Shown one piece after another: positions 1-64,000 of a stretch of 64,000 nucleotides of DNA; position 1 is the stretch's first letter, and each line of letters opens with the position of its first letter. The notes under the pieces are model-generated. The model did no database searches. It saw nothing but the letters and a program-made list of their open reading frames with translations, and was not told the origin of the DNA. The DNA is from Pseudanabaena mucicola FACHB-723. GTDB taxonomy: Bacteria; Cyanobacteriota; Cyanobacteriia; Pseudanabaenales; Pseudanabaenaceae. Both the position numbers and the translations under genes were made by a program. The stretch spans positions 1-64,000 of the forward strand of contig NZ_JACJQB010000006.1 of NCBI RefSeq assembly GCF_014696385.1, read 5' to 3'.

Positions 1-129
1 AAAAAGCATGGTCACTTTCCTAAGAGTATCTTTCGGCTTGGCTTTGATTTTCTTCGGCATATTATCTTTGACCTTCATCTCAATTCTCAAGCCTTCTTTA
101 ACTCTATTAAATTTTTGTCCTGTACTTAG
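1..129 (+). pseudogene. 3' end of a transposase gene (IS4-like), cut by window edge
   Basis: Frame 1 is open from the first base to a TAG at 127-129, giving 42 residues that end in FLSCT. The stretch reads like the C-terminal tail of IS4-type transposases common in cyanobacteria (basic start, then an aromatic and leucine-rich segment with RHIIFDLHLNSQ, then KFLSCT). The rest of the gene lies outside the window, so whether it is intact cannot be judged. The stop codon runs directly into the inverted-repeat end at about 122-222, as expected for an insertion sequence whose gene ends close to its terminus. Family assignment is from recognition of the tail only. Confidence 0.6.
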
Positions 130-222
130 GATAAAACCCTAAAACCTGTGGCGCACGCGCAGCGTGCGCCACAGGTTTTAGCTCTGGGTTTTAACTATAC
201 CTAGCTACTTAGTTAGTAAATA
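122..222. mobile_element. Right end of the insertion sequence, with internal hairpin
   Basis: Just after the transposase stop is a long hairpin: arms CCTAAAACCTGTGGCGCAC and its complement around 138-181, flanked by AAAACCC on the left and GGGTTTTAACTATACC on the right, ending CTAGCTACTTAG. The same right-hand end occurs at 25891-25921 and 31213-31238 next to similar hairpins. The sharing makes this the probable terminus of the IS. The remaining bases up to 370 hold a weak GCG-rich inverted repeat near 233-252 and no gene. Confidence 0.55.
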
Positions 223-370
223 ATCATAAATCTGCGCTGCCTGCGTAGCGGGCGACACAAGCTTTATTGTTAGTTTTTAAATATGCTGCGTTGTATGTAG
301 TTACTTGGTTGTCATGTAAAATTAGCTCACAACTTTCGCCCAATAATTTTTTCAAGAGATAGATATACCT

Positions 371-1282
371 GTGCTAGAGGTTCGTGATGTCTGTAAATCC
401 TACGGCAAGAAGCAAGTTTTACAGAACTTGAGCTTTGCAATTAAATCAGGGGAAGTCTATGGGCTTTTAGGTCCCAATGGGGCTGGGAAGACTACTACGA
501 TTAGTATTCTTTGTGGCTTGATCAGTGCCGATCGCGGTACTGTGACCATGAATAACCTTAGTTTATCTAATGCCACTCGCTCACTGATTGGCGTTGCGCC
601 GCAGGAAAATATTTTCTATAAAAGTCTGACCTGCGAAGAGAATTTACTTTTTTTTGGTCGTCTCTATGGGCTGAAACCAGAGATTTGCAAAAAGCAAGCA
701 CAATACTGTCTGGAATTAGTTGGACTTAGTGATCGTGTTAAAAGTATTGCCGAAACCCTCAGTGGTGGAATGCAACGCCGACTGAGTATGGCAATCGCAC
801 TCGTCCATCAGCCGCAATTAGTGGTGCTTGATGAGCCAACCACAGGACTTGATATTGAAGCCCGCTATGAAATTTGGGAATTAATTCGGAAACTGCGTGG
901 TCAAGACACTGCGATTCTTTTAACCACCCATATGCTAGAGGAAGCCGAGCGTCTTTGCCAAAGGATTGGGATCATTAAGCAGGGTAGTTTGCTGGCTGAA
1001 GGTAACCTTGATGAGTTGCGGAAATATGTCCCTGCTCAGGAAATTGCAATTATTTGCACACCCACCGAAGATCTGGCGATCGCAAGGGCATCGGAACTTG
1101 GTTTTAGCTATCGCCGTTACGGACGAGATCTCGCTTTTTGGTTGCCCAAGGTAATGGAATTAAAGGAGATTTTGGAATGTTTTGAGGGGATCACGATTAA
1201 TTCGGTTACGCGCCAACCTGTGCGTCTGGAAAATATTTATGTGGAAGTTACTCAAGGTACTAACTTACCTCGAGACTTTTAG
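371..1282 (+). CDS. ABC transporter ATP-binding protein (ABC-2 type)
   Basis: A 303-residue ATPase of the CcmA/DrrA-like group that powers ABC-2 type exporters from the cytoplasmic side. Visible motifs in order: Walker A GPNGAGKT (34-41), Q-loop Gln78, signature LSGGM (130-134), Walker B with LVVLDEPTTGLD (150-161), and the switch His in LLTTHMLEEAE. The C-terminal 80 residues are the usual variable extension of this group. The start is GTG; no ATG gives a complete N-terminus. No membrane subunit lies beside it: upstream is the IS end and downstream is a convergent gene whose 3' end overlaps by 23 bp. The cargo cannot be inferred. Confidence 0.9.
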   Translation: MLEVRDVCKSYGKKQVLQNLSFAIKSGEVYGLLGPNGAGKTTTISILCGLISADRGTVTMNNLSLSNATRSLIGVAPQENIFYKSLTCEENLLFFGRLYGLKPEICKKQAQYCLELVGLSDRVKSIAETLSGGMQRRLSMAIALVHQPQLVVLDEPTTGLDIEARYEIWELIRKLRGQDTAILLTTHMLEEAERLCQRIGIIKQGSLLAEGNLDELRKYVPAQEIAIICTPTEDLAIARASELGFSYRRYGRDLAFWLPKVMELKEILECFEGITINSVTRQPVRLENIYVEVTQGTNLPRDF

Positions 1283-2309
1283 CATGGGTGATAATTGCCT
1301 GCGTAAAAGCAAGGAGATTTTGCTGCATTTTGTCCAATTCGTTAGATACAACTCGATCTAGTGAAGTGTAGTAGGTGGCGGCTAGTTTAGGGCGGCTCGC
1401 AGATTTAACCATCCATAGACCATCGGCTAAACTGGCTCTAATTTCAATGTTGATATCGTCATTTTCTTTTAACGTAAAGCTATCGGAAATTCCTTGAAAA
1501 GCCCGAATTTGGTCTCTATCATCCCCCTTGATCCAAACCGTGGCGACTAGATAGGGACTAATTGATTGCAAATCATTATGGGATACCGATCGGGTTGTGT
1601 ATATGTATAGCAGTTGCAACCAAGGCAAAGGATAATTGATTTCTAAGGCGTTATAGCCACTATGCTTTGCGATCGCAATATCTTTGTGATGAAAGTGGTC
1701 GATAGTTAAGCCCCATTGCTCACTAAACTTTTTGGCTAACTCTGGACTCAGAAAGAGATTTCCCCATGTACGATGCTGCCAAGGCTGCATGTCCATAAAA
1801 TGCATATATTCGGCAAACTCATGAGCAATTCGTTCCTGCCTTTGCGCCACCAATGCATAGATATCTTGCCAGCAGAAGTAGGGCATTGATGAATCGCTAT
1901 AGTTTTGCGGCTGGAGATAATATCGCTTGGCATTTTCACTGGCTAAAATTTCTGGCTCAATGAGGCAATAACTATTACCAATCAAAACGACATAGGTCGT
2001 CTTGGGCTGAAATCTAGCTAAAACTAAGAGGTTTTCTAAAGAATGGTGGGTGAGTTCGCTTTCTAAAAGATGGCTGCAAATAATGTCAAAGTCTTGGCAT
2101 TGCAACAACAGATCGGGCTTAATCGCGGCAGCTAAAAAAGCATTGTGAACTGCACCCATAAACTTAGAATTCGGCTGACCTGAACGCTGAGTCAAAAAAT
2201 CGACAAACTCTTGACCTAAACCCTGAACATTTTCCAATAAATATTCCCAAGAAGCTGCAAAACGCTCTTTTTTTGTCAAATTTGGGGAAAGTAGAAAAAT
2301 ATTACTCAT
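1260..2309 (-). CDS. Hypothetical protein, 349 aa
   Basis: Not recognised. The protein is soluble, without a signal peptide or convincing membrane segments, and is rich in aromatic residues, His and Gln. Noticeable stretches are HEFAEYMHFMDMQPWQH near residue 165-180 and a C-terminal helix. There is no clear nucleotide-binding or nuclease motif. It is convergent with and overlaps the preceding ABC ATPase gene by 23 bp, and is divergent from a second ABC ATPase gene with 68 bp between the starts, so it may share a control region with it. A function is not proposed. Clean open frame with typical codon use and embedded CGATCG words supports it being a real gene. Confidence 0.75.
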   Translation of the reverse strand: MSNIFLLSPNLTKKERFAASWEYLLENVQGLGQEFVDFLTQRSGQPNSKFMGAVHNAFLAAAIKPDLLLQCQDFDIICSHLLESELTHHSLENLLVLARFQPKTTYVVLIGNSYCLIEPEILASENAKRYYLQPQNYSDSSMPYFCWQDIYALVAQRQERIAHEFAEYMHFMDMQPWQHRTWGNLFLSPELAKKFSEQWGLTIDHFHHKDIAIAKHSGYNALEINYPLPWLQLLYIYTTRSVSHNDLQSISPYLVATVWIKGDDRDQIRAFQGISDSFTLKENDDINIEIRASLADGLWMVKSASRPKLAATYYTSLDRVVSNELDKMQQNLLAFTQAIITHAKSLEVS

Positions 2310-2377
2310 AGAGTGGCGCTATCTAGCCGCATTTCCATACATTGTATAGGTTAATTGGAGACTAGTGCTTTAGAATA

Positions 2378-3388
2378 ATGTTTTCAAGCATGAACTTTGC
2401 AACTTCGATCGCAGCTATGGTAGAAGTAGTGACCAACCAATCCGAGCCACAGATTATTTCAAGCAATGCTATTGTCGCTGAGGGCTTGAGTAAGACCTAT
2501 CGCACTGGTTTTTGGTTAAATCAAAAAATTAGTTCTTTACAGGATTTTTCATTAACCATTCCGAATGGTGAGACCTTTGGTGTTTTGGGACCAAATGGTG
2601 CAGGTAAAACCACGTTACTAAAAATTTTATTGGGCATCGTCCAACCCACTTCAGGTACAGGAAAAATTTTAGGCTATCCCCTTGGCGATCGCACCGCGAA
2701 GCAATCGATTGGTTATCTGCCCGAAAATGCCTATTACTACGACTATCTAACAGGCTGGGAGTTACTAGACTTTATTGGTAGTTTATTTGGTGTTGAGGCA
2801 TCCTTACGTCGCCAGAGAATTGCGGATCTGTTAGATCTGGTGGGGCTTTCACAGTCAGTAGCCCGCAAAAAGCAGTTGCGCCAATATTCTAAGGGCATGG
2901 TGCAACGGATTGGAGTTGCTCAAGCCTTGATCAATGATCCTGACGTGGTGTTTCTTGATGAGCCAATGTCGGGACTTGACCCCGTTGGTCGCTATCAGGT
3001 GCGCGAAATTATTTTGATGCTCAAAAATCAGGGCAAAACGGTATTTTTCAACAGTCACATTTTGTCGGATGTGGAGCTAATTTGCGATCGCATTGGCATC
3101 TTAAACAAAGGCGAACTCGTTGCCATGGGGACTTTGAATGAGTTACTCGGCACAGAACAGTCTTATCAAGTCAGTGGTCATGGTGGCTCTGAGGCAGAGT
3201 TAAAACCTTGGCTAGAGCATTTGACCTTTCAAGGTGATACTTGGCATGGTCAATTAGCTAAAGACTTACCAGATTTTCTCAATTTCTTATCCGGCATCAA
3301 TGCCAAGGCAATTTCTATTGAGCTAGCCAGACAAACGCTCGAAGAATTTTTTATTGAGCAAATCAAAGCTTCACGGCACAAAGACTAA
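2378..3388 (+). CDS. ABC transporter ATP-binding protein (ABC-2 type)
   Basis: A 336-residue ABC ATPase similar in layout to the first one in the window but with an N-terminal extension of about 30 residues. Walker A is GPNGAGKT (71-78), the signature is the degenerate YSKGMVQR form (170-177) typical of ABC-2 exporters, and Walker B is FLDEPMSGLD (192-201); the H-loop is in FFNSHILSDVE. Residues 265-336 form the variable C-terminal domain. The start may be one of several nearby ATGs (2378, 2390 or 2417); the extension is not needed for the fold. No permease gene adjoins it. A hairpin between it and convergent cimA probably ends both transcripts. Confidence 0.9.
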   Translation: MFSSMNFATSIAAMVEVVTNQSEPQIISSNAIVAEGLSKTYRTGFWLNQKISSLQDFSLTIPNGETFGVLGPNGAGKTTLLKILLGIVQPTSGTGKILGYPLGDRTAKQSIGYLPENAYYYDYLTGWELLDFIGSLFGVEASLRRQRIADLLDLVGLSQSVARKKQLRQYSKGMVQRIGVAQALINDPDVVFLDEPMSGLDPVGRYQVREIILMLKNQGKTVFFNSHILSDVELICDRIGILNKGELVAMGTLNELLGTEQSYQVSGHGGSEAELKPWLEHLTFQGDTWHGQLAKDLPDFLNFLSGINAKAISIELARQTLEEFFIEQIKASRHKD

Positions 3389-3395
3389 ACCAAAG

Positions 3396-3420
3396 CATAG
3401 AGTTGCGGCGCAACTCTATG
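3396..3420. terminator. Hairpin between convergent genes
   Basis: Perfect inverted repeat CATAGAGTTGC with a 3-base GGC loop, between the stops of the ABC ATPase and cimA. It could act on both strands. It has little T-tract and belongs to the set of GCG-core hairpins found across this window. Confidence 0.6.
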
Positions 3421-3431
3421 TTTTAGCGATT

Positions 3432-5054
3432 TTATGCTTTGGCGATTTCCATCATATGTCTGACTGCTGATAACAAACCATATTCAAAACCTTCGGCAAG
3501 TGCTTTACAAGAAGCATCAATAATATTTTGCGATACTCCCGCCGTTGACCAACGCCGCTTACCATTGCTGAATTCAATTAAGACCCTTGTTGTTGCTTTT
3601 GTGCCAGAGTCACTATTGAGAATTCGGACTTTGTAGTCGGTGAGATAGAAGTTCGCAATTTCAGGATAAAAACTAGTCAGAGCTTTGCGAAGGGCTGCAT
3701 CAAGGGCGGCGACGGGGCCATTGCCTTCGGCGGCGGTAAGATGTTCTTCATCTTTGACTAACACTTTGACTGTGGCTTGGGAATTGACTGCACCAACGGA
3801 ATGGGTGACATCGGATGTGGAATAGACATGAAAACTGCTGATCGTAAAAAATTTGGGGCGATCGCCTAAGGCTTCACGAACTAGTAGCTCAAAACTTGCT
3901 TCGGCGGATTCAAACTGATAGCCAATCTGTTCAAGATCTTTAGTGATTTGCAAAATTTGCCGACAGGCGGGATCTTCTTTGCGGAGGCAAATGCCAAAGG
4001 TTTCGACTTTGGAGATGACATTGCTGATTCCTGCTTGCTCAGAGATGACAATGCGACGATTGTTGCCAATACTTTCAGGAGTAATATGCTCGTAGGTAAG
4101 GGGATTGCGTTGGACAGCGCTGACATGGATGCCTCCCTTATGGGCAAAGGCAGAAGCCCCCACAAAAGGTGCGTGATCGTCGGGGGCAAGGTTGACGATT
4201 TCGCTAACTTGGCGAGAGGTGGCTGTGAGGTTTAATAACCTATCGGCAGCGATGCAGTCATAGCCCATTTTGAGCTGCAAATTGGGGATCAAGGTACAGA
4301 GATTGGCATTACCACAGCGTTCACCATAGCCATTAATCGTTCCCTGCACCATGGTTGCGCCATGCTGAACAGAAGCAATTGCATTGGCAACGGCTAGCCC
4401 CGCATCATTGTGGGTATGAATGCCAATTTGCGGCGAGGTGCTACCCCATTCTCTAAGAGATGCATCGACCAATTCTGTAATTTGAGAAATTTCATCGGGC
4501 AGCGTACCGCCATTGGTGTCGCACAGGATAAACCATTCTGCACCAGCATCAAAGGCGGATTTTAGGGTTTTGAGCGCATACTCAGGATTATTTTTGTAAC
4601 CGTCAAACCAATGCTCGGCATCGTAAATAAGTCTGCGATCGCAATTTTTGAGATAGGCGATTGTATCGCTGATCATGGCAAGATTTTCTTCGAGGGTTGT
4701 GCGTAAACCTTCGATGACATGGAGATCCCAAGATTTGCCAAAAATGGTAATCCACTTAGTTGCTGCGCCGACAATGGGAACAAGCATTGGATCATCTTCA
4801 GCCTTGATCCCTGCGCGACGAGTTGAGCAAAAGACGACTAATTCCGCGTTGCGGAGAGGATGATCTTGCATCCGCCGAAAGAATTCGCCATCCTTAGGAT
4901 TAGCCCCTGCCCAACCACCTTCGATAAAGGCAACCCCCATGCGATCGAGGCAATCGGCAATCCGCATTTTATCTTCCACAGACAGCGATAAACCCTCGCG
5001 CTGTGTACCATCACGAAGGGTCGTGTCATAAATCGCAATTTTTTGAGTTTCCAT
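3432..5054 (-). CDS. cimA: (R)-citramalate synthase
   Basis: Condenses pyruvate with acetyl-CoA to citramalate, the first step of the threonine-independent route to isoleucine known in cyanobacteria. The 540-residue protein has the HMGL-like TIM barrel with YDTTLRDGTQREG at the N-terminus (substrate and metal site), the metal-binding IHTHNDAGLAVAN segment near residue 210, and the C-terminal regulatory dimer domain of LeuA/CimA proteins. The N-terminal wording, with VAFIEGGWAGANPKD, fits the CimA-related group rather than LeuA. The ATG at 5054 is chosen because the longer open frame only adds residues overlapping tatC. It lies 19 bp after tatC on the same strand and is probably cotranscribed. 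Confidence 0.92.
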   Translation of the reverse strand: METQKIAIYDTTLRDGTQREGLSLSVEDKMRIADCLDRMGVAFIEGGWAGANPKDGEFFRRMQDHPLRNAELVVFCSTRRAGIKAEDDPMLVPIVGAATKWITIFGKSWDLHVIEGLRTTLEENLAMISDTIAYLKNCDRRLIYDAEHWFDGYKNNPEYALKTLKSAFDAGAEWFILCDTNGGTLPDEISQITELVDASLREWGSTSPQIGIHTHNDAGLAVANAIASVQHGATMVQGTINGYGERCGNANLCTLIPNLQLKMGYDCIAADRLLNLTATSRQVSEIVNLAPDDHAPFVGASAFAHKGGIHVSAVQRNPLTYEHITPESIGNNRRIVISEQAGISNVISKVETFGICLRKEDPACRQILQITKDLEQIGYQFESAEASFELLVREALGDRPKFFTISSFHVYSTSDVTHSVGAVNSQATVKVLVKDEEHLTAAEGNGPVAALDAALRKALTSFYPEIANFYLTDYKVRILNSDSGTKATTRVLIEFSNGKRRWSTAGVSQNIIDASCKALAEGFEYGLLSAVRHMMEIAKA

Positions 5055-5073
5055 GTTTGCCGTTTCGCGGAGT

Positions 5074-5877
5074 CTACTTACCCATTGCCTTAACCAAGAA
5101 AATGCCGCCGAAGTACAAAATACCCACCGCACCAGCCAACAAACTCTGAGTCATTGGATCGGTCGATGGCGTTAATACTGCACCTAAAATCACTGCGCCT
5201 AGGACAACGTAGCGCCAACCTGCCAACATGCGAGCTGAGTTAACAATTCCTGTCATGGCTAATAATGCTTGGATGACTGGGATCTGGAAAGCTAAACCCG
5301 TACTGAATAGTAGCAATAGGACAAATTCAAAGTAACGATCAATTGACCAGAACTGCTCCACGACATCACCACCATAGCTGATGAAGAAGTTGAGAGCGGC
5401 GGGGATCAATAGCTCGTAGGCAAAGACAATGCCAAGTACAAATAAAATGCTAGAACCAAAGACAATGGGTGCAATCGCCCGTTTTTCTTTGCGAGTCAGC
5501 CCTGGCAGGATAAATCGCACAATTTGGTAGAGGATGGCAGGACTTGCCACCAGTAAACCACTATAGCCAGCCACCTTAATCGACACGAAGAAATATTCTC
5601 CAGGGGCAAGCTGCAAAAACTTTACGCCTTGGGCTGGGATTTCTAAGAGGGCAACAATTTTATTAACAAAGGCAAAGCAACCAATGATCGCGACAACTAT
5701 GGCAATTAGGGCGTAAAAAATTCGCGATCGCAATTCCTCAAGGTGATCAAAGAGTGACATCTCTACATCTTCAATGGCATCCTCCTCGATTGCTGAGACA
5801 TCTAGATTGTCTATGGCTTCGGCTTGTCCATTCGCCAAATTCTTGGATTCTTCTGCTTCACTTATCGTCTCTAGCAT
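5074..5877 (-). CDS. tatC: Twin-arginine translocase subunit TatC
   Basis: Membrane core of the Tat pathway, which exports folded proteins across the thylakoid and plasma membrane by recognising twin-arginine signal peptides. The 267-residue product has an acidic N-terminal tail of about 40 residues, then the family start [14 protein letters not shown], and six membrane segments; the [12 protein letters not shown] and [10 protein letters not shown] regions are conserved family stretches. The acidic tail is longer than in E. coli TatC, which is usual in cyanobacteria. It is followed closely by cimA on the same strand. TatA/TatB genes are not in this window. Confidence 0.95.
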
Positions 5878-6250
5878 GATGTCGTTACTAAAATCTACTT
5901 GTCGATTGCCTAACCCGATCTTTGAAAAACTATCAACTAATCTAGTCTAAGTATATTGATACTATAGCTGTTGCCAGTCTTGTTAGGAAACAAACCCAGA
6001 ATGCAAGTTGCGCTGCAACTTACATTCTGGGTTTGTAGGTAAGATAGGCCGCATTAATGCCGCATTAGTACAGATCGCGGCAATTATGTTAACTTCCTGA
6101 TATTTAACCGTAAAATCCTGATGGCGATGTTATATTGCTTACTAGGTAGTCAAATAATTTAGATGTCTCTGGATATAGCAATCTCATAAATTCTTGTCGC
6201 TTGCTATGGATGTCTAAAAATAGACTGTGTATAGGTTTCAGGAAAAAATT
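5878..6250. other. Intergenic region with a repeat hairpin
   Basis: About 370 bases between divergent tatC and a secreted-protein gene. It holds the shared left module AGCTGTTGCCAGTCTTGTTA (from 5967) and the hairpin at 5992-6033. The remainder is AT-rich and presumably carries both promoters. No coding sequence or RNA gene was recognised. Confidence 0.6.
5992..6033. repeat. Hairpin repeat flanked by AAACCCAGA/TCTGGGTTT
   Basis: Near-perfect inverted repeat: AAACCCAGAATGCAAGTTG, a GCGC core, then the complement. The outer AAACCC/GGGTTT arms recur in other hairpins of this window (about 6691, 10582, 25843, 31158, 37924). The 30 bases to its left match the left flank of the 10561 repeat. Confidence 0.65.
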
Positions 6251-6649
6251 ATGATGATCACATGCAAATTTTTAGGCTTATTCGCGATCGCAAGTGGCGT
6301 ATTTGCTTTAAATCCAGCATCTTTAAATGCTCAAATTGCGATCGGTAACGCTCAATCCAACCAGTTATCTCCTGCTCAACAAATCCTCCAAGATATGCAA
6401 CAGAGCAATGCGCCTGCGGTGGGTGGTGGCAGTATGCAAATACTCAGGTTTACAGGTGCAGAGGTGTCGCTTGCTCCTTTAGAAGGTTTGGATCGCCTCT
6501 TCAATTGGGAAATTAAGGAAGAAAGTGGTATCACATCTGAGAAGACCTTGGGGGATCGTGTTGAAGAATTTAAATTAAATCAACGGCAGCGAATTGTTTC
6601 TGATAGTGAAATTTTTAATGCCATCGATCGCCTCAAACGCGAAAATTAG
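6251..6649 (+). CDS. Small secreted hypothetical protein
   Basis: A 132-residue protein of unknown function. It begins with a clear Sec signal peptide (MMITCKFLGLFAIASGVFAL followed by an A-x-A type site near LNAQIA), so it is likely periplasmic or thylakoid-lumenal. The mature part is hydrophilic, with a basic-acidic mixed helix at the C-terminus ending RLKREN. The ATG at 6251 is chosen over the GTG at 6227 because AGGA lies 8 bases upstream and the signal peptide then starts properly. Its neighbours do not suggest a role. Confidence 0.7.
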   Translation: MMITCKFLGLFAIASGVFALNPASLNAQIAIGNAQSNQLSPAQQILQDMQQSNAPAVGGGSMQILRFTGAEVSLAPLEGLDRLFNWEIKEESGITSEKTLGDRVEEFKLNQRQRIVSDSEIFNAIDRLKREN

Positions 6650-6690
6650 CCAAGTCCTGACTTCATAAAAAAGTTTGCTTTGCAAACTTT

Positions 6691-6743
6691 CCAGAGAAAA
6701 TTTTAAAAGCGGCGCAAAGCGCCGCTTTTAAAATTTTCTCTGG
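6691..6743. terminator. Long hairpin after the secreted-protein gene
   Basis: Inverted repeat with arms CCAGAGAAAATTTTAAAAGC and complement around a GGCGCAAAGCGCC core, followed by GGGTTT. It sits between convergent genes, and a smaller hairpin AAGTTTGC/GCAAACTT precedes it at about 6670-6689. Likely bidirectional terminator and a member of the GCG-core hairpin set. Confidence 0.6.
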
Positions 6744-6758
6744 GTTTAAATGTTGTAT

Positions 6759-8246
6759 TTATAGCTTCGCTTGACGATATAGTTCACGGGCATAGTCTGT
6801 CCATGTGCCTTGTCCCCAATAACGGAAACAACTAGTTTGCACCAAGAGGTTATATAGCAGTGCGTGCTGATAATCTGGACTCTTGGTAATTGCAGGATTT
6901 TGAGCAACGAGAGCATCATATTTAGCATGAAAATCGGCACTGAGTTGATTCATCGGTTCCAAGACATTCTCATAGCCATTGACCCAACTCATACTATTTG
7001 TCCATGATGCGCCATCCATATGGAACTGATGGTCACTCAATTTGAGTTCGCTAATGGCTTGTTCTACGGCGGCGGTACTCATAGCATTGCGATCGCAAAT
7101 TTGCTCAACCTTTTGCCAAACCCTATGTTGTTGCACTGCCTGCACGGCTGGATATTCCAAAGGATTTACTCCCGCCGCCTCAATCATTTCCAGATATTCA
7201 GTTCCATTTAAGCCTACAGTTCCTGATGTGCCACGCCCATTAGTTTTCAACTGATCCCAGATCAATGGATAATCGCGAGGAAACTCATTCATCATTACGC
7301 CGCCATTCTCACCATCAGCAATTTGCGAAACTAGCGAAGGGACAGCCACATTGCCAATCATCTGGCGACTACGACCTTTAGTCTCATGATAGGGCTGCAT
7401 TTGGGCGACCAGTTTCGTGTCAGAACCTTGGGTTTTGATCAGCACCGTGATACTAATTGATTCGCCCTGAGAATTCATCGCCACTAGACGATTGGGAATA
7501 TATTTCTGATCTTGGCTTAGTCCTGAGCCATCAAGGTTTTCTACCGAATGTTCCTGCACCATCAACCAACGATAGCCGCATTCTTTGAGCGCTTTGATGT
7601 ATTCGTACAGGGTGTCAGGATGATTGGGAAGGTGCATTTCAGGCGGCGAAAAACCTTTCACACGCTTGAGTGCATCAATACCAAAAGTAGAAGCAAAATG
7701 ACTCTGCCATGCTTGCATATGTAACTTCAGATCAGGAATGGGAGTCGAGGGGATCACCGCATGACTCCACATAGTGCCAAGCCATTCCACATAAGGTTGA
7801 TATTTGCGATCGCAAGTAATTCGCTTCAAATTATCCAAAATGTCATGGCGTTGCATCTGCTGCAAACCCCAGAGTAAATTTCCTGAATAGTCCAGCATAA
7901 TCCGAGGATTACAGCCTTGCTCAACTAGTTGAGGTATAAAGTCCCCCATGCGGCTATAGCACCATGCAAACACCGACGCATTGTGATTATCCCCATCGCC
8001 TTGATGTTCAAACATATTTTGCAGATTACAAATTAGCGACCCATTCGCTCCTGCGGGAATGGTGGGCTGGTGCATATGCAAAGCACAGGCGAAGGCAGAG
8101 GTGATTTCCTCAAGTCGCAAATTATGGTTACTGGAATTGCGATCGTAAAATACGGGTGCATCTTCCTGCACGGCACGTTGAATTACGTCTTCATTTCCAC
8201 AAATATCAGGAAAAGCCGAGGTAACAGAGCTTGTAGCTGTAATCAA
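6759..8246 (-). CDS. Glycoside hydrolase family 57 protein
   Basis: A 495-residue cytoplasmic protein with the GH57 opening motif HMHQP (57-61) and long stretches typical of the family (YSGNLLWGLQQM, GFSPPEMHLPNH, the latter spanning a conserved ProGlu). GH57 includes alpha-amylases, 4-alpha-glucanotransferases and branching enzymes that act on storage glucan; which reaction applies here cannot be read. It is shorter than the usual branching enzyme of the family. The N-terminal 50 residues are weakly conserved. It is a single gene between two hairpin-bearing spacers, convergent with the upstream secreted-protein gene. Confidence 0.85.
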   Translation of the reverse strand: MITATSSVTSAFPDICGNEDVIQRAVQEDAPVFYDRNSSNHNLRLEEITSAFACALHMHQPTIPAGANGSLICNLQNMFEHQGDGDNHNASVFAWCYSRMGDFIPQLVEQGCNPRIMLDYSGNLLWGLQQMQRHDILDNLKRITCDRKYQPYVEWLGTMWSHAVIPSTPIPDLKLHMQAWQSHFASTFGIDALKRVKGFSPPEMHLPNHPDTLYEYIKALKECGYRWLMVQEHSVENLDGSGLSQDQKYIPNRLVAMNSQGESISITVLIKTQGSDTKLVAQMQPYHETKGRSRQMIGNVAVPSLVSQIADGENGGVMMNEFPRDYPLIWDQLKTNGRGTSGTVGLNGTEYLEMIEAAGVNPLEYPAVQAVQQHRVWQKVEQICDRNAMSTAAVEQAISELKLSDHQFHMDGASWTNSMSWVNGYENVLEPMNQLSADFHAKYDALVAQNPAITKSPDYQHALLYNLLVQTSCFRYWGQGTWTDYARELYRQAKL

Positions 8247-8347
8247 AATTTGTAAACCTCAATAAAGTTATCGAGACTTACAAATTTATGATCGTAAATC
8301 TCTACATTTATATTCTGACAGCACTTGGGTTTAAAATCTGACTGCGT

Positions 8348-8427
8348 GTTTCTAATCAGAGAGTTGCAGCGCGAAGCGCTGCAACTCTCTGATTAGAAAC
8401 AAAGTGCTGGGCTTTGCCCAGCACTTT
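8348..8427. terminator. Two adjacent hairpins
   Basis: The first (8348-8400) has arms GTTTCTAATCAGAGAGTTGC and complement around GCGCGAAGCGC. The second (8401-8427) has arms AAAGTGCTGGGC and complement around TTT, followed by GTTTT, so it resembles an intrinsic terminator for rightward transcription and, in reverse, for leftward transcription of the heat-shock gene. Confidence 0.6.
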
Positions 8428-8437
8428 GTTTTAAATA

Positions 8438-8890
8438 TTAAGAGGCAGGTAACTCAGGCACAACGTTGACTTTGAAAGCTTTGACTTCATTGGCTTTAGG
8501 TAAAGTCAATGTGAGGATACCACTGGCGTATTCTGCTTTGACTTGTTCATGTTCAATGGGTACAGGCAAAGCAAACACACGACGGAACTTACCGTAGCTC
8601 ATTTCACTCCAATAGTAGCCCTTTTCAGTTTCTTCCTTGTGTTGTTCAATTTGACGTTCGCCAGAGATCGAAATCGAGTCCTTGGTAGCTTGAATGTCGA
8701 GATCCTTGGCTTCAATTTCAGGAAGTGAAAGACGTAGTGTTAAATGATCACCATCATCACGTAATTCACTGGCAGGAACCCAGCCACCTTTTAATGTTTC
8801 TTGGGTGAGTGGTTCGATGTCACGGAATAAACGATCGAATTGACGACGCATTTCTTCCATTTCTTGTAGAGGTTGCCAACGTACTAACAT
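8438..8890 (-). CDS. hspA: Small heat-shock protein (Hsp20/alpha-crystallin)
   Basis: An ATP-independent holdase that binds unfolding proteins and protects thylakoid membranes and phycobilisomes under heat. The 150-residue protein starts MLVRWQPLQEMEEMRRQFDR, like cyanobacterial HspA, followed by the alpha-crystallin beta-sandwich (about residues 40-140) with the conserved A-x-G-(I/V)-L-T-L-T-L-P motif (ASGILTLTLPK) and a short C-terminal tail. The ATG at 8890 is chosen since AAGG precedes it by 8 bases; the GTG three codons upstream is within that leader. No CIRCE element was seen upstream. Confidence 0.92.
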   Translation of the reverse strand: MLVRWQPLQEMEEMRRQFDRLFRDIEPLTQETLKGGWVPASELRDDGDHLTLRLSLPEIEAKDLDIQATKDSISISGERQIEQHKEETEKGYYWSEMSYGKFRRVFALPVPIEHEQVKAEYASGILTLTLPKANEVKAFKVNVVPELPAS

Positions 8891-9007
8891 AAATATCACC
8901 TTGATCTATTTCTAAACAACTATGAACGTTAAGAAGTAGGTTAAGAGTTAAGTTAATGTTTGGGACTTCCCTTTCGCTCACAGTTTTATTATGGAATACC
9001 TCAAAAG

Positions 9008-9062
9008 CTGTGAGGAGGAGGAGAACCGAACTTTTTAAGTAGGGTTCTCCTCCTCCTCACAG
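9008..9062. repeat. Hairpin with 20-bp purine/pyrimidine arms
   Basis: Left arm CTGTGAGGAGGAGGAGAACC and right arm exactly complementary, with a loop of about 15 bases. It lies upstream of hspA, immediately before the palindromic CCCTCACC repeat. Arms are strand-biased (purines left, pyrimidines right). Confidence 0.8.
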
Positions 9063-9065
9063 TAA

Positions 9066-9151
9066 AGCCCTCACCCCTAGCCCCTCTCCCACTGGGAGAG
9101 GGGAACAAGATTAATTTCTTGCTCTCTTTCTCCCATCTAAGGGAAGAGGAA
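9066..9151. repeat. CCCTCACCCC palindromic repeat, degenerate copy
   Basis: Begins GCCCTCACCCCTAGCCCCTC and contains a TCCCACTGGGA centre followed by an AATTTCTTGCTCTC stretch. It matches the copies inside the helicase gene (11528-11614) and mnmE (41708-41800). This copy is intergenic, just beyond the stop of the PmbA-like gene, and its right terminal repeat is decayed. Confidence 0.75.
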
Positions 9152-9152
9152 C

Positions 9153-10511
9153 CTAGGCTTCACCAGTAATAGATAGACCTTCTACCCATACCTGCGGACA
9201 AACACCTGAAGGCGTGATTTTGGCATCAGGTTCTACATAGACAATTGCTTTTAGTAACGCCAAAATGTCGCCAGCCACAGTCGCCGACTCGATGCTAGTG
9301 CGATCGCCTTTATTAATTAGCCAACCATCAAAAGGCAAAGAGAAAGAACCCTGAGATGCTTGGACACCCGCATGGAGAGCTTGCAAGTCATCAATCAAAA
9401 TCACGTTTTCTGCCGTTGCCAGATTGTGAACTTGCTCATCGGCATAGGTGTCACTACGCTCAATGTGGAAGAAGTTAGGACTAACGGATACTTTGGAGCC
9501 AATGCTAGCATTGCCTGTGGGCTTAGCATTGAGTCGCTTTGCCGTGACCGAGCTATGCAAAAAGTTGGTTAAGATTCCATTCGCAATTAAGGGAGTGCGC
9601 TGAGTCGGTGTACCTTCGCCATCAAAGGTGGACGAACCAATATTGGCGGCATGTAGCTCATCATCACTGACATTAAGTAATGGCGATGCAATTTGTGTGC
9701 CGATAGATTCGGGTGTGGAGAGGCTGTTTTTATCCAGAATGCTTTGGGCATTGAAAAGACTAGAGAAAGCGCTAATCAAGCTTAAAAAGGCTTCGGGGGA
9801 AAACACAACTAAGTATTTGCCCGATTTGATTTTTTCGTAATTGAGATGACTGATCGTTTTCTCGGCAGTTTCATCGACACAGCCCTTTACATCTAAATTT
9901 GCAAAGTCACGACTAACCCGATATGCACCACCACTGCGAGGCTTGCGACCGTCTTCTTCGGTTTTGGTATATAGATAAATGGAGCTATAGGAATTGCTTT
10001 CATTTCGCATTGCGCCATCGCTATTCAGATAGAATCGGCTCATATCCCGTTGCGATAGACCGTTGTAAGGAACACCTGCGATCGCAGTATGTTTGGCTAA
10101 GAGATCTTTTTCTGCACCTAAAAGAGTTTCAACCAGTTGCTCGATCGCAGTTTGGGGCGCAGTTTGCGATTCTCGCTCAGGGATATGGGCAATCGCCTCA
10201 GGACTAAAATCAGGAATATTTTCCTTAGCCCCGAAAAAGCTGGCTTCATAGGCACTTTGCAGGGCTAGCTCTAGACCAATGCGATCGATATTGGTGGTGG
10301 ATGTTACGCCGACAGTGCCTTCATCATTCCAGACGCGCACGGTGATGCTGGCACGATTGGAGGCGGAGACTTGTTTGGGTGCGCCGCTATCGACTTCGGC
10401 ACTGGTTTCATCGACAATTGCGCCATAAATATCAAATTTTTTGATATTTAGCTTACTAGCCGTTTCTTTGGCATCGGCAACCAACTTTTCTACACTGAGC
10501 GCTGATGACAT
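9153..10511 (-). CDS. TldD/PmbA family protein (PmbA/TldE-like)
   Basis: A 452-residue member of the TldD/TldE family. In E. coli TldD and TldE form a heterodimeric metalloprotease that matures microcin peptides and degrades unfolded peptides; TldE lacks the zinc motif. This sequence shows no HExxxH, so it corresponds to the PmbA/TldE half. Family stretches visible include GVTSTTNIDRIGLELALQSA near residue 85, SNSYSSIYLYTK, SSTFDGEGTPTQRTPLI and GNASIGSKVSVSPNF. It begins with a clean ATG. A TldD partner is not in the window. It is divergent from the helicase gene across a repeat-bearing spacer. Confidence 0.88.
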   Translation of the reverse strand: MSSALSVEKLVADAKETASKLNIKKFDIYGAIVDETSAEVDSGAPKQVSASNRASITVRVWNDEGTVGVTSTTNIDRIGLELALQSAYEASFFGAKENIPDFSPEAIAHIPERESQTAPQTAIEQLVETLLGAEKDLLAKHTAIAGVPYNGLSQRDMSRFYLNSDGAMRNESNSYSSIYLYTKTEEDGRKPRSGGAYRVSRDFANLDVKGCVDETAEKTISHLNYEKIKSGKYLVVFSPEAFLSLISAFSSLFNAQSILDKNSLSTPESIGTQIASPLLNVSDDELHAANIGSSTFDGEGTPTQRTPLIANGILTNFLHSSVTAKRLNAKPTGNASIGSKVSVSPNFFHIERSDTYADEQVHNLATAENVILIDDLQALHAGVQASQGSFSLPFDGWLINKGDRTSIESATVAGDILALLKAIVYVEPDAKITPSGVCPQVWVEGLSITGEA

Positions 10512-10560
10512 AAACCCTTTAATTTTCCTTAGTTTCGTCTTAAATCATTAACTATCATAT

Positions 10561-10654
10561 AGCTGTCGCTAGTCTTGTTAGGACATAAAACCTAAAAAGC
10601 GAGTGGCGGTGCTTGTGCTACCTGCCACACGGTCAGTACAAGCCTCTGGGTTTA
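10561..10654. repeat. Repeat element with shared left module and imperfect hairpin
   Basis: Starts AGCTGTCGCTAGTCTTGTTA, nearly the same as 5967 onward, then AAAACC, an imperfect hairpin based on GTGGC/GCCAC, and CTGGGTTT. It lies between divergent genes, so it may sit within a promoter region. Confidence 0.55.
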
Positions 10655-10690
10655 CGATAGAATGGCTGACAAATTTCTCTAAATTTCTCC

Positions 10691-13009
10691 ATGGTATCTA
10701 CCGAAGCCCTCGATCAACTCCGCGCCACGCTCCGTAAAGGGCAACAAGCTATGGTGGATTGGCAAGGAGGAGAATTAGCAGTGTCGGCAGTGCCGGGGGC
10801 AGGCAAATCAACGGGGATGGCAGTTGCGGCAGCAGTTGCGATCGCAAAGTTTCAACTGCATCGCCAAAAGCAATTAGTCATCGTCACGTTCACACGCTCG
10901 GCAGTAAGCAACATTCGTAAAAAAGTATCGGAACATCTCAAAAATCTGCGCTTACCCCAAAGTGCTTTTACGGTCAGCACCCTGCATAGCTTGGCTTATA
11001 ACATTGCCAGTACCCATCGCGAACTGTCGGGATTTGGTGCTGGTGAAACCAAAATCATCTCGGAATCCTTGAGACAGAAGTTAATTCGCAATGCCACCAA
11101 TCTTTGGGTAAAGGAAAATCCCAAATTGTATGCACTTTTGCTAGAGGGCAAAAGTTTTGATGGGGAAGATACGGAACGGTTGCGGCGGCAAACGGTATTG
11201 CGAACCGAGGTCTTGCCTAGCCTAGCCAAGGAGGCGATCGCCACTGCCAAAAGCTCTGGACTCAGTGCGACAGACATCAGGGAAGTCTCAGCTCCTGACG
11301 GTGGTGACATTTTGGCGATCGCGGCGGGAGTCTATGAAACCTATGAGCGTTTATTGCGACAAGAGGGTGCGATCGACTATGACGATATGATTTTGGGTGC
11401 TTTGCGAGTCTTAAAAAATGAAGGAGTGCGTAAATATTGGCAAGAGCGAGTTTTTGCGGTGTTTGAAGATGAAGCGCAGGATTCTTCGCCATTACAGACT
11501 AAGTTGCTGGAGATTTTGGCACAGAATGCCCTCACCCCCCAGCCCCCTCTCCCTAAGGGAGAGGGGGAGACGGATTTCTTGCTCTCTTCTCCTACGGGGA
11601 GAGGCTATGGGGGCAAAAACTTAATGCGAGTTGGAGACCCCAATCAAGCCATTAATTCCACTTTTACGACTGCCGATCCGCGCTTTTTTAATGAATTTTG
11701 CGATCGCTGTTTGCTCAATTCACAACTTTCCACCCTCGATCAAGCAGGGCGTAGCACCAGAAATGTCATGCGTGCTGCTAATTATGTATTGCATTGGGTC
11801 AATCATTCTCATGAATATGCCAAGTTTGAGCAGCCTTTTCGAGAGCAGAGAATCCGTCCTGTCGATGCTGATGATCCGCAACCTAATGCCAATCCTGAAC
11901 CGATCGGCAAAGGTGTCGAAATTTATTTGGGAAATGTGGTCGATGACATTGACCATGAAATGACGATGATCGGCGATCGCATTAAGCAACTGCATAGCCA
12001 AGATCCGCATCTGAGTATGGCAATTTTGGTACGTCAACATAATCAGGGTCGCTTTGTTGCTGAGTCTTTGGCATGGCTCACCAAAGAACATGACATCAAA
12101 ATCTATGATGTCGAGCAAAGCGATCGCCGCTCACGAGTGCCGATAGATATGTTGGCAATTTTGCAATTTATGGAACGACCCCACTCGCCCGACAACCTCA
12201 AAGCAGCACTCGAAGTTCTCAAGGATCGTCTCAAAATATCATCGCAGCAAGATCTCAATGCCCTTGCCAGTAATCCCGAAAAGTTTCTCTATCCCACCCT
12301 TCTCGATCCTGCATTGCCAACCCTTGCTAAAGAAGCTCAAGCTAGATGTATTGGACTATTACGCGCCAAAATCGAACTGCCGCTCTATAACTTGATTCCC
12401 TTTGTTGCCTTTACTCTCTATGACGATGAAGCAGGGCTATTGGCAACAGCCGATAAATTAGGCGATCGCTTAAATCTGCAACTGGCGGGCAACTATTCCA
12501 TGCAAACCATCATTGAGTCATTGCGCGAGATTGTCGAGTCAGAAAATTTTGAAGCTGTCGAAGATGAAAATCTCGAAGGACGCTATATGACTGCGGGGCA
12601 GGTGACGCTGATCAGCCTCCACAAAGCCAAGGGACTCGATTGGGATGTGGTGTTCATGCCCTTTCTGCACAAACGCATTTGTCCAGGAGAAGCCTATCTG
12701 CCTGAGTCGGTGAAATTCTTAGGAGATTTTGGGCTGCCAGAGGTAACGCGATCGCAAATTCGGGCAATTGTCCATGGTGAAAAAATTCCCAATGCTGAGG
12801 ATTCATGGCAACAATCAAGCTATCTCAAACAGGCAGAAGAGTTTCGCCTGCTCTATGTCGGCATGACTCGCGCCAAAAAATTACTATGGCTATCGGCAGC
12901 AAACTCTGCTCCCTTTAGCTGGAATACCATTGCCAGCCGTAATGACAATATGGCGGTTTGCCCTGCGATCGCAGGGCTAGTCAAGAAGTTTCCTGAATTT
13001 CTCGCCTAA
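10691..13009 (+). CDS. UvrD/Rep-type superfamily 1 DNA helicase with a repeat-encoded insertion
   Basis: A 772-residue ATP-dependent helicase, likely acting in DNA repair. Motifs in order: Q-like N-terminus, Walker A in AVPGAGKST (about 36-44), motif Ia VTFTRSA, Walker B/II EDEAQDSSPLQ (about 256), motif III VGDPNQAINSTF (about 318), motif V LHKAKGLDWDVVF (about 640) and motif VI YVGMTRAKKLLWL (about 722). Residues 280-308 ([14 protein letters not shown] onward) are translated from an 87-bp copy of a genomic palindromic repeat; its length is a multiple of three and it falls between motifs II and III, a surface loop, so the protein is probably still active. The exact subfamily (UvrD, PcrA or another) is open. 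Confidence 0.9.
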   Translation: MVSTEALDQLRATLRKGQQAMVDWQGGELAVSAVPGAGKSTGMAVAAAVAIAKFQLHRQKQLVIVTFTRSAVSNIRKKVSEHLKNLRLPQSAFTVSTLHSLAYNIASTHRELSGFGAGETKIISESLRQKLIRNATNLWVKENPKLYALLLEGKSFDGEDTERLRRQTVLRTEVLPSLAKEAIATAKSSGLSATDIREVSAPDGGDILAIAAGVYETYERLLRQEGAIDYDDMILGALRVLKNEGVRKYWQERVFAVFEDEAQDSSPLQTKLLEILAQNALTPQPPLPKGEGETDFLLSSPTGRGYGGKNLMRVGDPNQAINSTFTTADPRFFNEFCDRCLLNSQLSTLDQAGRSTRNVMRAANYVLHWVNHSHEYAKFEQPFREQRIRPVDADDPQPNANPEPIGKGVEIYLGNVVDDIDHEMTMIGDRIKQLHSQDPHLSMAILVRQHNQGRFVAESLAWLTKEHDIKIYDVEQSDRRSRVPIDMLAILQFMERPHSPDNLKAALEVLKDRLKISSQQDLNALASNPEKFLYPTLLDPALPTLAKEAQARCIGLLRAKIELPLYNLIPFVAFTLYDDEAGLLATADKLGDRLNLQLAGNYSMQTIIESLREIVESENFEAVEDENLEGRYMTAGQVTLISLHKAKGLDWDVVFMPFLHKRICPGEAYLPESVKFLGDFGLPEVTRSQIRAIVHGEKIPNAEDSWQQSSYLKQAEEFRLLYVGMTRAKKLLWLSAANSAPFSWNTIASRNDNMAVCPAIAGLVKKFPEFLA
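11528..11614. repeat. CCCTCACCCC palindromic repeat inside the helicase gene
   Basis: 87 bp starting GCCCTCACCCCCCAGCCCCC, with the centre CTCCCTAAGGGAG and then CTTGCTCTCTTCTCC, ending CTATGGGGGC. Same family as 9066-9151 and 41708-41800. The insertion keeps the reading frame and contributes 29 residues. Confidence 0.9.
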
Positions 13010-13011
13010 AC

Positions 13012-13042
13012 CAAAAGTGCCACGCATAGCGTGGCACTTTTG
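13012..13042. terminator. Hairpin between convergent genes
   Basis: Perfect inverted repeat CAAAAGTGCCACGC/complement around a TA-containing core, between the helicase stop and the ExbB-like gene. Ends in CTTTTG on the rightward strand. Probably terminates both genes. Confidence 0.65.
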
Positions 13043-13056
13043 GGATTATTTGGGAT

Positions 13057-13686
13057 TTATTGTGCTTTGCGTTGCCAATGCTGGCGGTAAATTAGCTCCA
13101 ATTGATTGCCAAACTTAGAGAATAGCCTCGCCTGTTGGTCTTGCAGTGCCAAAAATAAGCGATGGAATGCCGATGTGAAAATGGCAATTACCAAACCTGT
13201 CGCCGTGGTAATTAATGCTTCGGCAATCCCTTCCGTGATTGATCCCGATTTGGCATTGGCAGCCACATCCCCAATTTTGAGAGAACCAAAGGAAACCATC
13301 AGCCCTGTGACCGTGCCGAGCAACCCTAACAAGGGTGCAAGCGTAATCACCGCCTCTAATAACTTTTCTCCCTTGAGCATCCCCACTAACTCCTCATCGG
13401 CGGTACTTTCGAGTGCTAATCGAAATAGTTCAGGATCGGGATCTTCTAAGGCTAGGGGCGCATAGAGAAAGCGACCAACGGGAACCGTGAGTGACTGTTG
13501 GGCGGCTTCAGTGGCAAGTTTAAGATCTTGACGAGCGATCGTTAAAATGTTCTCTGCGGTTTTTTGTTCTAGCCTAAGCAGACTAAACCAAAAAACAAGT
13601 CGTTCCATGATCCCTGCGAGAGAAAATACTGACAGCGCAAAGAGTGGGTACATAATCACGCCACCCGCCCTAATCAACTCAATCAC
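13057..13686 (-). CDS. MotA/TolQ/ExbB proton-channel family protein
   Basis: A 209-residue inner-membrane protein with three membrane segments (about residues 10-32, 110-135, 150-175) and the family pattern [13 protein letters not shown]...[18 protein letters not shown] in the second and third segments. ExbB/TolQ proteins use the proton gradient to energise outer-membrane transport through TonB or TolA. No ExbD/TolR gene is adjacent; instead the gene overlaps rbfA by 8 bp and follows it on the same strand, suggesting translational coupling. Specific role (iron uptake or envelope maintenance) is not readable. Confidence 0.88.
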
Positions 13687-14062
13687 TAGCTTGTGACTCC
13701 TTTTCTTGGCGTTCGCGGCTGAGTTGGTTAATCAATGACAGGACTTTGACACCGCGCTCAAAGGAATTATCTTCATGGAACACAATTTCAGGAACACGGC
13801 GCAAGGCTAGTCTCTGACCAACTTCACGCTTGATAAAGCCAGTTGCTGAGGCTAGCGCCTCCATGGTTTGTTGTTTCGCTTCTTCAGTGCCGTAAATGCT
13901 GACAAAAATTTTCACATGTTGCAGATCACCTGACAGCTCGGCATCGGTGACACTGACCATGCCCATGCCGACGCGATCATCCTTAATGTCTTTTAGCAAC
14001 ATATTGCTAACTTCGCGCTTGATTAATTCGGCAACACGAGCAACTCGTCTTGTAGTGGCCAT
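13679..14062 (-). CDS. rbfA: Ribosome-binding factor A
   Basis: A 127-residue KH-fold protein that binds the 30S subunit and helps mature the 5' end of 16S rRNA. The start [19 protein letters not shown], the [20 protein letters not shown] strand and [16 protein letters not shown] are characteristic of RbfA. A much longer open frame extends upstream, but the ATG at 14062 gives the normal family N-terminus and the upstream part overlaps the ycf33 gene. Its 3' end overlaps the ExbB-like gene by 8 bp. Confidence 0.95.
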
Positions 14063-14106
14063 ATATTTATACTTCTGGATATTTGTACAGTGAATTCTGT
14101 ACTGTG

Positions 14107-14310
14107 TTAAGCAACATCTAAACCTAGCATAGCTCTTAATACTAAGGATACGCCGATAAACCCACTCACCATGGCAGTAATCATGGCAATCGCGGTAACG
14201 GGTTTTTTGAGGAGGGGAATGATCGGCGCAATTACGACCGATAACACTCCGCCCGTAATCAATGCCAAAAATTTGGGATAACGCAGTAAGTTTTGGATGA
14301 AGTTTTTCAT
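14107..14310 (-). CDS. Ycf33/DUF751 family small membrane protein
   Basis: A 67-residue protein with two hydrophobic segments (about residues 12-33 and 39-60) and the conserved [13 protein letters not shown] start and [11 protein letters not shown] centre of the Ycf33 family, found in cyanobacteria and some plastid genomes. Function is unknown. It lies 44 bp upstream of rbfA on the same strand and is likely cotranscribed. It overlaps the spurious long extension of rbfA in another frame. Confidence 0.85.
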
Positions 14311-14420
14311 GATTTAAACAATTAAGTAGACAGCAATGAGGGTTTAATGGCTTTGCTAATATTTTCTTACACAACTTTAGCATTGTGAGATTAGCCTAGA
14401 CACCTTCACAATATGAATAT

Positions 14421-14460
14421 GAGCATTGCCGCAACTATCCCCCATTAGTTGACCAATGCC
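14421..14460. repeat. Partial MITE: right half with end repeat
   Basis: The end CTATCCCCCATTAGTTGACC plus AATGCC matches the right end of the 97-bp element at 50117-50213 in 22 of 25 bases, and the similarity extends weakly to the left. The left half is not recognisable. It lies just upstream of the M28 peptidase gene. Confidence 0.5.
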
Positions 14461-14502
14461 AGCGATCGCAAATGTTTGGCGCAAAGTGCCAAGGTAAAAA
14501 AC

Positions 14503-15360
14503 ATGCAAGCCCTACAAGCAAGACTCCTGCAATACCTTGAGAAAATAGTGATCGAGCGCAATCCCTACTATGCATCGGCAGGACATCTATTTGCGCGTGA
14601 GTATATCCGATCGCATTTTGCGAAATTGGGTGAAGTGAGTGTCCATGAATTTGAGGTAAACGGCAATATTCATCAGAACTTGATTTTAAATATTCCTGCT
14701 AATTCCAGTTACAAGCAGTCACCCCTGATTATTGGCGCACATTATGACACCGTTGCGGGTTGTGTGGGTGCAGATGACAATGGCTCAGGTGTGGCGGTTC
14801 TTTTAGAATTTGCGACGTATTTCGCCGCTAATCCCATTAAATATCCCCTGCAATTAATTGCCTTTGACATGGAGGAATATGGTCTATCTGGAAGTGCTGC
14901 CTATGCCCATAAACTCAAACAGGAGAGGCAAAAATTAAGACTCATGATTTCTTTGGAAATGTTGGGATATTGCGATCGCAATCCTAATTCGCAGCAATAC
15001 CCCAAAGGTTTCGGATTAGAGCGACTCTATCCGAATACAGGCGATTTTATTGGCTTAATTGGTAGCGTTGCCACAATTCCTGACTTAATTCATTTTCAGC
15101 GTCATCTCAAGCCAAATTTGCCCTGTGAATGGCTTCCCGCAGGTTGGCGCGGTCTCGCGATTCCTGACACCCGCCGCAGTGATCATGCTCCTTTTTGGGA
15201 TGAGGGTTACAAAGCGCTCATGGTGACAGATACTGCGAATATGCGGAATCCTCACTATCATAAAAGTAGTGATCGTTTAGAAACACTAGACTTAGATTTC
15301 CTCACTAATGTTTGCCAAGGCTTAATTACGGGGATTAACAACTTAAAGGGCAAGACCTAA
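14503..15360 (+). CDS. M28 family zinc peptidase
   Basis: A 285-residue aminopeptidase-like protein using two zinc ions. The metal-binding pattern is intact: GAHYDTV (His and Asp), DDNGSGVAVLLE (bridging Asp), DMEEYGLSGS (catalytic Glu and metal Glu), the SDHAPFWDEGY aspartate-histidine region and HYHKSSDRLETLD near the end. No signal peptide is evident, so it may be cytoplasmic. The ATG at 14503 has AAGG 8 bases upstream; a TTG at 14449 in the same frame lies in the repeat remnant and is unlikely. Only 4 bp separate it from the acetyltransferase gene. Substrate unknown. Confidence 0.85.
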   Translation: MQALQARLLQYLEKIVIERNPYYASAGHLFAREYIRSHFAKLGEVSVHEFEVNGNIHQNLILNIPANSSYKQSPLIIGAHYDTVAGCVGADDNGSGVAVLLEFATYFAANPIKYPLQLIAFDMEEYGLSGSAAYAHKLKQERQKLRLMISLEMLGYCDRNPNSQQYPKGFGLERLYPNTGDFIGLIGSVATIPDLIHFQRHLKPNLPCEWLPAGWRGLAIPDTRRSDHAPFWDEGYKALMVTDTANMRNPHYHKSSDRLETLDLDFLTNVCQGLITGINNLKGKT

Positions 15361-15364
15361 CCTA

Positions 15365-15820
15365 ATGACGAATCCAGAGATTAACTTCCGTTTAGCACAA
15401 TTTATTGACATCGACCCATTAATGGAACTTGTACAGGAGTTCTATCAATTTGAGAAAATCAAACTAGATGACAATGTAATTAAAGCTTTTACTGCCCTAC
15501 TTAGTGATGAACAGTTGGGACTAATTTGGCTAATTTGCGATCGCAATCGGCCGATTGGCTATGTGGCACTTACATTCTTTTTTAGCATGGAATATCACGG
15601 GCGTTGTGGACTAGTTGATGAGCTATACATCAGATCAGACTATCGCGGACAAGGCATCGGCAAACAGGTATTTATCTTGATTGAGGAATATTTACGAAGC
15701 CAAAATATGCGATCGCTATCTCTCGTTGTCGATCACTGGAATAGTCCTGCTGAAGCTCTTTATACCAAACTAGGTTTTCGGCGTGAACCACGCCATTTGA
15801 TGGTCAAGCATCTTGCGTAG
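15365..15820 (+). CDS. GNAT family N-acetyltransferase
   Basis: A 151-residue acetyl-CoA-dependent transferase. The fold is visible through the acetyl-CoA-binding motif A LYIRSDYRGQGIGKQVF (about residues 87-103) and the later ALYTKLGFRREPR strand-helix. The acceptor (small amine or protein) is not readable. It follows the M28 peptidase by 4 bp and is probably in the same transcript. Confidence 0.88.
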   Translation: MTNPEINFRLAQFIDIDPLMELVQEFYQFEKIKLDDNVIKAFTALLSDEQLGLIWLICDRNRPIGYVALTFFFSMEYHGRCGLVDELYIRSDYRGQGIGKQVFILIEEYLRSQNMRSLSLVVDHWNSPAEALYTKLGFRREPRHLMVKHLA

Positions 15821-15926
15821 CAAAGCGCCGCACCTCGCTGTTTGTTCAAATTGGATTTTGGGTAATCGCGCTCGATAAGTTACTATTTGGTTGTGAAATA
15901 GCTGTGAAATATCAGAGAGTTAGAAT

Positions 15927-16955
15927 ATGCAGTTAAAAAGTGTTGTCCAACCTTTTGGCGAAGTCAATGTTTATCCCCAAAATAATGGTGATATTGATGT
16001 CGTTGCAACTATTCTGATCGTTCCAGCCCTTGAGGGAGCTAGAGTTGGGCTAGCCCTAGACAGCTCGGCATCAATGAAAAAAATGTACGGCATCAGTGGC
16101 GTAGTCAGCAGTTTTTTTGCCAATGCGGCAGTCACCCACAACGTCGTGGAGCCGATCACGCGAGTTATGGTCAAATATCTCGCTAATTTTGCCGTAACTG
16201 GCAAGGTCGATCTGATTAACTGGGCTTGCGGCGCAGCAGGAACTTTAATTGAAGATTTGGGTAGCTTTAGTGGCGAAGAAATTGATCAACTTGCGGTTAA
16301 AGGCCCAAATCTACCTTGGGGAACAGGCACAAAATTACTGCCCACTGTGCAGTATTTCGTTGACAAATATCAAGACTCCCCTGCGATCGGGGTGAAGCAT
16401 CCTGCGGCAATCTGCCTCATTATTACCGATGGCACGATTGATGATCTTGAAGATGTGAAGGAATATTGTTTTCAATATGCCCTAGAGATTGCCGATCGCA
16501 CAAAACCATTTATTAAATTTGTCTTGCTCGGGGTTGGCAAAGAGATTGCCGAACGGCAACTAGAAGAACTCGACAACCTATTTGAGAATAGCTTCATTAA
16601 GGATGCAGAAGGTCGTGATATTGACCTATGGGATTATCAAGTTGCTGACGAGATTCAGACCCTAGAGCAAATTTTCAAAGAATTTGTCTCGATGGAAACC
16701 ATCGTCACTAACTACGGTCGGATTCTCAACCAAGAGGAAGTAGTTTGCGAAGAATATAACTTTGGTGTGCCTGCTTTGATGCGATTTAAATTACCTGCGG
16801 GTTCAACCTCATTCACCCTAGAGTTTTCGGGCGGCAACATCACCCAAGACATTACCGAAGCTTTGCCTAAGCCATCCGATCAACCTTTGCTAGTGGACTT
16901 AGAAACGCCACAATCAAAATCTGAGCCATGGACAGATGTTGTAGACTTCGTGTAA
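15927..16955 (+). CDS. VWA-domain protein, first of a tandem pair
   Basis: A 342-residue soluble protein with a von Willebrand factor A domain. The metal site (MIDAS) is intact: LDSSAS (DxSxS), the GTGTKLLPT threonine and ITDGTIDDLEDV aspartate. The N-terminus carries FGEVNVYP, a motif repeated in the next gene as FGEVNVWR. VWA domains of this type mediate metal-dependent protein-protein contacts, often with AAA ATPases or chaperones; no such partner adjoins. The C-terminal third is beta-rich. Spaced 20 bp from its paralogue downstream, so probably cotranscribed. Physiological role unknown. Confidence 0.8.
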   Translation: MQLKSVVQPFGEVNVYPQNNGDIDVVATILIVPALEGARVGLALDSSASMKKMYGISGVVSSFFANAAVTHNVVEPITRVMVKYLANFAVTGKVDLINWACGAAGTLIEDLGSFSGEEIDQLAVKGPNLPWGTGTKLLPTVQYFVDKYQDSPAIGVKHPAAICLIITDGTIDDLEDVKEYCFQYALEIADRTKPFIKFVLLGVGKEIAERQLEELDNLFENSFIKDAEGRDIDLWDYQVADEIQTLEQIFKEFVSMETIVTNYGRILNQEEVVCEEYNFGVPALMRFKLPAGSTSFTLEFSGGNITQDITEALPKPSDQPLLVDLETPQSKSEPWTDVVDFV

Positions 16956-16975
16956 TTACCGCCCAATAGAATGTC

Positions 16976-18349
16976 ATGGTACATGCCCATAATTCCGAGA
17001 CCCATGCTGCACAAGCGCAATCTCAAGATGAGCTAAATAAGGAATTACGAAAATCTGCGATTCCCGCTCATCTCGTTGTGGCTGAATTTGGCGAAGTTAA
17101 TGTATGGCGATATGCGATCGCAACTCAAGATGCAAAATGTCGGGTAGACTTCACGATCGCCATGGAGCCACAGGGCAAATTTGCCGAAGGTTGGCGGACT
17201 GGCTTGGCTCTAGATGCCAGTGCCTCGATGAAACGGGTCTATGGGCGTAAGGTGGAAGTACGGGTCGATCCTGAACTCTTAACTACCTATATCAAGCAAG
17301 GTCGCCTCAAGTCCTATCTAGAAGATGGTGAACCCATTAGAAAGATTCAAAGAGAGGCTTTTACGGAAATTAAGGAACGTGGATATGCGGTGAAATTTAC
17401 CGAAAATATATTGCAACCACTGGTAAAAGACTTTATTGCTTATTTGGCGAATGGATTAGATGAAACGGGAAAAACGGCGCTGATCTATTGGGGATGTGGT
17501 CAAGGGGATGAGATTCAAGTGCTCGGCGAGTTTGATGCCTTAAGTTGTCAGCAATTAGCGATTACAGGCTCTAGTATTTTGCAACTTGGTAAAACTACCC
17601 ATCTTCTACCTGCGATCGCATATTTTGTAAATGAATATAGTCAAGCCCAGCGCGGTATTTATCTGTTTTTAACCGACGGTAGAATTGATGACCTAGAGGA
17701 TGTGAAGGAATTTACAAAGGAACTAGCGACAGAGATTGCCAAGGGGAAGCGAAATTATCTCAAGCTGATTTTGATTGGGATTGGGAATGATATTGATCGC
17801 TATCAATTACAAGAACTAGATAGTTTTGATACGGGTTGTGATGTAGATATTTGGGATTACAAAATTGCTAGTGAGATGACTAGCCTATCGCAAATTTTTG
17901 CGGAGGTAATCAACGAAAATCAAATTATTGCCGAAAATGCGGCAATCTATGACGATATGGGTAACTGCGTCAAAATTTATCCCAATGGTTTCCCCTCTAA
18001 GGTCGATTTTGTGATGCGTCAGGACTCACAATGGTTTGAGCTAGAAGTCAATCAGCAACGTATTCGTCAAACGGTGACCTTGACTGACGAAACTGCGATC
18101 GCACCATTACCAAAAAAAAGCCTATTCGATTTTGAGCTTCAGGCGCAAGCTATTAATGCAACAACTGCATCAGAGTATTCACCATCGGGGAATCTCAGTA
18201 GCCCATGGCGTATATTCGCTGCCTTGTTGATTGGTGGAGCTTTTATTGGCACTGCGATCGCCTTCGGTATTCTGATTCAGCGCTCAGATCAACGTAGAAT
18301 CCTCAATCAACCAGTCCCCAACGAAATCAAAAAAACTATGCCCAAATAA
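16976..18349 (+). CDS. VWA-domain protein with C-terminal membrane anchor, second of the pair
   Basis: A 457-residue paralogue of the preceding protein. It shares FGEVNVWR near residue 38, a MIDAS of the form LDASAS (about residue 80), TDGRIDDLEDVKEF (about 233) and an ELDSFDTGCDVDIWDYKIA stretch matched by the first protein's ELDNLF...DIDLWDYQVA. It differs by an insertion of about 45 residues after the MIDAS (with KVEVRVDPELLTTYIKQG) and by a C-terminal membrane segment (about residues 417-438, GGAFIGTAIAFGILI) followed by a short tail. Arrangement suggests a soluble and a membrane-tethered version that may act together. Function unknown. Confidence 0.8.
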   Translation: MVHAHNSETHAAQAQSQDELNKELRKSAIPAHLVVAEFGEVNVWRYAIATQDAKCRVDFTIAMEPQGKFAEGWRTGLALDASASMKRVYGRKVEVRVDPELLTTYIKQGRLKSYLEDGEPIRKIQREAFTEIKERGYAVKFTENILQPLVKDFIAYLANGLDETGKTALIYWGCGQGDEIQVLGEFDALSCQQLAITGSSILQLGKTTHLLPAIAYFVNEYSQAQRGIYLFLTDGRIDDLEDVKEFTKELATEIAKGKRNYLKLILIGIGNDIDRYQLQELDSFDTGCDVDIWDYKIASEMTSLSQIFAEVINENQIIAENAAIYDDMGNCVKIYPNGFPSKVDFVMRQDSQWFELEVNQQRIRQTVTLTDETAIAPLPKKSLFDFELQAQAINATTASEYSPSGNLSSPWRIFAALLIGGAFIGTAIAFGILIQRSDQRRILNQPVPNEIKKTMPK

Positions 18350-18386
18350 ATGAAGGCATCGCTTTGCGTCGCCCTCATTTATTTGG
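18342..18386. terminator. Hairpin overlapping the VWA gene stop
   Basis: Imperfect inverted repeat CCAAATAAATGAAGGC/GCCCTCATTTATTTGG around a CGCTTTGCG core; the TAA of the VWA gene lies in the left arm. Followed by CTTT. Member of the GCG-core hairpin set. Confidence 0.55.
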
Positions 18387-18517
18387 CTTTATGTTAATCA
18401 ATTTGCTTAAATGCTATAAATGTTTGTTTAGTCGTTTACAATGGTAAAGGTTAGCTTTTTTACCTTTTAGGGTATGCTCTAACCTTAAAAATTATGTAAC
18501 CCTGAGGACATAAGCGA

Positions 18518-18832
18518 ATGCTACATCGCAAAATTTATCAACTTTGTGAAGCCAAGAGCGATGTTTGGATTTACCTGAGGGATCAGGGACGTTGGTTAGA
18601 AAGAGCCAAAATCCTAGATATTGAAGGTGACGTAGTCACAATCCGCTACGAAACCGAAGATGAAGACGAAGTTTGCTCTTGGGAAGAGATGGTCAGATTA
18701 GAAAGTATTGGTGCTGTGACCCAAAGATTGTCGTCATTCACGAAAACAGGGGGATCTTACGGTGAACTGTTAATATCCGATGACTGTCCTGAAGCCGAAC
18801 AAATTCGCCCCCGCACAGAACCTGAAAAATAG
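18518..18832 (+). CDS. Conserved cyanobacterial small protein (DUF6679-like)
   Basis: A 104-residue soluble acidic protein. The first 70 residues (MLHRKIYQLCEAKSDVWIYL, then a Tudor/SH3-like beta pattern with VVTIRYETEDEDEVCSWEEM) are of a type I associate with the cyanobacterial family DUF6679; this name is from memory and should be treated as tentative. The tail is low-complexity. It stands alone with its own leader of about 130 bases and a downstream hairpin. Function unknown. Confidence 0.7.
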   Translation: MLHRKIYQLCEAKSDVWIYLRDQGRWLERAKILDIEGDVVTIRYETEDEDEVCSWEEMVRLESIGAVTQRLSSFTKTGGSYGELLISDDCPEAEQIRPRTEPEK

Positions 18833-18852
18833 CCAATCAACATAACTATCAG

Positions 18853-18883
18853 AATAGAGTGGGTGCATTGCGCCCACTCTATT
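18853..18883. terminator. Hairpin terminator
   Basis: AATAGAGTGGGTGC/GCGCCCACTCTATT-type inverted repeat with an ATT loop, followed by TTAT, right after the DUF6679-like gene. Likely its terminator. Confidence 0.65.
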
Positions 18884-18923
18884 TTATGAGATGCCTAAGA
18901 CTTTGTAAGCCGAGATTAGAACG

Positions 18924-20684
18924 ATGCAACCTGCTGACCTGACAACCCTTGTGGCTCTTACCCATGAGCTAGATGTAGCCTGTGTGCCTGCAAGGTTAGA
19001 GCAAGTACATCAGAGCGATCGCTATACCCTCCATTTGTTGTTACGTACCCTCGAAAAAAAACAATGGCTATTGCTATCTTGGCATCCCCAGTCGGCACGA
19101 CTCCACCTCTGTGAGCCACCACCCAAACAGCCTGACACCTTTACCTTTAGTCAACAGATTTTGCATCAGGTGGCAGGTTTTGCCCTCGTTGGTGTCAAGC
19201 TGACTAGTCCTTGGGAGCGTGTTGTGGATTTGCAATTTGCCAAACGCCCTGATGATGAGGTGCAGTGGCATTTGTACTTGGAGGTGATGGGTAAATATAG
19301 CAATGCAATTTTAGTCAATGCTAATGGCGAAATTGTGACGGCTGCCCACCAAGTCAGCAGCAAACAGTCGCGAGTACGCCCAATTCAAACAGGCGATCGC
19401 TATGAGTTACCGCCTGCTTTGTTAGAGGCAATTCCTAGTCTTCATGAATCCTTTGACTCATGGCGCGAGCAATTAATTTTAATTCCCAAAGAAATTAGTC
19501 GTAATTTACTAAGTAACTATCGTGGCGTGAGTTCCGCCCTAGTGCGCTCATTACTTGCGATCGCAAAAGTCGATGGCAACACCAATGTGTCTGTGCTGAC
19601 TATGCCTGAATGGGAATCTCTATATAGCGCATGGCAAATTTGGCTTGGTTGCCTTGACCAAAAAAGTTTTTATCCCCAGCTGGAGGGAAAAGGCTATGCC
19701 ATGATTGCGGGAGAGCATGAGCGCAAATCTTTAACCTTCGTGAATGAATTTTGCGATCGCTATTATTCGCAACAAACAGGCAAGATTGCCTTTCAGCAAC
19801 TCCATCAACAAATTAGTCAAGCACTGCAAAATCAGTTAACCAAGCTCAATGTTAAAGCCAAAGACTTTTGCGATCGCTTGCAACTTTCAGCCCAAGCCGA
19901 TGACTTTAAAGATAAAGCCGATTTACTGATGGCACATTTACATCTTTGGACAATTGGCATGAAGGAAATTACCCTCACCGATTTTCATTCAGGAGCTTCG
20001 GTGCAGATTCCCCTTGACCCCACCCAAAATGCGGCTCAAAATGCTCAATCTTTATATAAAAAGCACCAAAAACAAAAAAGAGCCGCTCTTGCGATCGCAC
20101 CCTTACTAGAATCTGTACAACAGGAAATCGCCTATCTTGAGCAGGTTTCTACCGCCGTCAGTTTGTTGGAACAGGATGAACTCGCTGCCTTACAGGAAAT
20201 TCGTGCTGAGCTAGCACAGCAGGGCTATCTCAAGGTCACGGCTGAATATGCTCCACGCACCAAAAACAACAACAAAAGCATCAAAAACAAAGGTAATCGA
20301 AGTAAACAGGAGGAAATTCCTGATTGTCACCGCTTTACTACTCCTAACGGCTTTGAGGTGTGGGTGGGCAGAAATAATTATCAAAATGATTTGCTGTCGT
20401 TTCGCATCGCAGGGGAATATGATCTTTGGCTCCATGCCCAAGAAATATCGGGTAGCCATGTGTTATTACGCTTACCTGCGGGATCTGTTGCCGATGACCA
20501 AGATCTCCAAGTTGCCGCCAACTATGCCGCCTACTACAGCCGTGCTAGACAGAGTGATCAAGTTCCCGTCGTTTGTACGATTCCCAAGTATGTATTTAAA
20601 CCCAAAGGCGCAAAGCCGGGCATGGTCGTTTATACCCATGAAAAGATTATTTGGGGACAACCCACTACTCTAAGAAGCGAATAA
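18924..20684 (+). CDS. Rqc2/RqcH-type NFACT protein
   Basis: A 586-residue protein of the NFACT family (also annotated as fibronectin-binding FbpA). Bacterial RqcH binds obstructed 50S subunits and adds C-terminal alanine tails to stalled peptides for degradation. Domains: NFACT-N (1 to about 235), two helix-hairpin-helix and coiled-coil segments (about 260-440) and the NFACT-R RNA-binding domain with DLWLHAQEISGSHVLLRLP (about 507-525), which includes the conserved His and Ser-His pair. Between them is a basic low-complexity linker rich in Asn and Lys. Length is normal for the cyanobacterial branch. No operon partner. Confidence 0.92.
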   Translation: MQPADLTTLVALTHELDVACVPARLEQVHQSDRYTLHLLLRTLEKKQWLLLSWHPQSARLHLCEPPPKQPDTFTFSQQILHQVAGFALVGVKLTSPWERVVDLQFAKRPDDEVQWHLYLEVMGKYSNAILVNANGEIVTAAHQVSSKQSRVRPIQTGDRYELPPALLEAIPSLHESFDSWREQLILIPKEISRNLLSNYRGVSSALVRSLLAIAKVDGNTNVSVLTMPEWESLYSAWQIWLGCLDQKSFYPQLEGKGYAMIAGEHERKSLTFVNEFCDRYYSQQTGKIAFQQLHQQISQALQNQLTKLNVKAKDFCDRLQLSAQADDFKDKADLLMAHLHLWTIGMKEITLTDFHSGASVQIPLDPTQNAAQNAQSLYKKHQKQKRAALAIAPLLESVQQEIAYLEQVSTAVSLLEQDELAALQEIRAELAQQGYLKVTAEYAPRTKNNNKSIKNKGNRSKQEEIPDCHRFTTPNGFEVWVGRNNYQNDLLSFRIAGEYDLWLHAQEISGSHVLLRLPAGSVADDQDLQVAANYAAYYSRARQSDQVPVVCTIPKYVFKPKGAKPGMVVYTHEKIIWGQPTTLRSE

Positions 20685-20726
20685 GAATAAGTGCGGTGCG
20701 GAGCGCCACAATTATTCTTATTGCCT
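20684..20726. terminator. Imperfect hairpin between convergent genes
   Basis: AATAAGAATAA and its complement TTATTCTTATT flank a GTGCGGTGCGGAGCGCCAC core just after the NFACT stop. Likely terminates this gene and the opposing kaiB-like gene. Confidence 0.55.
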
Positions 20727-20733
20727 AGGGCGG

Positions 20734-21051
20734 CTATAACCGAACTATTTCCAAACCAATTAGCACTTTTTCCTGATTCGATAAGTCACCAATAATCTGT
20801 TTAAAGGGCAGTGGTAACTTTTTGACTAAAGTCGGAACCGCAATAATCTGGTCTTTTCTAGCAATATGAGGATGCTCAATCAGATCGATTACCTCAATTC
20901 GGTAGCGACCTTGCAGGAACTCATCACATATTTTTTGTAAATTGCTGATAGCTAAAAGCGATTTAGCAGATTTTCCTGCTATGTAAAGCTTCATGTCCCA
21001 TAATTCATTTTCTTCGGGCAGGGGAATCTGATCGTTTGTATTTATATCCAT
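20734..21051 (-). CDS. kaiB2: KaiB-like protein (kaiB2 type)
   Basis: A 105-residue thioredoxin-like fold protein of the KaiB family: KLYIAGKSAKSLLAISNLQKICDEFL then YRIEVIDLIEHPHIARKDQI and VPTLVKKLPLP, the cis-proline region. In the clock, KaiB binds the KaiC CI ring; kaiB2 paralogues are thought to work outside the core oscillator, for instance in stress or signalling. The ATG at 21051 is chosen because it gives the normal N-terminus; it lies 4 bp after the kaiC-like stop, so the two are surely cotranscribed and probably translationally coupled. Assignment to kaiB2 rests on its kaiC partner. Confidence 0.85.
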   Translation of the reverse strand: MDINTNDQIPLPEENELWDMKLYIAGKSAKSLLAISNLQKICDEFLQGRYRIEVIDLIEHPHIARKDQIIAVPTLVKKLPLPFKQIIGDLSNQEKVLIGLEIVRL

Positions 21052-21055
21052 ATTT

Positions 21056-22753
21056 CTAATCAGCTTTGCGAAGAACTGATATTTCAAATTTGCTGTCAGT
21101 TAAGATTTGCTGAGAAATGTCTTCTTGTTGGCTAAACATATCTAACTCCGCTTGCTCAATGGCTAGTTGAATTTCGAGAGCTTGGATTTGAGCCTTTACT
21201 AACGATTGCTGCTGTTCTAGTCTGAGTTTTTTACGCTCAAATTCTTGCTTTTGATGGATATGCTCCAATTTCTCTTGGGCTTGTTGCGCGACCCTTGCAG
21301 TTCCAGTCAAGAAGCCCTGACGACCTAGATATACATCAACTATGTCTATACCACTACTCGTTAAGATAAATTCACGTACCTGATTAGAATGCTGCATACC
21401 ACGGGATTTCAGAATATACAAAGTGCGATTACGTTCGCCATTTGTTTCCATGGTACGGAGTTCTAGCCAAGTATCCATGAGTGAAGATGTTCCTAAGTCT
21501 GTATGCTCAAAAGGAGAACCACCTTGCAGTAAGTTTGTGAAAAAAACAGTGATTTGTTGAGATTTAAATATGTCGATCAAACGCATCAGAAAATTCTTGG
21601 TTTGATTTAATGTTCCACTACTAGCAAGATTGCTCATCGGGTCAACCACAATCGAGCTAGGCTTAAACTCTTTGACCCAATTCTGAATTGTGAGTAATCG
21701 CAACTCTAACCCATAGGCAGTTGGACGTACTGACTCAAATCGTAGTAAACCATTTTCGACATGATGGGTCAAATCAAGTCCTACCGATCGCTGATTTCTG
21801 AGGATTTGCTGGGGAGGTTCTTCCATTGCCAAATAGAGGCATCGTTCGCCGCGATCGCAAGTGGCTGACGCAAAGAAACCTGCTAAGGTCGTTTTACCCG
21901 TTCCTGCCATCCCAGTCACCAAAATACTACTACCCCGATAGTATCCACCCTCATCTAACATCGCATCAAGACGGGGGATACCTGTCGATACTCGTTCCGT
22001 AGAGATTTCGTAGTCTAAGCCTACTGAAGTGACTGGAACTACTGAAATACCATTTTCCTCAATTATAAAAGGATATTCATTGGAGCCATGTCTTGAGCCT
22101 CGATATTTAAAAATTTGCAGATAGCGGGTGGTGATCTCTTCTGAGGTACGCTGCTCTAAGCGAATTACACAGTCAGAGACATATTCTTCTAAGCCTTGGC
22201 GCGTTAATGTGTTGCTTCCCCGCTCTCCTGTAATTATTGCCGTCACCCCCTGTTCTTTGAGCCAGCGAAACAAACGATGCAGCTCCGATCTGACAATGTG
22301 AGCATTGGTTAATCCTGCAAATAGGACTTCCAATGTATCCAAAACTACTCGCTTTGCCCCGATTTCTTGAATTGCACTACCCAGCCGAATAAATAAGCCG
22401 TCAAGATTATAGTCACCAGTTTCTTCTATTCCCAATGGACTGATATAAACATGGTCAATAATCAATTTACCATCGGCTTCTAATTGTTCTAGATCCCATC
22501 CCAAAGACACAACATTTTGGGCGATTTCTTGAGCATTTTCCTCAAAGGTCATGAGTACGCCTGCTTCGCCGTACTTAATTGCACCATGCACCAGAAACTC
22601 AACTCCAAACAGGGTCTTGCCACAACCTGCTGAACCACACACGAGGGTGGGGCGACCTTGTGGCAAGCCGCCATCGGTTATTTCATCTAGACCCTGAATT
22701 CCTGTGGGGGATTTGGGGAGTTGAGGCTTCAATGTTTTTTTACTTCTATTCAT
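21056..22753 (-). CDS. kaiC2: KaiC-family ATPase (kaiC2 type)
   Basis: A 565-residue protein with two RecA-like KaiC domains. CI: Walker A GSAGCGKT (40-47) with catalytic EE (71-72). CII: Walker A GMAGTGKT (281-288) with EE (311-312). At the site equal to the phosphorylated Ser431-Thr432 of clock KaiC it has Ser423-Ser424, followed by the conserved Asp-Thr (427-428); the SS form is typical of KaiC2. Canonical A-loop residues are not preserved; instead residues about 490-540 form a Gln/Glu-rich coiled coil. No kaiA is present. It heads a kaiC-kaiB operon, divergent from a photoreceptor-like hybrid kinase 225 bp away, suggesting a shared signalling function rather than the core clock. Confidence 0.9.
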   Translation of the reverse strand: MNRSKKTLKPQLPKSPTGIQGLDEITDGGLPQGRPTLVCGSAGCGKTLFGVEFLVHGAIKYGEAGVLMTFEENAQEIAQNVVSLGWDLEQLEADGKLIIDHVYISPLGIEETGDYNLDGLFIRLGSAIQEIGAKRVVLDTLEVLFAGLTNAHIVRSELHRLFRWLKEQGVTAIITGERGSNTLTRQGLEEYVSDCVIRLEQRTSEEITTRYLQIFKYRGSRHGSNEYPFIIEENGISVVPVTSVGLDYEISTERVSTGIPRLDAMLDEGGYYRGSSILVTGMAGTGKTTLAGFFASATCDRGERCLYLAMEEPPQQILRNQRSVGLDLTHHVENGLLRFESVRPTAYGLELRLLTIQNWVKEFKPSSIVVDPMSNLASSGTLNQTKNFLMRLIDIFKSQQITVFFTNLLQGGSPFEHTDLGTSSLMDTWLELRTMETNGERNRTLYILKSRGMQHSNQVREFILTSSGIDIVDVYLGRQGFLTGTARVAQQAQEKLEHIHQKQEFERKKLRLEQQQSLVKAQIQALEIQLAIEQAELDMFSQQEDISQQILTDSKFEISVLRKAD

Positions 22754-22978
22754 AGATTTCTATCTATTTTTAGCATATACTCAGACTTAGTTTTTGAAAA
22801 ACTTGCACTAATTAGTTATATTTACCTGTAAAACCCAAGTAAGGGGAACTACTAATTAGCAATTATGTCTAGAGAACTAAATTATATGCATAAAAAATTA
22901 GTTCGATTTTCACTAGACCCAAGTTGCAATAAATCTTGCAAAAATTATTTTTATAAAAAAATTATTCTATGATTTCCT

Positions 22979-25063
22979 GTGATTAACTTAAGTAACCTAG
23001 AGCAGAAATCATTATTAACTGCGATCGCAAATCGTATTCAAGCGTCACTAGATTTACAAGTGATTTTGGATACAACTGTCCAAGAAATTCGTGACTTTCT
23101 GCATACAGATCGGGTCATAGCCTATCAATTTGCAGCAGATTGGAGTGGTCGCATCGTCTCGGAAGCCGTTGGACAAGAATGGGAATCACTGCTAGGACAA
23201 GTCCTCACCGATCCGCATTTTGGTGAAGCGATGGTGGAGCCTTACATCAATGGACGGATCCAAGTAACCGATGATATTCACGTAGGATTAACCAATTGCC
23301 ATACCAAATTTCTAGAGCAAATTCAGGTAAAAGCAATCATTGTGGTGCCAATTGTACAAGGTGGAGAATTATGGGGACTGTTGGCTGCACAGGAATGCAC
23401 CCAAACTCGTCATTGGCAAACCTCAGAAGCAGAGTTGCTGCAAGAGTTAGCGACGCATATCAGCATCGCGATTCGTCAGTCAATGACGATGACACAGTTG
23501 CAGCAATTTAACCAAGAGTTAGAATCCAAAGTCCTCGAACGCACAGAAGCTCTACTTACTGCTAAAAACCAGTTAAACATGCTTGTGTTTAATGTTTCTG
23601 ATGGGATTTTGATTATTGATGAGGATGGGTATATTGTATTTGCCAATCCATCCGCTGCCAAAATATTTGGTATCGGAATTGAGCAGTTTATAGGCATCTT
23701 GTTCGGAGTGCCTAATGATTTGAATAATCGATTTGAAATTAATCATCTGATTAACTTTGAGGAGGTGGGGGGCAGTGAAATGCAGGTTGTTGAGATTGAA
23801 TGGAATCAGCAACCTGCCTATCTCATCTCTCTGCATGATGTTACTGAACGTCTTCAAATGGAAGAGAAACTACGAGAGTCTAACCAAGAATTAATGCAGG
23901 CAACACTCCTCAAGAATGAATTTCTTGCCAACATGAGTCATGAGCTGCGTACTCCGCTCAATGCCATCTTGGGTATGAATGAAGGTTTACAGGATGGTGT
24001 GTTTGGGGCAATTAATGAGAAACAGTTAAAGGCATTACAAACTGTTGAAAAGAGTGCCAACCACCTGTTATCAATGATTAACGATATTCTTGATGTTGCC
24101 AAGATTGAATCAGGACAAGTCACTTTAGATTTAGCACTTACCTCTATTGAAGAACTATGTCATTCTAGTTTGGTTTTCATCAAGCAGCAATCTTATCAAA
24201 AACACCTGCAATTGGAAATTAAAGTAGCACCAAATTTACCAAAACTGCTTATCGATGAACGGCGAATGCGTCAAGTGCTAATTAACTTACTAAGTAACGC
24301 CGTCAAATTTACACCAACAGGGGGAAGGATTACTTTAGAAGCCTCAAAACTAGTAAGAGAAGATGGGCTAAAAGCAGATCTAGTCATGACTGTAACCGAT
24401 ACGGGCATTGGTATTTCTCCAGAAAATATCAAAAAGCTGTTCCGCCCATTTATTCAAATTGATAGTGCCTTAAATCGTCAATATGCAGGAACAGGACTTG
24501 GTCTAGCTTTGACAAAAAATATTGTGGAACTCCATGGCGGGAGGGTAGGAGTAACCAGCAAACTGGGCGGTGGCAGTTGCTTTACGATTGAGATACCTTA
24601 CGATCTTGAGTCTTCCTCCCCCGTTATGAGTGGAGATAAATCTCGATCGTTTAAGCAAGAAGTTGATGTTGAAATCGAAGCATCAACTAGCCAAATGCCC
24701 TTACTACTCATCGCCGAAGATAATGACGCAAATGCACTGACATTTTCCAGCTATTTAGAGGTTAAGGGCTACCGAACGTTATTTGCGAAAAATGGCAAAG
24801 AAGCGATCGCAATCGCCAAAGATAAGCATCCTGACTTAATTTTGATGGATATTCAAATGCCAGTTATGGATGGGTTAGAAGCAATTAGACAAATTCGCCT
24901 TGATCCTGATGTCGCTGGTATTCCGATTATTGCCCTAACGGCATTGGCAATGAAAGGAGATCGGGAGCGCTGTCTGGGTACAGGTGCAAATGATTATTTG
25001 AGTAAGCCAGTCAGACTCAAGGAATTAGCAGCTATGATTCAAGGGTTACTCCAGAGAAATTGA
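22979..25063 (+). CDS. Hybrid histidine kinase with cyanobacteriochrome-like GAF domain
   Basis: A 694-residue sensor kinase. Domains: GAF (about 20-168), PAS (about 195-290), HisKA with H321 in the box NMSHELRTPLNA, HATPase (N box LLSNAVKF near 438, G boxes TGIGIS and GTGLGLA) and a C-terminal receiver with phosphoacceptor D624 (LMDIQMPVMDG). The GAF domain has Cys107-His108 in GLTNCHTKFLEQIQVKA, the position of the chromophore-binding Cys of bilin-binding GAFs, and DPHF (78-81) where two-cysteine types have DxCF. It is therefore likely a single-cysteine bilin photoreceptor, to be tested. The start is GTG with no strong ribosome site. Divergent from kaiC2-kaiB2. Confidence 0.85.
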   Translation: MINLSNLEQKSLLTAIANRIQASLDLQVILDTTVQEIRDFLHTDRVIAYQFAADWSGRIVSEAVGQEWESLLGQVLTDPHFGEAMVEPYINGRIQVTDDIHVGLTNCHTKFLEQIQVKAIIVVPIVQGGELWGLLAAQECTQTRHWQTSEAELLQELATHISIAIRQSMTMTQLQQFNQELESKVLERTEALLTAKNQLNMLVFNVSDGILIIDEDGYIVFANPSAAKIFGIGIEQFIGILFGVPNDLNNRFEINHLINFEEVGGSEMQVVEIEWNQQPAYLISLHDVTERLQMEEKLRESNQELMQATLLKNEFLANMSHELRTPLNAILGMNEGLQDGVFGAINEKQLKALQTVEKSANHLLSMINDILDVAKIESGQVTLDLALTSIEELCHSSLVFIKQQSYQKHLQLEIKVAPNLPKLLIDERRMRQVLINLLSNAVKFTPTGGRITLEASKLVREDGLKADLVMTVTDTGIGISPENIKKLFRPFIQIDSALNRQYAGTGLGLALTKNIVELHGGRVGVTSKLGGGSCFTIEIPYDLESSSPVMSGDKSRSFKQEVDVEIEASTSQMPLLLIAEDNDANALTFSSYLEVKGYRTLFAKNGKEAIAIAKDKHPDLILMDIQMPVMDGLEAIRQIRLDPDVAGIPIIALTALAMKGDRERCLGTGANDYLSKPVRLKELAAMIQGLLQRN

Positions 25064-25094
25064 AAAAACACCGCTTTGCGGTGTTTTTTCAATT
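25062..25094. terminator. Bidirectional intrinsic terminator
   Basis: GAAAAAACACCGC/GCGGTGTTTTTTC hairpin with TTT loop, between the kinase and convergent NlpC/P60 gene. T-runs on both strands make it a convincing two-way terminator. Confidence 0.85.
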
Positions 25095-25097
25095 TCT

Positions 25098-25772
25098 CTA
25101 AGCCTTAGGTTGGATAGCATTGTAACAACGAGTAATTCTGCCAACCCCACGGAGTTGTTGCCTATACCATTGCGAAACGGGATCTTGTCCTGAAAGCGTA
25201 CTCATGGCAATTCCGTTATGTCCATGCTCTTTCCCTGAGCTATGGATATAGGCAGCATCCCCAATATAAATACCGACATGGGTCGCTTTAGTAGGTGTCC
25301 CAAAAAAGATCAAATCGCCAACTTGGATATGATCAATGGCGATCGCATCACTAAACTCTTCCTGCTGGTAAGCATCACGGGGCAACCAAATGCCGACTGA
25401 GGCAAAGGCAACCTGCATCAAACCTGAACAATCATAATCTGGTGCGACAGTCCCTCCCCATAGGTATTGATTGGGGACTGCGATCGCAGTTTGTATAAAC
25501 GCAATCACATCAGAAATGCGATCGCAAATTTCTTGGCTACTTAAATTTGGTGGACGACTTTCTAAGAAACTTTTGCGATCGCTAGATACTAGCTTTGCAA
25601 CATCTTGGCAATCTAGCAAACCTGTATAGCCATCTTCAAGTAATTGGATCTGCCAAAAATCTGGTTCAGCCTCGATTACCTGCAAATATCGTCCCTTAGC
25701 CATCTGCGTCGCTAAGCGATCAAGGGTTGGCGAATCATAAATATTAATGTCAGCCAGACTACGGTAGATCAT
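25098..25772 (-). CDS. NlpC/P60 family cysteine peptidase with SH3-like domain
   Basis: A 224-residue cell-wall peptidase of the C40 family, which cleaves gamma-D-Glu-diamino acid bonds in peptidoglycan stem peptides. Residues about 1-75 form a bacterial SH3-like domain; 85-210 the NlpC/P60 domain with catalytic Cys115 (DYDCSGLMQVAF) and the histidine in THVGIYIGDAAYIHSS. No signal peptide is visible, which is also true of many cyanobacterial homologues; these are thought to work on imported muropeptides or after non-classical export. Terminated by the hairpin at 25062-25094. Confidence 0.9.
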   Translation of the reverse strand: MIYRSLADINIYDSPTLDRLATQMAKGRYLQVIEAEPDFWQIQLLEDGYTGLLDCQDVAKLVSSDRKSFLESRPPNLSSQEICDRISDVIAFIQTAIAVPNQYLWGGTVAPDYDCSGLMQVAFASVGIWLPRDAYQQEEFSDAIAIDHIQVGDLIFFGTPTKATHVGIYIGDAAYIHSSGKEHGHNGIAMSTLSGQDPVSQWYRQQLRGVGRITRCYNAIQPKA

Positions 25773-25812
25773 GATTTTTTAATAAAACAAGTCTTATCAG
25801 AAATTATTTCAG

Positions 25813-25922
25813 GTCTAAGTAACTGGGCGAAATTAAATATAAAACCCTAAAACCTGTGGCGCACGCTGCGCGTGTTCCACAGGTTTTAGCGATGGGTTTT
25901 AATTATGCCTAGCTACTTATTA
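25813..25922. mobile_element. MITE-like element with IS-type ends
   Basis: Left end CTAAGTAACTGGGCGAAATT and right end AATTATGCCTAGCTACTTA are imperfect inverted repeats. Between them is a hairpin (CCTAAAACCTGTGGCGCACG and partial complement) almost the same as the one at the end of the transposase gene at the left edge of the window. It has no coding capacity. It sits in the spacer before the sigma-like gene. Confidence 0.65.
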
Positions 25923-25961
25923 CGAAGTAAAAGTTGCATTATCATACTTTGCTGCTAGTAT

Positions 25962-26633
25962 GTGTGCATCAAATTTGAAAACTTAAGAAGTGAGCTAGCA
26001 ATAGCCGTGACCGTGCAGCTTCCCCCCCTTCCCGAAATTCATCACCCCAAGATTCAGGCACTTTTCCAGAAGAGTGATCGCGAACTCGTGACGCTATTTC
26101 AAAGATATCCTGAAGAGGGTCAATACTTTGCCGCGATCTTCTGTCGATATGGTCAAGTGCTATATACCTTAATTGGTACGGCAACTCGATCGCCAGTACA
26201 ATCTGACTATTTATTTGTCAAAACTTGGGAATATATCTATCACGAGATGCGTGCTTTAGATCTCAGAGCTAACACACCGCATTTATCTCTGCAAAGTTGG
26301 CTGATTAATATCGCGGCGATGATGATCAATCGTGCCGAAGTGCCACCCGTTGAAGACATCCAATATTCATTAAAAGATACACCGCCCGTATTTTGGTGCT
26401 ACCTTAATCAAGCCCTAAATCAAATGGCGGGAAACCTCCGTCTGATACTATTGTTGTCTCAAACTTTTCAGTGGAGCCATACGCGCATCGCCGCCTACTT
26501 ACATGCTGAGGGGGAAAACATCTCTGCTAGTGATGTCAAACAGCTTCTAGTCAAGGCATATCAAGCCCTAGAAGATGCCCTACCCGCCGACATTCGAGAC
26601 ATTTACCTAGCTCAAACCGCCGTTACTGCCTGA
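25962..26633 (+). CDS. Putative ECF-type sigma factor
   Basis: A 223-residue protein. A helical segment around RYGQVLYTLIGTATRSPVQ to LSLQSWLINIAAMMINR resembles sigma region 2, and QALNQMAGNLRLILLLSQTF followed by HTRIAAYLHAEGENISASDVK resembles region 4 with a helix-turn-helix. Similarity to ECF sigma factors is by pattern only. The start is uncertain: GTG at 25962 is the longest, GTG at 26007 is possible. The next gene begins 10 bp later and encodes a single-pass membrane protein, an arrangement known for sigma/anti-sigma pairs such as SigG and its partner in cyanobacteria, which supports the call. Confidence 0.55.
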   Translation: MCIKFENLRSELAIAVTVQLPPLPEIHHPKIQALFQKSDRELVTLFQRYPEEGQYFAAIFCRYGQVLYTLIGTATRSPVQSDYLFVKTWEYIYHEMRALDLRANTPHLSLQSWLINIAAMMINRAEVPPVEDIQYSLKDTPPVFWCYLNQALNQMAGNLRLILLLSQTFQWSHTRIAAYLHAEGENISASDVKQLLVKAYQALEDALPADIRDIYLAQTAVTA

Positions 26634-26643
26634 GGTAAAGATC

Positions 26644-28173
26644 ATGCAAACATTGAGTCCTACCATCTCTCCAACTATCGCTAAATCAAATAATTCCAAA
26701 ATTGCTGATCCAGAAAATGATTTTCTCCCCGCAATTGCACAGTCTTCCGTCTTACAAACAGCGTTGGCTGGTTTGGATGCAAGTCTCAATGATGAGCTAG
26801 ACCGCTATCGCCATTGGCAAGAGAACGGACAAACAATTTCCTATCTCAACCCGTTCCGTCCCCGCTCGATTTCGACGCAATCAATCTGGACATCGCCGAG
26901 TGTGTCCGATGCCCTCTCGCCAATTGCCCCATTGGAAAGGCATAGCGAGCATCGCCATTCCCTACAAATGCCTGTAATGCCGCCAATGGGAACAACAAGT
27001 AGCCCATCGATCAATATATCTACGGCTGAACTACATAGCTATCGGGGCATCGAAGATTTAAAAAATGTCGAAAATCGCCCTGATGATCATGGTATTGATC
27101 TTCCCTATGTCGAAAATCTGCATAAGGGTACGCCTGAACCGATGCTGATAACTCCGCCGACGATGGCGCAAGACTCTGAACCTGATGAAGACCAAATTTT
27201 GCAAAGTTTCATCAATGACTATGCAGAAACGAATCAGGATGAGACTAGTCGGGATTTTTATCCTATAGCTATGCCTGAGCAGAAAGGCATCATCGCCAGC
27301 TTGATGAATCCTGTGGGTATTATTTCACTGCTCTTATTGCTCTTTTCGAGTGCCGCGATTGGCTACCTGTTGGTTGATCCATCGGGAGTAATGCAACTTT
27401 TTAAAAATGAACCGAAGAATGATCCTAAATCCAAAGCATCGCAAAACAATGTTGATAATAAAGATTTAGGCATAGATATTAATTTAAGAAGCACCAGAAG
27501 AACCAATGATTCTGGGTTATCATTTGTACCTTTTGCGGGGGACAGGAATGATCCTTTAAAAGCACTCACCAATCCCACGACGGCTCCGACAAATCCTCTA
27601 ACAAATTTATCGCCAAAAACTCCTGCCCAAGGCTCAAAACCATCAAATTTATTTGCGCCTAGCAGCACTGTTCCTTCCAGCCCATTGAGAACAGTGCCAT
27701 CAACGGCGTTACCACCAATATCAGTTGCGCCACTGCCTCCTGCCCTTGCGCCGGTGGAAAGTTATAGCCCTGCTGCTCCTGTACGGCAGCCTGAGCCTGT
27801 ATATAGTGCACCTAGTGCACCTGTCCGTAAACCTGCTAGCCGTCCCTCCAGTGCTGCCCGTTCAACTACGCCGCCACCAAAGAGTGAGTCAACTGCCTAT
27901 GTTGCGCCAGCCCCATCGCGTAGTACCGCAGTAAAATATGCGGCTCCCCTTTCTGCTGATCCAGCGCCAGCACCTGTAAGTAATGCGCCTGCATCTTCCT
28001 ATCGCGTAGTAGTTGAAAATAGCTACGCCTCTAGCGCTCAGCAGATTGACCGCGATGCCTATGTGCGTCCTACGGATGGTCAAGTACAGGTTGGCTCGTA
28101 CCGTGATCCAAATGTGGCGCAACAGCGTGTTGAAGAATTACGCCGTCAGGGAATTCCTGCCAGACTCGAATAA
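26644..28173 (+). CDS. Single-pass membrane protein with SPOR-like C-terminus, possible anti-sigma factor
   Basis: A 509-residue protein. The N-terminal 215 residues are cytoplasmic and include LAGLDASLNDELDRYRHWQEN, a helix that recurs in cyanobacterial membrane proteins. One membrane segment lies near residues 222-242 (IISLLLLLFSSAAIGYLLV). The outside part is long, rich in Pro, Ser and Ala, and ends in a SPOR-like unit (GQVQVGSYRDPNVAQQRVEE), which in other proteins binds denuded glycan strands of peptidoglycan. Following a sigma-like gene by 10 bp, it could be an anti-sigma that senses the envelope. That role is inference. Confidence 0.7.
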   Translation: MQTLSPTISPTIAKSNNSKIADPENDFLPAIAQSSVLQTALAGLDASLNDELDRYRHWQENGQTISYLNPFRPRSISTQSIWTSPSVSDALSPIAPLERHSEHRHSLQMPVMPPMGTTSSPSINISTAELHSYRGIEDLKNVENRPDDHGIDLPYVENLHKGTPEPMLITPPTMAQDSEPDEDQILQSFINDYAETNQDETSRDFYPIAMPEQKGIIASLMNPVGIISLLLLLFSSAAIGYLLVDPSGVMQLFKNEPKNDPKSKASQNNVDNKDLGIDINLRSTRRTNDSGLSFVPFAGDRNDPLKALTNPTTAPTNPLTNLSPKTPAQGSKPSNLFAPSSTVPSSPLRTVPSTALPPISVAPLPPALAPVESYSPAAPVRQPEPVYSAPSAPVRKPASRPSSAARSTTPPPKSESTAYVAPAPSRSTAVKYAAPLSADPAPAPVSNAPASSYRVVVENSYASSAQQIDRDAYVRPTDGQVQVGSYRDPNVAQQRVEELRRQGIPARLE

Positions 28174-28186
28174 AAACCAAAGAAAT

Positions 28187-28537
28187 ATGCAACTTTTTTA
28201 TGATGCAATTGCTTGTGGACTTTTGGCAGCTTTAACATGGATGGGATTGGTGTGGATGTCGCCCAATCGTCCGATTCAGTCTGGGCAAGCTTGGGTGCAG
28301 GGTGTTAGCACGGTGGCAACTACCAATATTGTCACTTGGGTTTTGTTGGTGACTTTAAATTTGCGATCGCTACCTATATGGGCAATCGTATTTCTACTGA
28401 TCAATATTGCGATCGCAGGTTTTCTCTTTCCCCTGTATAAAGGCATCCAGATTCCGAAGCTCTGGGCTTTATTAATTCATCCCTTGGTGATTGCCATAAT
28501 AACTGTGTTATTAAGTGGCGCAGTCGGTGCTATTTAA
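28187..28537 (+). CDS. Small hypothetical membrane protein
   Basis: A 116-residue protein with four predicted membrane segments (MQLFYDAIACGLLAALTWMG at the N-terminus, then around 45-62, 66-82 and 92-114). Not assigned to a family. A longer open frame starts inside the preceding gene, but the ATG at 28187, 13 bp after that gene's stop, fits better. Likely the third gene of the sigma-like operon and followed by a strong terminator. Confidence 0.65.
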   Translation: MQLFYDAIACGLLAALTWMGLVWMSPNRPIQSGQAWVQGVSTVATTNIVTWVLLVTLNLRSLPIWAIVFLLINIAIAGFLFPLYKGIQIPKLWALLIHPLVIAIITVLLSGAVGAI

Positions 28538-28542
28538 TGATC

Positions 28543-28581
28543 AATAAAAAAGAGGGGTGCAATGCATCCCTCTTTTTTATT
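28543..28581. terminator. Bidirectional intrinsic terminator
   Basis: AATAAAAAAGAGGGTGCA-type hairpin: AATAAAAAAGAGGG pairs with CCCTCTTTTTTATT around a TGCAATGCAT loop. T-rich on both strands, between convergent genes. Confidence 0.85.
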
Positions 28582-28592
28582 GCTGAGAATAA

Positions 28593-28820
28593 TTATTTTA
28601 GTGAAAAGTTGAGAAAGATGAGCATGATGCCAAAAGCGAGCATTCCCACGGCAAACACTGACAAAGCATTGGTAAGTTGTTCTGAGAATTGCATGACTTC
28701 AGCAGCAATTACTTCTGGAGTTTTGTAGCGATCTGCCCACCAGAAATAGCTTAGGGTAAACGCCACACCGAGAAATAGCGTGATGAATAGAGTGAAACTG
28801 ATTAAAGGTGTGTACACCAT
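28593..28820 (-). CDS. Small hypothetical protein with two membrane segments
   Basis: A 75-residue protein: hydrophobic segments at about 6-28 (ISFTLFITLFLGVAFTLSYF) and 50-72 (LSVFAVGMLAFGIMLIFLNF) flank a charged loop WWADRYKTPEVIAAEVMQFS. Not recognised as a known photosystem subunit. The clean start, the terminator placed right after it and its own leader of about 200 bases support a real gene. Confidence 0.65.
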   Translation of the reverse strand: MVYTPLISFTLFITLFLGVAFTLSYFWWADRYKTPEVIAAEVMQFSEQLTNALSVFAVGMLAFGIMLIFLNFSLK

Positions 28821-29028
28821 ATCTTTTCTACTTCCTATAAATAGGGTGAAAATGTAAAACCAGCTCCCAGAGTCGTAGAACTGTTTTACGCTTAGATTAG
28901 TCTAGGTAAAAGATAGATAGTGATGGTAGCGATCGCTACTAGTGGTAATTTTATCTACAGTCGATCCAGACTTTGTTCATTATCACCGCTCTGTTTGAGT
29001 TTTGGTTTGAGCAATGTTTGACGATTTG

Positions 29029-29994
29029 TTACAGAATGTGAAAGGCGATCGCAATCCATTCATCAATTTGAGCGCGATCGCTAACGGAAAAGCCCGCCGC
29101 GACCATGGCATCGGTAACATTTTCGGCACGATCGCTGGTATAGCCTGCGGTGATTAATGTACCTGAAGAAGCTCCTGAGTTTGGAGAAATGCGTAACGCT
29201 CTGTAAAATTCATCGGCAAGGGAAATATGCACTCGCGCAAAAATATTTGCCACGATCAAGTCAAATTTTTGATCGGCATCAATCGCAGGGACTGCACCAA
29301 CACCGTCACCACCCATCCAATGCCCCAATTGACTCGCACTGCCAAGGCTGCCACACATCGTCGTTACTTTGTCGATGACTTGGTTAAGCTCTACTGCTTC
29401 GGCGGTGGCTGTCACGGCGATCGGATCATTGTCAATCGCTAAGACTGTCGCCCCCATCTTTGCCATCGCCACACTGAGAACCCCTGAACCTGAACCAAGA
29501 TCTAGCGCATAGAGATCGGGCTTAACGTGACGCTCTAGTAATTGCAAACTGAGAATTGTCGCAGGATGTAAACCACTACCAAAGGCGAGACTATTTTGTA
29601 AGCGCAGAATAATTTCTGGGTCATTTTTTTGATCATCATTAGTCCCATAGTGAGCATCATTAGCCAAAATCACAAAGCGACCAATCCGACGGATCATCGC
29701 ATTATCAGCATTAAGACCTGATGCCATTGGCTTCTGATCAATCACAAAGGTTTGTAACTCGCTGGTCATGCCTGTGCGGTGCAGAGGCTTGAGAATATTT
29801 GCGATCGCATCAATGCGCTGATGAATTTGGCTATCTTTGGGCAGGTACATTTGAATCGTAAATGTCCATTTGCCATGGCGATCCTCATGGTTGCCAATCC
29901 GCATATCTTCGACTGCGATCGCATTTGCCAATAACGTACAAACCCAGTCCACCGCTTCATTGGTGGTGTCAAGACTCAATTCTATCCATGCCAT
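29029..29994 (-). CDS. prmA: Ribosomal protein L11 methyltransferase
   Basis: A 321-residue SAM-dependent enzyme that trimethylates ribosomal protein L11. The catalytic domain has the SAM motif LDLGSGSGVLSVAMAKMGA, with FGSGLHPATILSLQLLE just before it (family form FGTGxHxTT) and NIFARVHISLADEFYR (family form NILA). The N-terminal domain starts MAWIELSLDTTNEAVDWV. The ATG at 29994 is chosen because it gives this standard start and lies 10 bp after the agmatine deiminase stop; the longer frame overlaps that gene. Note the SGLHPA variation in place of GTGxHxT. Confidence 0.9.
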   Translation of the reverse strand: MAWIELSLDTTNEAVDWVCTLLANAIAVEDMRIGNHEDRHGKWTFTIQMYLPKDSQIHQRIDAIANILKPLHRTGMTSELQTFVIDQKPMASGLNADNAMIRRIGRFVILANDAHYGTNDDQKNDPEIILRLQNSLAFGSGLHPATILSLQLLERHVKPDLYALDLGSGSGVLSVAMAKMGATVLAIDNDPIAVTATAEAVELNQVIDKVTTMCGSLGSASQLGHWMGGDGVGAVPAIDADQKFDLIVANIFARVHISLADEFYRALRISPNSGASSGTLITAGYTSDRAENVTDAMVAAGFSVSDRAQIDEWIAIAFHIL

Positions 29995-30004
29995 AAATTG
30001 CGCC

Positions 30005-31018
30005 CTACTGCGGTTGATGACAGGTGATGCAGTGAAATGCTCCACCACCAAGGAGAATATGCTTTGCCGAAAGCCCAATCGCTTTGCGGTTCGGGAAATG
30101 CTTGGCAATTGCGGCTACAGCAAGCTCATCATTGGCTGAGCCATAGATGGGAATAATCACACTGTCATTAGAGATATAAAAATTGAGATAACTCGCGGGC
30201 ATAATTTCCCCTGCATCGTCAATCACCAGACTGGGAGAAGGGATTTTCACCACATCTAATTTACGCCCCTTAGCATCGGTCATGGATTCCAATTGAGCCG
30301 CGATATCAAGGAGAACTTGATAGTTAGGATCATCATTAGAAGTCGGTTGCATACACATAACTATGTGCGGTGCAATAAAACGAGCAATTGTATCAATATG
30401 TCCATCGGTGTGGTCATTGAGAAGCCCTTCTTCAATCCAAAGCACTTTCTCCACGCCCAAGGCATTTTTTAACCCCTGCTCAATCACCTCTTGATCCATG
30501 TCAGGATTACGGTTGGGATTTAGTAAACATTGCTTAGTGGTTAGACAAGTACCTTCGCCATCAACTTCGATCGCGCCACCTTCAAGTACCCAATCAAATT
30601 CAAACTGAGGAATATCAAGAGTTTGCAAAATCCGATCGGCAACGCGATCATCATGCTCAAGCATATATTTACCGCCCCATCCATTCCATTGAAAATGCAA
30701 AGCTCCTAATTTCCCATCCTTGTTTTTGATGTAAATTGGAGTCATATCACGCATCCAAATATCGCCAAAGGGAATCTGATGGAAGCGTACAGGTAAATTA
30801 CCTAGCATTTGCTTTGCGAGTGCGGCGGTTTCTTCGAGTACCAAGATTTCGAGCTGCTCTGATTTTGCGATCGCAGTGGCAAGGGCGACAAACTCAGTCT
30901 GGACGATATCGAGATATTCTAACCACAGGTCACGATGGCTGGGAAAGGCTAGCCAACAAGCGGTGTGGGGTTGCCATTCAGCTGGCTGAGCATAGCCCAA
31001 GTTTTTTGGGGTTTCCAT
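30005..31018 (-). CDS. aguA: Agmatine deiminase
   Basis: A 337-residue enzyme of the peptidylarginine-deiminase fold that converts agmatine to N-carbamoylputrescine plus ammonia, a route from arginine to putrescine. The catalytic Cys is in GGGAFHCITCHQPQ at the C-terminus; other landmarks are PFGDIWMRDMTPIY (Asp), LEGGAIEVDGEGTC (Glu-Gly-Gly) and LNDHTDGHIDTIARF (His and Asp). Length is typical. The partner amidase (aguB) is not in the window. prmA follows 10 bp later on the same strand and is probably cotranscribed, without an obvious metabolic link. Confidence 0.93.
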   Translation of the reverse strand: METPKNLGYAQPAEWQPHTACWLAFPSHRDLWLEYLDIVQTEFVALATAIAKSEQLEILVLEETAALAKQMLGNLPVRFHQIPFGDIWMRDMTPIYIKNKDGKLGALHFQWNGWGGKYMLEHDDRVADRILQTLDIPQFEFDWVLEGGAIEVDGEGTCLTTKQCLLNPNRNPDMDQEVIEQGLKNALGVEKVLWIEEGLLNDHTDGHIDTIARFIAPHIVMCMQPTSNDDPNYQVLLDIAAQLESMTDAKGRKLDVVKIPSPSLVIDDAGEIMPASYLNFYISNDSVIIPIYGSANDELAVAAIAKHFPNRKAIGLSAKHILLGGGAFHCITCHQPQ

Positions 31019-31132
31019 GACTGTGGTGTGATTAATTGTCCATCGGAAATCCTACCGTTATTTGGTGCGATCGCGCTACCTATGGACTTACATGAAACCA
31101 GATCAGTGTAGTTTTTTTGCTTTATCCTATAG

Positions 31133-31238
31133 TTAAGTAGCTAGTCATAAGTAAACTAAAAACCCAGAACGCTGTTCCGCTCGTTTCGCAGGCGGAACAG
31201 CGTTGGGGTTTGGAGTTTAATTACACCTACCTACTTAG
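31133..31238. mobile_element. MITE-like element with IS-type ends
   Basis: Left end TTAAGTAGCTAGTCATAAGT and right end AATTACACCTACCTACTTAG are imperfect inverted repeats with the same ends as the element at 25813 and the IS end at the left edge. The internal hairpin (31161-31211) uses different arms: AACCCAGAACGCTGTTCCGC and near complement. No coding capacity. It lies before the Hsp70-like gene. Confidence 0.65.
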
Positions 31239-31253
31239 CAACTTGGGTTATCT

Positions 31254-32861
31254 ATGGAATATGCGATCGATTTTGGGACAAGTAATACTGTAGTGGCAAG
31301 GATTAACGCCACTGGGACGATTGAAACTTGCCAATTAGCGAACTATAGCAGTCTGATGGCTGATAATCCGCCGTTAATTCCCAGCTTGGTTTATGTGCAA
31401 GATGCCGTCAATGACAAGATTTTTATCGGTCAAACCGTTTGCGATCGTGGTTTAGATCGGCAAAGCGGCAAAGGAGAACAGCGCTTTTTTAAGGACTTTA
31501 AAAGAGCAATTGGTTCTAATAAATCTATGTTTGTTCCCGAAGTTGATGGGCGCGAAGTGGAATTTGAACTGGTGGGGGAATGGTTTCTCAAAGGCATTAT
31601 CGAACAACTGCCCGATGTGGACGCATTGATCTTTACAGTGCCTGTGGATAGTTTTGAGTCCTATCGTAACTGGTTAGGTGATGTCTGCGAAAAGTTGACC
31701 GTTGAGAGAATTCGCATCCTCGATGAGCCGACAGCCGCAGCACTGGGCTATGGCATTAGTGGCGGCAGTGAAACGCTATTGGTCGTAGATTTTGGTGGTG
31801 GCACATTAGATTTATCCTTGGTGAAGCTGGCTTTTGCTGAGGCACAAACTGAACCTGAACAACCCAAGTCCCCATTGGGATTTCTCTTAAAATGGGGCGA
31901 TCGCACGATCAAATCAAACAATATTAATAATTCAATTAATTCAAGTTCGCAAACGGCGAAAGTGTTTGCCAAAACAGGACAAAATCTCGGCGGCATTGAT
32001 ATTGACAATTGGATTGTGGATTATTTCCATGCCACATTAGGACTTCCCAAAAACTCGCTGGTGAGTCGCTTAGCGGAAAGGCTGAAAATCGCCCTGTCCC
32101 ATCACGAATCTGCGACAGAAGTTTACTTTAATGATCAAGCCTTTACCTCCTACGAATTGACCTTAACGCGATCGCAATTAGAGCAAATTCTGGAGCAGCA
32201 AAAATTTTTTGCTAGCCTTGATCAAGCCCTTGATCGGGTGCGTCAGCAGGCAATCCGCCAAAATCTAGATTTAGCCAAAGTGGATGCGGTGCTTTTAGTC
32301 GGTGGAACTTCCCAAATTCCTGCGGTAAAAGCATGGGCTTTACGACATTTTACGGAGGCTCAAGTCAAATCCCATAAACCCTTTGAAGCAATTGCCCATG
32401 GGGCAATCTCACAGGGTTGGGAATTAAAGGATTTTCTTTATCACAGCTATGGCATTCGCTATTGGGATAAGCGCTATAAAAAACATAACTGGCACACCAT
32501 TGTTAAGGCTGGCGAAACCTATCCATTGCCCAAGCCTGTAGAATTGACCCTTGGGGCATCCATCGCCGATCAGCCGAGCATTGAGCTAGTCATCGGTGAG
32601 TTAGGGGAAACTAATGTAGAAGTTTATTTTGAAGATGAGCGGCTAATTACTCGTGTTTTGGAAAATAAACAGGTGGCGGTGCAGATCCTCAATGAAAAGA
32701 GTACCGCGATCGCCCAGCTTGCTCCTCTTGGTCAAACGGGTTGCGATCGCATTAAAGTTTGCTTCCAAGTCGATGAAAAACGCACGCTGAGAATTACGGT
32801 ACAAGACCTGTTAACTCAAAAAGATCTCTTGAAAAATGCGGCTGTGGCACAACTGATATAA
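31254..32861 (+). CDS. Hsp70 family protein (DnaK-like)
   Basis: A 535-residue protein of the Hsp70/actin ATPase fold. The phosphate-1 motif is at the N-terminus (YAIDFGTSNTVVARI), phosphate-2 in VVDFGGGTLDLSL (about 180), the hinge residues RILDEPTAAALGYGI (about 155) and the adenosine motif AVLLVGGTSQIPAVK (about 345). About 30 residues between them carry a variable Asn/Ser-rich insertion (SNNINNSINSSSQ). Residues 400-535 form a beta-rich region shorter than the DnaK substrate domain and lack the helical lid. Probably a specialised chaperone rather than DnaK. No J-protein or GrpE gene adjoins. Confidence 0.88.
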   Translation: MEYAIDFGTSNTVVARINATGTIETCQLANYSSLMADNPPLIPSLVYVQDAVNDKIFIGQTVCDRGLDRQSGKGEQRFFKDFKRAIGSNKSMFVPEVDGREVEFELVGEWFLKGIIEQLPDVDALIFTVPVDSFESYRNWLGDVCEKLTVERIRILDEPTAAALGYGISGGSETLLVVDFGGGTLDLSLVKLAFAEAQTEPEQPKSPLGFLLKWGDRTIKSNNINNSINSSSQTAKVFAKTGQNLGGIDIDNWIVDYFHATLGLPKNSLVSRLAERLKIALSHHESATEVYFNDQAFTSYELTLTRSQLEQILEQQKFFASLDQALDRVRQQAIRQNLDLAKVDAVLLVGGTSQIPAVKAWALRHFTEAQVKSHKPFEAIAHGAISQGWELKDFLYHSYGIRYWDKRYKKHNWHTIVKAGETYPLPKPVELTLGASIADQPSIELVIGELGETNVEVYFEDERLITRVLENKQVAVQILNEKSTAIAQLAPLGQTGCDRIKVCFQVDEKRTLRITVQDLLTQKDLLKNAAVAQLI

Positions 32862-32941
32862 TCAACGGGCGCATATGCCTGTGTTTTACCCTTAACTTGC
32901 CTTAATCCTGCACTAATCTCGGTCTTGAGCCTCAACCTGTT

Positions 32942-34195
32942 ATGCCTATCTCGAAAACAAAACAATCATCAAAAAAAGGATTTGCTCAGTCTACAGCCCC
33001 AATGCTGGTCAGTGCTTGTCTGATTGTTAAAAATGAAGAGCAGCGTCTCGCGACCTGTTTGGAAAGTTTAAAATCATTTGTCGATGAAATTATTGTGGTT
33101 GATACAGGCTCAACCGATCGCACCGTGGCGATCGCCAAAAAATATCGGGCGAAATTATTTCATTTTGAATGGTGTGATGATTTCTCACAGGCGCGAAATT
33201 TTGCGATCGCAAAAGCTAAGGGCAAATGGATATTTGTGATTGATGCCGATGAGGTTTTAGAACCAAGTGCCATCGCCATGGTGCACCAAGCGATTGCATC
33301 GGAGCAATGTATTGCCGTGAATCTGTTGCGTACCGAAATCGCTGCCAATCAATCACCTTACTCTCTAGTTACAAGACTATTTCGCAATCATCCTGATATT
33401 CAATTTGCAGGTGTTTATCACGAATCGATTGATCAATCCGTAACTGCTCTGCAACAGCGAGAACCGCATTGGCAAGTTCTGAATATCGAAGTACCTGTAT
33501 TGCGCCACTATGGTTATACAAATTCGGAAATTGATCGTAAGCGCAAATACGAATTCGCAAAACGCTTAATGCAAAAGCACTTGCAGCAATTTCCTGAAGA
33601 TGCCTATATGCTCAATAAATTAGGTGCTTTGTACATTAGTGAAGATGCTGAAGAACGGGTGAAGGGAATTGAACTATTGCAGCAAGGTTTAACAATAACG
33701 GAAAATGATCATTCGCAAAATCTAACCCGCTATGAGTTGTATTTCCATTTAGGTGTTGCCTATGCCTATGGTCAGGATTTCAATCTTGCCAAGATTGCTT
33801 ATTTACAAGCGATCGCGCTGCCTATTCCCGACATTGCCAAACTCGGAGCCTATTTAAATTTAGGTAATCTCTATCAAGACCAAACTTCACCAGAGGCAAT
33901 CACCTATTTTGAGAAGGTGACCCAAATTGCGCCTAATTTTGCCCAAGGGTATTTCAACTATGGAATTGCCCTCAAGACCGCAGGACGTTTTACCGATGCG
34001 ATCGCAATTTATCAAAGAGCAATTGCCTGTGATCCAAACTATGCCGAAGCTCATCAAAATTTAGGTGTGGTTTTAATGAAAGTTGGCTATTTCCCTGAAG
34101 CAATTGCGGTGTTTAACAAAGCGATTCAACTGCACGAACAGCAACAAAACTACGAAGCAGCGGCAATGTTGCGAACCGCTTTGCAGGAGTTTTAA
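32942..34195 (+). CDS. Glycosyltransferase family 2 protein with C-terminal TPR repeats
   Basis: A 417-residue protein. Residues about 20-230 form a GT-A glycosyltransferase: SACLIVKNEEQRLATCLESL at the start, VDTGSTDRTVAIA and the metal-binding FVIDADEVLEP (DxD form). Residues about 230-417 carry tetratricopeptide repeats (YFNYGIALKTAGRFTDAIAI, AEAHQNLGVVLMKVGYFPEA), which usually mediate protein binding. Such GT2-TPR proteins are common in cyanobacteria and are thought to glycosylate lipids, polysaccharides or proteins; the acceptor is unknown. Convergent with DUF2459 gene, 2 bp between the stops. Confidence 0.9.
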   Translation: MPISKTKQSSKKGFAQSTAPMLVSACLIVKNEEQRLATCLESLKSFVDEIIVVDTGSTDRTVAIAKKYRAKLFHFEWCDDFSQARNFAIAKAKGKWIFVIDADEVLEPSAIAMVHQAIASEQCIAVNLLRTEIAANQSPYSLVTRLFRNHPDIQFAGVYHESIDQSVTALQQREPHWQVLNIEVPVLRHYGYTNSEIDRKRKYEFAKRLMQKHLQQFPEDAYMLNKLGALYISEDAEERVKGIELLQQGLTITENDHSQNLTRYELYFHLGVAYAYGQDFNLAKIAYLQAIALPIPDIAKLGAYLNLGNLYQDQTSPEAITYFEKVTQIAPNFAQGYFNYGIALKTAGRFTDAIAIYQRAIACDPNYAEAHQNLGVVLMKVGYFPEAIAVFNKAIQLHEQQQNYEAAAMLRTALQEF

Positions 34196-34197
34196 CG

Positions 34198-34851
34198 TTA
34201 CTTAATAAGCTGCTTGCCAAGATCCTTTGCCATAAGGGCGCGATTGGGACAAACCGCAACTCCTGCTTGACGAAGGGCTTCAGCCGCCCATGTATTGCAA
34301 TTAAACAATCCAAAATATCGCGGTACAGCCGCATAAAAGTTGCTGATGACATACTGTCCTTGACCGATTGCCGCTAAGCGATCACCGTTCCCATCAACAG
34401 CAAAGGTATTCTTGACATAGTTAAATAGGTTCTGGAATCCCACCTCCGATAGTGTCATTGGTAAAACGGGTACTTGGAAAAATTGGGCGGGTGATACCGC
34501 CAAACTTGCCACATGGATAACACTATCGGAAGGGATAAATACTGCCCGCAGCATTGAAAGAATTGACTGATCATTAGCGTAATAAAACTGGCGATCGCCC
34601 CAACCTACTTCCACATAGGGAGCATCTTTCCATGCCTCAGCACCAAATTTTTCGCCTTGTTGCTGCTGCCAAGCTAAACCCGAATGCCAGTCATGTTGCA
34701 CAAAGTAGACGACGCGATTTTTGCTATTGGATTTAGATGACGGATCTAGCACCAAGATTTGATTAGGACAATAGAGAAAGTAGCTAGCGATCGCCATCGC
34801 TAAACCTAAAAATATTCCGAATATTATGATTAGCCAATGCTTGCGAGTCAC
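34198..34851 (-). CDS. DUF2459 family protein
   Basis: A 217-residue protein with one N-terminal membrane segment (about 5-27) and a periplasmic domain. The pattern FVQHDWHSGLAW, VEVGWGDRQFYY and FNCNTWAAEALRQAG is that of DUF2459 (TIGR02117), which has a papain-like arrangement of Cys, His and possible Asp; enzymatic function is not established. It starts 12 bp after the chlD stop, on the same strand, so it may be cotranscribed with chlD. Confidence 0.82.
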   Translation of the reverse strand: MTRKHWLIIIFGIFLGLAMAIASYFLYCPNQILVLDPSSKSNSKNRVVYFVQHDWHSGLAWQQQQGEKFGAEAWKDAPYVEVGWGDRQFYYANDQSILSMLRAVFIPSDSVIHVASLAVSPAQFFQVPVLPMTLSEVGFQNLFNYVKNTFAVDGNGDRLAAIGQGQYVISNFYAAVPRYFGLFNCNTWAAEALRQAGVAVCPNRALMAKDLGKQLIK

Positions 34852-34863
34852 GGATCTAGACCA

Positions 34864-36909
34864 CTAGCTACGTAAATCTGCGATCGCATTTAAAGCGACA
34901 TTGGCGATCGCCTGATCGGTTGCTTTCGGCAAATGGTAATACTTCCCACCAGCGGCAGCAGCAAGTTCCTTGGCAAAGCCCGTCGATACAAATTTATTTT
35001 CGGTATCGATGACCAATAAGCCCAAGTTCAAGGCGCGAATCTTGCGACAAATATCAATCAGTTCACCCTTGATGTCAGGCTTGACTTCAGGGTCGATTGG
35101 CTCACCTTGCGATCGCGCTAACGGCACATTGCCACGACCATCGGTGATGGCCACAATTGTGACCGAGCCAACATCGCCAGACTGACGGGCATTCATCCCC
35201 ACGCGCACCGCTTGAGTCAAACCATGCGCCAATGGCGAACCACCACCACAGGGCATCGTATCCAGACGACGACGCGCCGCCTCAATCGAACGGGTCGGCG
35301 GCAACAATACATCCGCCTTTTCCCCGCGAAAGGGAATCAGGGAAATTTGGTCACGATTTTGATAGCTGTCGGTTAGCATCCGCAAGGCAGCTCCCTTCGC
35401 TGACTGCATCCGATTTAACGCCATCGAGCCAGACGCATCCACCAGAAAAATCGTCAAAGCCCCAGCTTTGCGTGCCAATTTCTTTGCCCGAATGTCAATA
35501 TCTTCAACAATCACATTGCGGTGGGGTTGGCGCAATCTGCGGGCTTTTTGGTATGGTGCGGAGGCGCGGAGAGTAGCATCAACGGCAATGCGATCGCTCT
35601 TGCCTTGAGGTAAAACTGGCTTAATATAGCGACCACGTTCTTGGGAATAGATCAAGCTGCGTGTCCCCGATCTACCTTGCTTTTGCATGGACTGAGCAAA
35701 AAATAGCACTTCAGGATCGAGAATCACGCCTTCAGGATCAAAGACAAATTCTTCAGGAATTTCAGGAGCTTCATTTTCCTGTTCAGGTTCATTTTCCTGC
35801 TCCTCTTGCTCTTCCTGTTCCTGCTCACCTTCATCTTGATTTTGAGGTGGTGGCGGGGGTGGCGCTTGTTGTTGCTGCTGTTCAGGTTGTTGTTGCTCAG
35901 GTTGCAACGGCGATCGCGGCACGATTACCAACTCGACGGCTTGACGCAAATCGTCGGCATTAACTTGAGTGCGGCTATCGAGGGCGGCAGCAGCTTTTGC
36001 CACCCGCAAAGCAAATAACTCGGCACGATGCCCCTGCACACCACCCCGCACAGATTCCGCCACTAAATATTGAATCTGCGCCCTCGAAATGGTGACATCA
36101 TTTAGCCATTCCCTTGCCAAAATAATTTGTGTCCGCAGATCTTCAATATCAGTGTCGTAACCGCTTAAAAAGGCTTCAGGAGAATTGGCATAATTTAAGA
36201 CCATATCGACAGCTTCCACACGCTGATCGAGGGAGAGAACACCATCGGCGGATAGATTAATCGCAATGCGATCCATCAAGTGTTCACCCAATGCGCCTTC
36301 TTCGGGATTATAGGTCGCAATTAGCAGAGGCTGACAGGGATGTTGATAGCTGATACCTTCCCGTTCGACTTGGTTGTAGCCTGTGGAGAGAACGGAAAGC
36401 AATAGATTAGAAATTTGGGGATCGAGTAAATTGATTTCATCGATGTAGAGAACGCCACGATGGGCTTCTGCTAATAGCCCGGGTTGGAATACGGTTTGAC
36501 CTTCGCGCACCGAACGACTCACATCCACAGAACCAATCAACCGATCTTCTGTAATTCCCAATGGAATTTGAATGAATGGAGCAGGAATAACTTTTGTAGC
36601 GATTTCACTGGGATGTTTATTCTGCATTGCCTCCACTAAGGCATCGTCCCATGTGTCAGGTTTAGTCGGATCACAGTTACTAAGTGAGTCTACAGCTACT
36701 TCGATGGGGGGCAGTAGAGCATGAATACCACGGGCTAAGACCGATTTGGCTGTGCCGCGTCTACCTGCAAGGGCAATCCCGCCGATGCAAGGATCGATCG
36801 CTGCTAGCAGTAAAGCGGTTTTAATCGCTTCTTGTCCGACCACAGCCGCAAGCGGAAATGTGATTGGTGGATTGTTGGGGTTTGTGGTTAGGGGCAGCGA
36901 AGAGACCAT
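34864..36909 (-). CDS. chlD: Magnesium chelatase ATPase subunit D
   Basis: Part of the ChlH-ChlI-ChlD complex that inserts Mg2+ into protoporphyrin IX, the first committed step of chlorophyll synthesis. The 681-residue protein has an N-terminal AAA+ domain resembling ChlI (Walker-like [13 protein letters not shown] near residue 47, [11 protein letters not shown] near 150), a linker with a proline run and then an acidic Glu/Gln-rich stretch (about 335-395), and a C-terminal VWA domain with [13 protein letters not shown] (about 494) and ITDGRGN (about 612). Length and layout are normal. sigF lies upstream on the same strand. Confidence 0.95.
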
Positions 36910-36978
36910 TTATCGATTTATCTAAAGTTTTTGGGACTTGAATTTATAAGTATTTGCCCAATTATAGCGGTTTGTCGG

Positions 36979-37809
36979 TCAACAAGCCTCAGCTTCTAAA
37001 ACTCCACGCAATGTCAATAAACCCTGCTTTAATTTTCGAGAGATCGTCACTGCACTTACGCCCAACATTTGAGCTACTTCCCTTTGAGGCATATCTTCAA
37101 TAAATACAAATTCAACGATTTCTCTAGTTTTTTGTTCTAAAACTGATAAAGCCTGCTGTAAACGCCACTTCTCTTCTTGTTGCTGAGTATTACTTTTAGG
37201 ATCAGCGACTAAATCACCAATAGAGCCGCAGTCTTCTTCTTCGGAACGAATTGGTGCATCCAGACTAATGGGAGCACGATTTTGACAGGCAAGCTTGACT
37301 TCTTGCCATTCGTAAAGGCTGACTCCGAGAGCGTTAGCAACTTCCTGTGCGGAGGGTTCCCTTTGTAAAGTGTTGCGTAATTTTTGCATCACGCGCACTG
37401 ATTGCTGTTGCAGATCCATCCAACGGCGAGGGATGCGAACGGATGTGCTTTTGTCTCTTAGGTAATGCTGAATTTCGCCACGGATATAACGCACGGCAAA
37501 GGAGCTAAAAGCATATCCACGGTTTAGCTCAAACCGATCAATTGCGCCAATTAAGCCTAATGCACCTACTTGAAGCAGGTCGTCGTACAACTCTGAATGG
37601 CGATCTGCCCAAAAGCTAACTTCTTTTTTGACTAGGCCAATGTTTAGGCGAACGATGCGATCGCGTAAATATGCAGATGGGGCATGACCATATTTTTTGA
37701 GTAGTTCGAGGGTAGTCGTCTTATCCATGCTCGAAAATTCATGTACCTTACGATGACTGCTAGCTAGAGCAGACAGATCGGAAGTTGCGGTAAATGTGTT
37801 GGTGGTCAT
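36979..37809 (-). CDS. sigF: Group 3 RNA polymerase sigma factor SigF
   Basis: A 276-residue alternative sigma factor. Region 2 includes DLLQVGALGLIGAIDRFELNRGYAFSSFAVRYIRGEIQHYLRD, region 3 follows, and region 4 has the HTH MPQREVAQMLGVSAVTISRKLKQ. The sequence belongs to the SigB/F/G type; in Synechocystis SigF drives pilus and phototaxis genes. The first 30 residues are low in conservation. A spacer of about 445 bases separates it from the rightward genes. Confidence 0.93.
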   Translation of the reverse strand: MTTNTFTATSDLSALASSHRKVHEFSSMDKTTTLELLKKYGHAPSAYLRDRIVRLNIGLVKKEVSFWADRHSELYDDLLQVGALGLIGAIDRFELNRGYAFSSFAVRYIRGEIQHYLRDKSTSVRIPRRWMDLQQQSVRVMQKLRNTLQREPSAQEVANALGVSLYEWQEVKLACQNRAPISLDAPIRSEEEDCGSIGDLVADPKSNTQQQEEKWRLQQALSVLEQKTREIVEFVFIEDMPQREVAQMLGVSAVTISRKLKQGLLTLRGVLEAEAC

Positions 37810-38256
37810 GGCTTTTCCCCGAACTGATCAAGATAAATTCAAGTCATTAAGAATGATTGTTGTTGCAATATAGTCAGAATAGCTGCCTTACATAGGATTG
37901 GTCACCTTCCAAGCTGTTAGGAGTTTTAAACCCTTTACATAACCAAATACCTAACAAGCTGTTAGGTATGCTTTTTCTGGGTTTTGTAAATATGCCACTG
38001 TACTTAACTGTACTTACTTGTAGTTATGCCTTTGCTGGCGCAAACTGGATTAGTTGCGATCGCAGTAAAGCCTCGAAACGATGCAGTCATTTCGGCATGA
38101 GTGGCGAATTATCTTGCCATCAGGTAAGAGCAACACTTTTAGACGGTTTTAGTCGAACAAAAAACAAATAAAAGTAGATAATAGATAAATTATGGTTATG
38201 CGCTTTGGCATACCCTTAAAAGATCTCATCCCACAACAAATTCTTTTAATACACTT
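37810..38256. other. Long spacer upstream of sigF with a hairpin
   Basis: About 445 bases. Contains the hairpin ATACCTAAC/GTTAGGTAT at 37946-37968 flanked by TTTTAAACCC and CTGGGTTTT, the same AAACCC/GGGTTT frame seen in other repeats of the window, preceded by AAGCTGTTAGG twice. A 67-codon open frame (37968-38171) looks non-coding. Presumably carries promoters for sigF and for the membrane-protein gene. Confidence 0.55.
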
Positions 38257-38637
38257 GTGAACTACTATTTTCCATCCGATCCTCCCTATTTCTTGTTTGC
38301 AGTTTCCCTAGTGGCTGGACTTGCATGTGGCAGAGCTTTTGAAACTACCCTCCGCTCTCTCGTTAATGTCTGGTCAACCAGCAAATCCTCTCGCGTCATG
38401 CTAGAGCTAAAAAGTGCCAGCATTAAAGTCCCTTACCTCGGTATGACCATCAGTATTGCCATCTTCATGGCAGCAGGCTTAGAAATATTTGGTCTACCCA
38501 CCCTATTTGGCTATGTAGTCGCAGTTCCCATCACCGTTGGCATTGCCCTACTCGTATGGCGGCAACTAGGACAAATGCTGATTGAGCTAGAGCGGGGCGG
38601 CTCGGCAGCACTGGATCTAGACTCTTTTGAGGGTTAG
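38257..38637 (+). CDS. Conserved hypothetical membrane protein
   Basis: A 126-residue protein with three hydrophobic segments (about 10-28, 60-78 and 82-104). Between the first and second is a basic stretch (TSKSSRVMLELKSASIKVPY) that should face the cytoplasm. Not assigned to a named family; its tidy membrane layout suggests a real gene. The GTG start at 38257 has no strong ribosome site but no better start exists. Confidence 0.65.
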   Translation: MNYYFPSDPPYFLFAVSLVAGLACGRAFETTLRSLVNVWSTSKSSRVMLELKSASIKVPYLGMTISIAIFMAAGLEIFGLPTLFGYVVAVPITVGIALLVWRQLGQMLIELERGGSAALDLDSFEG

Positions 38638-38751
38638 GGAAACTAAGCAAATTTTGAGAAATTGGTTTGTCTAAATCTTCTCAAAATTTGCTTGAGTAAG
38701 CATCCTCCAATTTCTTAGTCTGCCAATATTTGGGATAGATGCATTGATTTC

Positions 38752-39138
38752 ATGAATACTCAAGAATTTTTAAAAATATATCGCACAGGTCGCAAAGATT
38801 TCGCCAATATTAATTTGATCGGTGCGGATTTACAGTCGGTCGATCTCCACAAAATCGATCTCAGTCATGCCTTGATGAATAAGTCAAACCTTAGTAATGC
38901 AAAGCTTTGTCGAGCGAATTTAACTGGTACAGATCTTAGTTATGCCAATTTGTTCAAAGCTGATCTGCATCAAGCAAATCTCCGCTATGTCAATCTTAAA
39001 GGGGCTGACCTCCGCAAAGCAGATTTACGCGGAGCAGATCTGCGGGGAGCTAATCTTAGTTGGGCAAACTTACAAGAGACTCTATTTGAAGGCGCACAAA
39101 TGAGTAATGTCAATTTATTTAATGCCAAAACAAGTTAG
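38752..39138 (+). CDS. Pentapeptide repeat protein
   Basis: A 128-residue protein with about 17 consecutive A(D/N)LXX pentapeptides from about residue 22 to 124 (GADLQSVDLHKIDLSHALMN, ADLRGADLRGANL). These repeats make a right-handed quadrilateral beta-helix. Such proteins are abundant in cyanobacteria and mostly uncharacterised; a few inhibit DNA gyrase by mimicking DNA. No signal peptide. Its stop overlaps the stop of the convergent phosphoesterase gene by 4 bp. Confidence 0.9.
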   Translation: MNTQEFLKIYRTGRKDFANINLIGADLQSVDLHKIDLSHALMNKSNLSNAKLCRANLTGTDLSYANLFKADLHQANLRYVNLKGADLRKADLRGADLRGANLSWANLQETLFEGAQMSNVNLFNAKTS

Positions 39139-40070
39139 GCGACTGCCAGTATCGATTGGCTTTGCCACATCACATTTTCGGAAACAATCTGACAGTCAGA
39201 ATTTAACCATAGCAGTGATATATGTTGGACTTGTCCAGATGCTAAGGTCACAATTGAGAAGTTTCGGTACTGCCTTCCCCGCTCATCTTTGTAAATGCGC
39301 GGTGTACAGGCGGCATTGAGAAAGATTGTTCCCCTTGAGTTAGTTGCGATCGCAGTTCGAGACTTGTGATTATTGAGCTTTAAATGATGGTGCATATGAC
39401 CAAAGGTAACCAAAGGTACATGTTTTCGCATTTGATAGGATTGTTCAATTGCATTCATAAAGTCAGGATCGCCATAGTCGCCGCCCACAGGTTTCCAGTC
39501 TTTGCCACAAATAGAACTGGCTTCAGCACCTAGACCCAAGGGGCCATTGTGACCTAAAAAAATGATCGTTTCATGGGCTGCCTGAGCAACAGCATGGGTG
39601 ATCCGTTCTGTCGATTCCTCAAAATTATTGACATTAAAGCGATCGCGATAAAAATTTGCTTTCTTCCACTTAGAGCCGCCCCAACTAAAGGGACGTGAAC
39701 CAACTACCGAGAGATTAAGTGCAGGAAAATCTAAACAACTAAATCCCACATGGGCTGATCCTAAAAGGTCTAACTGTTGTTGCACCCAATCTTCCTTGGT
39801 GCGGTCATAGGGACATTTTCGTTTGCTAGGCTTCTTTTGTGGCTCGAAGGCACTATACCAAGCATCATGGTTTCCTAAAATTACGGCTTTAGGTATGTCT
39901 AGATTTGCGATCGCACGGACAACTTCCACAGCTTCATTGCCAATGTCCCCGACGAAGAGAACTAAATCTACACCTAAAGCCTGAAGTGCTAAACGATCTT
40001 CGATAGGCTGCCATAGCTCATGGACATCCCCCACCACAGCGATCTTGATTGATTTCAACGGATCAAGCAT
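39135..40070 (-). CDS. Metallophosphoesterase, TIGR04168 family
   Basis: A 311-residue calcineurin-like phosphoesterase. The metal-site pattern is intact: VVGDVHELW (D-x-H), LFVGDIGN (GDxxx), ILGNHDAWYS (GNHD), FLGHNGPLGLG and FGHMHHHLKL (GHxH). The sequence fits the cyanobacterial/plant TIGR04168 group, whose substrate is unknown. Start ATG at 40070. Confidence 0.88.
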   Translation of the reverse strand: MLDPLKSIKIAVVGDVHELWQPIEDRLALQALGVDLVLFVGDIGNEAVEVVRAIANLDIPKAVILGNHDAWYSAFEPQKKPSKRKCPYDRTKEDWVQQQLDLLGSAHVGFSCLDFPALNLSVVGSRPFSWGGSKWKKANFYRDRFNVNNFEESTERITHAVAQAAHETIIFLGHNGPLGLGAEASSICGKDWKPVGGDYGDPDFMNAIEQSYQMRKHVPLVTFGHMHHHLKLNNHKSRTAIATNSRGTIFLNAACTPRIYKDERGRQYRNFSIVTLASGQVQHISLLWLNSDCQIVSENVMWQSQSILAVA

Positions 40071-40115
40071 GAACTAATGACTAAAAAATATAACGTTCCT
40101 ATCATATACAAACCC

Positions 40116-40158
40116 AAAGCCAATAAGTGAGTCGCGGCGCGACTCACTTATTGGCTTT
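40116..40158. repeat. GCG-core hairpin
   Basis: AAAGCCAATAAGTGAGTCGC and near-perfect complement around GGCG, with ACCC on the left flank. It lies between divergent genes, upstream of both, so it is unlikely to be a simple terminator. Confidence 0.65.
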
Positions 40159-40290
40159 TATAGAGGTTTTCAGCCTAGTAAGGTATACATTAAGCTAGTT
40201 GAAAAAGGGTCTTAAGCCCCTTGCCTGTAAGTTACCAGTGTGAGAATTGCTATAAGATGATGTAAACCTTATTATTCCGTATCACAACAT

Positions 40291-41382
40291 ATGCCCACGC
40301 CCGTACCAACACTTCCCGCCGACTCCGAAGGACTATTAAAACTCTTACGCCATAAGGAAGGAACTTGGGTGCAGTGGGGGCAAGCCTGCCAAATGTTGCA
40401 AAAGATGGGAGAGAGTTCCCTCGCCATTTTTGAGAATACAGGATTTGAACCAATTCAACAAAATCAAATTGTCGTTGCTTCACAGGTCTATGCCAGCCTT
40501 CAAGCGGGCAATGCGGCGGATATTGTACTTGCCCATTTTGAGCAAAAGGGAAGTGATATTCTCAATGAATTGCGTGTACTTAATCAATCGGAACGAGTCA
40601 CCATGGCAACCTTTGCCCTTGAGAAGAATCTGGATGTTTTAGAAGCAAAGGATGTTGTTAGGGCAATTAAGGAAGCTTCGGCAGTGGCAAATTTGCCCGA
40701 AGGCTTTACTCGTCACCCCGGAGATGCCGTAGTTTTGCAGGTGATCAAAGCCGCTCAAGGCAAAATTGAACCACAGGAAAGAACAAGATTAATTGCAAGG
40801 GGCTTGCGGTTTGCCCATAGTGAAAAGGCAAGAGCCGAGGTCGAGCGGTTACTCATGGATATGGCAAATCCTACCCGCAAGAAAGCGCCAAATCTGCCCA
40901 ATTTTCGCTATGACGGTGAAGATAATATTCCGAGAATCTTGCCAGTTGCGGGGACTTTGCCGCTATCGGTTGACCAGTTTCAATCGGTGGCTCAATTGCA
41001 AGAAATACCACCCTTCGGGATTGTTCAGTCATCAGGGGCAGAGGCTTGGGCGACCCTGCCAGGATGGTTTGTTGTACATCAAGCGGAGGATGGCGTGATC
41101 GTGGCAGGCAATACGGATACGCTGCAAGCAGCTATTAATCAAGAAGTATTGAGTTCTATTCGCGATCGCAGTGAGGATATTTTGGTGCTAGTCGATCGCA
41201 GTCAATGTGATTGGGATGAAAACAGCTATTTTGCGATCGCAGATGACAATGGCAATCTCAAGTTTGCATGGTTTGACACACAGCCAGACGTAAAACTATT
41301 GGGTAAGGTGACCTTAACCCTACGTCCCAAACGTTTCTTTGATGAAGAAGCATCTAAGGATCGCTGGCAATTTGAAGAATAA
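40291..41382 (+). CDS. raf1: Rubisco accumulation factor 1
   Basis: A 363-residue assembly chaperone that holds RbcL dimers and passes them to RbcS during Rubisco biogenesis. The N-terminal alpha-helical domain (about 1-195, with KEGTWVQWGQACQMLQKMG) and the C-terminal beta domain (about 210-355, dimerising, with ILPVAGTLPLSVDQFQSV and LPGWFVVHQAEDGVI) are both present. Length is normal for the cyanobacterial protein. It is convergent with mnmE, 7 bp between the stops. It provides direct evidence of a carbon-fixing cyanobacterium. Confidence 0.93.
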   Translation: MPTPVPTLPADSEGLLKLLRHKEGTWVQWGQACQMLQKMGESSLAIFENTGFEPIQQNQIVVASQVYASLQAGNAADIVLAHFEQKGSDILNELRVLNQSERVTMATFALEKNLDVLEAKDVVRAIKEASAVANLPEGFTRHPGDAVVLQVIKAAQGKIEPQERTRLIARGLRFAHSEKARAEVERLLMDMANPTRKKAPNLPNFRYDGEDNIPRILPVAGTLPLSVDQFQSVAQLQEIPPFGIVQSSGAEAWATLPGWFVVHQAEDGVIVAGNTDTLQAAINQEVLSSIRDRSEDILVLVDRSQCDWDENSYFAIADDNGNLKFAWFDTQPDVKLLGKVTLTLRPKRFFDEEASKDRWQFEE

Positions 41383-41389
41383 TGAAATC

Positions 41390-42841
41390 TTATTTGCCAA
41401 TGCAAAACCTACTAAAAATCTGATCTAACACAGATTCCGTCACCTCTTCCCCTGTAATCTCACCGATTGCACTAATAGCAGCGCGTAGATCAATCGTCCA
41501 AAAGTCAAGGGGTAATTGATCTGCGATCGCAATTTTTACATTATCTAAAGATTGCACCACCCTAATCAAGCAAGCTTTTTGGCGTTGATTGATCGCAACA
41601 TCAAGATTAGCGGCTGCGATCGTATCCTGTGCAATTGATTGCAAAATCGCCGCCTCCAGATCCTCAATTCCCTGCTGCTGTGCCGCCGCCGTTTTAACAA
41701 TGGGAATGCCCTCACCCCCCAGCCCCCTCTCCCCTAGGAGAGGGGGAGTAAAGATTTTTTCTTGCCCCCCTCCGATGGGAGAGGGGCTGGGGGTGAGGGC
41801 TTCTTGCTCACTGATACTAGGAGCAAGATCAATCTTATTGATCACCAAAATGACAGGACGATCGCACACAGTCTTATAGATTTCCGCATCTTTTTCAATC
41901 CAGCCGACACTGGCATCGATCACCATCAATACTAAATCGGCAGATTGCGCCGCTTGCCGAGATCGCTCCACACCGATCTTTTCCACCACATCCTCCGTTT
42001 CCCTAATTCCTGCCGTATCAAGCACCTGAATGGGAATACCACCCACTACCAATTGCGAATCAACAACATCGCGGGTCGTTCCGGGTAAATCGGTAACGAT
42101 GGCGCGATCGCTACGACTCCAAGCATTGAGCAAACTTGACTTACCAACATTGGGGCGACCCACAATCGCCACCTTTAAGCCTGTCCGCAATAGTTCGCCA
42201 CGATCGGCGGTTGCCAAAATTTGCTGCGCCTCCTGTCCCACTATCCCAATCTCTGCCTTAACCCACTCAACATCAAGGGGTGGCAAATCATCCTCAAAAT
42301 CAATCCTTGCCTCAATTTCAGTCAATATATTTAGGCATTTTTCACGCAAATATTTTAAGGATTGGGTAAGTTTGCCCCGTAAACCTGCGATCGCTGCTTG
42401 AGCTGCTTGAGCCGATTTTGCCCCCACTAGATCATGGATACTTTCAGCTTGGGTCAGATCAATTCGACCATTCAAAAAAGCTCTGAGGCTAAATTCTCCC
42501 GCCTCCGCCAGTCTTGCCCCCTGCTCTAGGCAGAGATTTAGCACCTGCTGCACTGCCATAATTCCTCCATGGCAATGAAACTCAGCCACATCCTCACGAG
42601 TAAAAGAACGCGGCGCTTTCATTATCAACAATAGGCTTTCATCAATTACACCTTTGGTGATCGGATGCTTGACATAGCCATAGAGGACACGATGGCTTTC
42701 CCAAATCTGTTTACCCCCTGCATGGAAAATTGTTTGGGCAATCGCCACCGCCCGATCGCCCGATAACCTGACAATACCGACACTACCCTGTTGTGGCGAG
42801 ATAGCCGTAGCAACTGCTGCGATCGTATCAGATAGGCTCAT
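41390..42841 (-). CDS. mnmE: tRNA modification GTPase MnmE with a repeat-encoded insertion
   Basis: With MnmG it installs carboxymethylaminomethyl groups on wobble U34 of certain tRNAs. The 483-residue protein has the folate-binding N-domain, the helical domain, and the G domain with G1 GRPNVGKSS (about 229), G2/G3 TTRDVV and DTAGIRE, G4 NKID (about 335), and the C-terminal FCIGK. Residues 348-378 ([13 protein letters not shown] onward) come from a 93-bp genomic palindromic repeat inserted in frame between G4 and the next conserved strand, in a loop. It should not break the GTPase core. The usual length for cyanobacterial MnmE is about 455-460 residues, agreeing with a 31-residue addition. 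Confidence 0.94.
41708..41800. repeat. CCCTCACCCC palindromic repeat inside mnmE, best-preserved copy
   Basis: 93 bp with terminal inverted repeats GCCCTCACCCCCCAGCCCCC and GGGGCTGGGGGTGAGGGC (one extra C on the left), inner hairpins CTCTCCCCTAGGAGAGGGG and CCTCCGATGGGAG, and a central ATTTTTTCTTG. The length is 31 codons. It matches the copies at 9066-9151 and 11528-11614. Confidence 0.92.
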
Positions 42842-42935
42842 GTAGTTACTCTCAAAAAAAACTAGTAAATGATTTATGATAGTTATGAATAGAAAAACTT
42901 ATAGATGTAAGTCTAAAAATTAAATTTGTAAATTA

Positions 42936-42964
42936 ATGTAAATTTACAGCCTAAATTTACATTG
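42936..42964. promoter_or_regulatory. AT-rich perfect palindrome upstream of hybrid kinase
   Basis: AATGTAAATTTA, five bases, then TAAATTTACATT. It lies in a very AT-rich stretch with further AAATTTRTA and TGTAAAT words (about 42919-42987) between divergent mnmE and the LOV kinase. It could be a regulator-binding site; the factor is unknown. Confidence 0.4.
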
Positions 42965-43096
42965 TGAATTTGCACTATAAATTTGTATTTAGGGGGCGAC
43001 ATCTAACAGGTTTGAAGTTTAATCAGTCTATTGGGAAACAGTTAGATTTGCCATCATTTTTTTGCAGACTAATTGTCCTATTGGGGTTATCGAATT

Positions 43097-46000
43097 ATGC
43101 TTATGGTTAGTCACAACGAATCTCTACCTCATTCAGGAAACAACCGAAAATTGCGTGGTAATCTCACAACAGACCAATCAGCAAGTCAAGTTGAGGAATC
43201 GTTAAGACTCCATCAAGCAATTCTAGATAGTGCGGACTATTCGATTATTGCCACAAATACTGAGGGTGTCATATCGGTTTTTAATGCTACTGCCGAAAAG
43301 TGGCTGGGTTACTCAGCATCAGAAATAATTGGCATTGCCACACCTGAGCGCTTTCATGATCTCGCAGAAGTACAGAAACGCGCCGCAGTTTTGACGGAGG
43401 AGTTAGGAACCCCAATTAACGTTGGCTTTGAAGTATTTGTCGCCAAGGCGAAAATCGAACAGGTAGAAGAGAGTGAGTGGACTTATGTTCGCAAAGATGG
43501 CTCACGTTTTCCTGTACTGCTATCCATTTCCGTCATGCGGGGTGAAAATGGTGAAATGTCTGGCTTTTTGGGAATTGCCAGCGATATCTCCCGCCGCAAA
43601 ATATCCGAAGAAAATTTACAGGTAACCCTCCGCGAATTGGCTTTTCAAAAATTTGCTCTAGATCAAGCTGCCATTGTTGCAGTTACAGACTTGCAGGGAC
43701 GTATTTCTTATGCCAATAGCCGATTCTGTGAGATCTCTGGCTATAGCCAAGATGAACTTTTAGGTCAAGATCATCGCTTTATCAATTCTCAATATCATCC
43801 ACCGAAATTTTTTGATGACCTTTGGCGAACTATTTCTAAAGGCTCGATCTGGCGTGGTGAGGTTCGCAATAAAGCTAAAGATGGATCTTTCTACTGGACT
43901 GACAGTACAATTATTCCACTGCTTGATGAGGAAAAGCATCCTATCAAGTATTTAGCAATTCGCTTTGATATTAGCGATCGCAAAAAACTGGAAGAAACTC
44001 TGAGATTAAGAGAAAGGGCGATTGCCTCAAGTGAAAATGGAATCGTGATTACAGATTGGCGGCTGCCAAACAATCCGATTGTTTATGCCAACCCAGCCTT
44101 TGAAAAAATTACTGGCTATTCCGCCAATGAAGTAGTTGGTAAAAATTGTCGTTTTTTACAGGGAAATGATTTATTTCAGTCCGAAAAGGATACTTTACGG
44201 ACAGCGATCAACAAGGGGGAATCTTGCACCGTTGTGATTCGGAATTATCGCAAAGATGGTTCTTTATTTTGGAATGAACTCAACATCTCGCCCATCACTG
44301 ATGAAAATGGGAATGTTACCCATTTCATTGGTATTCAAACCGACATTAGTAAGCGCAAAGAGGCAGAGAAGGCTCTTAAACGACAAATGCGGTTAACGGT
44401 TTTGCTCAATCGGATTACCGATGAAATTCGTCAAAGTCTTGATGTGGAGAGTATTTTTAATACGGCAGCCCAGCAAATTCAGATCGCCTTTCATGCTAGT
44501 CGATGCCTCATTTACAAAATCGAGTATCAAAATCCTGAATTGCAGACCAATCCAAGTATGACGCTCGTTTCTGAATACTTAGCTGACAAGATTTTTTCAG
44601 TCAAAGAACTGGACTTCCCACTACTGAGTAGTAGCTTAGGAACACAAATTATTAATCAAGATCAAGCGATCGCCGTAACTAATGTTTACCATGAGCCAGA
44701 CTTGGAGCAGTTTGGCGACCTATTTTATCGGATGCAATTGCGATCGCTATTGGCAATCCGCACCTCATCCCATGGCATAACCAATGGCGTGATTTTATTG
44801 CACCACTGTAATACTTTCCATGAATGGACGACCGAGGAGAAAGAATTACTGGAGTCAGTAACTAATCAAGTTAGTATTGCCCTCTCGCAAGCCCATTTAC
44901 TGATGCAGGAAAAGCGCCAGCAAGAGCAGCTAATTCAACAAAATGAGGAGTTAGAAGAGGCAAAATTGGTTGCTGAAGCTGCCAATCGGTCTAAAAGCGA
45001 ATTTTTGGCAACTATGAGCCATGAAATTCGCACACCCATGAATGCTGTTATTGGGATGACGGGGGTACTGCTCGATACGAGCTTAACCAAGGAGCAACGC
45101 GAGTTTGTGGAAATTGCCCGCAATGCAGGCAGCACCCTACTGACGATCATCAACGATATTCTAGATTTCTCAAAGATTGAATCAGGGCATCTCGAACTAG
45201 AAGAACAAACCTTTGACCTTCGCACCTGTCTGGAAGATACGATCGAGTTGCTATCCGCTAAAGCCCTCGAAAAAAATATCGAACTCGGTTATTTAATTCA
45301 TCCTGATGTTGAGCTAATCGTAGTGGGCGATATGACTCGTCTGCGCCAAGTTTTGGCAAATCTGATCGGTAATGCGATTAAGTTTACCAGTCGTGGCTCG
45401 GTGAACATTTCCATCACCCAAAAGGTGATTTCGCACTATTTGCGGTGCAATCTCAGTAGTCACAATGAAGAGACACAACTATTACGCACCTTACAGTTTG
45501 CTGTTAAAGATACAGGTATTGGTATTCCTCGCGATCGCCTCCATCGGCTGTTTCAACCCTTTAGCCAAGTCGATGCTTCAACGACAAGGCAATATGGAGG
45601 CACTGGGCTTGGTCTAGCAATTAGTAAACGCCTTTGTGAACTCATGGGCGGCACAATGTGGGTTGATAGTGATGTCCAGCAAGGTTCAACTTTTTACTTT
45701 ACGATCACCGCACCTGTAAATGACAATTCTGGTGTAAATATTGGCAGCGAAGTGACAAGCAACTTGCCATTAGAAATATTGCGATCGCAAACAGAATCAT
45801 CATCAATATTAGCAACCAAAATTGGCGCAACATCGCTTCCCGTCAATCCTCCCATTAAGGTTAACCTAACTGCCAAACAAGGATTTGTCTTTGATCCTCT
45901 GATGGCTCGTAATCATCCCCTGCGGATTTTGCTAGCCGAAGACAATGTCGTTAACCAAAAAGTAGCAATTCACATATTACAAAGAATGGGCTATCGCGCT

Positions 46001-46663
46001 GATGTTGCCGCTAATGGTATAGAGGTGCTCACCGCGATCAGACAGCAGACCTATGACTTAATTTTCATGGATATGCAAATGCCTGAAATGGATGGTTTAG
46101 AGGCAACCAAACACATTAATCAAGACTGGCAAGCTGGTAAACTCGCTAATAAGCCGAGAATTGTGGCAATGACAGCTAATGCCATGCAGGGAGATCGTGA
46201 AGTATGTCTCGCTGTAGGCATGGATGACTATTTGAGTAAGCCAATCCGTAACGCAGAACTAGTCAGAGTTTTACAGGAATGTCCATCCATAAAATCTGGA
46301 CAATCTTCTCCATTATCTTCGATTAATAGTTTTACTCTTCATGCCGCCGCCAATGATATCGGCGGAGAAGATCCCGCATTTTTAGCAGAATTGATTGACA
46401 GTTATCTAGATAATACGCAATCACTCCTACAAGAGATATATACTAGCTTTACACAACAAAATTTTCCAGTAATGCTACGGGCTGTTCATACCCTGAAATC
46501 CAGTAGTAGTGTGATCGGGGCTGAAGACTTGTCAAACCTATGCCGTGATTTGGAGACTAATCTCCGTAATGACAAAATTGAGGACTTAGATAGCAAAATC
46601 AATAAAATCACCGAAGAATATGCTCACGTTAAGGTCGAGCTAGAGCGTGAAAAGCACCATTAA
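43097..46663 (+). CDS. LOV-containing hybrid histidine kinase with receiver and HPt domains
   Basis: A 1188-residue multidomain sensor. Order: PAS (about 35-165), PAS (about 180-290), PAS/LOV (about 305-430), GAF (about 445-610), HisKA with His642 ([15 protein letters not shown]), HATPase (N box LIGNAIKF, G boxes TGIGIP and GTGLGLA), receiver with Asp992 ([11 protein letters not shown]) and HPt with His1131 ([14 protein letters not shown]). The third PAS has GKNCRFLQG with Cys351, [13 protein letters not shown] and FIGIQTDIS, the flavin-binding features of LOV blue-light domains. The ATG at 43097 is used; the TTG 24 bases upstream is less likely. The REC-GGDEF gene 76 bp downstream is a likely partner. 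Confidence 0.9.
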
Positions 46664-46739
46664 ACGCTAAAAAACGCTGAAAGTACAAGGATTCTATTCA
46701 TGTCAAATTTCCTGTCAAATTTACCGTCTCGCCATTGTA

Positions 46740-47795
46740 ATGACCATCGACGATACTAGCGATCGCACGCCCCTAGGCACAAAATCGGTTCTAGAAGTGC
46801 CTCTCCCCGAAAACTTCGCTAACAATCCTTTAATTTTGGTTGTTGACGACGATCTCTTCATGCGGAAAATTTTGGTGCGTTACTTAGAACGGGAGCATTA
46901 TCGTGTAGTTGAAGCTGCGAATGGTCTAGAGGCGTTACAGCAATATCAGCAATGCAACCCCGATATGATTTTGCTAGATGCGATGATGCCGATAATGGAT
47001 GGCTTTGAATGCTGTTCAAAATTGCAAAATCTTCCCAAAGGCGATCACACCCCAATCCTCATCATTACGGCTCTTGAGGATCGCGAATCCGTCGATCGAG
47101 CCTATGATGTCGGTGCATCGGACTATGTGACCAAGCCAATTCACTGGGCGGTACTACGTCAAAGAGTCCGTCGTTTGCTCGACCAAGCCAACTTACGGCA
47201 ACAGATTGAGTCGGCAAATCAGCAATTAGCTGTCGCCAATCAGCAGTTAGCGATCGTTGTCCAAGAGCTACGCCGCCTAGTGTCGATCGATGGTTTAACC
47301 CAAGTTGCTAATCGTCGATGTTTAGATGAATACCTAGAGCAGGAATGCAAGCGCTCGCTCCGAGATCAACAGCTCATTTCTTTGGTGCTATGCGATATTG
47401 ATTTTTTCAAGAACTATAACGACAACTATGGTCATCAAGAAGGCGATATTTGTCTCAAGGAAATCGCTCAAGCGATCAGAAAATCGGCTAGTCGCCCTGC
47501 AGATTTGGTTGCTCGTTATGGTGGTGAAGAATTTGCGATCGTTTTACCAAATACTGATGCAACGGGTGCATTAAATGTAGCTATTCGCGCCACAGAGATT
47601 GTAACAGAGCTAAATTTACCCCATGCCTATTCAAAGGTGGCTGATCATGTGACGATTAGCTGTGGGGTCGCGACACTCAATCCTCAACAAGAATGCCGAG
47701 TGAGTAATTTGCTCAATGCTGCCGATCGCGCACTATATCTGGCCAAAGCTGAGGGGCGTAATTGTGTTAGACAACATAATGATTTAGCCGAATAA
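46740..47795 (+). CDS. Response regulator diguanylate cyclase (REC-GGDEF)
   Basis: A 351-residue two-domain protein that makes the second messenger cyclic di-GMP. The receiver (about 30-150) has Asp80 (MILLDAMMPIMDG) and KPIHW with the conserved lysine. A coiled segment rich in QQLA repeats (about 160-185) links to GGDEF (about 190-350). The active site is GGEEF (about 261-265), the usual active variant, preceded by RPAD at the position of the allosteric I-site RxxD, so it is probably product-inhibited. It follows the LOV hybrid kinase on the same strand; together they can form a light to c-di-GMP path. Confidence 0.92.
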   Translation: MTIDDTSDRTPLGTKSVLEVPLPENFANNPLILVVDDDLFMRKILVRYLEREHYRVVEAANGLEALQQYQQCNPDMILLDAMMPIMDGFECCSKLQNLPKGDHTPILIITALEDRESVDRAYDVGASDYVTKPIHWAVLRQRVRRLLDQANLRQQIESANQQLAVANQQLAIVVQELRRLVSIDGLTQVANRRCLDEYLEQECKRSLRDQQLISLVLCDIDFFKNYNDNYGHQEGDICLKEIAQAIRKSASRPADLVARYGGEEFAIVLPNTDATGALNVAIRATEIVTELNLPHAYSKVADHVTISCGVATLNPQQECRVSNLLNAADRALYLAKAEGRNCVRQHNDLAE

Positions 47796-47825
47796 GTATC
47801 TAGGTTTTCTATGTTCGCTTGATAT

Positions 47826-47839
47826 GGTACGGTCGTACC
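47826..47839. promoter_or_regulatory. Small inverted repeat upstream of cbiC
   Basis: GGTACG-GT-CGTACC, about 43 bases before the cbiC start. Might be an operator or chance. No cobalamin riboswitch is recognisable in the short spacer. Confidence 0.25.
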
Positions 47840-47881
47840 TAAATCATGAATTTATAAAAATATATCAAATTGCAAAATTGT

Positions 47882-48493
47882 ATGGAATGGCATATTACCG
47901 ACGCACAAAGTTTAGCAATCATTGACCGCGAAATAGGTGAACATTGCCTTACGCCTGCCGAGTACGAAATTGTGCGCCAAGTAATTTATGCCACTGCCGA
48001 TTTTGAGTATCAACATCTGGTGAAATTTTCTGATAATGCTTTGCAGGCAGGTGCAACTGCGCTAGCGGCGCGTGCCACTGTAGTGGTCGATGTACCTTCT
48101 TTGCAAGCAGGGATATTTCCTAGTCTTTGCGATACTTTCGCAAACCCGATCTATTGTGGTGTCGAAGCAATTACGCGCCCTCAAAAGACAAAGACACAGG
48201 CTGCTTGGGGCGTGGAAACATTAGCAAAGCGCTATCCCGAAGCAATTTTTGTAATTGGGGAGTCGGCAACTGCTTTGGATACAATTGTGGATCTAATTGA
48301 GACTGAAGACCTGAATCCTGCTTTGGTAATTGCGACTCCTGCGGTATTTATAGATGCAAATACGGGCAAGTCTCGCCTCCAAAATTGCTTAGTCCCGCAT
48401 ATTTGGGTAGAGGGTCGCAAAGGAAATGCGATCGCAGCGGCGGCTATTTTTAACTCTTTAGTCAGACTGGCATGGCAAGCTTACGGTAGCTAG
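47882..48493 (+). CDS. cbiC: Precorrin-8X methylmutase
   Basis: Moves a methyl group from C11 to C12 of precorrin-8X to give hydrogenobyrinate (or the cobalt form), a late corrin-ring step in cobalamin synthesis. The 203-residue product has IVRQVIYATADFEYQHLVKF (including the catalytic His region), TVVVDVPSLQAGI, a TKTQAAWGVETLAKRYPEA segment, and the conserved TPAVFIDANTGKSRLQ. The ATG at 47882 is preferred to the TTG at 47870. cobH is the aerobic-pathway name; cyanobacteria use a cbi-type route. It stands without other cob genes here. Confidence 0.92.
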   Translation: MEWHITDAQSLAIIDREIGEHCLTPAEYEIVRQVIYATADFEYQHLVKFSDNALQAGATALAARATVVVDVPSLQAGIFPSLCDTFANPIYCGVEAITRPQKTKTQAAWGVETLAKRYPEAIFVIGESATALDTIVDLIETEDLNPALVIATPAVFIDANTGKSRLQNCLVPHIWVEGRKGNAIAAAAIFNSLVRLAWQAYGS

Positions 48494-48542
48494 GCTCAAG
48501 GCTTGTAATGCTTGCTAATCAAGCGAAATTAGCGAAATTATA

Positions 48543-48582
48543 AATTATTATTTTCCTGCCGAAGGCAGGAAAATAATAATTT
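48543..48582. terminator. Hairpin between convergent genes
   Basis: AAATTATTATTTTCCTGCC and complement around GAAG; T-rich on both strands. Lies between cbiC and the DUF3119 gene stop. Good two-way terminator. Confidence 0.75.
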
Positions 48583-48997
48583 ACTCGCCAGTGTTGTTTT
48601 TTGACTGAGGAATATGTTTTTCCAAACAAGTTTTTAGGGCTTTTACATCAAATAAAATGGGCAAGAAATGGATGCTTTTTATTTCCTTAAAATAAAACAA
48701 TACAGGGAAAGAAAACCAAAAAATTTTCCAATCTTGCCATTCTTGATAGGGGAAAGTTCGGAATTTTTCTGATGATCGATATACCTCTAAATCTGTTGCC
48801 GTAAATATCAGTCGAATCGTACCTGCTTGATAAAATAAAAACAACCCAAAGAGCGCAACCACACCCGCAGCAATCACCTGCACCCAAATTAATGGTATCG
48901 CAGACAACACTAATACGGTTGGGATTGCATAGTTTGCCTTTAATTCTGTAGCCTGTGATGCAATTTTTGGGTCAACAAATGGATTTGAAGTAGTCAT
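48581..48997 (-). CDS. DUF3119 family membrane protein
   Basis: A 138-residue protein with two close hydrophobic segments (about 24-42 and 44-62) and a soluble C-terminus containing TATDLEVYRSSEKFRTFPYQ, IFWFSFPVLFYFKEIKSIHF and LPILFDVKAL, the pattern of cyanobacterial DUF3119 proteins (name from memory). Related to PH-like domains on membranes in overall layout. Function unknown. Divergent from the 49177 gene. Confidence 0.8.
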   Translation of the reverse strand: MTTSNPFVDPKIASQATELKANYAIPTVLVLSAIPLIWVQVIAAGVVALFGLFLFYQAGTIRLIFTATDLEVYRSSEKFRTFPYQEWQDWKIFWFSFPVLFYFKEIKSIHFLPILFDVKALKTCLEKHIPQSKNNTGE

Positions 48998-49088
48998 GGT
49001 GATTTAAATAATTGATTTCTATCTATAGATATACATTTAATTCTAAATCTATGTCCCCTTTGTTGAAGTGATAAGATGAATCTAGCTG

Positions 49089-49114
49089 AGCTAACTAAAC
49101 GCTTTAGTTAGTTC
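49089..49114. promoter_or_regulatory. Hairpin in the leader of the 49177 gene
   Basis: GAGCTAACTAAACG/CTTTAGTTAGTTC stem-loop about 65 bases upstream of the start codon. Could be in the 5' untranslated region of the 49177-nblB operon, or a leftover repeat. Confidence 0.35.
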
Positions 49115-49176
49115 ACTGCTAACTGAGTGATGCCTTAGCACAAAATCCAACTTCTATGTAAGATTAGGAAATGTTT

Positions 49177-49413
49177 ATGAACTTATCCTCAACAGCCAAT
49201 AATTTGAATTTACCCTTGCGTGATGCCGACAAAGATCCAAAAGTCTGGAGCGAACTCAAGCGGGCAATCTCTACTAGCTCTGGATTTGATAAATGGCAAC
49301 GCTCTCGCCACGGCTCAAAATACGAAACTAAAGATGTCACCGCACAGGAAGGCGTTCTTGATGATCTCGTGCGTAGCTACTTACGTGAGACACTAGAGAC
49401 GTTAGCCTATTAA
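49177..49413 (+). CDS. Small hypothetical protein upstream of nblB-like gene
   Basis: A 78-residue soluble protein: LPLRDADKDPKVWSELKRAI, a basic middle (WQRSRHGSKYETK) and a helical C-terminus (LDDLVRSYLRETLETLAY). The ATG at 49177 has AGGA 8 bases upstream, whereas the ATG at 49171 is too close to it. It is not recognised. Because the nblB-like gene follows 16 bp later, the two likely form an operon, and a role in phycobilisome turnover or assembly is possible but unproven. Confidence 0.75.
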   Translation: MNLSSTANNLNLPLRDADKDPKVWSELKRAISTSSGFDKWQRSRHGSKYETKDVTAQEGVLDDLVRSYLRETLETLAY

Positions 49414-49429
49414 GTGTGAGATCTTCGTT

Positions 49430-50095
49430 GTGAGCGAAACATTTGCATCTTTGAAAGAGCAACTAGCTATGGATGACATGGGACTTCGGATGAAAGCCAT
49501 TCATGCTAGTCGCTCTCTCTCATTAGCTGAGCGATTTGAATTACTAGTAATCGCTGCTGCTGATCCCTACGCTCGTGTCCGTTACGATGCAGTTAGCCAA
49601 ATCGGTACAGTCGGTACTGTCGATTTGCCAAAGTCTTTAGAAATATTAAGTAATTGTCTGTTAACTGACGCGGAAATTGATGTAAGGGCTGCCGCCGCCG
49701 CTTCCTTGGGCGCTCTCCAACTTACCCAGTCCTTTGACATTCTCAAAACTGCCTACGAGTCCACCAATGACTGGATGTTTCAGTTTAGTATCGTCGCTGC
49801 GATCGGTGAATTGGGCGATGCTCAGGGTTTTGACTTTCTTGCGGAAGCATTGCAAAGCCCTAATGAGTTAGTCAAAATTGCGGCAATTGGTTCATTAGGC
49901 GATTTAGGTCAACCTGAAGCTGTGGATTTACTTTTACCCCTGATTGAGTCTGAAGATTGGCAAGTACGCCATCGCGTTGCTCAGTCCTTGGCGCAACTCG
50001 GTGGTGATCGGGCTAAGGTAGGTTTAGAAAGGCTTGCTAATGATCCCATGCCTCAAGTCTCCGAAGCAACTCAATCATTTTTAGAATCTATTTAA
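49430..50095 (+). CDS. nblB: HEAT-repeat protein, NblB-like
   Basis: A 221-residue protein composed of about six HEAT/PBS-lyase-type repeats (DPYARVRYDAVSQIGTVG, AEIDVRAAAAASLGAL, LVKIAAIGSLGDLGQPEA, WQVRHRVAQSLAQLGGDRAK). It resembles NblB, which is needed to degrade phycobilisomes in nutrient stress, and more distantly the CpcE/F bilin lyases. The first 20 residues are not repeat-like. The start is GTG. Assignment to NblB instead of another HEAT protein is by overall resemblance. Confidence 0.75.
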   Translation: MSETFASLKEQLAMDDMGLRMKAIHASRSLSLAERFELLVIAAADPYARVRYDAVSQIGTVGTVDLPKSLEILSNCLLTDAEIDVRAAAAASLGALQLTQSFDILKTAYESTNDWMFQFSIVAAIGELGDAQGFDFLAEALQSPNELVKIAAIGSLGDLGQPEAVDLLLPLIESEDWQVRHRVAQSLAQLGGDRAKVGLERLANDPMPQVSEATQSFLESI

Positions 50096-50116
50096 CTAGA
50101 GGTTTTGCTGAGTCAG

Positions 50117-50213
50117 GGCACTGGACAGTTAAAGCGTAATCGACGTATTTGCGTCTTTTTGTTGGCATGAAATGGGCGTTCTAGAACCTATCCCCAATTA
50201 GCTGACCAGTGCC
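50117..50213. mobile_element. 97-bp MITE-like element
   Basis: Terminal inverted repeats GGCACTGGACAGTTAA (left) and TTAGCTGACCAGTGCC (right) match in 14 of 16 positions. Inside is a non-coding stretch with CGACGTATTTGCGTC. No target duplication is evident. Its right end has a partial relative at 14436-14460. The transposase is not in the window. Confidence 0.65.
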
Positions 50214-50227
50214 TTGAACAAATAAAT

Positions 50228-50506
50228 CTAAGTTTGATTACCCAAACCAATACCAATTCCACCCATGATTTTTCCAACAGCATTGGAAATCACGTCAGGT
50301 TCAGGCGAGGCTTTCTTTGTTTCTAAAGCTGCCCATGTCAATGAACCGACTATGCCATCAGCACCAAGGTTATGCTCTGTCTGAAATTTAATGACAGCAG
50401 CCTCAGTTTGATCACCAAAAACTCCATCAGCATTAATTCCTAATAATGATTGCAGGAGAGTTACCTCTTCACTGGCATCTCCTTTATATAACTCTGCATG
50501 CGCCAT
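50228..50506 (-). CDS. Peptidoglycan-binding domain protein
   Basis: A 92-residue protein with one PG_binding_1 domain: VTLLQSLLGINADGVFGDQT...AVIKFQTEHNLGADGIVGSLTWAAL. The conserved D-G-x-F/V-G pairs are visible. No signal peptide, so it may be released with a phage-like or non-classical route or act inside the cell. A Gly/Ile tail follows (KIMGGIGIGLGN). The ATG at 50506 is chosen because AGAATTATT... precedes it and the upstream extension is not conserved in style. Function beyond binding unknown. Confidence 0.7.
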   Translation of the reverse strand: MAHAELYKGDASEEVTLLQSLLGINADGVFGDQTEAAVIKFQTEHNLGADGIVGSLTWAALETKKASPEPDVISNAVGKIMGGIGIGLGNQT

Positions 50507-50640
50507 AATAATTCTCCGATAAAAACTTAGATTTGGCAAAACCAAAAATTCAACCCTATTAGCTTATGCTGCATTTGCAAGCTAATCAAAAAATCTGAAG
50601 GATTTAGTAAGAATTTCGTTAGTGATCTATAAGTATTATT

Positions 50641-50856
50641 TTATTTAACTACGCGATAGATCAAGCATCGCTTGATATTTATACGCCTTGAGTAGAAGCA
50701 TTGCAAATTTCCAACTAATTTCTCGTAAGGTGGTGGATTTGTGAATGGATTTTCTCTTAGTATGGCAACTAGCTCTTTGGTTTTCTCAAATAGACCAATA
50801 CTTTTCAATTTATTTAAATCTTCTTGGGCTTTTTTACTGAAGATAACTTCCCACAT
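50641..50856 (-). pseudogene. Txe/YoeB-type toxin, C-terminally truncated
   Basis: A 71-residue open frame whose start (MWEVIFSKKAQEDLNKLKSI), NPFTNPPPYEKLVGNLQCFY and SRRINIKRCLIYRV match the YoeB/Txe RNase fold. It stops at RVVK-TAA, about 15 residues before the normal end, so the final catalytic-site segment containing the terminal His and Tyr is missing. Probably inactive. No matching tail is readable in other frames after the stop. It starts 2 bp after the end of the yefM-like frame. Confidence 0.75.
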
Positions 50857-50858
50857 TG

Positions 50859-51107
50859 TTACAGTCCTAACTCTTGAGCGTTTACCCATTCACTTCTAGG
50901 GCTAGTCATAACTTCTTTGAGTGAGTCGATATATCCATGTATAGAGTTCAGCTAGATAGTCTCTTCTATCGCTGCCCAGTCTTCTTTAGAAATCAAAACC
51001 ACGTCATTCTCTGAGCCTTTAATCATGACGGGCTTATGATTTGCACTGACTTGGTTAATTAAATCATTAAAGTTGGCTGTTGCTTCTTGAATTAGTAAGT
51101 AATCCAT
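50859..51107 (-). pseudogene. YefM/Phd-type antitoxin gene interrupted by an in-frame TAG
   Basis: The frame from ATG 51107 gives MDYLLIQEATANFNDLINQV and SENDVVLISKEDWAAIEETI, then TAG at 50952-50954, then continues in the same frame with LNSIHGYIDSLKEVMTSPRS and WVNAQELGL to TAA, 82 codons in all. The normal family reads ...EETLYLNSIPG..., so the stop replaces one codon (probably Tyr) and no frameshift is present. A shortened 51-residue product could still bind DNA but would lose its toxin-binding tail. The toxin partner is truncated too. Confidence 0.8.
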
Positions 51108-51147
51108 AATGTTTTTCTACAATAATCAATTAATTAAACTGTAATAC

Positions 51148-51360
51148 TTATGCTGCTAGGGTTTCAAAGGAAAATCTGAGATTAGATGATTCTTGAAGGC
51201 TGTAATTAAGTTTCTCAAAACCAATTACTACACCAGATTTATTTTTCATCAAGATCACTTCATCGCCTGTTTCTTCGCAGATATATTCTTGGTTAGGATC
51301 GCCAAACCAGACGGTGAGGGTGTTTCCTAGTTTGTCGTAGTAGACTTTTACTTCTGCCAT
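51148..51360 (-). CDS. DUF2283 domain protein
   Basis: A 70-residue protein of DUF2283 (MAEVKVYYDKLGNTLTVWFG, EETGDEVILMKNKSG, VIGFEKLNYS). These small proteins are often encoded next to toxin-antitoxin genes. Chosen ATG 51360 avoids the overlap with the HicB-like gene, whose stop lies at 51366. Function unknown. Confidence 0.75.
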   Translation of the reverse strand: MAEVKVYYDKLGNTLTVWFGDPNQEYICEETGDEVILMKNKSGVVIGFEKLNYSLQESSNLRFSFETLAA

Positions 51361-51365
51361 AGTTT

Positions 51366-51587
51366 TTAAGCCACAATTTGATAAATTATGGGGCGATAAC
51401 GGGGTTTTGGAATTGTTTTGTTTTCTGCTGTGGCAGATTCTAGCCATGCGGTTTTAGCAAGAATTACTTCAGAGAGTGCTTGCTGTGGAGTTTCACCGAT
51501 CGCTGAGCAATATTTTAAATCAGGGATATCGGCAATATATGCCTCATCTTCTTCGCTGTAGAAAATGTTGATGTGATAGTCTTTCAT
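51366..51587 (-). CDS. HicB-like antitoxin domain protein
   Basis: A 73-residue protein with the HicB fold: HINIFYSEEDEAYIADIPDL and CSAIGETPQQALSEV. It lacks the C-terminal DNA-binding helix-turn-helix of full HicB. No HicA RNase gene is adjacent; a DUF2283 gene follows 5 bp downstream. The pair therefore forms a hicB-DUF2283 unit rather than hicAB, and its targets are unclear. Confidence 0.75.
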   Translation of the reverse strand: MKDYHINIFYSEEDEAYIADIPDLKYCSAIGETPQQALSEVILAKTAWLESATAENKTIPKPRYRPIIYQIVA

Positions 51588-51607
51588 GGTTGTTGTTCTA
51601 CAAGAAG

Positions 51608-52012
51608 TTACGATGTCACCCAGTTTTCAAGAGCAAGGTTTTGAACTCGATTAAATTCTTTGGTGTTGTTGGTAACTAGGGTTAGGTTTAAACTCAGGGC
51701 ATGAGCTGCTATGAGCAAGTCCATTGCACCGATGATTTTGCCCGATCGCTCTAGGGTTGCGCGGATGTCTCCGTAAATGGTTGCGGCTTGTTCGTCAAAT
51801 TGGACAATTTCTAATGGGATTAGGAATTGGTTAAGGGCGGCACGATTGCGATCGGGAAATTGGCTTTTGGCGGCTCCATATTCTAGTTCGGCTACGGTGA
51901 TGGATGAGATACCAATGTCAAAGGGGGCGATGGTTTGAAATTTTGCTAAAACGTCTTGGGGCTTACGTTTAATGATGTAAATGCAAGTATTGGTATCGAG
52001 CATATACTTCAT
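51608..52012 (-). CDS. vapC: VapC-type PIN-domain toxin
   Basis: A 134-residue PIN-domain RNase. Acidic residues of the active site: Asp6 (MLDTNTCIY), a Glu near 42 (TVAELEYG) and Asp98 (GAMDLLIAAHA). LVTNNTKEFNRV near 112 is also conserved. VapC toxins cut tRNA or rRNA and are held by VapB. It overlaps the vapB stop by 4 bp, as in typical vapBC operons. Apparently intact. Confidence 0.9.
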   Translation of the reverse strand: MKYMLDTNTCIYIIKRKPQDVLAKFQTIAPFDIGISSITVAELEYGAAKSQFPDRNRAALNQFLIPLEIVQFDEQAATIYGDIRATLERSGKIIGAMDLLIAAHALSLNLTLVTNNTKEFNRVQNLALENWVTS

Positions 52013-52242
52013 GAGAATAGCTCCTCTCTTTCTTGTAATGGAGGTTGTTCTCTAGTTTCCATAAAGTCATCTGAGAAGAGATCGAGGCTATTCCAGAGGG
52101 TTTGCCAAGGATTGTTTTTTGGGATAAGGATGATCGCGTTGCCGACTTTTTTGATGTAGACTTCTTCGCCGACTAGTTGGAATCCATCTGGTAATATGGC
52201 TAGTTGTTCGTTGCCTTGCATTCTGAGTTTGGCGGTGTGCAT
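52009..52242 (-). CDS. vapB: VapB-type antitoxin (AbrB/SpoVT-like)
   Basis: A 77-residue protein with the SpoVT-AbrB swapped-hairpin pattern (AKLRMQGNEQLAILPDGFQL, VYIKKVGNAIILIPK) and a C-terminal toxin-binding tail (TLWNSLDLFSDDFMETREQP). Translationally coupled to vapC. AGGAG lies in the leader just after an upstream stop (see 52255-52391). It likely represses its own operon. Confidence 0.88.
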   Translation of the reverse strand: MHTAKLRMQGNEQLAILPDGFQLVGEEVYIKKVGNAIILIPKNNPWQTLWNSLDLFSDDFMETREQPPLQEREELFS

Positions 52243-52254
52243 GGGTTTGTTCTC

Positions 52255-52391
52255 CTAGTTGTATTCTAAGTTAATTCTTCTAAGCCAAGCTTTGACTTCA
52301 TTTGTGAGTTCTTGGGTACTTTTTTCTCCTGTGAATGGGCGTATTGGGATTGACTCTGTGTTAGGCTTTGGCAGAGTTTCACGACCTACTC
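52255..52391 (-). pseudogene. Orphan C-terminal coding fragment upstream of vapB
   Basis: On the minus strand a 45-codon frame without an ATG reads VGRETLPKPNTESIPIRPFT followed by GEKSTQELTNEVKAWLRRIN and LEYN, then stops 12 bases before the vapB start. Its composition is protein-like and it reads like the tail of a larger gene whose front has been lost or frameshifted. Family not recognised. Confidence 0.4.
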
Positions 52392-52440
52392 ATTAGCGCT
52401 TTTGCCAGTGTTGTGACGATAAAAGGCGATCACTAAACTA

Positions 52441-53133
52441 CTAAATATTTATAAAAGACAACTTTTTTACAGGAACCTGAAAATGTGCAATTTTTAACTC
52501 TTCGGGATGGATTGAGTTTTCAAACTCTTCAGAGAAAAATGGTAGTTGCTCTGAGTATTTCTTAAACGCTGTATTGTAGAAATTTCTCAGTAAAAAAGAG
52601 ATGAAACAATAAGGTGTCAAAGGAGCAGCTATCGGTATTCTACAATTTTGGTACTGCCCCAAAGTCAAATGGGATTTTGGATGATCTACTGGGACAAAAA
52701 CATCTTCTCGACAGTCAAAATCAAAACGAATCGGGAATGGCACAATATTTCGTGCAATGACATCAGCATACACAATATCTTCTAGATATATATCGGGAGA
52801 ATTCTGAAACTCTTCTAGGTTGGGTGATGGATAAAAGCCAAGAGAATGACGCTCTAATCCTTTAGCATTGTACAAGTAACGCATTGTGACTAAAGCCCCA
52901 TCTGGCAGCTTTGTAATGTAAGCTCTTTCAGAGGCAAGATTTTCATAAATTTCTGCATAACTATAATTTTTGAGCGCAACTGATAAATACTCCGATTGAG
53001 GAAAAGTAACCTCTACTATATTATTGTTGCCCCTTCTCACAAAGGGATAGTTCTGGTCACTTGATAAGCCAACTTCAACCAAGTAGCCAAGTAACTGCTT
53101 AATATGTGTACAGACCTCTTGAGGGCTAAGCAT
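52441..53133 (-). CDS. DUF2290 family protein
   Basis: A 230-residue soluble protein that matches the DUF2290 family by its order of conserved patches: VEVGLSSDQNYPFVRR near the start, FPSPNLEEF-type (YPSPNLEEFQNSPDIY), NIVPFPIRFDFD and HPKSHLTLGQYQNCRIPIAA followed by PLTPYCFISFLLRNFYNTAF. The family has no known activity. It overlaps the end of the helicase gene by 8 bp and so is made with it; the pairing with a helicase suggests a shared role on nucleic acid, possibly defence. Assignment is from memory of the family. Confidence 0.75.
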   Translation of the reverse strand: MLSPQEVCTHIKQLLGYLVEVGLSSDQNYPFVRRGNNNIVEVTFPQSEYLSVALKNYSYAEIYENLASERAYITKLPDGALVTMRYLYNAKGLERHSLGFYPSPNLEEFQNSPDIYLEDIVYADVIARNIVPFPIRFDFDCREDVFVPVDHPKSHLTLGQYQNCRIPIAAPLTPYCFISFLLRNFYNTAFKKYSEQLPFFSEEFENSIHPEELKIAHFQVPVKKLSFINI

Positions 53134-55294
53134 TAATCGCTATTCCTGAAGATTCTCTGAGAGCAGCTTCAATAGCAGCAATATTTTCTTCATCTAGCTC
53201 TCCTGATTTGATGGCTTCAATAACTTCTGCAACTTTCTTACCCTTACTATTCCGTTGACTACGTTCTGCGGGGGATATATCACGATGAACAATACTCAGA
53301 TGTTCTCGTTCTGCTTGTGTTGGATATCGAAAATGTAATTCATAATTTTTGCTTTGTAGAGACTTATATTCATCTATTAAACTCTGCATACCTGCACCAA
53401 TCCCAAGAACCCTAACCCATGCTTTGCTACGTGTAATTGCCGTAAACAATCGATTCCGAAGAGTGGCAAGATTCGCGGAGGTTGAATGACAATCTTGAGC
53501 ATTAATGATATAGACCATGCCTGCCTCATTACCCTTGGCGCGATAGATTCCTGTAAATGTAATTGATGGTGTATCAGATTTAAAGAATATGTCTGGATCT
53601 GTATCTACTCCAGCTAAGTGTGAATTTATTTCACTTTCTAACAACTTTTTGCGGATTGATCCAACTTTTTCTCTAGTTGTTAATGGTTCGGGATTGATAA
53701 CGACAATATCATCGTAAGAAAGTTCTTCTTGCTGTAAATTTTTCTTTATTTCATTGACAACCCAATTACTCTGTTCTTCTTCATTTTTAAAAGGAATAAA
53801 TTGAATTAAGTCATTGATTGGAGAATGATTCTCTAACCATTCTGGACTTGCATCAGGTACTCGTTGAAGAACTACATTAGAGTTATCTTGTAAATCACCT
53901 TCCTTAACTTCATACCCAATTTCTCGCCAGAGTCCAGATTCTCCAAACATTTGCACCAGCCCCGTATTTCTATTTGCAGGTGGCTGACGATAAATCCCAA
54001 AGCCTAGTGCATGGGCAGTAACCAATACAGGACGAGAATTTCGATAACATTTTTCGAGAATAATGTCACTTCTAGGTTTATCAGGTGTTGGGACAGGAAA
54101 TGTAATGCGAGGTGTTCCATCAGGATATGTACCAAATATCTCTTCAGGAGTAGATACCGAAGTTCCCGAAAGATTTTGTAATTCGTCATAGGCATAGACA
54201 AGCCTTTTGGGATCATCAAGAATCTCATAGCATAAACGCAAGAATGAAGGTGGAAAATCTTGCGCCTCATCAACAAGAATTACATCATATAATTTCTTGG
54301 CTTTGTGAGAGTGTGTTAAAGCGTTTTTACATACAGCATCAAATACATTGCCACTATTGAAATTTCTTGTAGCAGAAGGGAAATCAAAATATGGAGCATC
54401 TACAGAACGACAAAACTGATGATAAATTCCGTCACGTTCTCCACCACCAGGCGCTCCCCAAGCATTTAAAACTTTTATTTGTTCCCAATCAGGCTCATTG
54501 TCAGTTTTTTTTAGAAAATTTTCAATTAGTAGTTTTAATTGACCTTTTAAAGCCCTAGTGTTGAAAGTGACTGCTATTTTCCAATCTGGATGCTGAGAGT
54601 GGAGATATGCAGCTTTTAAGGCAAGTACAATTGTTTTGCCTGAGCCAGCAAGTCCTCTTATCCGTTGAACACCTTCAACAGTCTCAATAACTGCTTTGCT
54701 TTGCAAATTATCTAATGTAGCAATTGAATCTTCTAGTTTCTTTAATTTAGATCCTCGTGAATCTGGGTTCGTGATATGTCTTCGAGATTTACCTTTGCGA
54801 ATCGTAGATATATTCTGCAATACAGAAAGCGTTGACTTGTAATAAGCAAGGCTACTTTCATGCCAACTAAATTCTTCTAACGCTGTTTGGAGGTTATCTT
54901 CATTTACAAGAATGTATTCTGAGTCGGATGAGTAATCAGTTGAAGCTAATCCAGGTGCAAAAGAAATTGTATGGATCTTTACTACAAGATCTTGCTTCTT
55001 CATTAATTCTTTGTAAAGTGTGAGGCGAGATTTAAGCTTGTTAGCTAAGTCATCCTGACGATCCTCAAACTCTGAAATATCGGAGCCTTCAATTAGATCA
55101 AAAATAACTATTCCTTTACTAGGTGATACCCATACAGCATCAAAAGGGAAACTACCGTCAGGACTGGCAATAATTGGATAACCAATAAATAATTCTCCAT
55201 CTCCACCTTTTAGAGAAGAGAAGAAGTTTACTAAAGCGCGGCTTGAGACTGGCTTACTATTGGTTCCTTGAACAATTGATGTTGAAGATGCCAT
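53126..55294 (-). CDS. UvrD-like helicase with N-terminal NERD-like domain
   Basis: A 722-residue protein. The first 110 residues have a NERD/restriction-endonuclease-like pattern (GELFIGYPII with Glu34, FDAVWVSPSKGIVIFDLIEG with Asp52), but the usual (E/Q)xK is replaced by Asp66-Leu-Ile68, so nuclease activity is doubtful. The SF1 helicase core follows: Walker A GLAGSGKT (214-221), DEAQD (342-346), a motif III-like YDELQNLSG, motif V-like FTGIYRAKGNEAGMVYIIN (about 590) and motif VI NRLFTAITRSKAWVRVLG (about 640). Coupled to the DUF2290 gene. In a neighbourhood of toxin-antitoxin genes. Confidence 0.85.
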   Translation of the reverse strand: MASSTSIVQGTNSKPVSSRALVNFFSSLKGGDGELFIGYPIIASPDGSFPFDAVWVSPSKGIVIFDLIEGSDISEFEDRQDDLANKLKSRLTLYKELMKKQDLVVKIHTISFAPGLASTDYSSDSEYILVNEDNLQTALEEFSWHESSLAYYKSTLSVLQNISTIRKGKSRRHITNPDSRGSKLKKLEDSIATLDNLQSKAVIETVEGVQRIRGLAGSGKTIVLALKAAYLHSQHPDWKIAVTFNTRALKGQLKLLIENFLKKTDNEPDWEQIKVLNAWGAPGGGERDGIYHQFCRSVDAPYFDFPSATRNFNSGNVFDAVCKNALTHSHKAKKLYDVILVDEAQDFPPSFLRLCYEILDDPKRLVYAYDELQNLSGTSVSTPEEIFGTYPDGTPRITFPVPTPDKPRSDIILEKCYRNSRPVLVTAHALGFGIYRQPPANRNTGLVQMFGESGLWREIGYEVKEGDLQDNSNVVLQRVPDASPEWLENHSPINDLIQFIPFKNEEEQSNWVVNEIKKNLQQEELSYDDIVVINPEPLTTREKVGSIRKKLLESEINSHLAGVDTDPDIFFKSDTPSITFTGIYRAKGNEAGMVYIINAQDCHSTSANLATLRNRLFTAITRSKAWVRVLGIGAGMQSLIDEYKSLQSKNYELHFRYPTQAEREHLSIVHRDISPAERSQRNSKGKKVAEVIEAIKSGELDEENIAAIEAALRESSGIAINA

Positions 55295-55372
55295 TTCCCT
55301 GATTTCCCAGATTCTTATCCTAGATAGTTTTTATCATAACAAAACATGCTTACGTCTTTACTCAGTGGCTTT

Positions 55373-55615
55373 TCATACAGGACGGCGAATACTCTTGAAA
55401 GAAACTACATCATCTCTTTCAACTTCTTGCAAAGCCTCTTGATAGTCTTCCAAAAAATTAGGAATACTCAACAACTCCTCCGTTGCATCATTGCTTTCTC
55501 TTTCATCAAGATAAGCCAAAAAATCCGCCACCACCCGCAATCTTTCAGGTGAAAGCCTTTGTAAAATCGCCTCAATTTTCTGCACAGTATAGAGATCTTC
55601 AGCAACAGCTTCCAT
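55373..55615 (-). CDS. Small antitoxin-like protein
   Basis: An 80-residue helical protein: DLYTVQKIEAILQRLSPERL, RVVADFLAYLDERES, then an acidic ELLSIPNFLEDYQEALQEVE tail. This layout is like antitoxins of RelE/HigB-type modules (DUF2281-like), but no toxin gene is adjacent. The ATG at 55615 is preferred over 55624. Not assigned with confidence. Confidence 0.6.
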   Translation of the reverse strand: MEAVAEDLYTVQKIEAILQRLSPERLRVVADFLAYLDERESNDATEELLSIPNFLEDYQEALQEVERDDVVSFKSIRRPV

Positions 55616-55703
55616 GTGAATCACCCGAGAAACTTACTGCAAACATTTTACAAGCAATTTAGCTAACTCAGGTTGCTTTATGACTGCGACAAAAACAAAT
55701 GGT

Positions 55704-56150
55704 TTACGTGCCTAGTTTTTTCTGCAAATCATTAAGCATGATGTTTTGACTGCGAATACGCCGCGACAAAATGCGAATAATATTAACGGCAATATCAGGA
55801 GTCTCATCAATTGCGTCATACAGTTGTTGCTGTGACAGCACTAAACATTCGCAATTCGTGATTGCTGACACCGATGCTGAACGGGGTTCGGCATCAAACA
55901 ACGACATTTCGCCAAAGCAGCTCCCCTTTTCCAGAACTGCCAAATCTTTGTCTTCGATATGTACGCGCACCTTGCCAGTAATGATGATGTATAGCGATCG
56001 CCCTTCCTGTCCATGGGCAAAGATCATCTTTCCTGGTGAATAGGCGACCTCATTCATTCCTGCCGCTAAGCGCACCAAAAAGCCATCCCGTAATTCTTTA
56101 AAAATCGGTACGCCACGTATTAATAGTAGTCGGTCAATACTGGTTAACAT
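55704..56150 (-). CDS. Cyclic nucleotide-binding domain protein
   Basis: A 148-residue single CNB domain without a helix-turn-helix. The phosphate-binding cassette is intact (FGEMSLFDAEPRSASV with Glu and Arg), so cAMP or cGMP binding is possible. It lies 3 bp after the stop of the large MFS/HEAT membrane protein gene, on the same strand, so the two are coupled; it may regulate or bind that protein. Confidence 0.85.
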   Translation of the reverse strand: MLTSIDRLLLIRGVPIFKELRDGFLVRLAAGMNEVAYSPGKMIFAHGQEGRSLYIIITGKVRVHIEDKDLAVLEKGSCFGEMSLFDAEPRSASVSAITNCECLVLSQQQLYDAIDETPDIAVNIIRILSRRIRSQNIMLNDLQKKLGT

Positions 56151-56153
56151 CGC

Positions 56154-59099
56154 CTAAGACTCCTTAATACCATTGCTCTGAAAGTAATAGGAAATTGCCC
56201 TAGCTTGAGCAAGTACCAAAGGATCGCGATCCTTTAATAGACGGGGCAAAATCTTGATTAGCGATCGCGGCGAAGCAACTTGCAGATAGGAAATCACCGA
56301 CTCCCTCACAAAACCTGTGGGATAGTCTAGGCATTGCAGCATTGCTTCGGCAGGTAAACCCCAACGTTGGGTACGTGCGACATGGAAGCAGCAAGCCAAA
56401 GTCCAATCTGACAGACAATATCGCAGATCGACGATTTGCTGTAAACGGTTGAGCGGGGGGAGCGGTTGATAGGGGTGAATCGTAGACAAAATATTTAGCT
56501 TGTCGGAAACAGAGCGGCTGTCAATTACGGATAAAAGGACTTTTTTGAGACCAAGATCAACTGTATTGTCTAAAATTTCCATACCACGGGCTATTCCCCC
56601 CTTGGAACCAGACAAGATGTTAAAAGTTGCGGCTTGAATCGCGGAGGATGGATAGAGGAATTTCATCATTAATAAAATTCGCTCTAGGCTATTGATGGCT
56701 TCATTTTGCAAAGAGTCAAGCAATAGATCGATTTCGGTGTTGGTGTTATTTCCTAAGGAAATATCTTCGATACCTGCCCATACCTCTGCCATAAGTCTAA
56801 ACTCTTGCAGGATCATTTTTTCAATTCCGCCCCTGCCCATTATTTCGAGAATTAATTCGATGCCTTGTTCCTGTGGAATCCGCAGCAATGAACGCAGGAT
56901 TTGTCGCCGATTTTTACCCCAACATTTAGGTAAATTATTTGCTAGTACGCCGATCGATGTCTCTGAGCAAATTTCCCCCAAGATGTCCCAAGCTTGAATG
57001 CGTACATTGTCGGGACTGCGATCGCAAAAAGCTAGATCTAAAAGCGGTGCAATCGCGTCATCACCGAGATTAACTAGCGCTTGGTGGGCAGCTTTGCGGG
57101 TCGCTTTGTAATGTAAGCCCCGAATGATCGATGGGAAATATTCGCTAACACGGGTTGCTGCGATCGCACCTAAGAGGGCGCAACGCACCTCAATCGATGG
57201 ATCTTGCAACAACTGTGGCACATAAAAACGCAGAGACTGCATAAAGGCAGCCTCTGCCAAAGCCCGACAACCTAGAACCCGTTCTGATTGCGAATGGCTA
57301 GTGAGCATATGGCGCAAAGTATTGGTTGCCTCAGCGACTTGGGTCGGTGAGCCGAGTCGCATCATCATCGCCACGGCTGTACCGCGAATAATCGGATGTT
57401 GTTCGAGATTGAGATAGCGCCGCAAACCATCGATATCGCGACTTTTTTCATCGGCAAGCAGTAGGTAACGTAAGCATAGGGCTTGGACTTGTGGCGAGTT
57501 ACTGCTTGTTTTCATAACCTCGCGGACATAGGGCAAATACCTTGCTTCAGGATTTTCTAACATTGCCTTGAGGCTTTGGGCTTGCAGTTCGGGAGACATT
57601 TGCGCCAACATGGGGGCAAGGGATTCGCCAACGGACTGCGGAGCAATTTGCGTCAACAGGTCAATACATACTGACTGCTCCAGTTGAGTTTCTGCCCTGA
57701 CTACGGATTCTGATACAGCGCGTTTCATTTCGCGAGGATCGACGGTCATCATACTCAGATGCCCACTTTCCACATTTTGGATCAATAACTCTAAATATCC
57801 CCGTCGCAATAGAAGGATGATCCCCACCCAAATAATTGCCACAAAGACAATAACCGCCGCAAACGAATTGGAGAAAATATCCGCAGCCATGCTGCTGCTC
57901 TTAAAAATGCCACTGAATAGCCAAATGAGAACGCCTGCCCCACCTGTGGCGAGGGGATCGGCAATGCCACGGACAAAGGATTGAATTTGACTACGAAATT
58001 GGTCGGGAACTGCCTGAAATAGTGTTGGCGAGGTGGCGGCAACAATCGTAAAGCGAAATAACTCGTCAAAAAATTTCAGTACCACGAACCCAACTAGCAA
58101 ACCGAAGGGGGCAAAACCTGCGATCGTGCCTGTGATGATAATGCCGATCGGGGGCATCAATACGGCAAAAAATACACCAATTCGCTCGATAATGCGGCTA
58201 GAGCCAAAAAGCTGTAATGTCAGCTTAAATACCCCCATAATGCCGCCAAAAATCCCTAAAAAGCTGCCGATCGCTTCTTCGGTTTTAAGATGAATTTCTA
58301 GTTGAGTTTGATACTGAAACTCAATCATGAAAAACAAAACCTGCGCGGCGATAAAGAAGCCAAACAGGAGCCAGACGTATTTTAAGATATTGCCTGAGAG
58401 GGAACGAGTGGCAATTTCACGGTCTTCATCGCTGCGATAAACAGTATTGGGAAAGGCTTGGCGATAGCGACTGCTGAGATAAAAAAGGACGCAGGAACCT
58501 AGCAAAATCATTAGGCAAGTGCCGAGGATCATATTGATCGCACCAACCCAGCGCACTAAAAAGGGGTAGGAAAACCCACCAACGATTTCCGCAACAATAA
58601 TGCCTGTACTAATTAGCGGAAAGGCTCGTTTGATTTCACGAATGTTAAATAGTTGGTTCGCGGCAATATCATTGTTGATATTACTCAGTACATAAATGCC
58701 TTCTACCCATAGCCGAATCGCAAATACGGCAACCATAAATAAATATGTGCCTTTTTGCATTAATCCCATCCATGCTAGGGGTAGGGGTAGGGCAAGTAAC
58801 AGTGATATGCCCAGCATTACCCAACGCAAGGGAAATAACTTTTGCAGCCATGAATAAAATACTCCCAGTGCAGTAACGACTACTGCGGTGGAAATATAGA
58901 TCCACACAAGGTTTTCGGCTCTGTAGGTTTCTAGAAATAGGGTGGAGCTGGAGTATTCTAGCCATACTGCGCCGATTGATGTCATGCCATAGAATAAAAA
59001 CATCAAAAATGTGCGTTCAGCTTCGTCTGGGCGCAGATTGACGATTCTGAGGAATCGACGCATTAATGAGTTGGGATTGGGAATGGCTGAGGCATCCAT
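56154..59099 (-). CDS. Large membrane protein: MFS/NTT-like transporter domain plus HEAT repeats
   Basis: A 981-residue protein. Residues about 25-435 have about a dozen hydrophobic segments and resemble the NTT (ADP/ATP translocase) or MFS fold (GMTSIGAVWLEYSSSTLFLE, then FIAAQVLFFMIEFQYQTQLE). The remaining 540 residues are a soluble alpha-solenoid with HEAT-like repeats (SIEVRCALLGAIAATRV, VRIQAWDILGEICSE). Fusions of a transporter-like core and HEAT repeats occur in cyanobacteria and their cargo is unknown. It is followed by the CNB gene. Divergent from the nuclease gene. Confidence 0.8.
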   Translation of the reverse strand: MDASAIPNPNSLMRRFLRIVNLRPDEAERTFLMFLFYGMTSIGAVWLEYSSSTLFLETYRAENLVWIYISTAVVVTALGVFYSWLQKLFPLRWVMLGISLLLALPLPLAWMGLMQKGTYLFMVAVFAIRLWVEGIYVLSNINNDIAANQLFNIREIKRAFPLISTGIIVAEIVGGFSYPFLVRWVGAINMILGTCLMILLGSCVLFYLSSRYRQAFPNTVYRSDEDREIATRSLSGNILKYVWLLFGFFIAAQVLFFMIEFQYQTQLEIHLKTEEAIGSFLGIFGGIMGVFKLTLQLFGSSRIIERIGVFFAVLMPPIGIIITGTIAGFAPFGLLVGFVVLKFFDELFRFTIVAATSPTLFQAVPDQFRSQIQSFVRGIADPLATGGAGVLIWLFSGIFKSSSMAADIFSNSFAAVIVFVAIIWVGIILLLRRGYLELLIQNVESGHLSMMTVDPREMKRAVSESVVRAETQLEQSVCIDLLTQIAPQSVGESLAPMLAQMSPELQAQSLKAMLENPEARYLPYVREVMKTSSNSPQVQALCLRYLLLADEKSRDIDGLRRYLNLEQHPIIRGTAVAMMMRLGSPTQVAEATNTLRHMLTSHSQSERVLGCRALAEAAFMQSLRFYVPQLLQDPSIEVRCALLGAIAATRVSEYFPSIIRGLHYKATRKAAHQALVNLGDDAIAPLLDLAFCDRSPDNVRIQAWDILGEICSETSIGVLANNLPKCWGKNRRQILRSLLRIPQEQGIELILEIMGRGGIEKMILQEFRLMAEVWAGIEDISLGNNTNTEIDLLLDSLQNEAINSLERILLMMKFLYPSSAIQAATFNILSGSKGGIARGMEILDNTVDLGLKKVLLSVIDSRSVSDKLNILSTIHPYQPLPPLNRLQQIVDLRYCLSDWTLACCFHVARTQRWGLPAEAMLQCLDYPTGFVRESVISYLQVASPRSLIKILPRLLKDRDPLVLAQARAISYYFQSNGIKES

Positions 59100-59123
59100 A
59101 AATAGCGGCTGTCAATTGACGAT

Positions 59124-59957
59124 ATGGTACTACAAGAAAGTAAATCTGCAATCAAATCACCGATGACAGCTATTTTGACCGTTACGCCGATCTCGCAAGG
59201 GCATCTTCATGCTTGGGAAACCTGTCGGCGGAAATACCGATATAGTTTTTTAGAGGATTTGAGTTTACCTGAAGCTGACTTACAACGCCAACGGACTTTA
59301 TTACTAGGTTCAAATTTTCACTTGCTGATGCAGCAAAGGGAGCTAGGGTTGGATGTGTCGGCGTTGGCGAGCAGTGATGATAAATTACAGTCTTGGCTGG
59401 ATGCTTTTGAGTCTCAGCCTCCCAAGATGATAGACGGTGAAAGACTATGTGAGCATCGCCGTACTTTAGAGATTGCGATCGCAATTGCTAATCAACAGGA
59501 AAATAACTGCGATCGCAATTGTTTTGTATTGACAGCGATCTATGACTTTTTGATTTTGGGTAAGCATACAGCGCAAATACTTGATTGGAAAACCCATCAA
59601 ATTGCGATCGCACCAGAACAATTAAAAAATAATTGGCAAACCCGTCTCTATTTGTATTTGTTAGCGAAGACAACTACCTATAGTCCTGCTCAACTATCGA
59701 TGACCTATTGGTTTGCGAATACTGCTGAGTCCGTAATTATTAATTATTCGCAGAGTGAATATGAGCTTACTGAACAGCGATTACAGCAAATTTTGACGGA
59801 AATTACGAAAGCAGGTGATGATTTGGAGCAGTACCCAAAAGTTGCCTTGGGAAGTGATGCTTGTAATTATTGTGAATTTCGCGATCGCTGCGATCGGGGT
59901 GAGGTATTCGCAAAAGTGTTTACCGATATTACTGAAATTTCGGAAATCGAAATTTAA
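59124..59957 (+). CDS. PD-(D/E)XK nuclease family protein (RecB-like)
   Basis: A 277-residue protein with the RecB/Cas4-type nuclease layout: QGHLHAWETCRRKYRYSFLE (Q-box-like start with Cys), catalytic Asp in VLTAIYDFL, (D)xK in QILDWKTH, then a C-terminal Cys cluster (DACNYCEFRDRCDRG) that, with the early Cys, could bind an iron-sulfur cluster as in Cas4/AddB. No cas genes are near. The first 13 residues are possibly leader; Met14 (59163) is an alternative start. Probably in DNA repair. Confidence 0.85.
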   Translation: MVLQESKSAIKSPMTAILTVTPISQGHLHAWETCRRKYRYSFLEDLSLPEADLQRQRTLLLGSNFHLLMQQRELGLDVSALASSDDKLQSWLDAFESQPPKMIDGERLCEHRRTLEIAIAIANQQENNCDRNCFVLTAIYDFLILGKHTAQILDWKTHQIAIAPEQLKNNWQTRLYLYLLAKTTTYSPAQLSMTYWFANTAESVIINYSQSEYELTEQRLQQILTEITKAGDDLEQYPKVALGSDACNYCEFRDRCDRGEVFAKVFTDITEISEIEI

Positions 59958-59962
59958 TAACC

Positions 59963-59993
59963 AAGAAGGGAGGCGCTCTGCGCCTCCCTTCTT
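59963..59993. terminator. Hairpin between convergent genes
   Basis: AAGAAGGGAGGCGC/GCGCCTCCCTTCTT with TCT loop, between the PD-(D/E)XK gene and gltX. Likely two-way terminator, member of the GCG-core set. Confidence 0.7.
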
Positions 59994-60000
59994 CACATAA

Positions 60001-61437
60001 TTAGGCAGCTACAGCCCTTTGCAAGCGGGGCAAGGCTAAGCCCTTGCGATGCAGCAAAATAAACGAAGGAATAATTTCAGGTCCGTGCAGATCGCCTGTG
60101 AGGGCAGCTCGCAATGACTTCATGACTACGCCTTTCTTGACACCTTGGGACTTGGTGACATTTTTGATCACTTCCCCAGCACTATCAGCATCAAGCGACT
60201 CAGTTTCCTTGAGGGCATCGATGAGCGCTGTAATCACACCAGATACACCTTCACCTTGGAGGGTTGTCTTCGCATCATCGGTATAGTCTTCAAAATCAGT
60301 AAAAAAGAATTTACTGATGGTGGCGGCATCGGTGAGCAAAGTCAAGCTGGGGGCAATCAGTTTGGTGAGATCCAGTAGCCATTGACGATCAACGGATTCC
60401 AGATCATAGCCAGCATCCTTGAGAAATGGCGTAATGCGATCGCAAACATCTTCCGTTGGCAATGAGTGCAAATATTGACTATTAATCCAATTCAATTTGT
60501 CCCAATCAAACTTCGCCCCTGCCTTATTGACGCGATCGAAGCTGAAGATTTGAGAAGCTTCTTGGAGCGTGAAGATTTCTTTTCCATCACTCGGAGACCA
60601 ACCCAAGAGCGCCATATAGTTGTTAAATGCTTCGGGAATATAGCCCATATTCCGAAATTCCCAAACAGAAGTTGCGCCATCACGTTTCGAGATTTTTGCG
60701 CCCTGTTGATTGAGAATGAGCGGTGTATGCCCGAATTGTGGTGGTGTTGCGCCGAGGGCTTCGTAGATCAGGATTTGCTTAGCGGTATTGGCGATATGGT
60801 CTTCCCCGCGAATAACTTGGGTAATTGCCATGTCAATATCATCGACAACTACGGCAAAGTTATACAAAGGTAAGCCAATATTGCCTTGCTCATCAACACG
60901 GGCAATCACCATATCACCACCCAGATCGCTGCTGCTCCAAGAGACCGTGCCGCGTACTAGATCATTCCATGCGATCGTCCGAGGTTCTTCGATAATAAAT
61001 CGAATCACAGGGCGGCGACCTTCAGCTTCAAAGGCTTGACGTTGCTCCTCACTAAGGTGGCGATGACGATTGTCATAGCGAGGGGCTTGCTTATTAGCTT
61101 TTTGGGCTTCGCGCATTGCCTCTAGTTCTGCTTCGGTGCAGTAGCAGAAGTAGGCTTTTTTATCGGCAAGTAATTTCTCTACGGCAGCAATATAGCGATC
61201 GCTGCGTTGGGTTTGGAAAAAGGGGCCTTCGTCAAAGTTAATCCCCAACCAAGCCAGGCCTTCTAAAATATTTTGGGTGTATTCGTCCTTAGAACGTTCG
61301 CGATCGGTATCTTCGATTCTGAGGATAAATGTCCCGCCTTGATTACGGGCATACAGCCAATTAAATACGGCGGTGCGGGCAGTACCAATATGCAGGTTAC
61401 CCGTGGGACTTGGTGCAATGCGAACTCGAACAGACAT
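60001..61437 (-). CDS. gltX: Glutamyl-tRNA synthetase
   Basis: Charges tRNA-Glu (and in cyanobacteria also tRNA-Gln, later amidated), and so supplies Glu-tRNA for tetrapyrrole synthesis. The 478-residue class I enzyme has the HIGH motif as PSPTGNLHIGTART (about 9-22) and KMSKS as AKISKRDGATS (about 254). The Zn motif (CxCxnCxC) seen in some bacterial GluRS is represented only by FCYCTEAELEAMREA near 97. C-terminal anticodon domains are complete. Starts MSVRVRIAPS; normal length. Confidence 0.95.
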   Translation of the reverse strand: MSVRVRIAPSPTGNLHIGTARTAVFNWLYARNQGGTFILRIEDTDRERSKDEYTQNILEGLAWLGINFDEGPFFQTQRSDRYIAAVEKLLADKKAYFCYCTEAELEAMREAQKANKQAPRYDNRHRHLSEEQRQAFEAEGRRPVIRFIIEEPRTIAWNDLVRGTVSWSSSDLGGDMVIARVDEQGNIGLPLYNFAVVVDDIDMAITQVIRGEDHIANTAKQILIYEALGATPPQFGHTPLILNQQGAKISKRDGATSVWEFRNMGYIPEAFNNYMALLGWSPSDGKEIFTLQEASQIFSFDRVNKAGAKFDWDKLNWINSQYLHSLPTEDVCDRITPFLKDAGYDLESVDRQWLLDLTKLIAPSLTLLTDAATISKFFFTDFEDYTDDAKTTLQGEGVSGVITALIDALKETESLDADSAGEVIKNVTKSQGVKKGVVMKSLRAALTGDLHGPEIIPSFILLHRKGLALPRLQRAVAA

Positions 61438-61701
61438 GAATTTGTAAACGTTATAAAATCCGATTATCCTTCATATCACGTTACTGTGGCTAAATAAAGC
61501 GATCGAGATCGTCCAGTCAAAATTTCAATTCAAAATTTCAATGGGTAGGGATGATCAAGGATATTTAGCTAAATGATTTATTTTGGGATGTGTTGAGCTA
61601 TCGCGTAGTGATTCCTAAAACTTGTCTATTGGGATGATTATCATTAAAGCGATCGCCTATAATACCAACCAGATAGCTAAGATACTTTTGAGGTAATTCC
61701 G

Positions 61702-62406
61702 ATGCTCCAAATCGATCTCAAACATCTGCCCACCAGCGACGAATTACCAGATTCTGACGATACACCTGTGGATAACGAAGACCAGAATTTTGTACCAAAC
61801 TTACTATTATTTCTATTGGAATATATTTGGAAAAATCGTGATGATTGGTACTTTGGCGTGGATATGGGTATCTATCACACCACTGGTGTAAGTCCGAGGG
61901 TTCCCATAATTCCTGACGGATTTTTGAGTTTAGGTGTAGAAAGGCGCAAAAATGGCAAATCACGTAGTAGCTATGTGATGTGGGAAGAGGAATATACTGC
62001 ACCAATTTTGACGCTAGAAGTTGTCTCACACAGCTATAGTGATGAATACGAGAAAAAATTAGAGATTTATCGCAAATTAGGCGTTAAATATTATGTAATT
62101 TATAATCCTCAATTCTGGCGACGTGATGGACATCTGCCCTTTGAGGTTTATAAATTAGTGGATGGTGATTACCAATTACAGATTGGTGAGCCATTGTGGA
62201 TGCCAGAGATCGGTTTAGGTCTTGGACGCTGTGTGTTGCCAAGCGATCGCTTTGGACGTGAAATATTATCGTGGTTTGATGAACGGGGACAGCGTTATCT
62301 TACAGGCGAAGAAAAGGCTGATTTTGAGCGACAACGAGCAGATGCTGCTCAAAATCAGGTGGAGTTATTATTGGCAAAGTTGCGATCGCTTGGTGTTGAT
62401 GCGTAA
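61702..62406 (+). CDS. Uma2 family protein (restriction-endonuclease-like), first copy
   Basis: A 234-residue protein of the cyanobacterial Uma2/DUF820 group, with the PD-(D/E)XK-like fold. Visible: IIPDGFLSLGVERR (Asp), PILTLEVVSHSYSDEYEKKL (E-x-V/K region) and EIYRKLGVKYYVIYNP. The C-terminus (ERQRADAAQNQVELLLAKLR) is the coiled tail of longer Uma2 proteins. Typical members are abundant, multi-copy and of uncertain function. Followed by a second Uma2 gene and by a remnant with the same ends. Confidence 0.88.
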   Translation: MLQIDLKHLPTSDELPDSDDTPVDNEDQNFVPNLLLFLLEYIWKNRDDWYFGVDMGIYHTTGVSPRVPIIPDGFLSLGVERRKNGKSRSSYVMWEEEYTAPILTLEVVSHSYSDEYEKKLEIYRKLGVKYYVIYNPQFWRRDGHLPFEVYKLVDGDYQLQIGEPLWMPEIGLGLGRCVLPSDRFGREILSWFDERGQRYLTGEEKADFERQRADAAQNQVELLLAKLRSLGVDA

Positions 62407-62478
62407 TCGCAAATCTTGATCGAATCTTATAAATATTCTTTTTATTAACTCTTATCAGCAAAATATTGTAGGTAAATC

Positions 62479-63045
62479 ATGATTGCCACACCAAAATTTG
62501 ATTACATAACTCCCGACGAATATCTCGCAATGGAAGAGCAAAGTGATATTAAACACGAATATATCGATGGATATGTTTATGCAATGGCTGGCGCAAACGA
62601 TCCTCACGTTACGATCGCCTTAAACATGGCTTTTTTAATTCGCAACCATTTACGCGGCTCTAATTGCCGCATCTATATGTCTGACATGAAAGCGAGAATA
62701 GATTTATTAAACCGCTTTTATTATCCAGATGTGATGGTGACTTGCGATCCTAGGGATACCCAATCGCAAAATCAAAAGAGATACCCTAAACTAATTATTG
62801 AAGTTCTATCCAAATCCACTGAAGGTTTTGATCGCGGTGACAAATTTGCTGATTATCAACAAATAGAAACTCTAGAAGAATACGTTCTCGTCAACACCAA
62901 ACGTCAACGCCTTGATTGTTTCTGCCGCAATCAAGAAGGACTTTGGGTGTTAAGGTCATACTCTGGTGAGCAAGACAATTTCCAATTGTCGAGCATCAAT
63001 TTTGAAGGAAAATTTGCCGATCTTTACGAAGATGTCACATTCTAG
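62479..63045 (+). CDS. Uma2 family protein, second copy
   Basis: A 188-residue member of the same family but not close in sequence to the first: DYITPDEYLAMEEQSDIKHE at the start, FYYPDVMVTCDPRD (Asp), KLIIEVLSKSTEGFDRGDKF (E-x-V-x-S) and YQQIETLEEYVLVNTKRQR. Lacks the coiled tail. Probably fully coding. Seventy-two bases separate it from the first copy. Confidence 0.88.
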   Translation: MIATPKFDYITPDEYLAMEEQSDIKHEYIDGYVYAMAGANDPHVTIALNMAFLIRNHLRGSNCRIYMSDMKARIDLLNRFYYPDVMVTCDPRDTQSQNQKRYPKLIIEVLSKSTEGFDRGDKFADYQQIETLEEYVLVNTKRQRLDCFCRNQEGLWVLRSYSGEQDNFQLSSINFEGKFADLYEDVTF

Positions 63046-63047
63046 CA

Positions 63048-63146
63048 AAAGCGATCGCATGTAATACTAGCTAGCTAGGATACCTTTGGGGTTAGCTGAT
63101 GCTACAAATGGCAAAGTTGCGATCACAGGGTATTTCTGAGGAGTAA
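63048..63146 (+). pseudogene. Internally deleted Uma2 gene remnant
   Basis: The leader after GCGATCGC (TAATACTAGCTAGCTAGGAT, then GATACCTTTGG) is similar to that of the first Uma2 gene (61650-61701, TAATACCAACCAGATAGCTA, AGATACTTTTGAGG). It is followed by ATGCTACAAAT, like the start ATGCTCCAAAT, and then directly by GGCAAAGTTGCGATC, like the 3' end. The frame from 63099 reads MLQMAKLRSQGISEE then stops. So the front and the back are kept and the middle is gone. Confidence 0.6.
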
Positions 63147-63193
63147 AACGTCAAGATGTAAAATAGGGCTAGATCAAATCGTGAAAAAAATCT

Positions 63194-64000
63194 ATGCCCG
63201 TACCCGTAGAACAGTTACTTAACTCCGAAATCCTCAAACCTGCCCGTTATCTCGGTAATGAGTTTGGTGCAGTGCATAAGCCTTGGGATCAGGCGATCGT
63301 GCGCTGGTCGCTCACCTATCCTGAAATCTACGAAGTGGGCGCGTCCAACTTGGGGCATATTATTCTTTACAGCATTATTAACTCTAAAGACGGGCAGCTA
63401 TGCGATCGCGCTTATCTCCCTGCACCTGACCTCTCGACAAAGTTGCGCGAAACCAAGACTGATTTATTTGCGGTAGAGTCCAAGCGATCGCTACGGGAAT
63501 TTGACATTTTGGGCTTTAGCCTTAGCTATGAGCTAGGCGCGACTAATGTATTAGAAATGTTTGATCTTGCTAATATTCCGATGACATGGCGCGAACGCAG
63601 TGAATTAAGTATTGAGGAATGTCCGCTAATCTTTGCAGGGGGGCAGACAGCGACTTCTAATCCTGAACCCTATGCGGACTTTTTTGATTTCTTTGCTCTT
63701 GGTGATGGGGAAGAGTTATTACCTGAAATTGGCGAAGTTCTCAAAGCTGCCAAACTCGCAGGTAAAACTCGCCGCGAAACTCTACTCTATCTTGCCAATG
63801 AGGTAAATGGAGTTTATGTCCCTGAATTTTATGATATGGATGAGAAAACAGGTGCAATTACTCCCAATCGTAGTGATGTATCGCCCCGCGCCCTGCGCCG
63901 TGTTGCCACACCGATGCCAGAGCATAGCATTGGCTTAGTTCCCTTAGTGGAAACTGTGCACGATCGCCTCACTATCGAAATTCGGCGCGGATGTACTCGC
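63194..64000 (+). CDS. B12-binding/radical SAM protein, TIGR03960-like, partial at window end
   Basis: The first 269 residues of a gene running off the window. Residues about 15-200 hold a cobalamin-binding-like Rossmann domain (PARYLGNEFGAVHKPWDQAI, IYEVGASNLGHIILYSIIN, GFSLSYELGATNVLEM, IFAGGQTATSNPEPYADFFD). The last residues (TIEIRRGCTR) are the start of the radical SAM CxxxCxxC site. Family name from pattern; TIGR03960 proteins are conserved in cyanobacteria, with unknown reaction. Start ATG 63194. Confidence 0.85.
   Translation, partial: MPVPVEQLLNSEILKPARYLGNEFGAVHKPWDQAIVRWSLTYPEIYEVGASNLGHIILYSIINSKDGQLCDRAYLPAPDLSTKLRETKTDLFAVESKRSLREFDILGFSLSYELGATNVLEMFDLANIPMTWRERSELSIEECPLIFAGGQTATSNPEPYADFFDFFALGDGEELLPEIGEVLKAAKLAGKTRRETLLYLANEVNGVYVPEFYDMDEKTGAITPNRSDVSPRALRRVATPMPEHSIGLVPLVETVHDRLTIEIRRGCTR

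Follow-up and report, generated by a model that had tools for sequence, protein, structure and literature searches.

What does a helicase gene coupled to a gene of the DUF2290 family do in the cyanobacterium Pseudanabaena mucicola FACHB-723, and which of the two products acts? The pair lies in the window that we have analyzed, a stretch of 64,000 nucleotides, and its features and neighbors are collected in Table 1. A first-pass annotation of the sequence had taken the pair to be a two-gene defense module. Both reading frames run as drawn there, and the 8 bp by which it had the genes overlap is correct. A single mRNA probably encodes both the helicase and the DUF2290 protein, and the two proteins probably form a complex. 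Scans for promoters and terminators found sites no more often than scans of shuffled sequence did.

Table 1. The helicase and DUF2290 genes and the island around them (positions in the window)
Feature	Position	Strand	Remarks
Accessory island	50600-55700	n/a	Contains the pair, VapBC, HicB-like, YoeB remnant and antitoxin-like small ORF; delimited by flank homology and G+C
YoeB, 82 aa	50641-50889		Without YefM
HicB-like	51366-51587		Without HicA
VapC, intact	51608-52012		NCBIfam 194 bits (cut-off 140)
VapB	52009-52242		Partner of VapC
DUF2290 gene, 230 aa	52441-53133	minus	ATG start; Pfam PF10053 168.5 bits; PADLOC PDLC02999 309.7 bits
Overlap of helicase stop and DUF2290 start, 8 bp	53126-53133	minus	Translational coupling; median gap -1 bp in 49 pairs
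SF1 (UvrD/Rep-like) helicase gene, 722 aa	53126-55294	minus	ATG start; PADLOC PDLC03002 1023.8 bits
SF1 helicase core, residues 186-664	53303-54739	minus	All motor motifs intact; dN/dS 0.08-0.09
Helicase N-terminal domain, residues 1-185	54740-55294	minus	PD-(D/E)XK/NERD restriction-nuclease fold, catalytic residues lost
Orphan antitoxin-like small ORF	55373-55624	minus	Just upstream of the helicase; kept in all three close copies

The two families recur together well beyond this genome. DUF2290 lies directly downstream on the same strand in 49 of 78 full-length helicase homologs, with a spacing between -32 and +43 bp, and since these loci come from many phyla the adjacency is not due to chance. 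Three of the helicases that lack DUF2290 (L063, L072 and L140) stop at or near a contig end, and one that belongs to the DUF2290 branch of the tree (L144) is followed by a convergent gene instead. Evolutionary distances within the helicases and within the DUF2290 proteins are closely correlated, with a Mantel r of 0.92 for 47 pairs and a value of 0.38 for the top of 2000 permutations; by this comparison of sequences the two families co-evolve. In some other cyanobacteria (L038, L039 and L041) remnants of DUF2290 or of the helicase are found with no intact partner, those at L038 and L039 adjoining transposase-like ORFs, which indicates that the system often decays in this phylum.

Two PADLOC-DB models built for exactly this gene pair match the window proteins over nearly their whole length, 'Helicase' (PDLC03002) over residues 6-706 of the helicase and 'DUF2290' (PDLC02999) over residues 1-221 of its partner. 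An ATP-dependent helicase and a DUF2290 protein that together specifically inhibit phage T7 were described by Rousset 2022, who located them in a hotspot carried by P4-like satellites and saw them as well in prophage hotspots of Vibrio and Bacillus (PMC9122126), and the system is called 'Rst Helicase+DUF2290' in the Hachiman paper (PMC12278908). The window pair shares with the DefenseFinder system of that name both families, their order, the strand and the coupling. Judged by its sequence, the pair is a cyanobacterial copy of the known Helicase+DUF2290 antiphage system. It is therefore not a new defense candidate, as the PADLOC models and Rousset 2022 have already named the system; the proposed defense module stands, with mobility and joint evolution of the genes in its favor, under an existing name.

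The published activity against T7 belongs to an enterobacterial member, whereas the window copy is known from sequence alone. It differs from the enterobacterial system in having a cyanobacterial host, in being chromosomal and in adjoining toxin-antitoxin genes; its helicase is ~56% identical to that of an E. coli plasmid copy. In P. aeruginosa PAO1 the genes PA1372/PA1371 have been attributed to Helicase+DUF2290 by others (PMC11637435), and the cost of plasmid pNUK73 is relieved when PA1372 is lost (PMC4410645). These too are a helicase and a DUF2290 neighbor in a mobile island of low G+C; they are known through the plasmid fitness cost, and the likeness to the window pair is one of description. 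We found no mechanistic paper on Helicase+DUF2290 in the literature searched.

The distribution of the system is patchy. DUF2290 is present in 5 of the 26 genomes of the genus and 11 of the 386 of the phylum, so that the pair does not hold a universal housekeeping position. Related pairs are carried on plasmids of Nostoc, E. coli, Acinetobacter, Thioflavicoccus, Corynebacterium, Mycobacterium, Lactococcus, Exiguobacterium, Agrobacterium and Dietzia, in an integrative element of E. coli, and in prophage- and satellite-like viral contigs (IMG/VR); named phage genomes contain no homolog of DUF2290 or the helicase at threshold. The Thioflavicoccus pair (L048, plasmid pTHIMO01, 3846-6699) sits within a BREX operon, flanked by the methyltransferase and pglZ, and the Nostoc plasmid pair adjoins a restriction-modification locus. 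We reject a housekeeping or repair role on account of the patchy distribution and the mobility, and the name that the system already has is that of a defense system, not of a repair system.

In the helicase tree the window copy groups with those of E. coli, Dehalococcoidia and Bacillota, apart from the main cyanobacterial copies, with a support of 86 for the branch above the E. coli grouping. This placement suggests that the pair was gained by horizontal transfer. Among named relatives, P. cinerea FACHB-1277 and Pseudanabaena sp. lw0831 come closest to the source genome (G000), which is 3.96 Mb in size. Two Pseudanabaena genomes contain a second and very divergent lineage of Helicase+DUF2290 (L033, 7536-10381; L034, 7392-10237), where the DUF2290 is 24% identical.

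The pair resides in an island whose G+C is 38%, against 44% in the flanks, and homology to 24 relatives ends at 50095 and ~55720. The cluster of toxin-antitoxin genes that had been noted around the pair is in part intact and in part decayed. VapBC is complete and HicB-like and YoeB remnants are present, but the YefM that had been named is absent from the window. In lw0831 YoeB has 97 aa, and the locus retains the YefM and HicA that are both lost here. The pair, HicB, VapB and YoeB recur elsewhere in P. cinerea and lw0831 in shuffled order. No simple empty site was found; in the complete relatives G007 and G022 a long distance separates the two core blocks that flank the island here, which places the island at a synteny break. 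The small ORF upstream of the helicase was considered as a third component of the system, and is ruled out by copies of 81-88% identity in genomes without DUF2290.

Such company raises the possibility of a guard or toxin-antitoxin arrangement, in which one protein would be toxic and the other would restrain it until a phage product, of T7 for example, disturbs the pair. Tight translational coupling, travel with toxin-antitoxin genes and a published action that is narrow, on T7 (PMC9122126), all speak for it. Against this, both genes are long, and the conservation of an ATPase motor and of an invariant polar set is unlike that of small antitoxins; moreover DUF2290 persists at L038 and L039, with no intact helicase found upstream. 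We consider an arrangement of this kind rather unlikely.

All motor motifs of the helicase are intact. UvrD_C_2 and UvrD-helicase both score above their Pfam cut-offs, and the SF1 motifs GLAGSGKT (214-221), DEAQD (342-346), YDELQ (369-373), YRN (417-419), KGNE (587-590) and TAITR (618-622) are invariant or nearly so in a comparison of 30 relatives.

The N-terminal domain presents a different picture. A NERD-like N-terminus had been proposed, and the fold is upheld by the structure model (pLDDT 86), whose matches among PD-(D/E)XK proteins include Bax1, NucS/EndoMS, Can2, Card1 and McrC, with a best single Foldseek E of 0.004. The sequence is less accommodating. Pfam NERD has no match in the window helicase at E<=1, and has one in only 1 of 29 relatives, at an E of 0.04. 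At the columns of the E...PD...ExK signature the window protein has S, D52, D66 and I68, so that D52 is retained while D66-L67-I68 takes the place of ExK. The catalytic lysine is replaced in 48 of 49 helicases paired with DUF2290, and the acidic residue preceding it varies freely. The exception (L062, 5992-8797) has D...DxK and could still be complete; near copies of it (L063 and L133) have DxT. The sequence comparison indicates that the N-domain of the window helicase is probably catalytically dead, and the nuclease activity supposed for it is left unsupported by the loss of catalytic residues in all but one of the paired helicases.

On the strength of that loss we reject a NERD nuclease as the effector. 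The wider proposal, close to the picture of the first-pass annotation, is that the helicase is itself the effector, its N-domain cutting DNA as the motor unwinds it and DUF2290 serving as a recruiter or specificity factor. The PD-(D/E)XK fold of the model, the retention of E...PD...ExK in sister solo NERD helicases and the invariance of D52 in the main clade would fit this. It is opposed by the replaced lysine with its freely varying neighbor, by the lack of a Pfam NERD match in the window protein, and by weaker constraint on the N-domain than on DUF2290 (N-domain dN/dS 0.16-0.21 in a comparison of three Pseudanabaena copies). We regard it as very doubtful.

Outside the DUF2290 branch, the nearest relatives are solo NERD helicases, which lack DUF2290; 24 of them form one clade (SH-aLRT 99). 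In the alignment the D and ExK set is present in 18 of 25 solo helicases. Most members of the solo clade have an intact nuclease in cis; in the paired helicases it is lost, and DUF2290 is there in trans. An independent-pairs test of ExK loss against DUF2290 presence had no power, as there is essentially one split in the tree, and the link between the two must be read as a single evolutionary event rather than as repeated evidence.

DUF2290 is the most constrained part of the system. Six residues, D78, R136, H151, H155, R165 and F177, are unchanged in 47 of 47 sequences, the most distant of which have 16-20% identity, and position 138 is D or E, being D138 in 44 of the 47. Among the three Pseudanabaena copies the dN/dS of DUF2290 is 0.04-0.07, compared with 0.08-0.09 for the helicase core, so that purifying selection is stronger here than on either the core or the N-domain. 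The structure model (pLDDT 84) has no reliable fold relative in PDB Foldseek, VIA-align or BFVD searches: the highest Z against the PDB is 5.4, and Foldseek gives nothing at E<=0.001. These negatives do not prove a new fold. A DUF2290 profile gave no meaningful match to PDB sequences, and no second Pfam family common to the members was found. Because no fold is recognizable, the case for an enzyme activity is drawn from conservation. A reading of 'HLTL' as a 2H-phosphoesterase signature was dropped since its T is not conserved.

The candidate working parts of the protein are the six invariant residues and the nearly invariant D138; alternatively, the invariant residues may serve to bind the helicase or a ligand. 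Where the first-pass annotation had left DUF2290 as sensor, effector or adaptor, the invariance and purifying selection best support, without proving, the effector. On a plasmid of Acinetobacter towneri we also find a hypothetical protein (L128, 5651-6364) coupled to a very divergent helicase, which shares with DUF2290 the stretch RxDxD...HPxxH only; hhalign gives a probability of 16% and an E of 0.0015 in one comparison. The shared stretch hints at a wider DUF2290 family.

DUF2290 might alternatively be a sensor or target adaptor that binds an unusual DNA end or a protein of the phage, with the helicase blocking replication mechanically and without cleavage. In favor of this, helicase domains of the SLFN11 type bind ssDNA and may act as a block at stalled forks (PMC9482658), and the DUF2290 model matches no nuclease. 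Yet DUF2290 is the slowest-evolving part, with its invariant charged and histidine residues. Phage-protein sensors usually diversify, which counts against such a role, and we think it unlikely.

The most likely reading, to which we give about an even chance, assigns the sensing of aberrant nucleic acid to the helicase and the role of effector to DUF2290. The SF1 motor would detect DNA ends, ssDNA or stalled forks, for example, arising from a phage or plasmid, with the dead NERD-type domain in front of it acting as a scaffold or regulator. ATP-driven movement would then activate DUF2290, an effector enzyme most likely acting on nucleic acid, and infection would be stopped. The intact nuclease in cis of most solo helicases, set against DUF2290 in trans of the paired ones, and the effect of PA1372/PA1371 on plasmid cost count in favor of this reading. 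What sets off the response, and what DUF2290 catalyzes and on which substrate, we infer. If the effector reading is right, it would provide a first function for DUF2290. A more far-reaching version, which we offer tentatively and think rather unlikely, is that DUF2290 is a new enzyme family that became the trans-acting effector of a Schlafen-like sensor helicase, replacing the former cis effector and leaving a dead nuclease-fold linker. Its active site would be the invariant D, R, D/E, H, H, R set carried on an unrecognized fold.

That comparison comes from the N-domain, whose best matches among solved structures are SLFN14, SLFN5, SLFN11 and SLFN12 over residues ~383 to 583. These have Z of 8.4-9.4 over 130-139 residues, and PD-(D/E)XK nucleases follow from Z 8.0 downward. 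The regions matched lie in the linker domain, residues 354-576 in SLFN11 (PMC9482658), ahead of the SF1 helicase where one exists. At E<0.01, PF09848 (Schlafen group 3 helicase) is detected in 3 of 15 members, and there is no Schlafen among the PDB sequence matches. The domain order is reminiscent of Schlafen subgroup III (SLFN5, SLFN11 and SLFN14), where an alpha/beta linker domain precedes an SF1 helicase. Unlike that subgroup, neither window protein has a Pfam match to the Slfn core (AlbA_2-type) endoribonuclease domain, and DUF2290 is a separate protein with no recognizable relation to it. Since the Z scores may reflect no more than a shared restriction-type fold and the Slfn core is missing, this is a likeness and not membership. 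It is to the linker-helicase module of the antiviral Schlafens of humans that the proposed sensor half bears this likeness, and if DUF2290 is indeed a new trans-acting enzyme the pair would be a split bacterial counterpart of that module.

The solo NERD helicases of Leptolyngbya (L129), Haloarcula (L130) and Deinococcus (L131) have sister cores with a nuclease-fold domain in front; they differ from the window pair in keeping E(alpha1)...PD...ExK and in having no DUF2290 neighbor. On the plasmid of Haloarcula sp. CBA1115 (L130), the solo helicase with intact ExK (2371-4533) is directly followed by a DUF1837 protein and a DEAD/DEAH helicase, Hachiman-like HamAB (5247-7410).

With Hachiman (HamAB) and Gabija (GajAB) the pair shares the logic of a two-gene defense composed of a helicase and an effector. 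HamB is a Ski2-related helicase paired with the DUF1837 protein HamA; in HamAB a sensor helicase is combined with an effector whose function was formerly not known (PMC12278908). The pair differs from Hachiman in that its helicase is UvrD-type and its partner's only Pfam family is DUF2290. In Gabija, GajA is an OLD-family nuclease; DUF2290 has no match to GajA, and the helicase matches GajB models weakly. By analogy, the best supported reading is that the helicase gates DUF2290 much as HamB gates HamA, and the pair would then be a further case of a helicase-gated effector in defense beside Hachiman. To a system already known, comparison adds an N-domain that is probably dead, a candidate active site in DUF2290 and a Schlafen-like layout.
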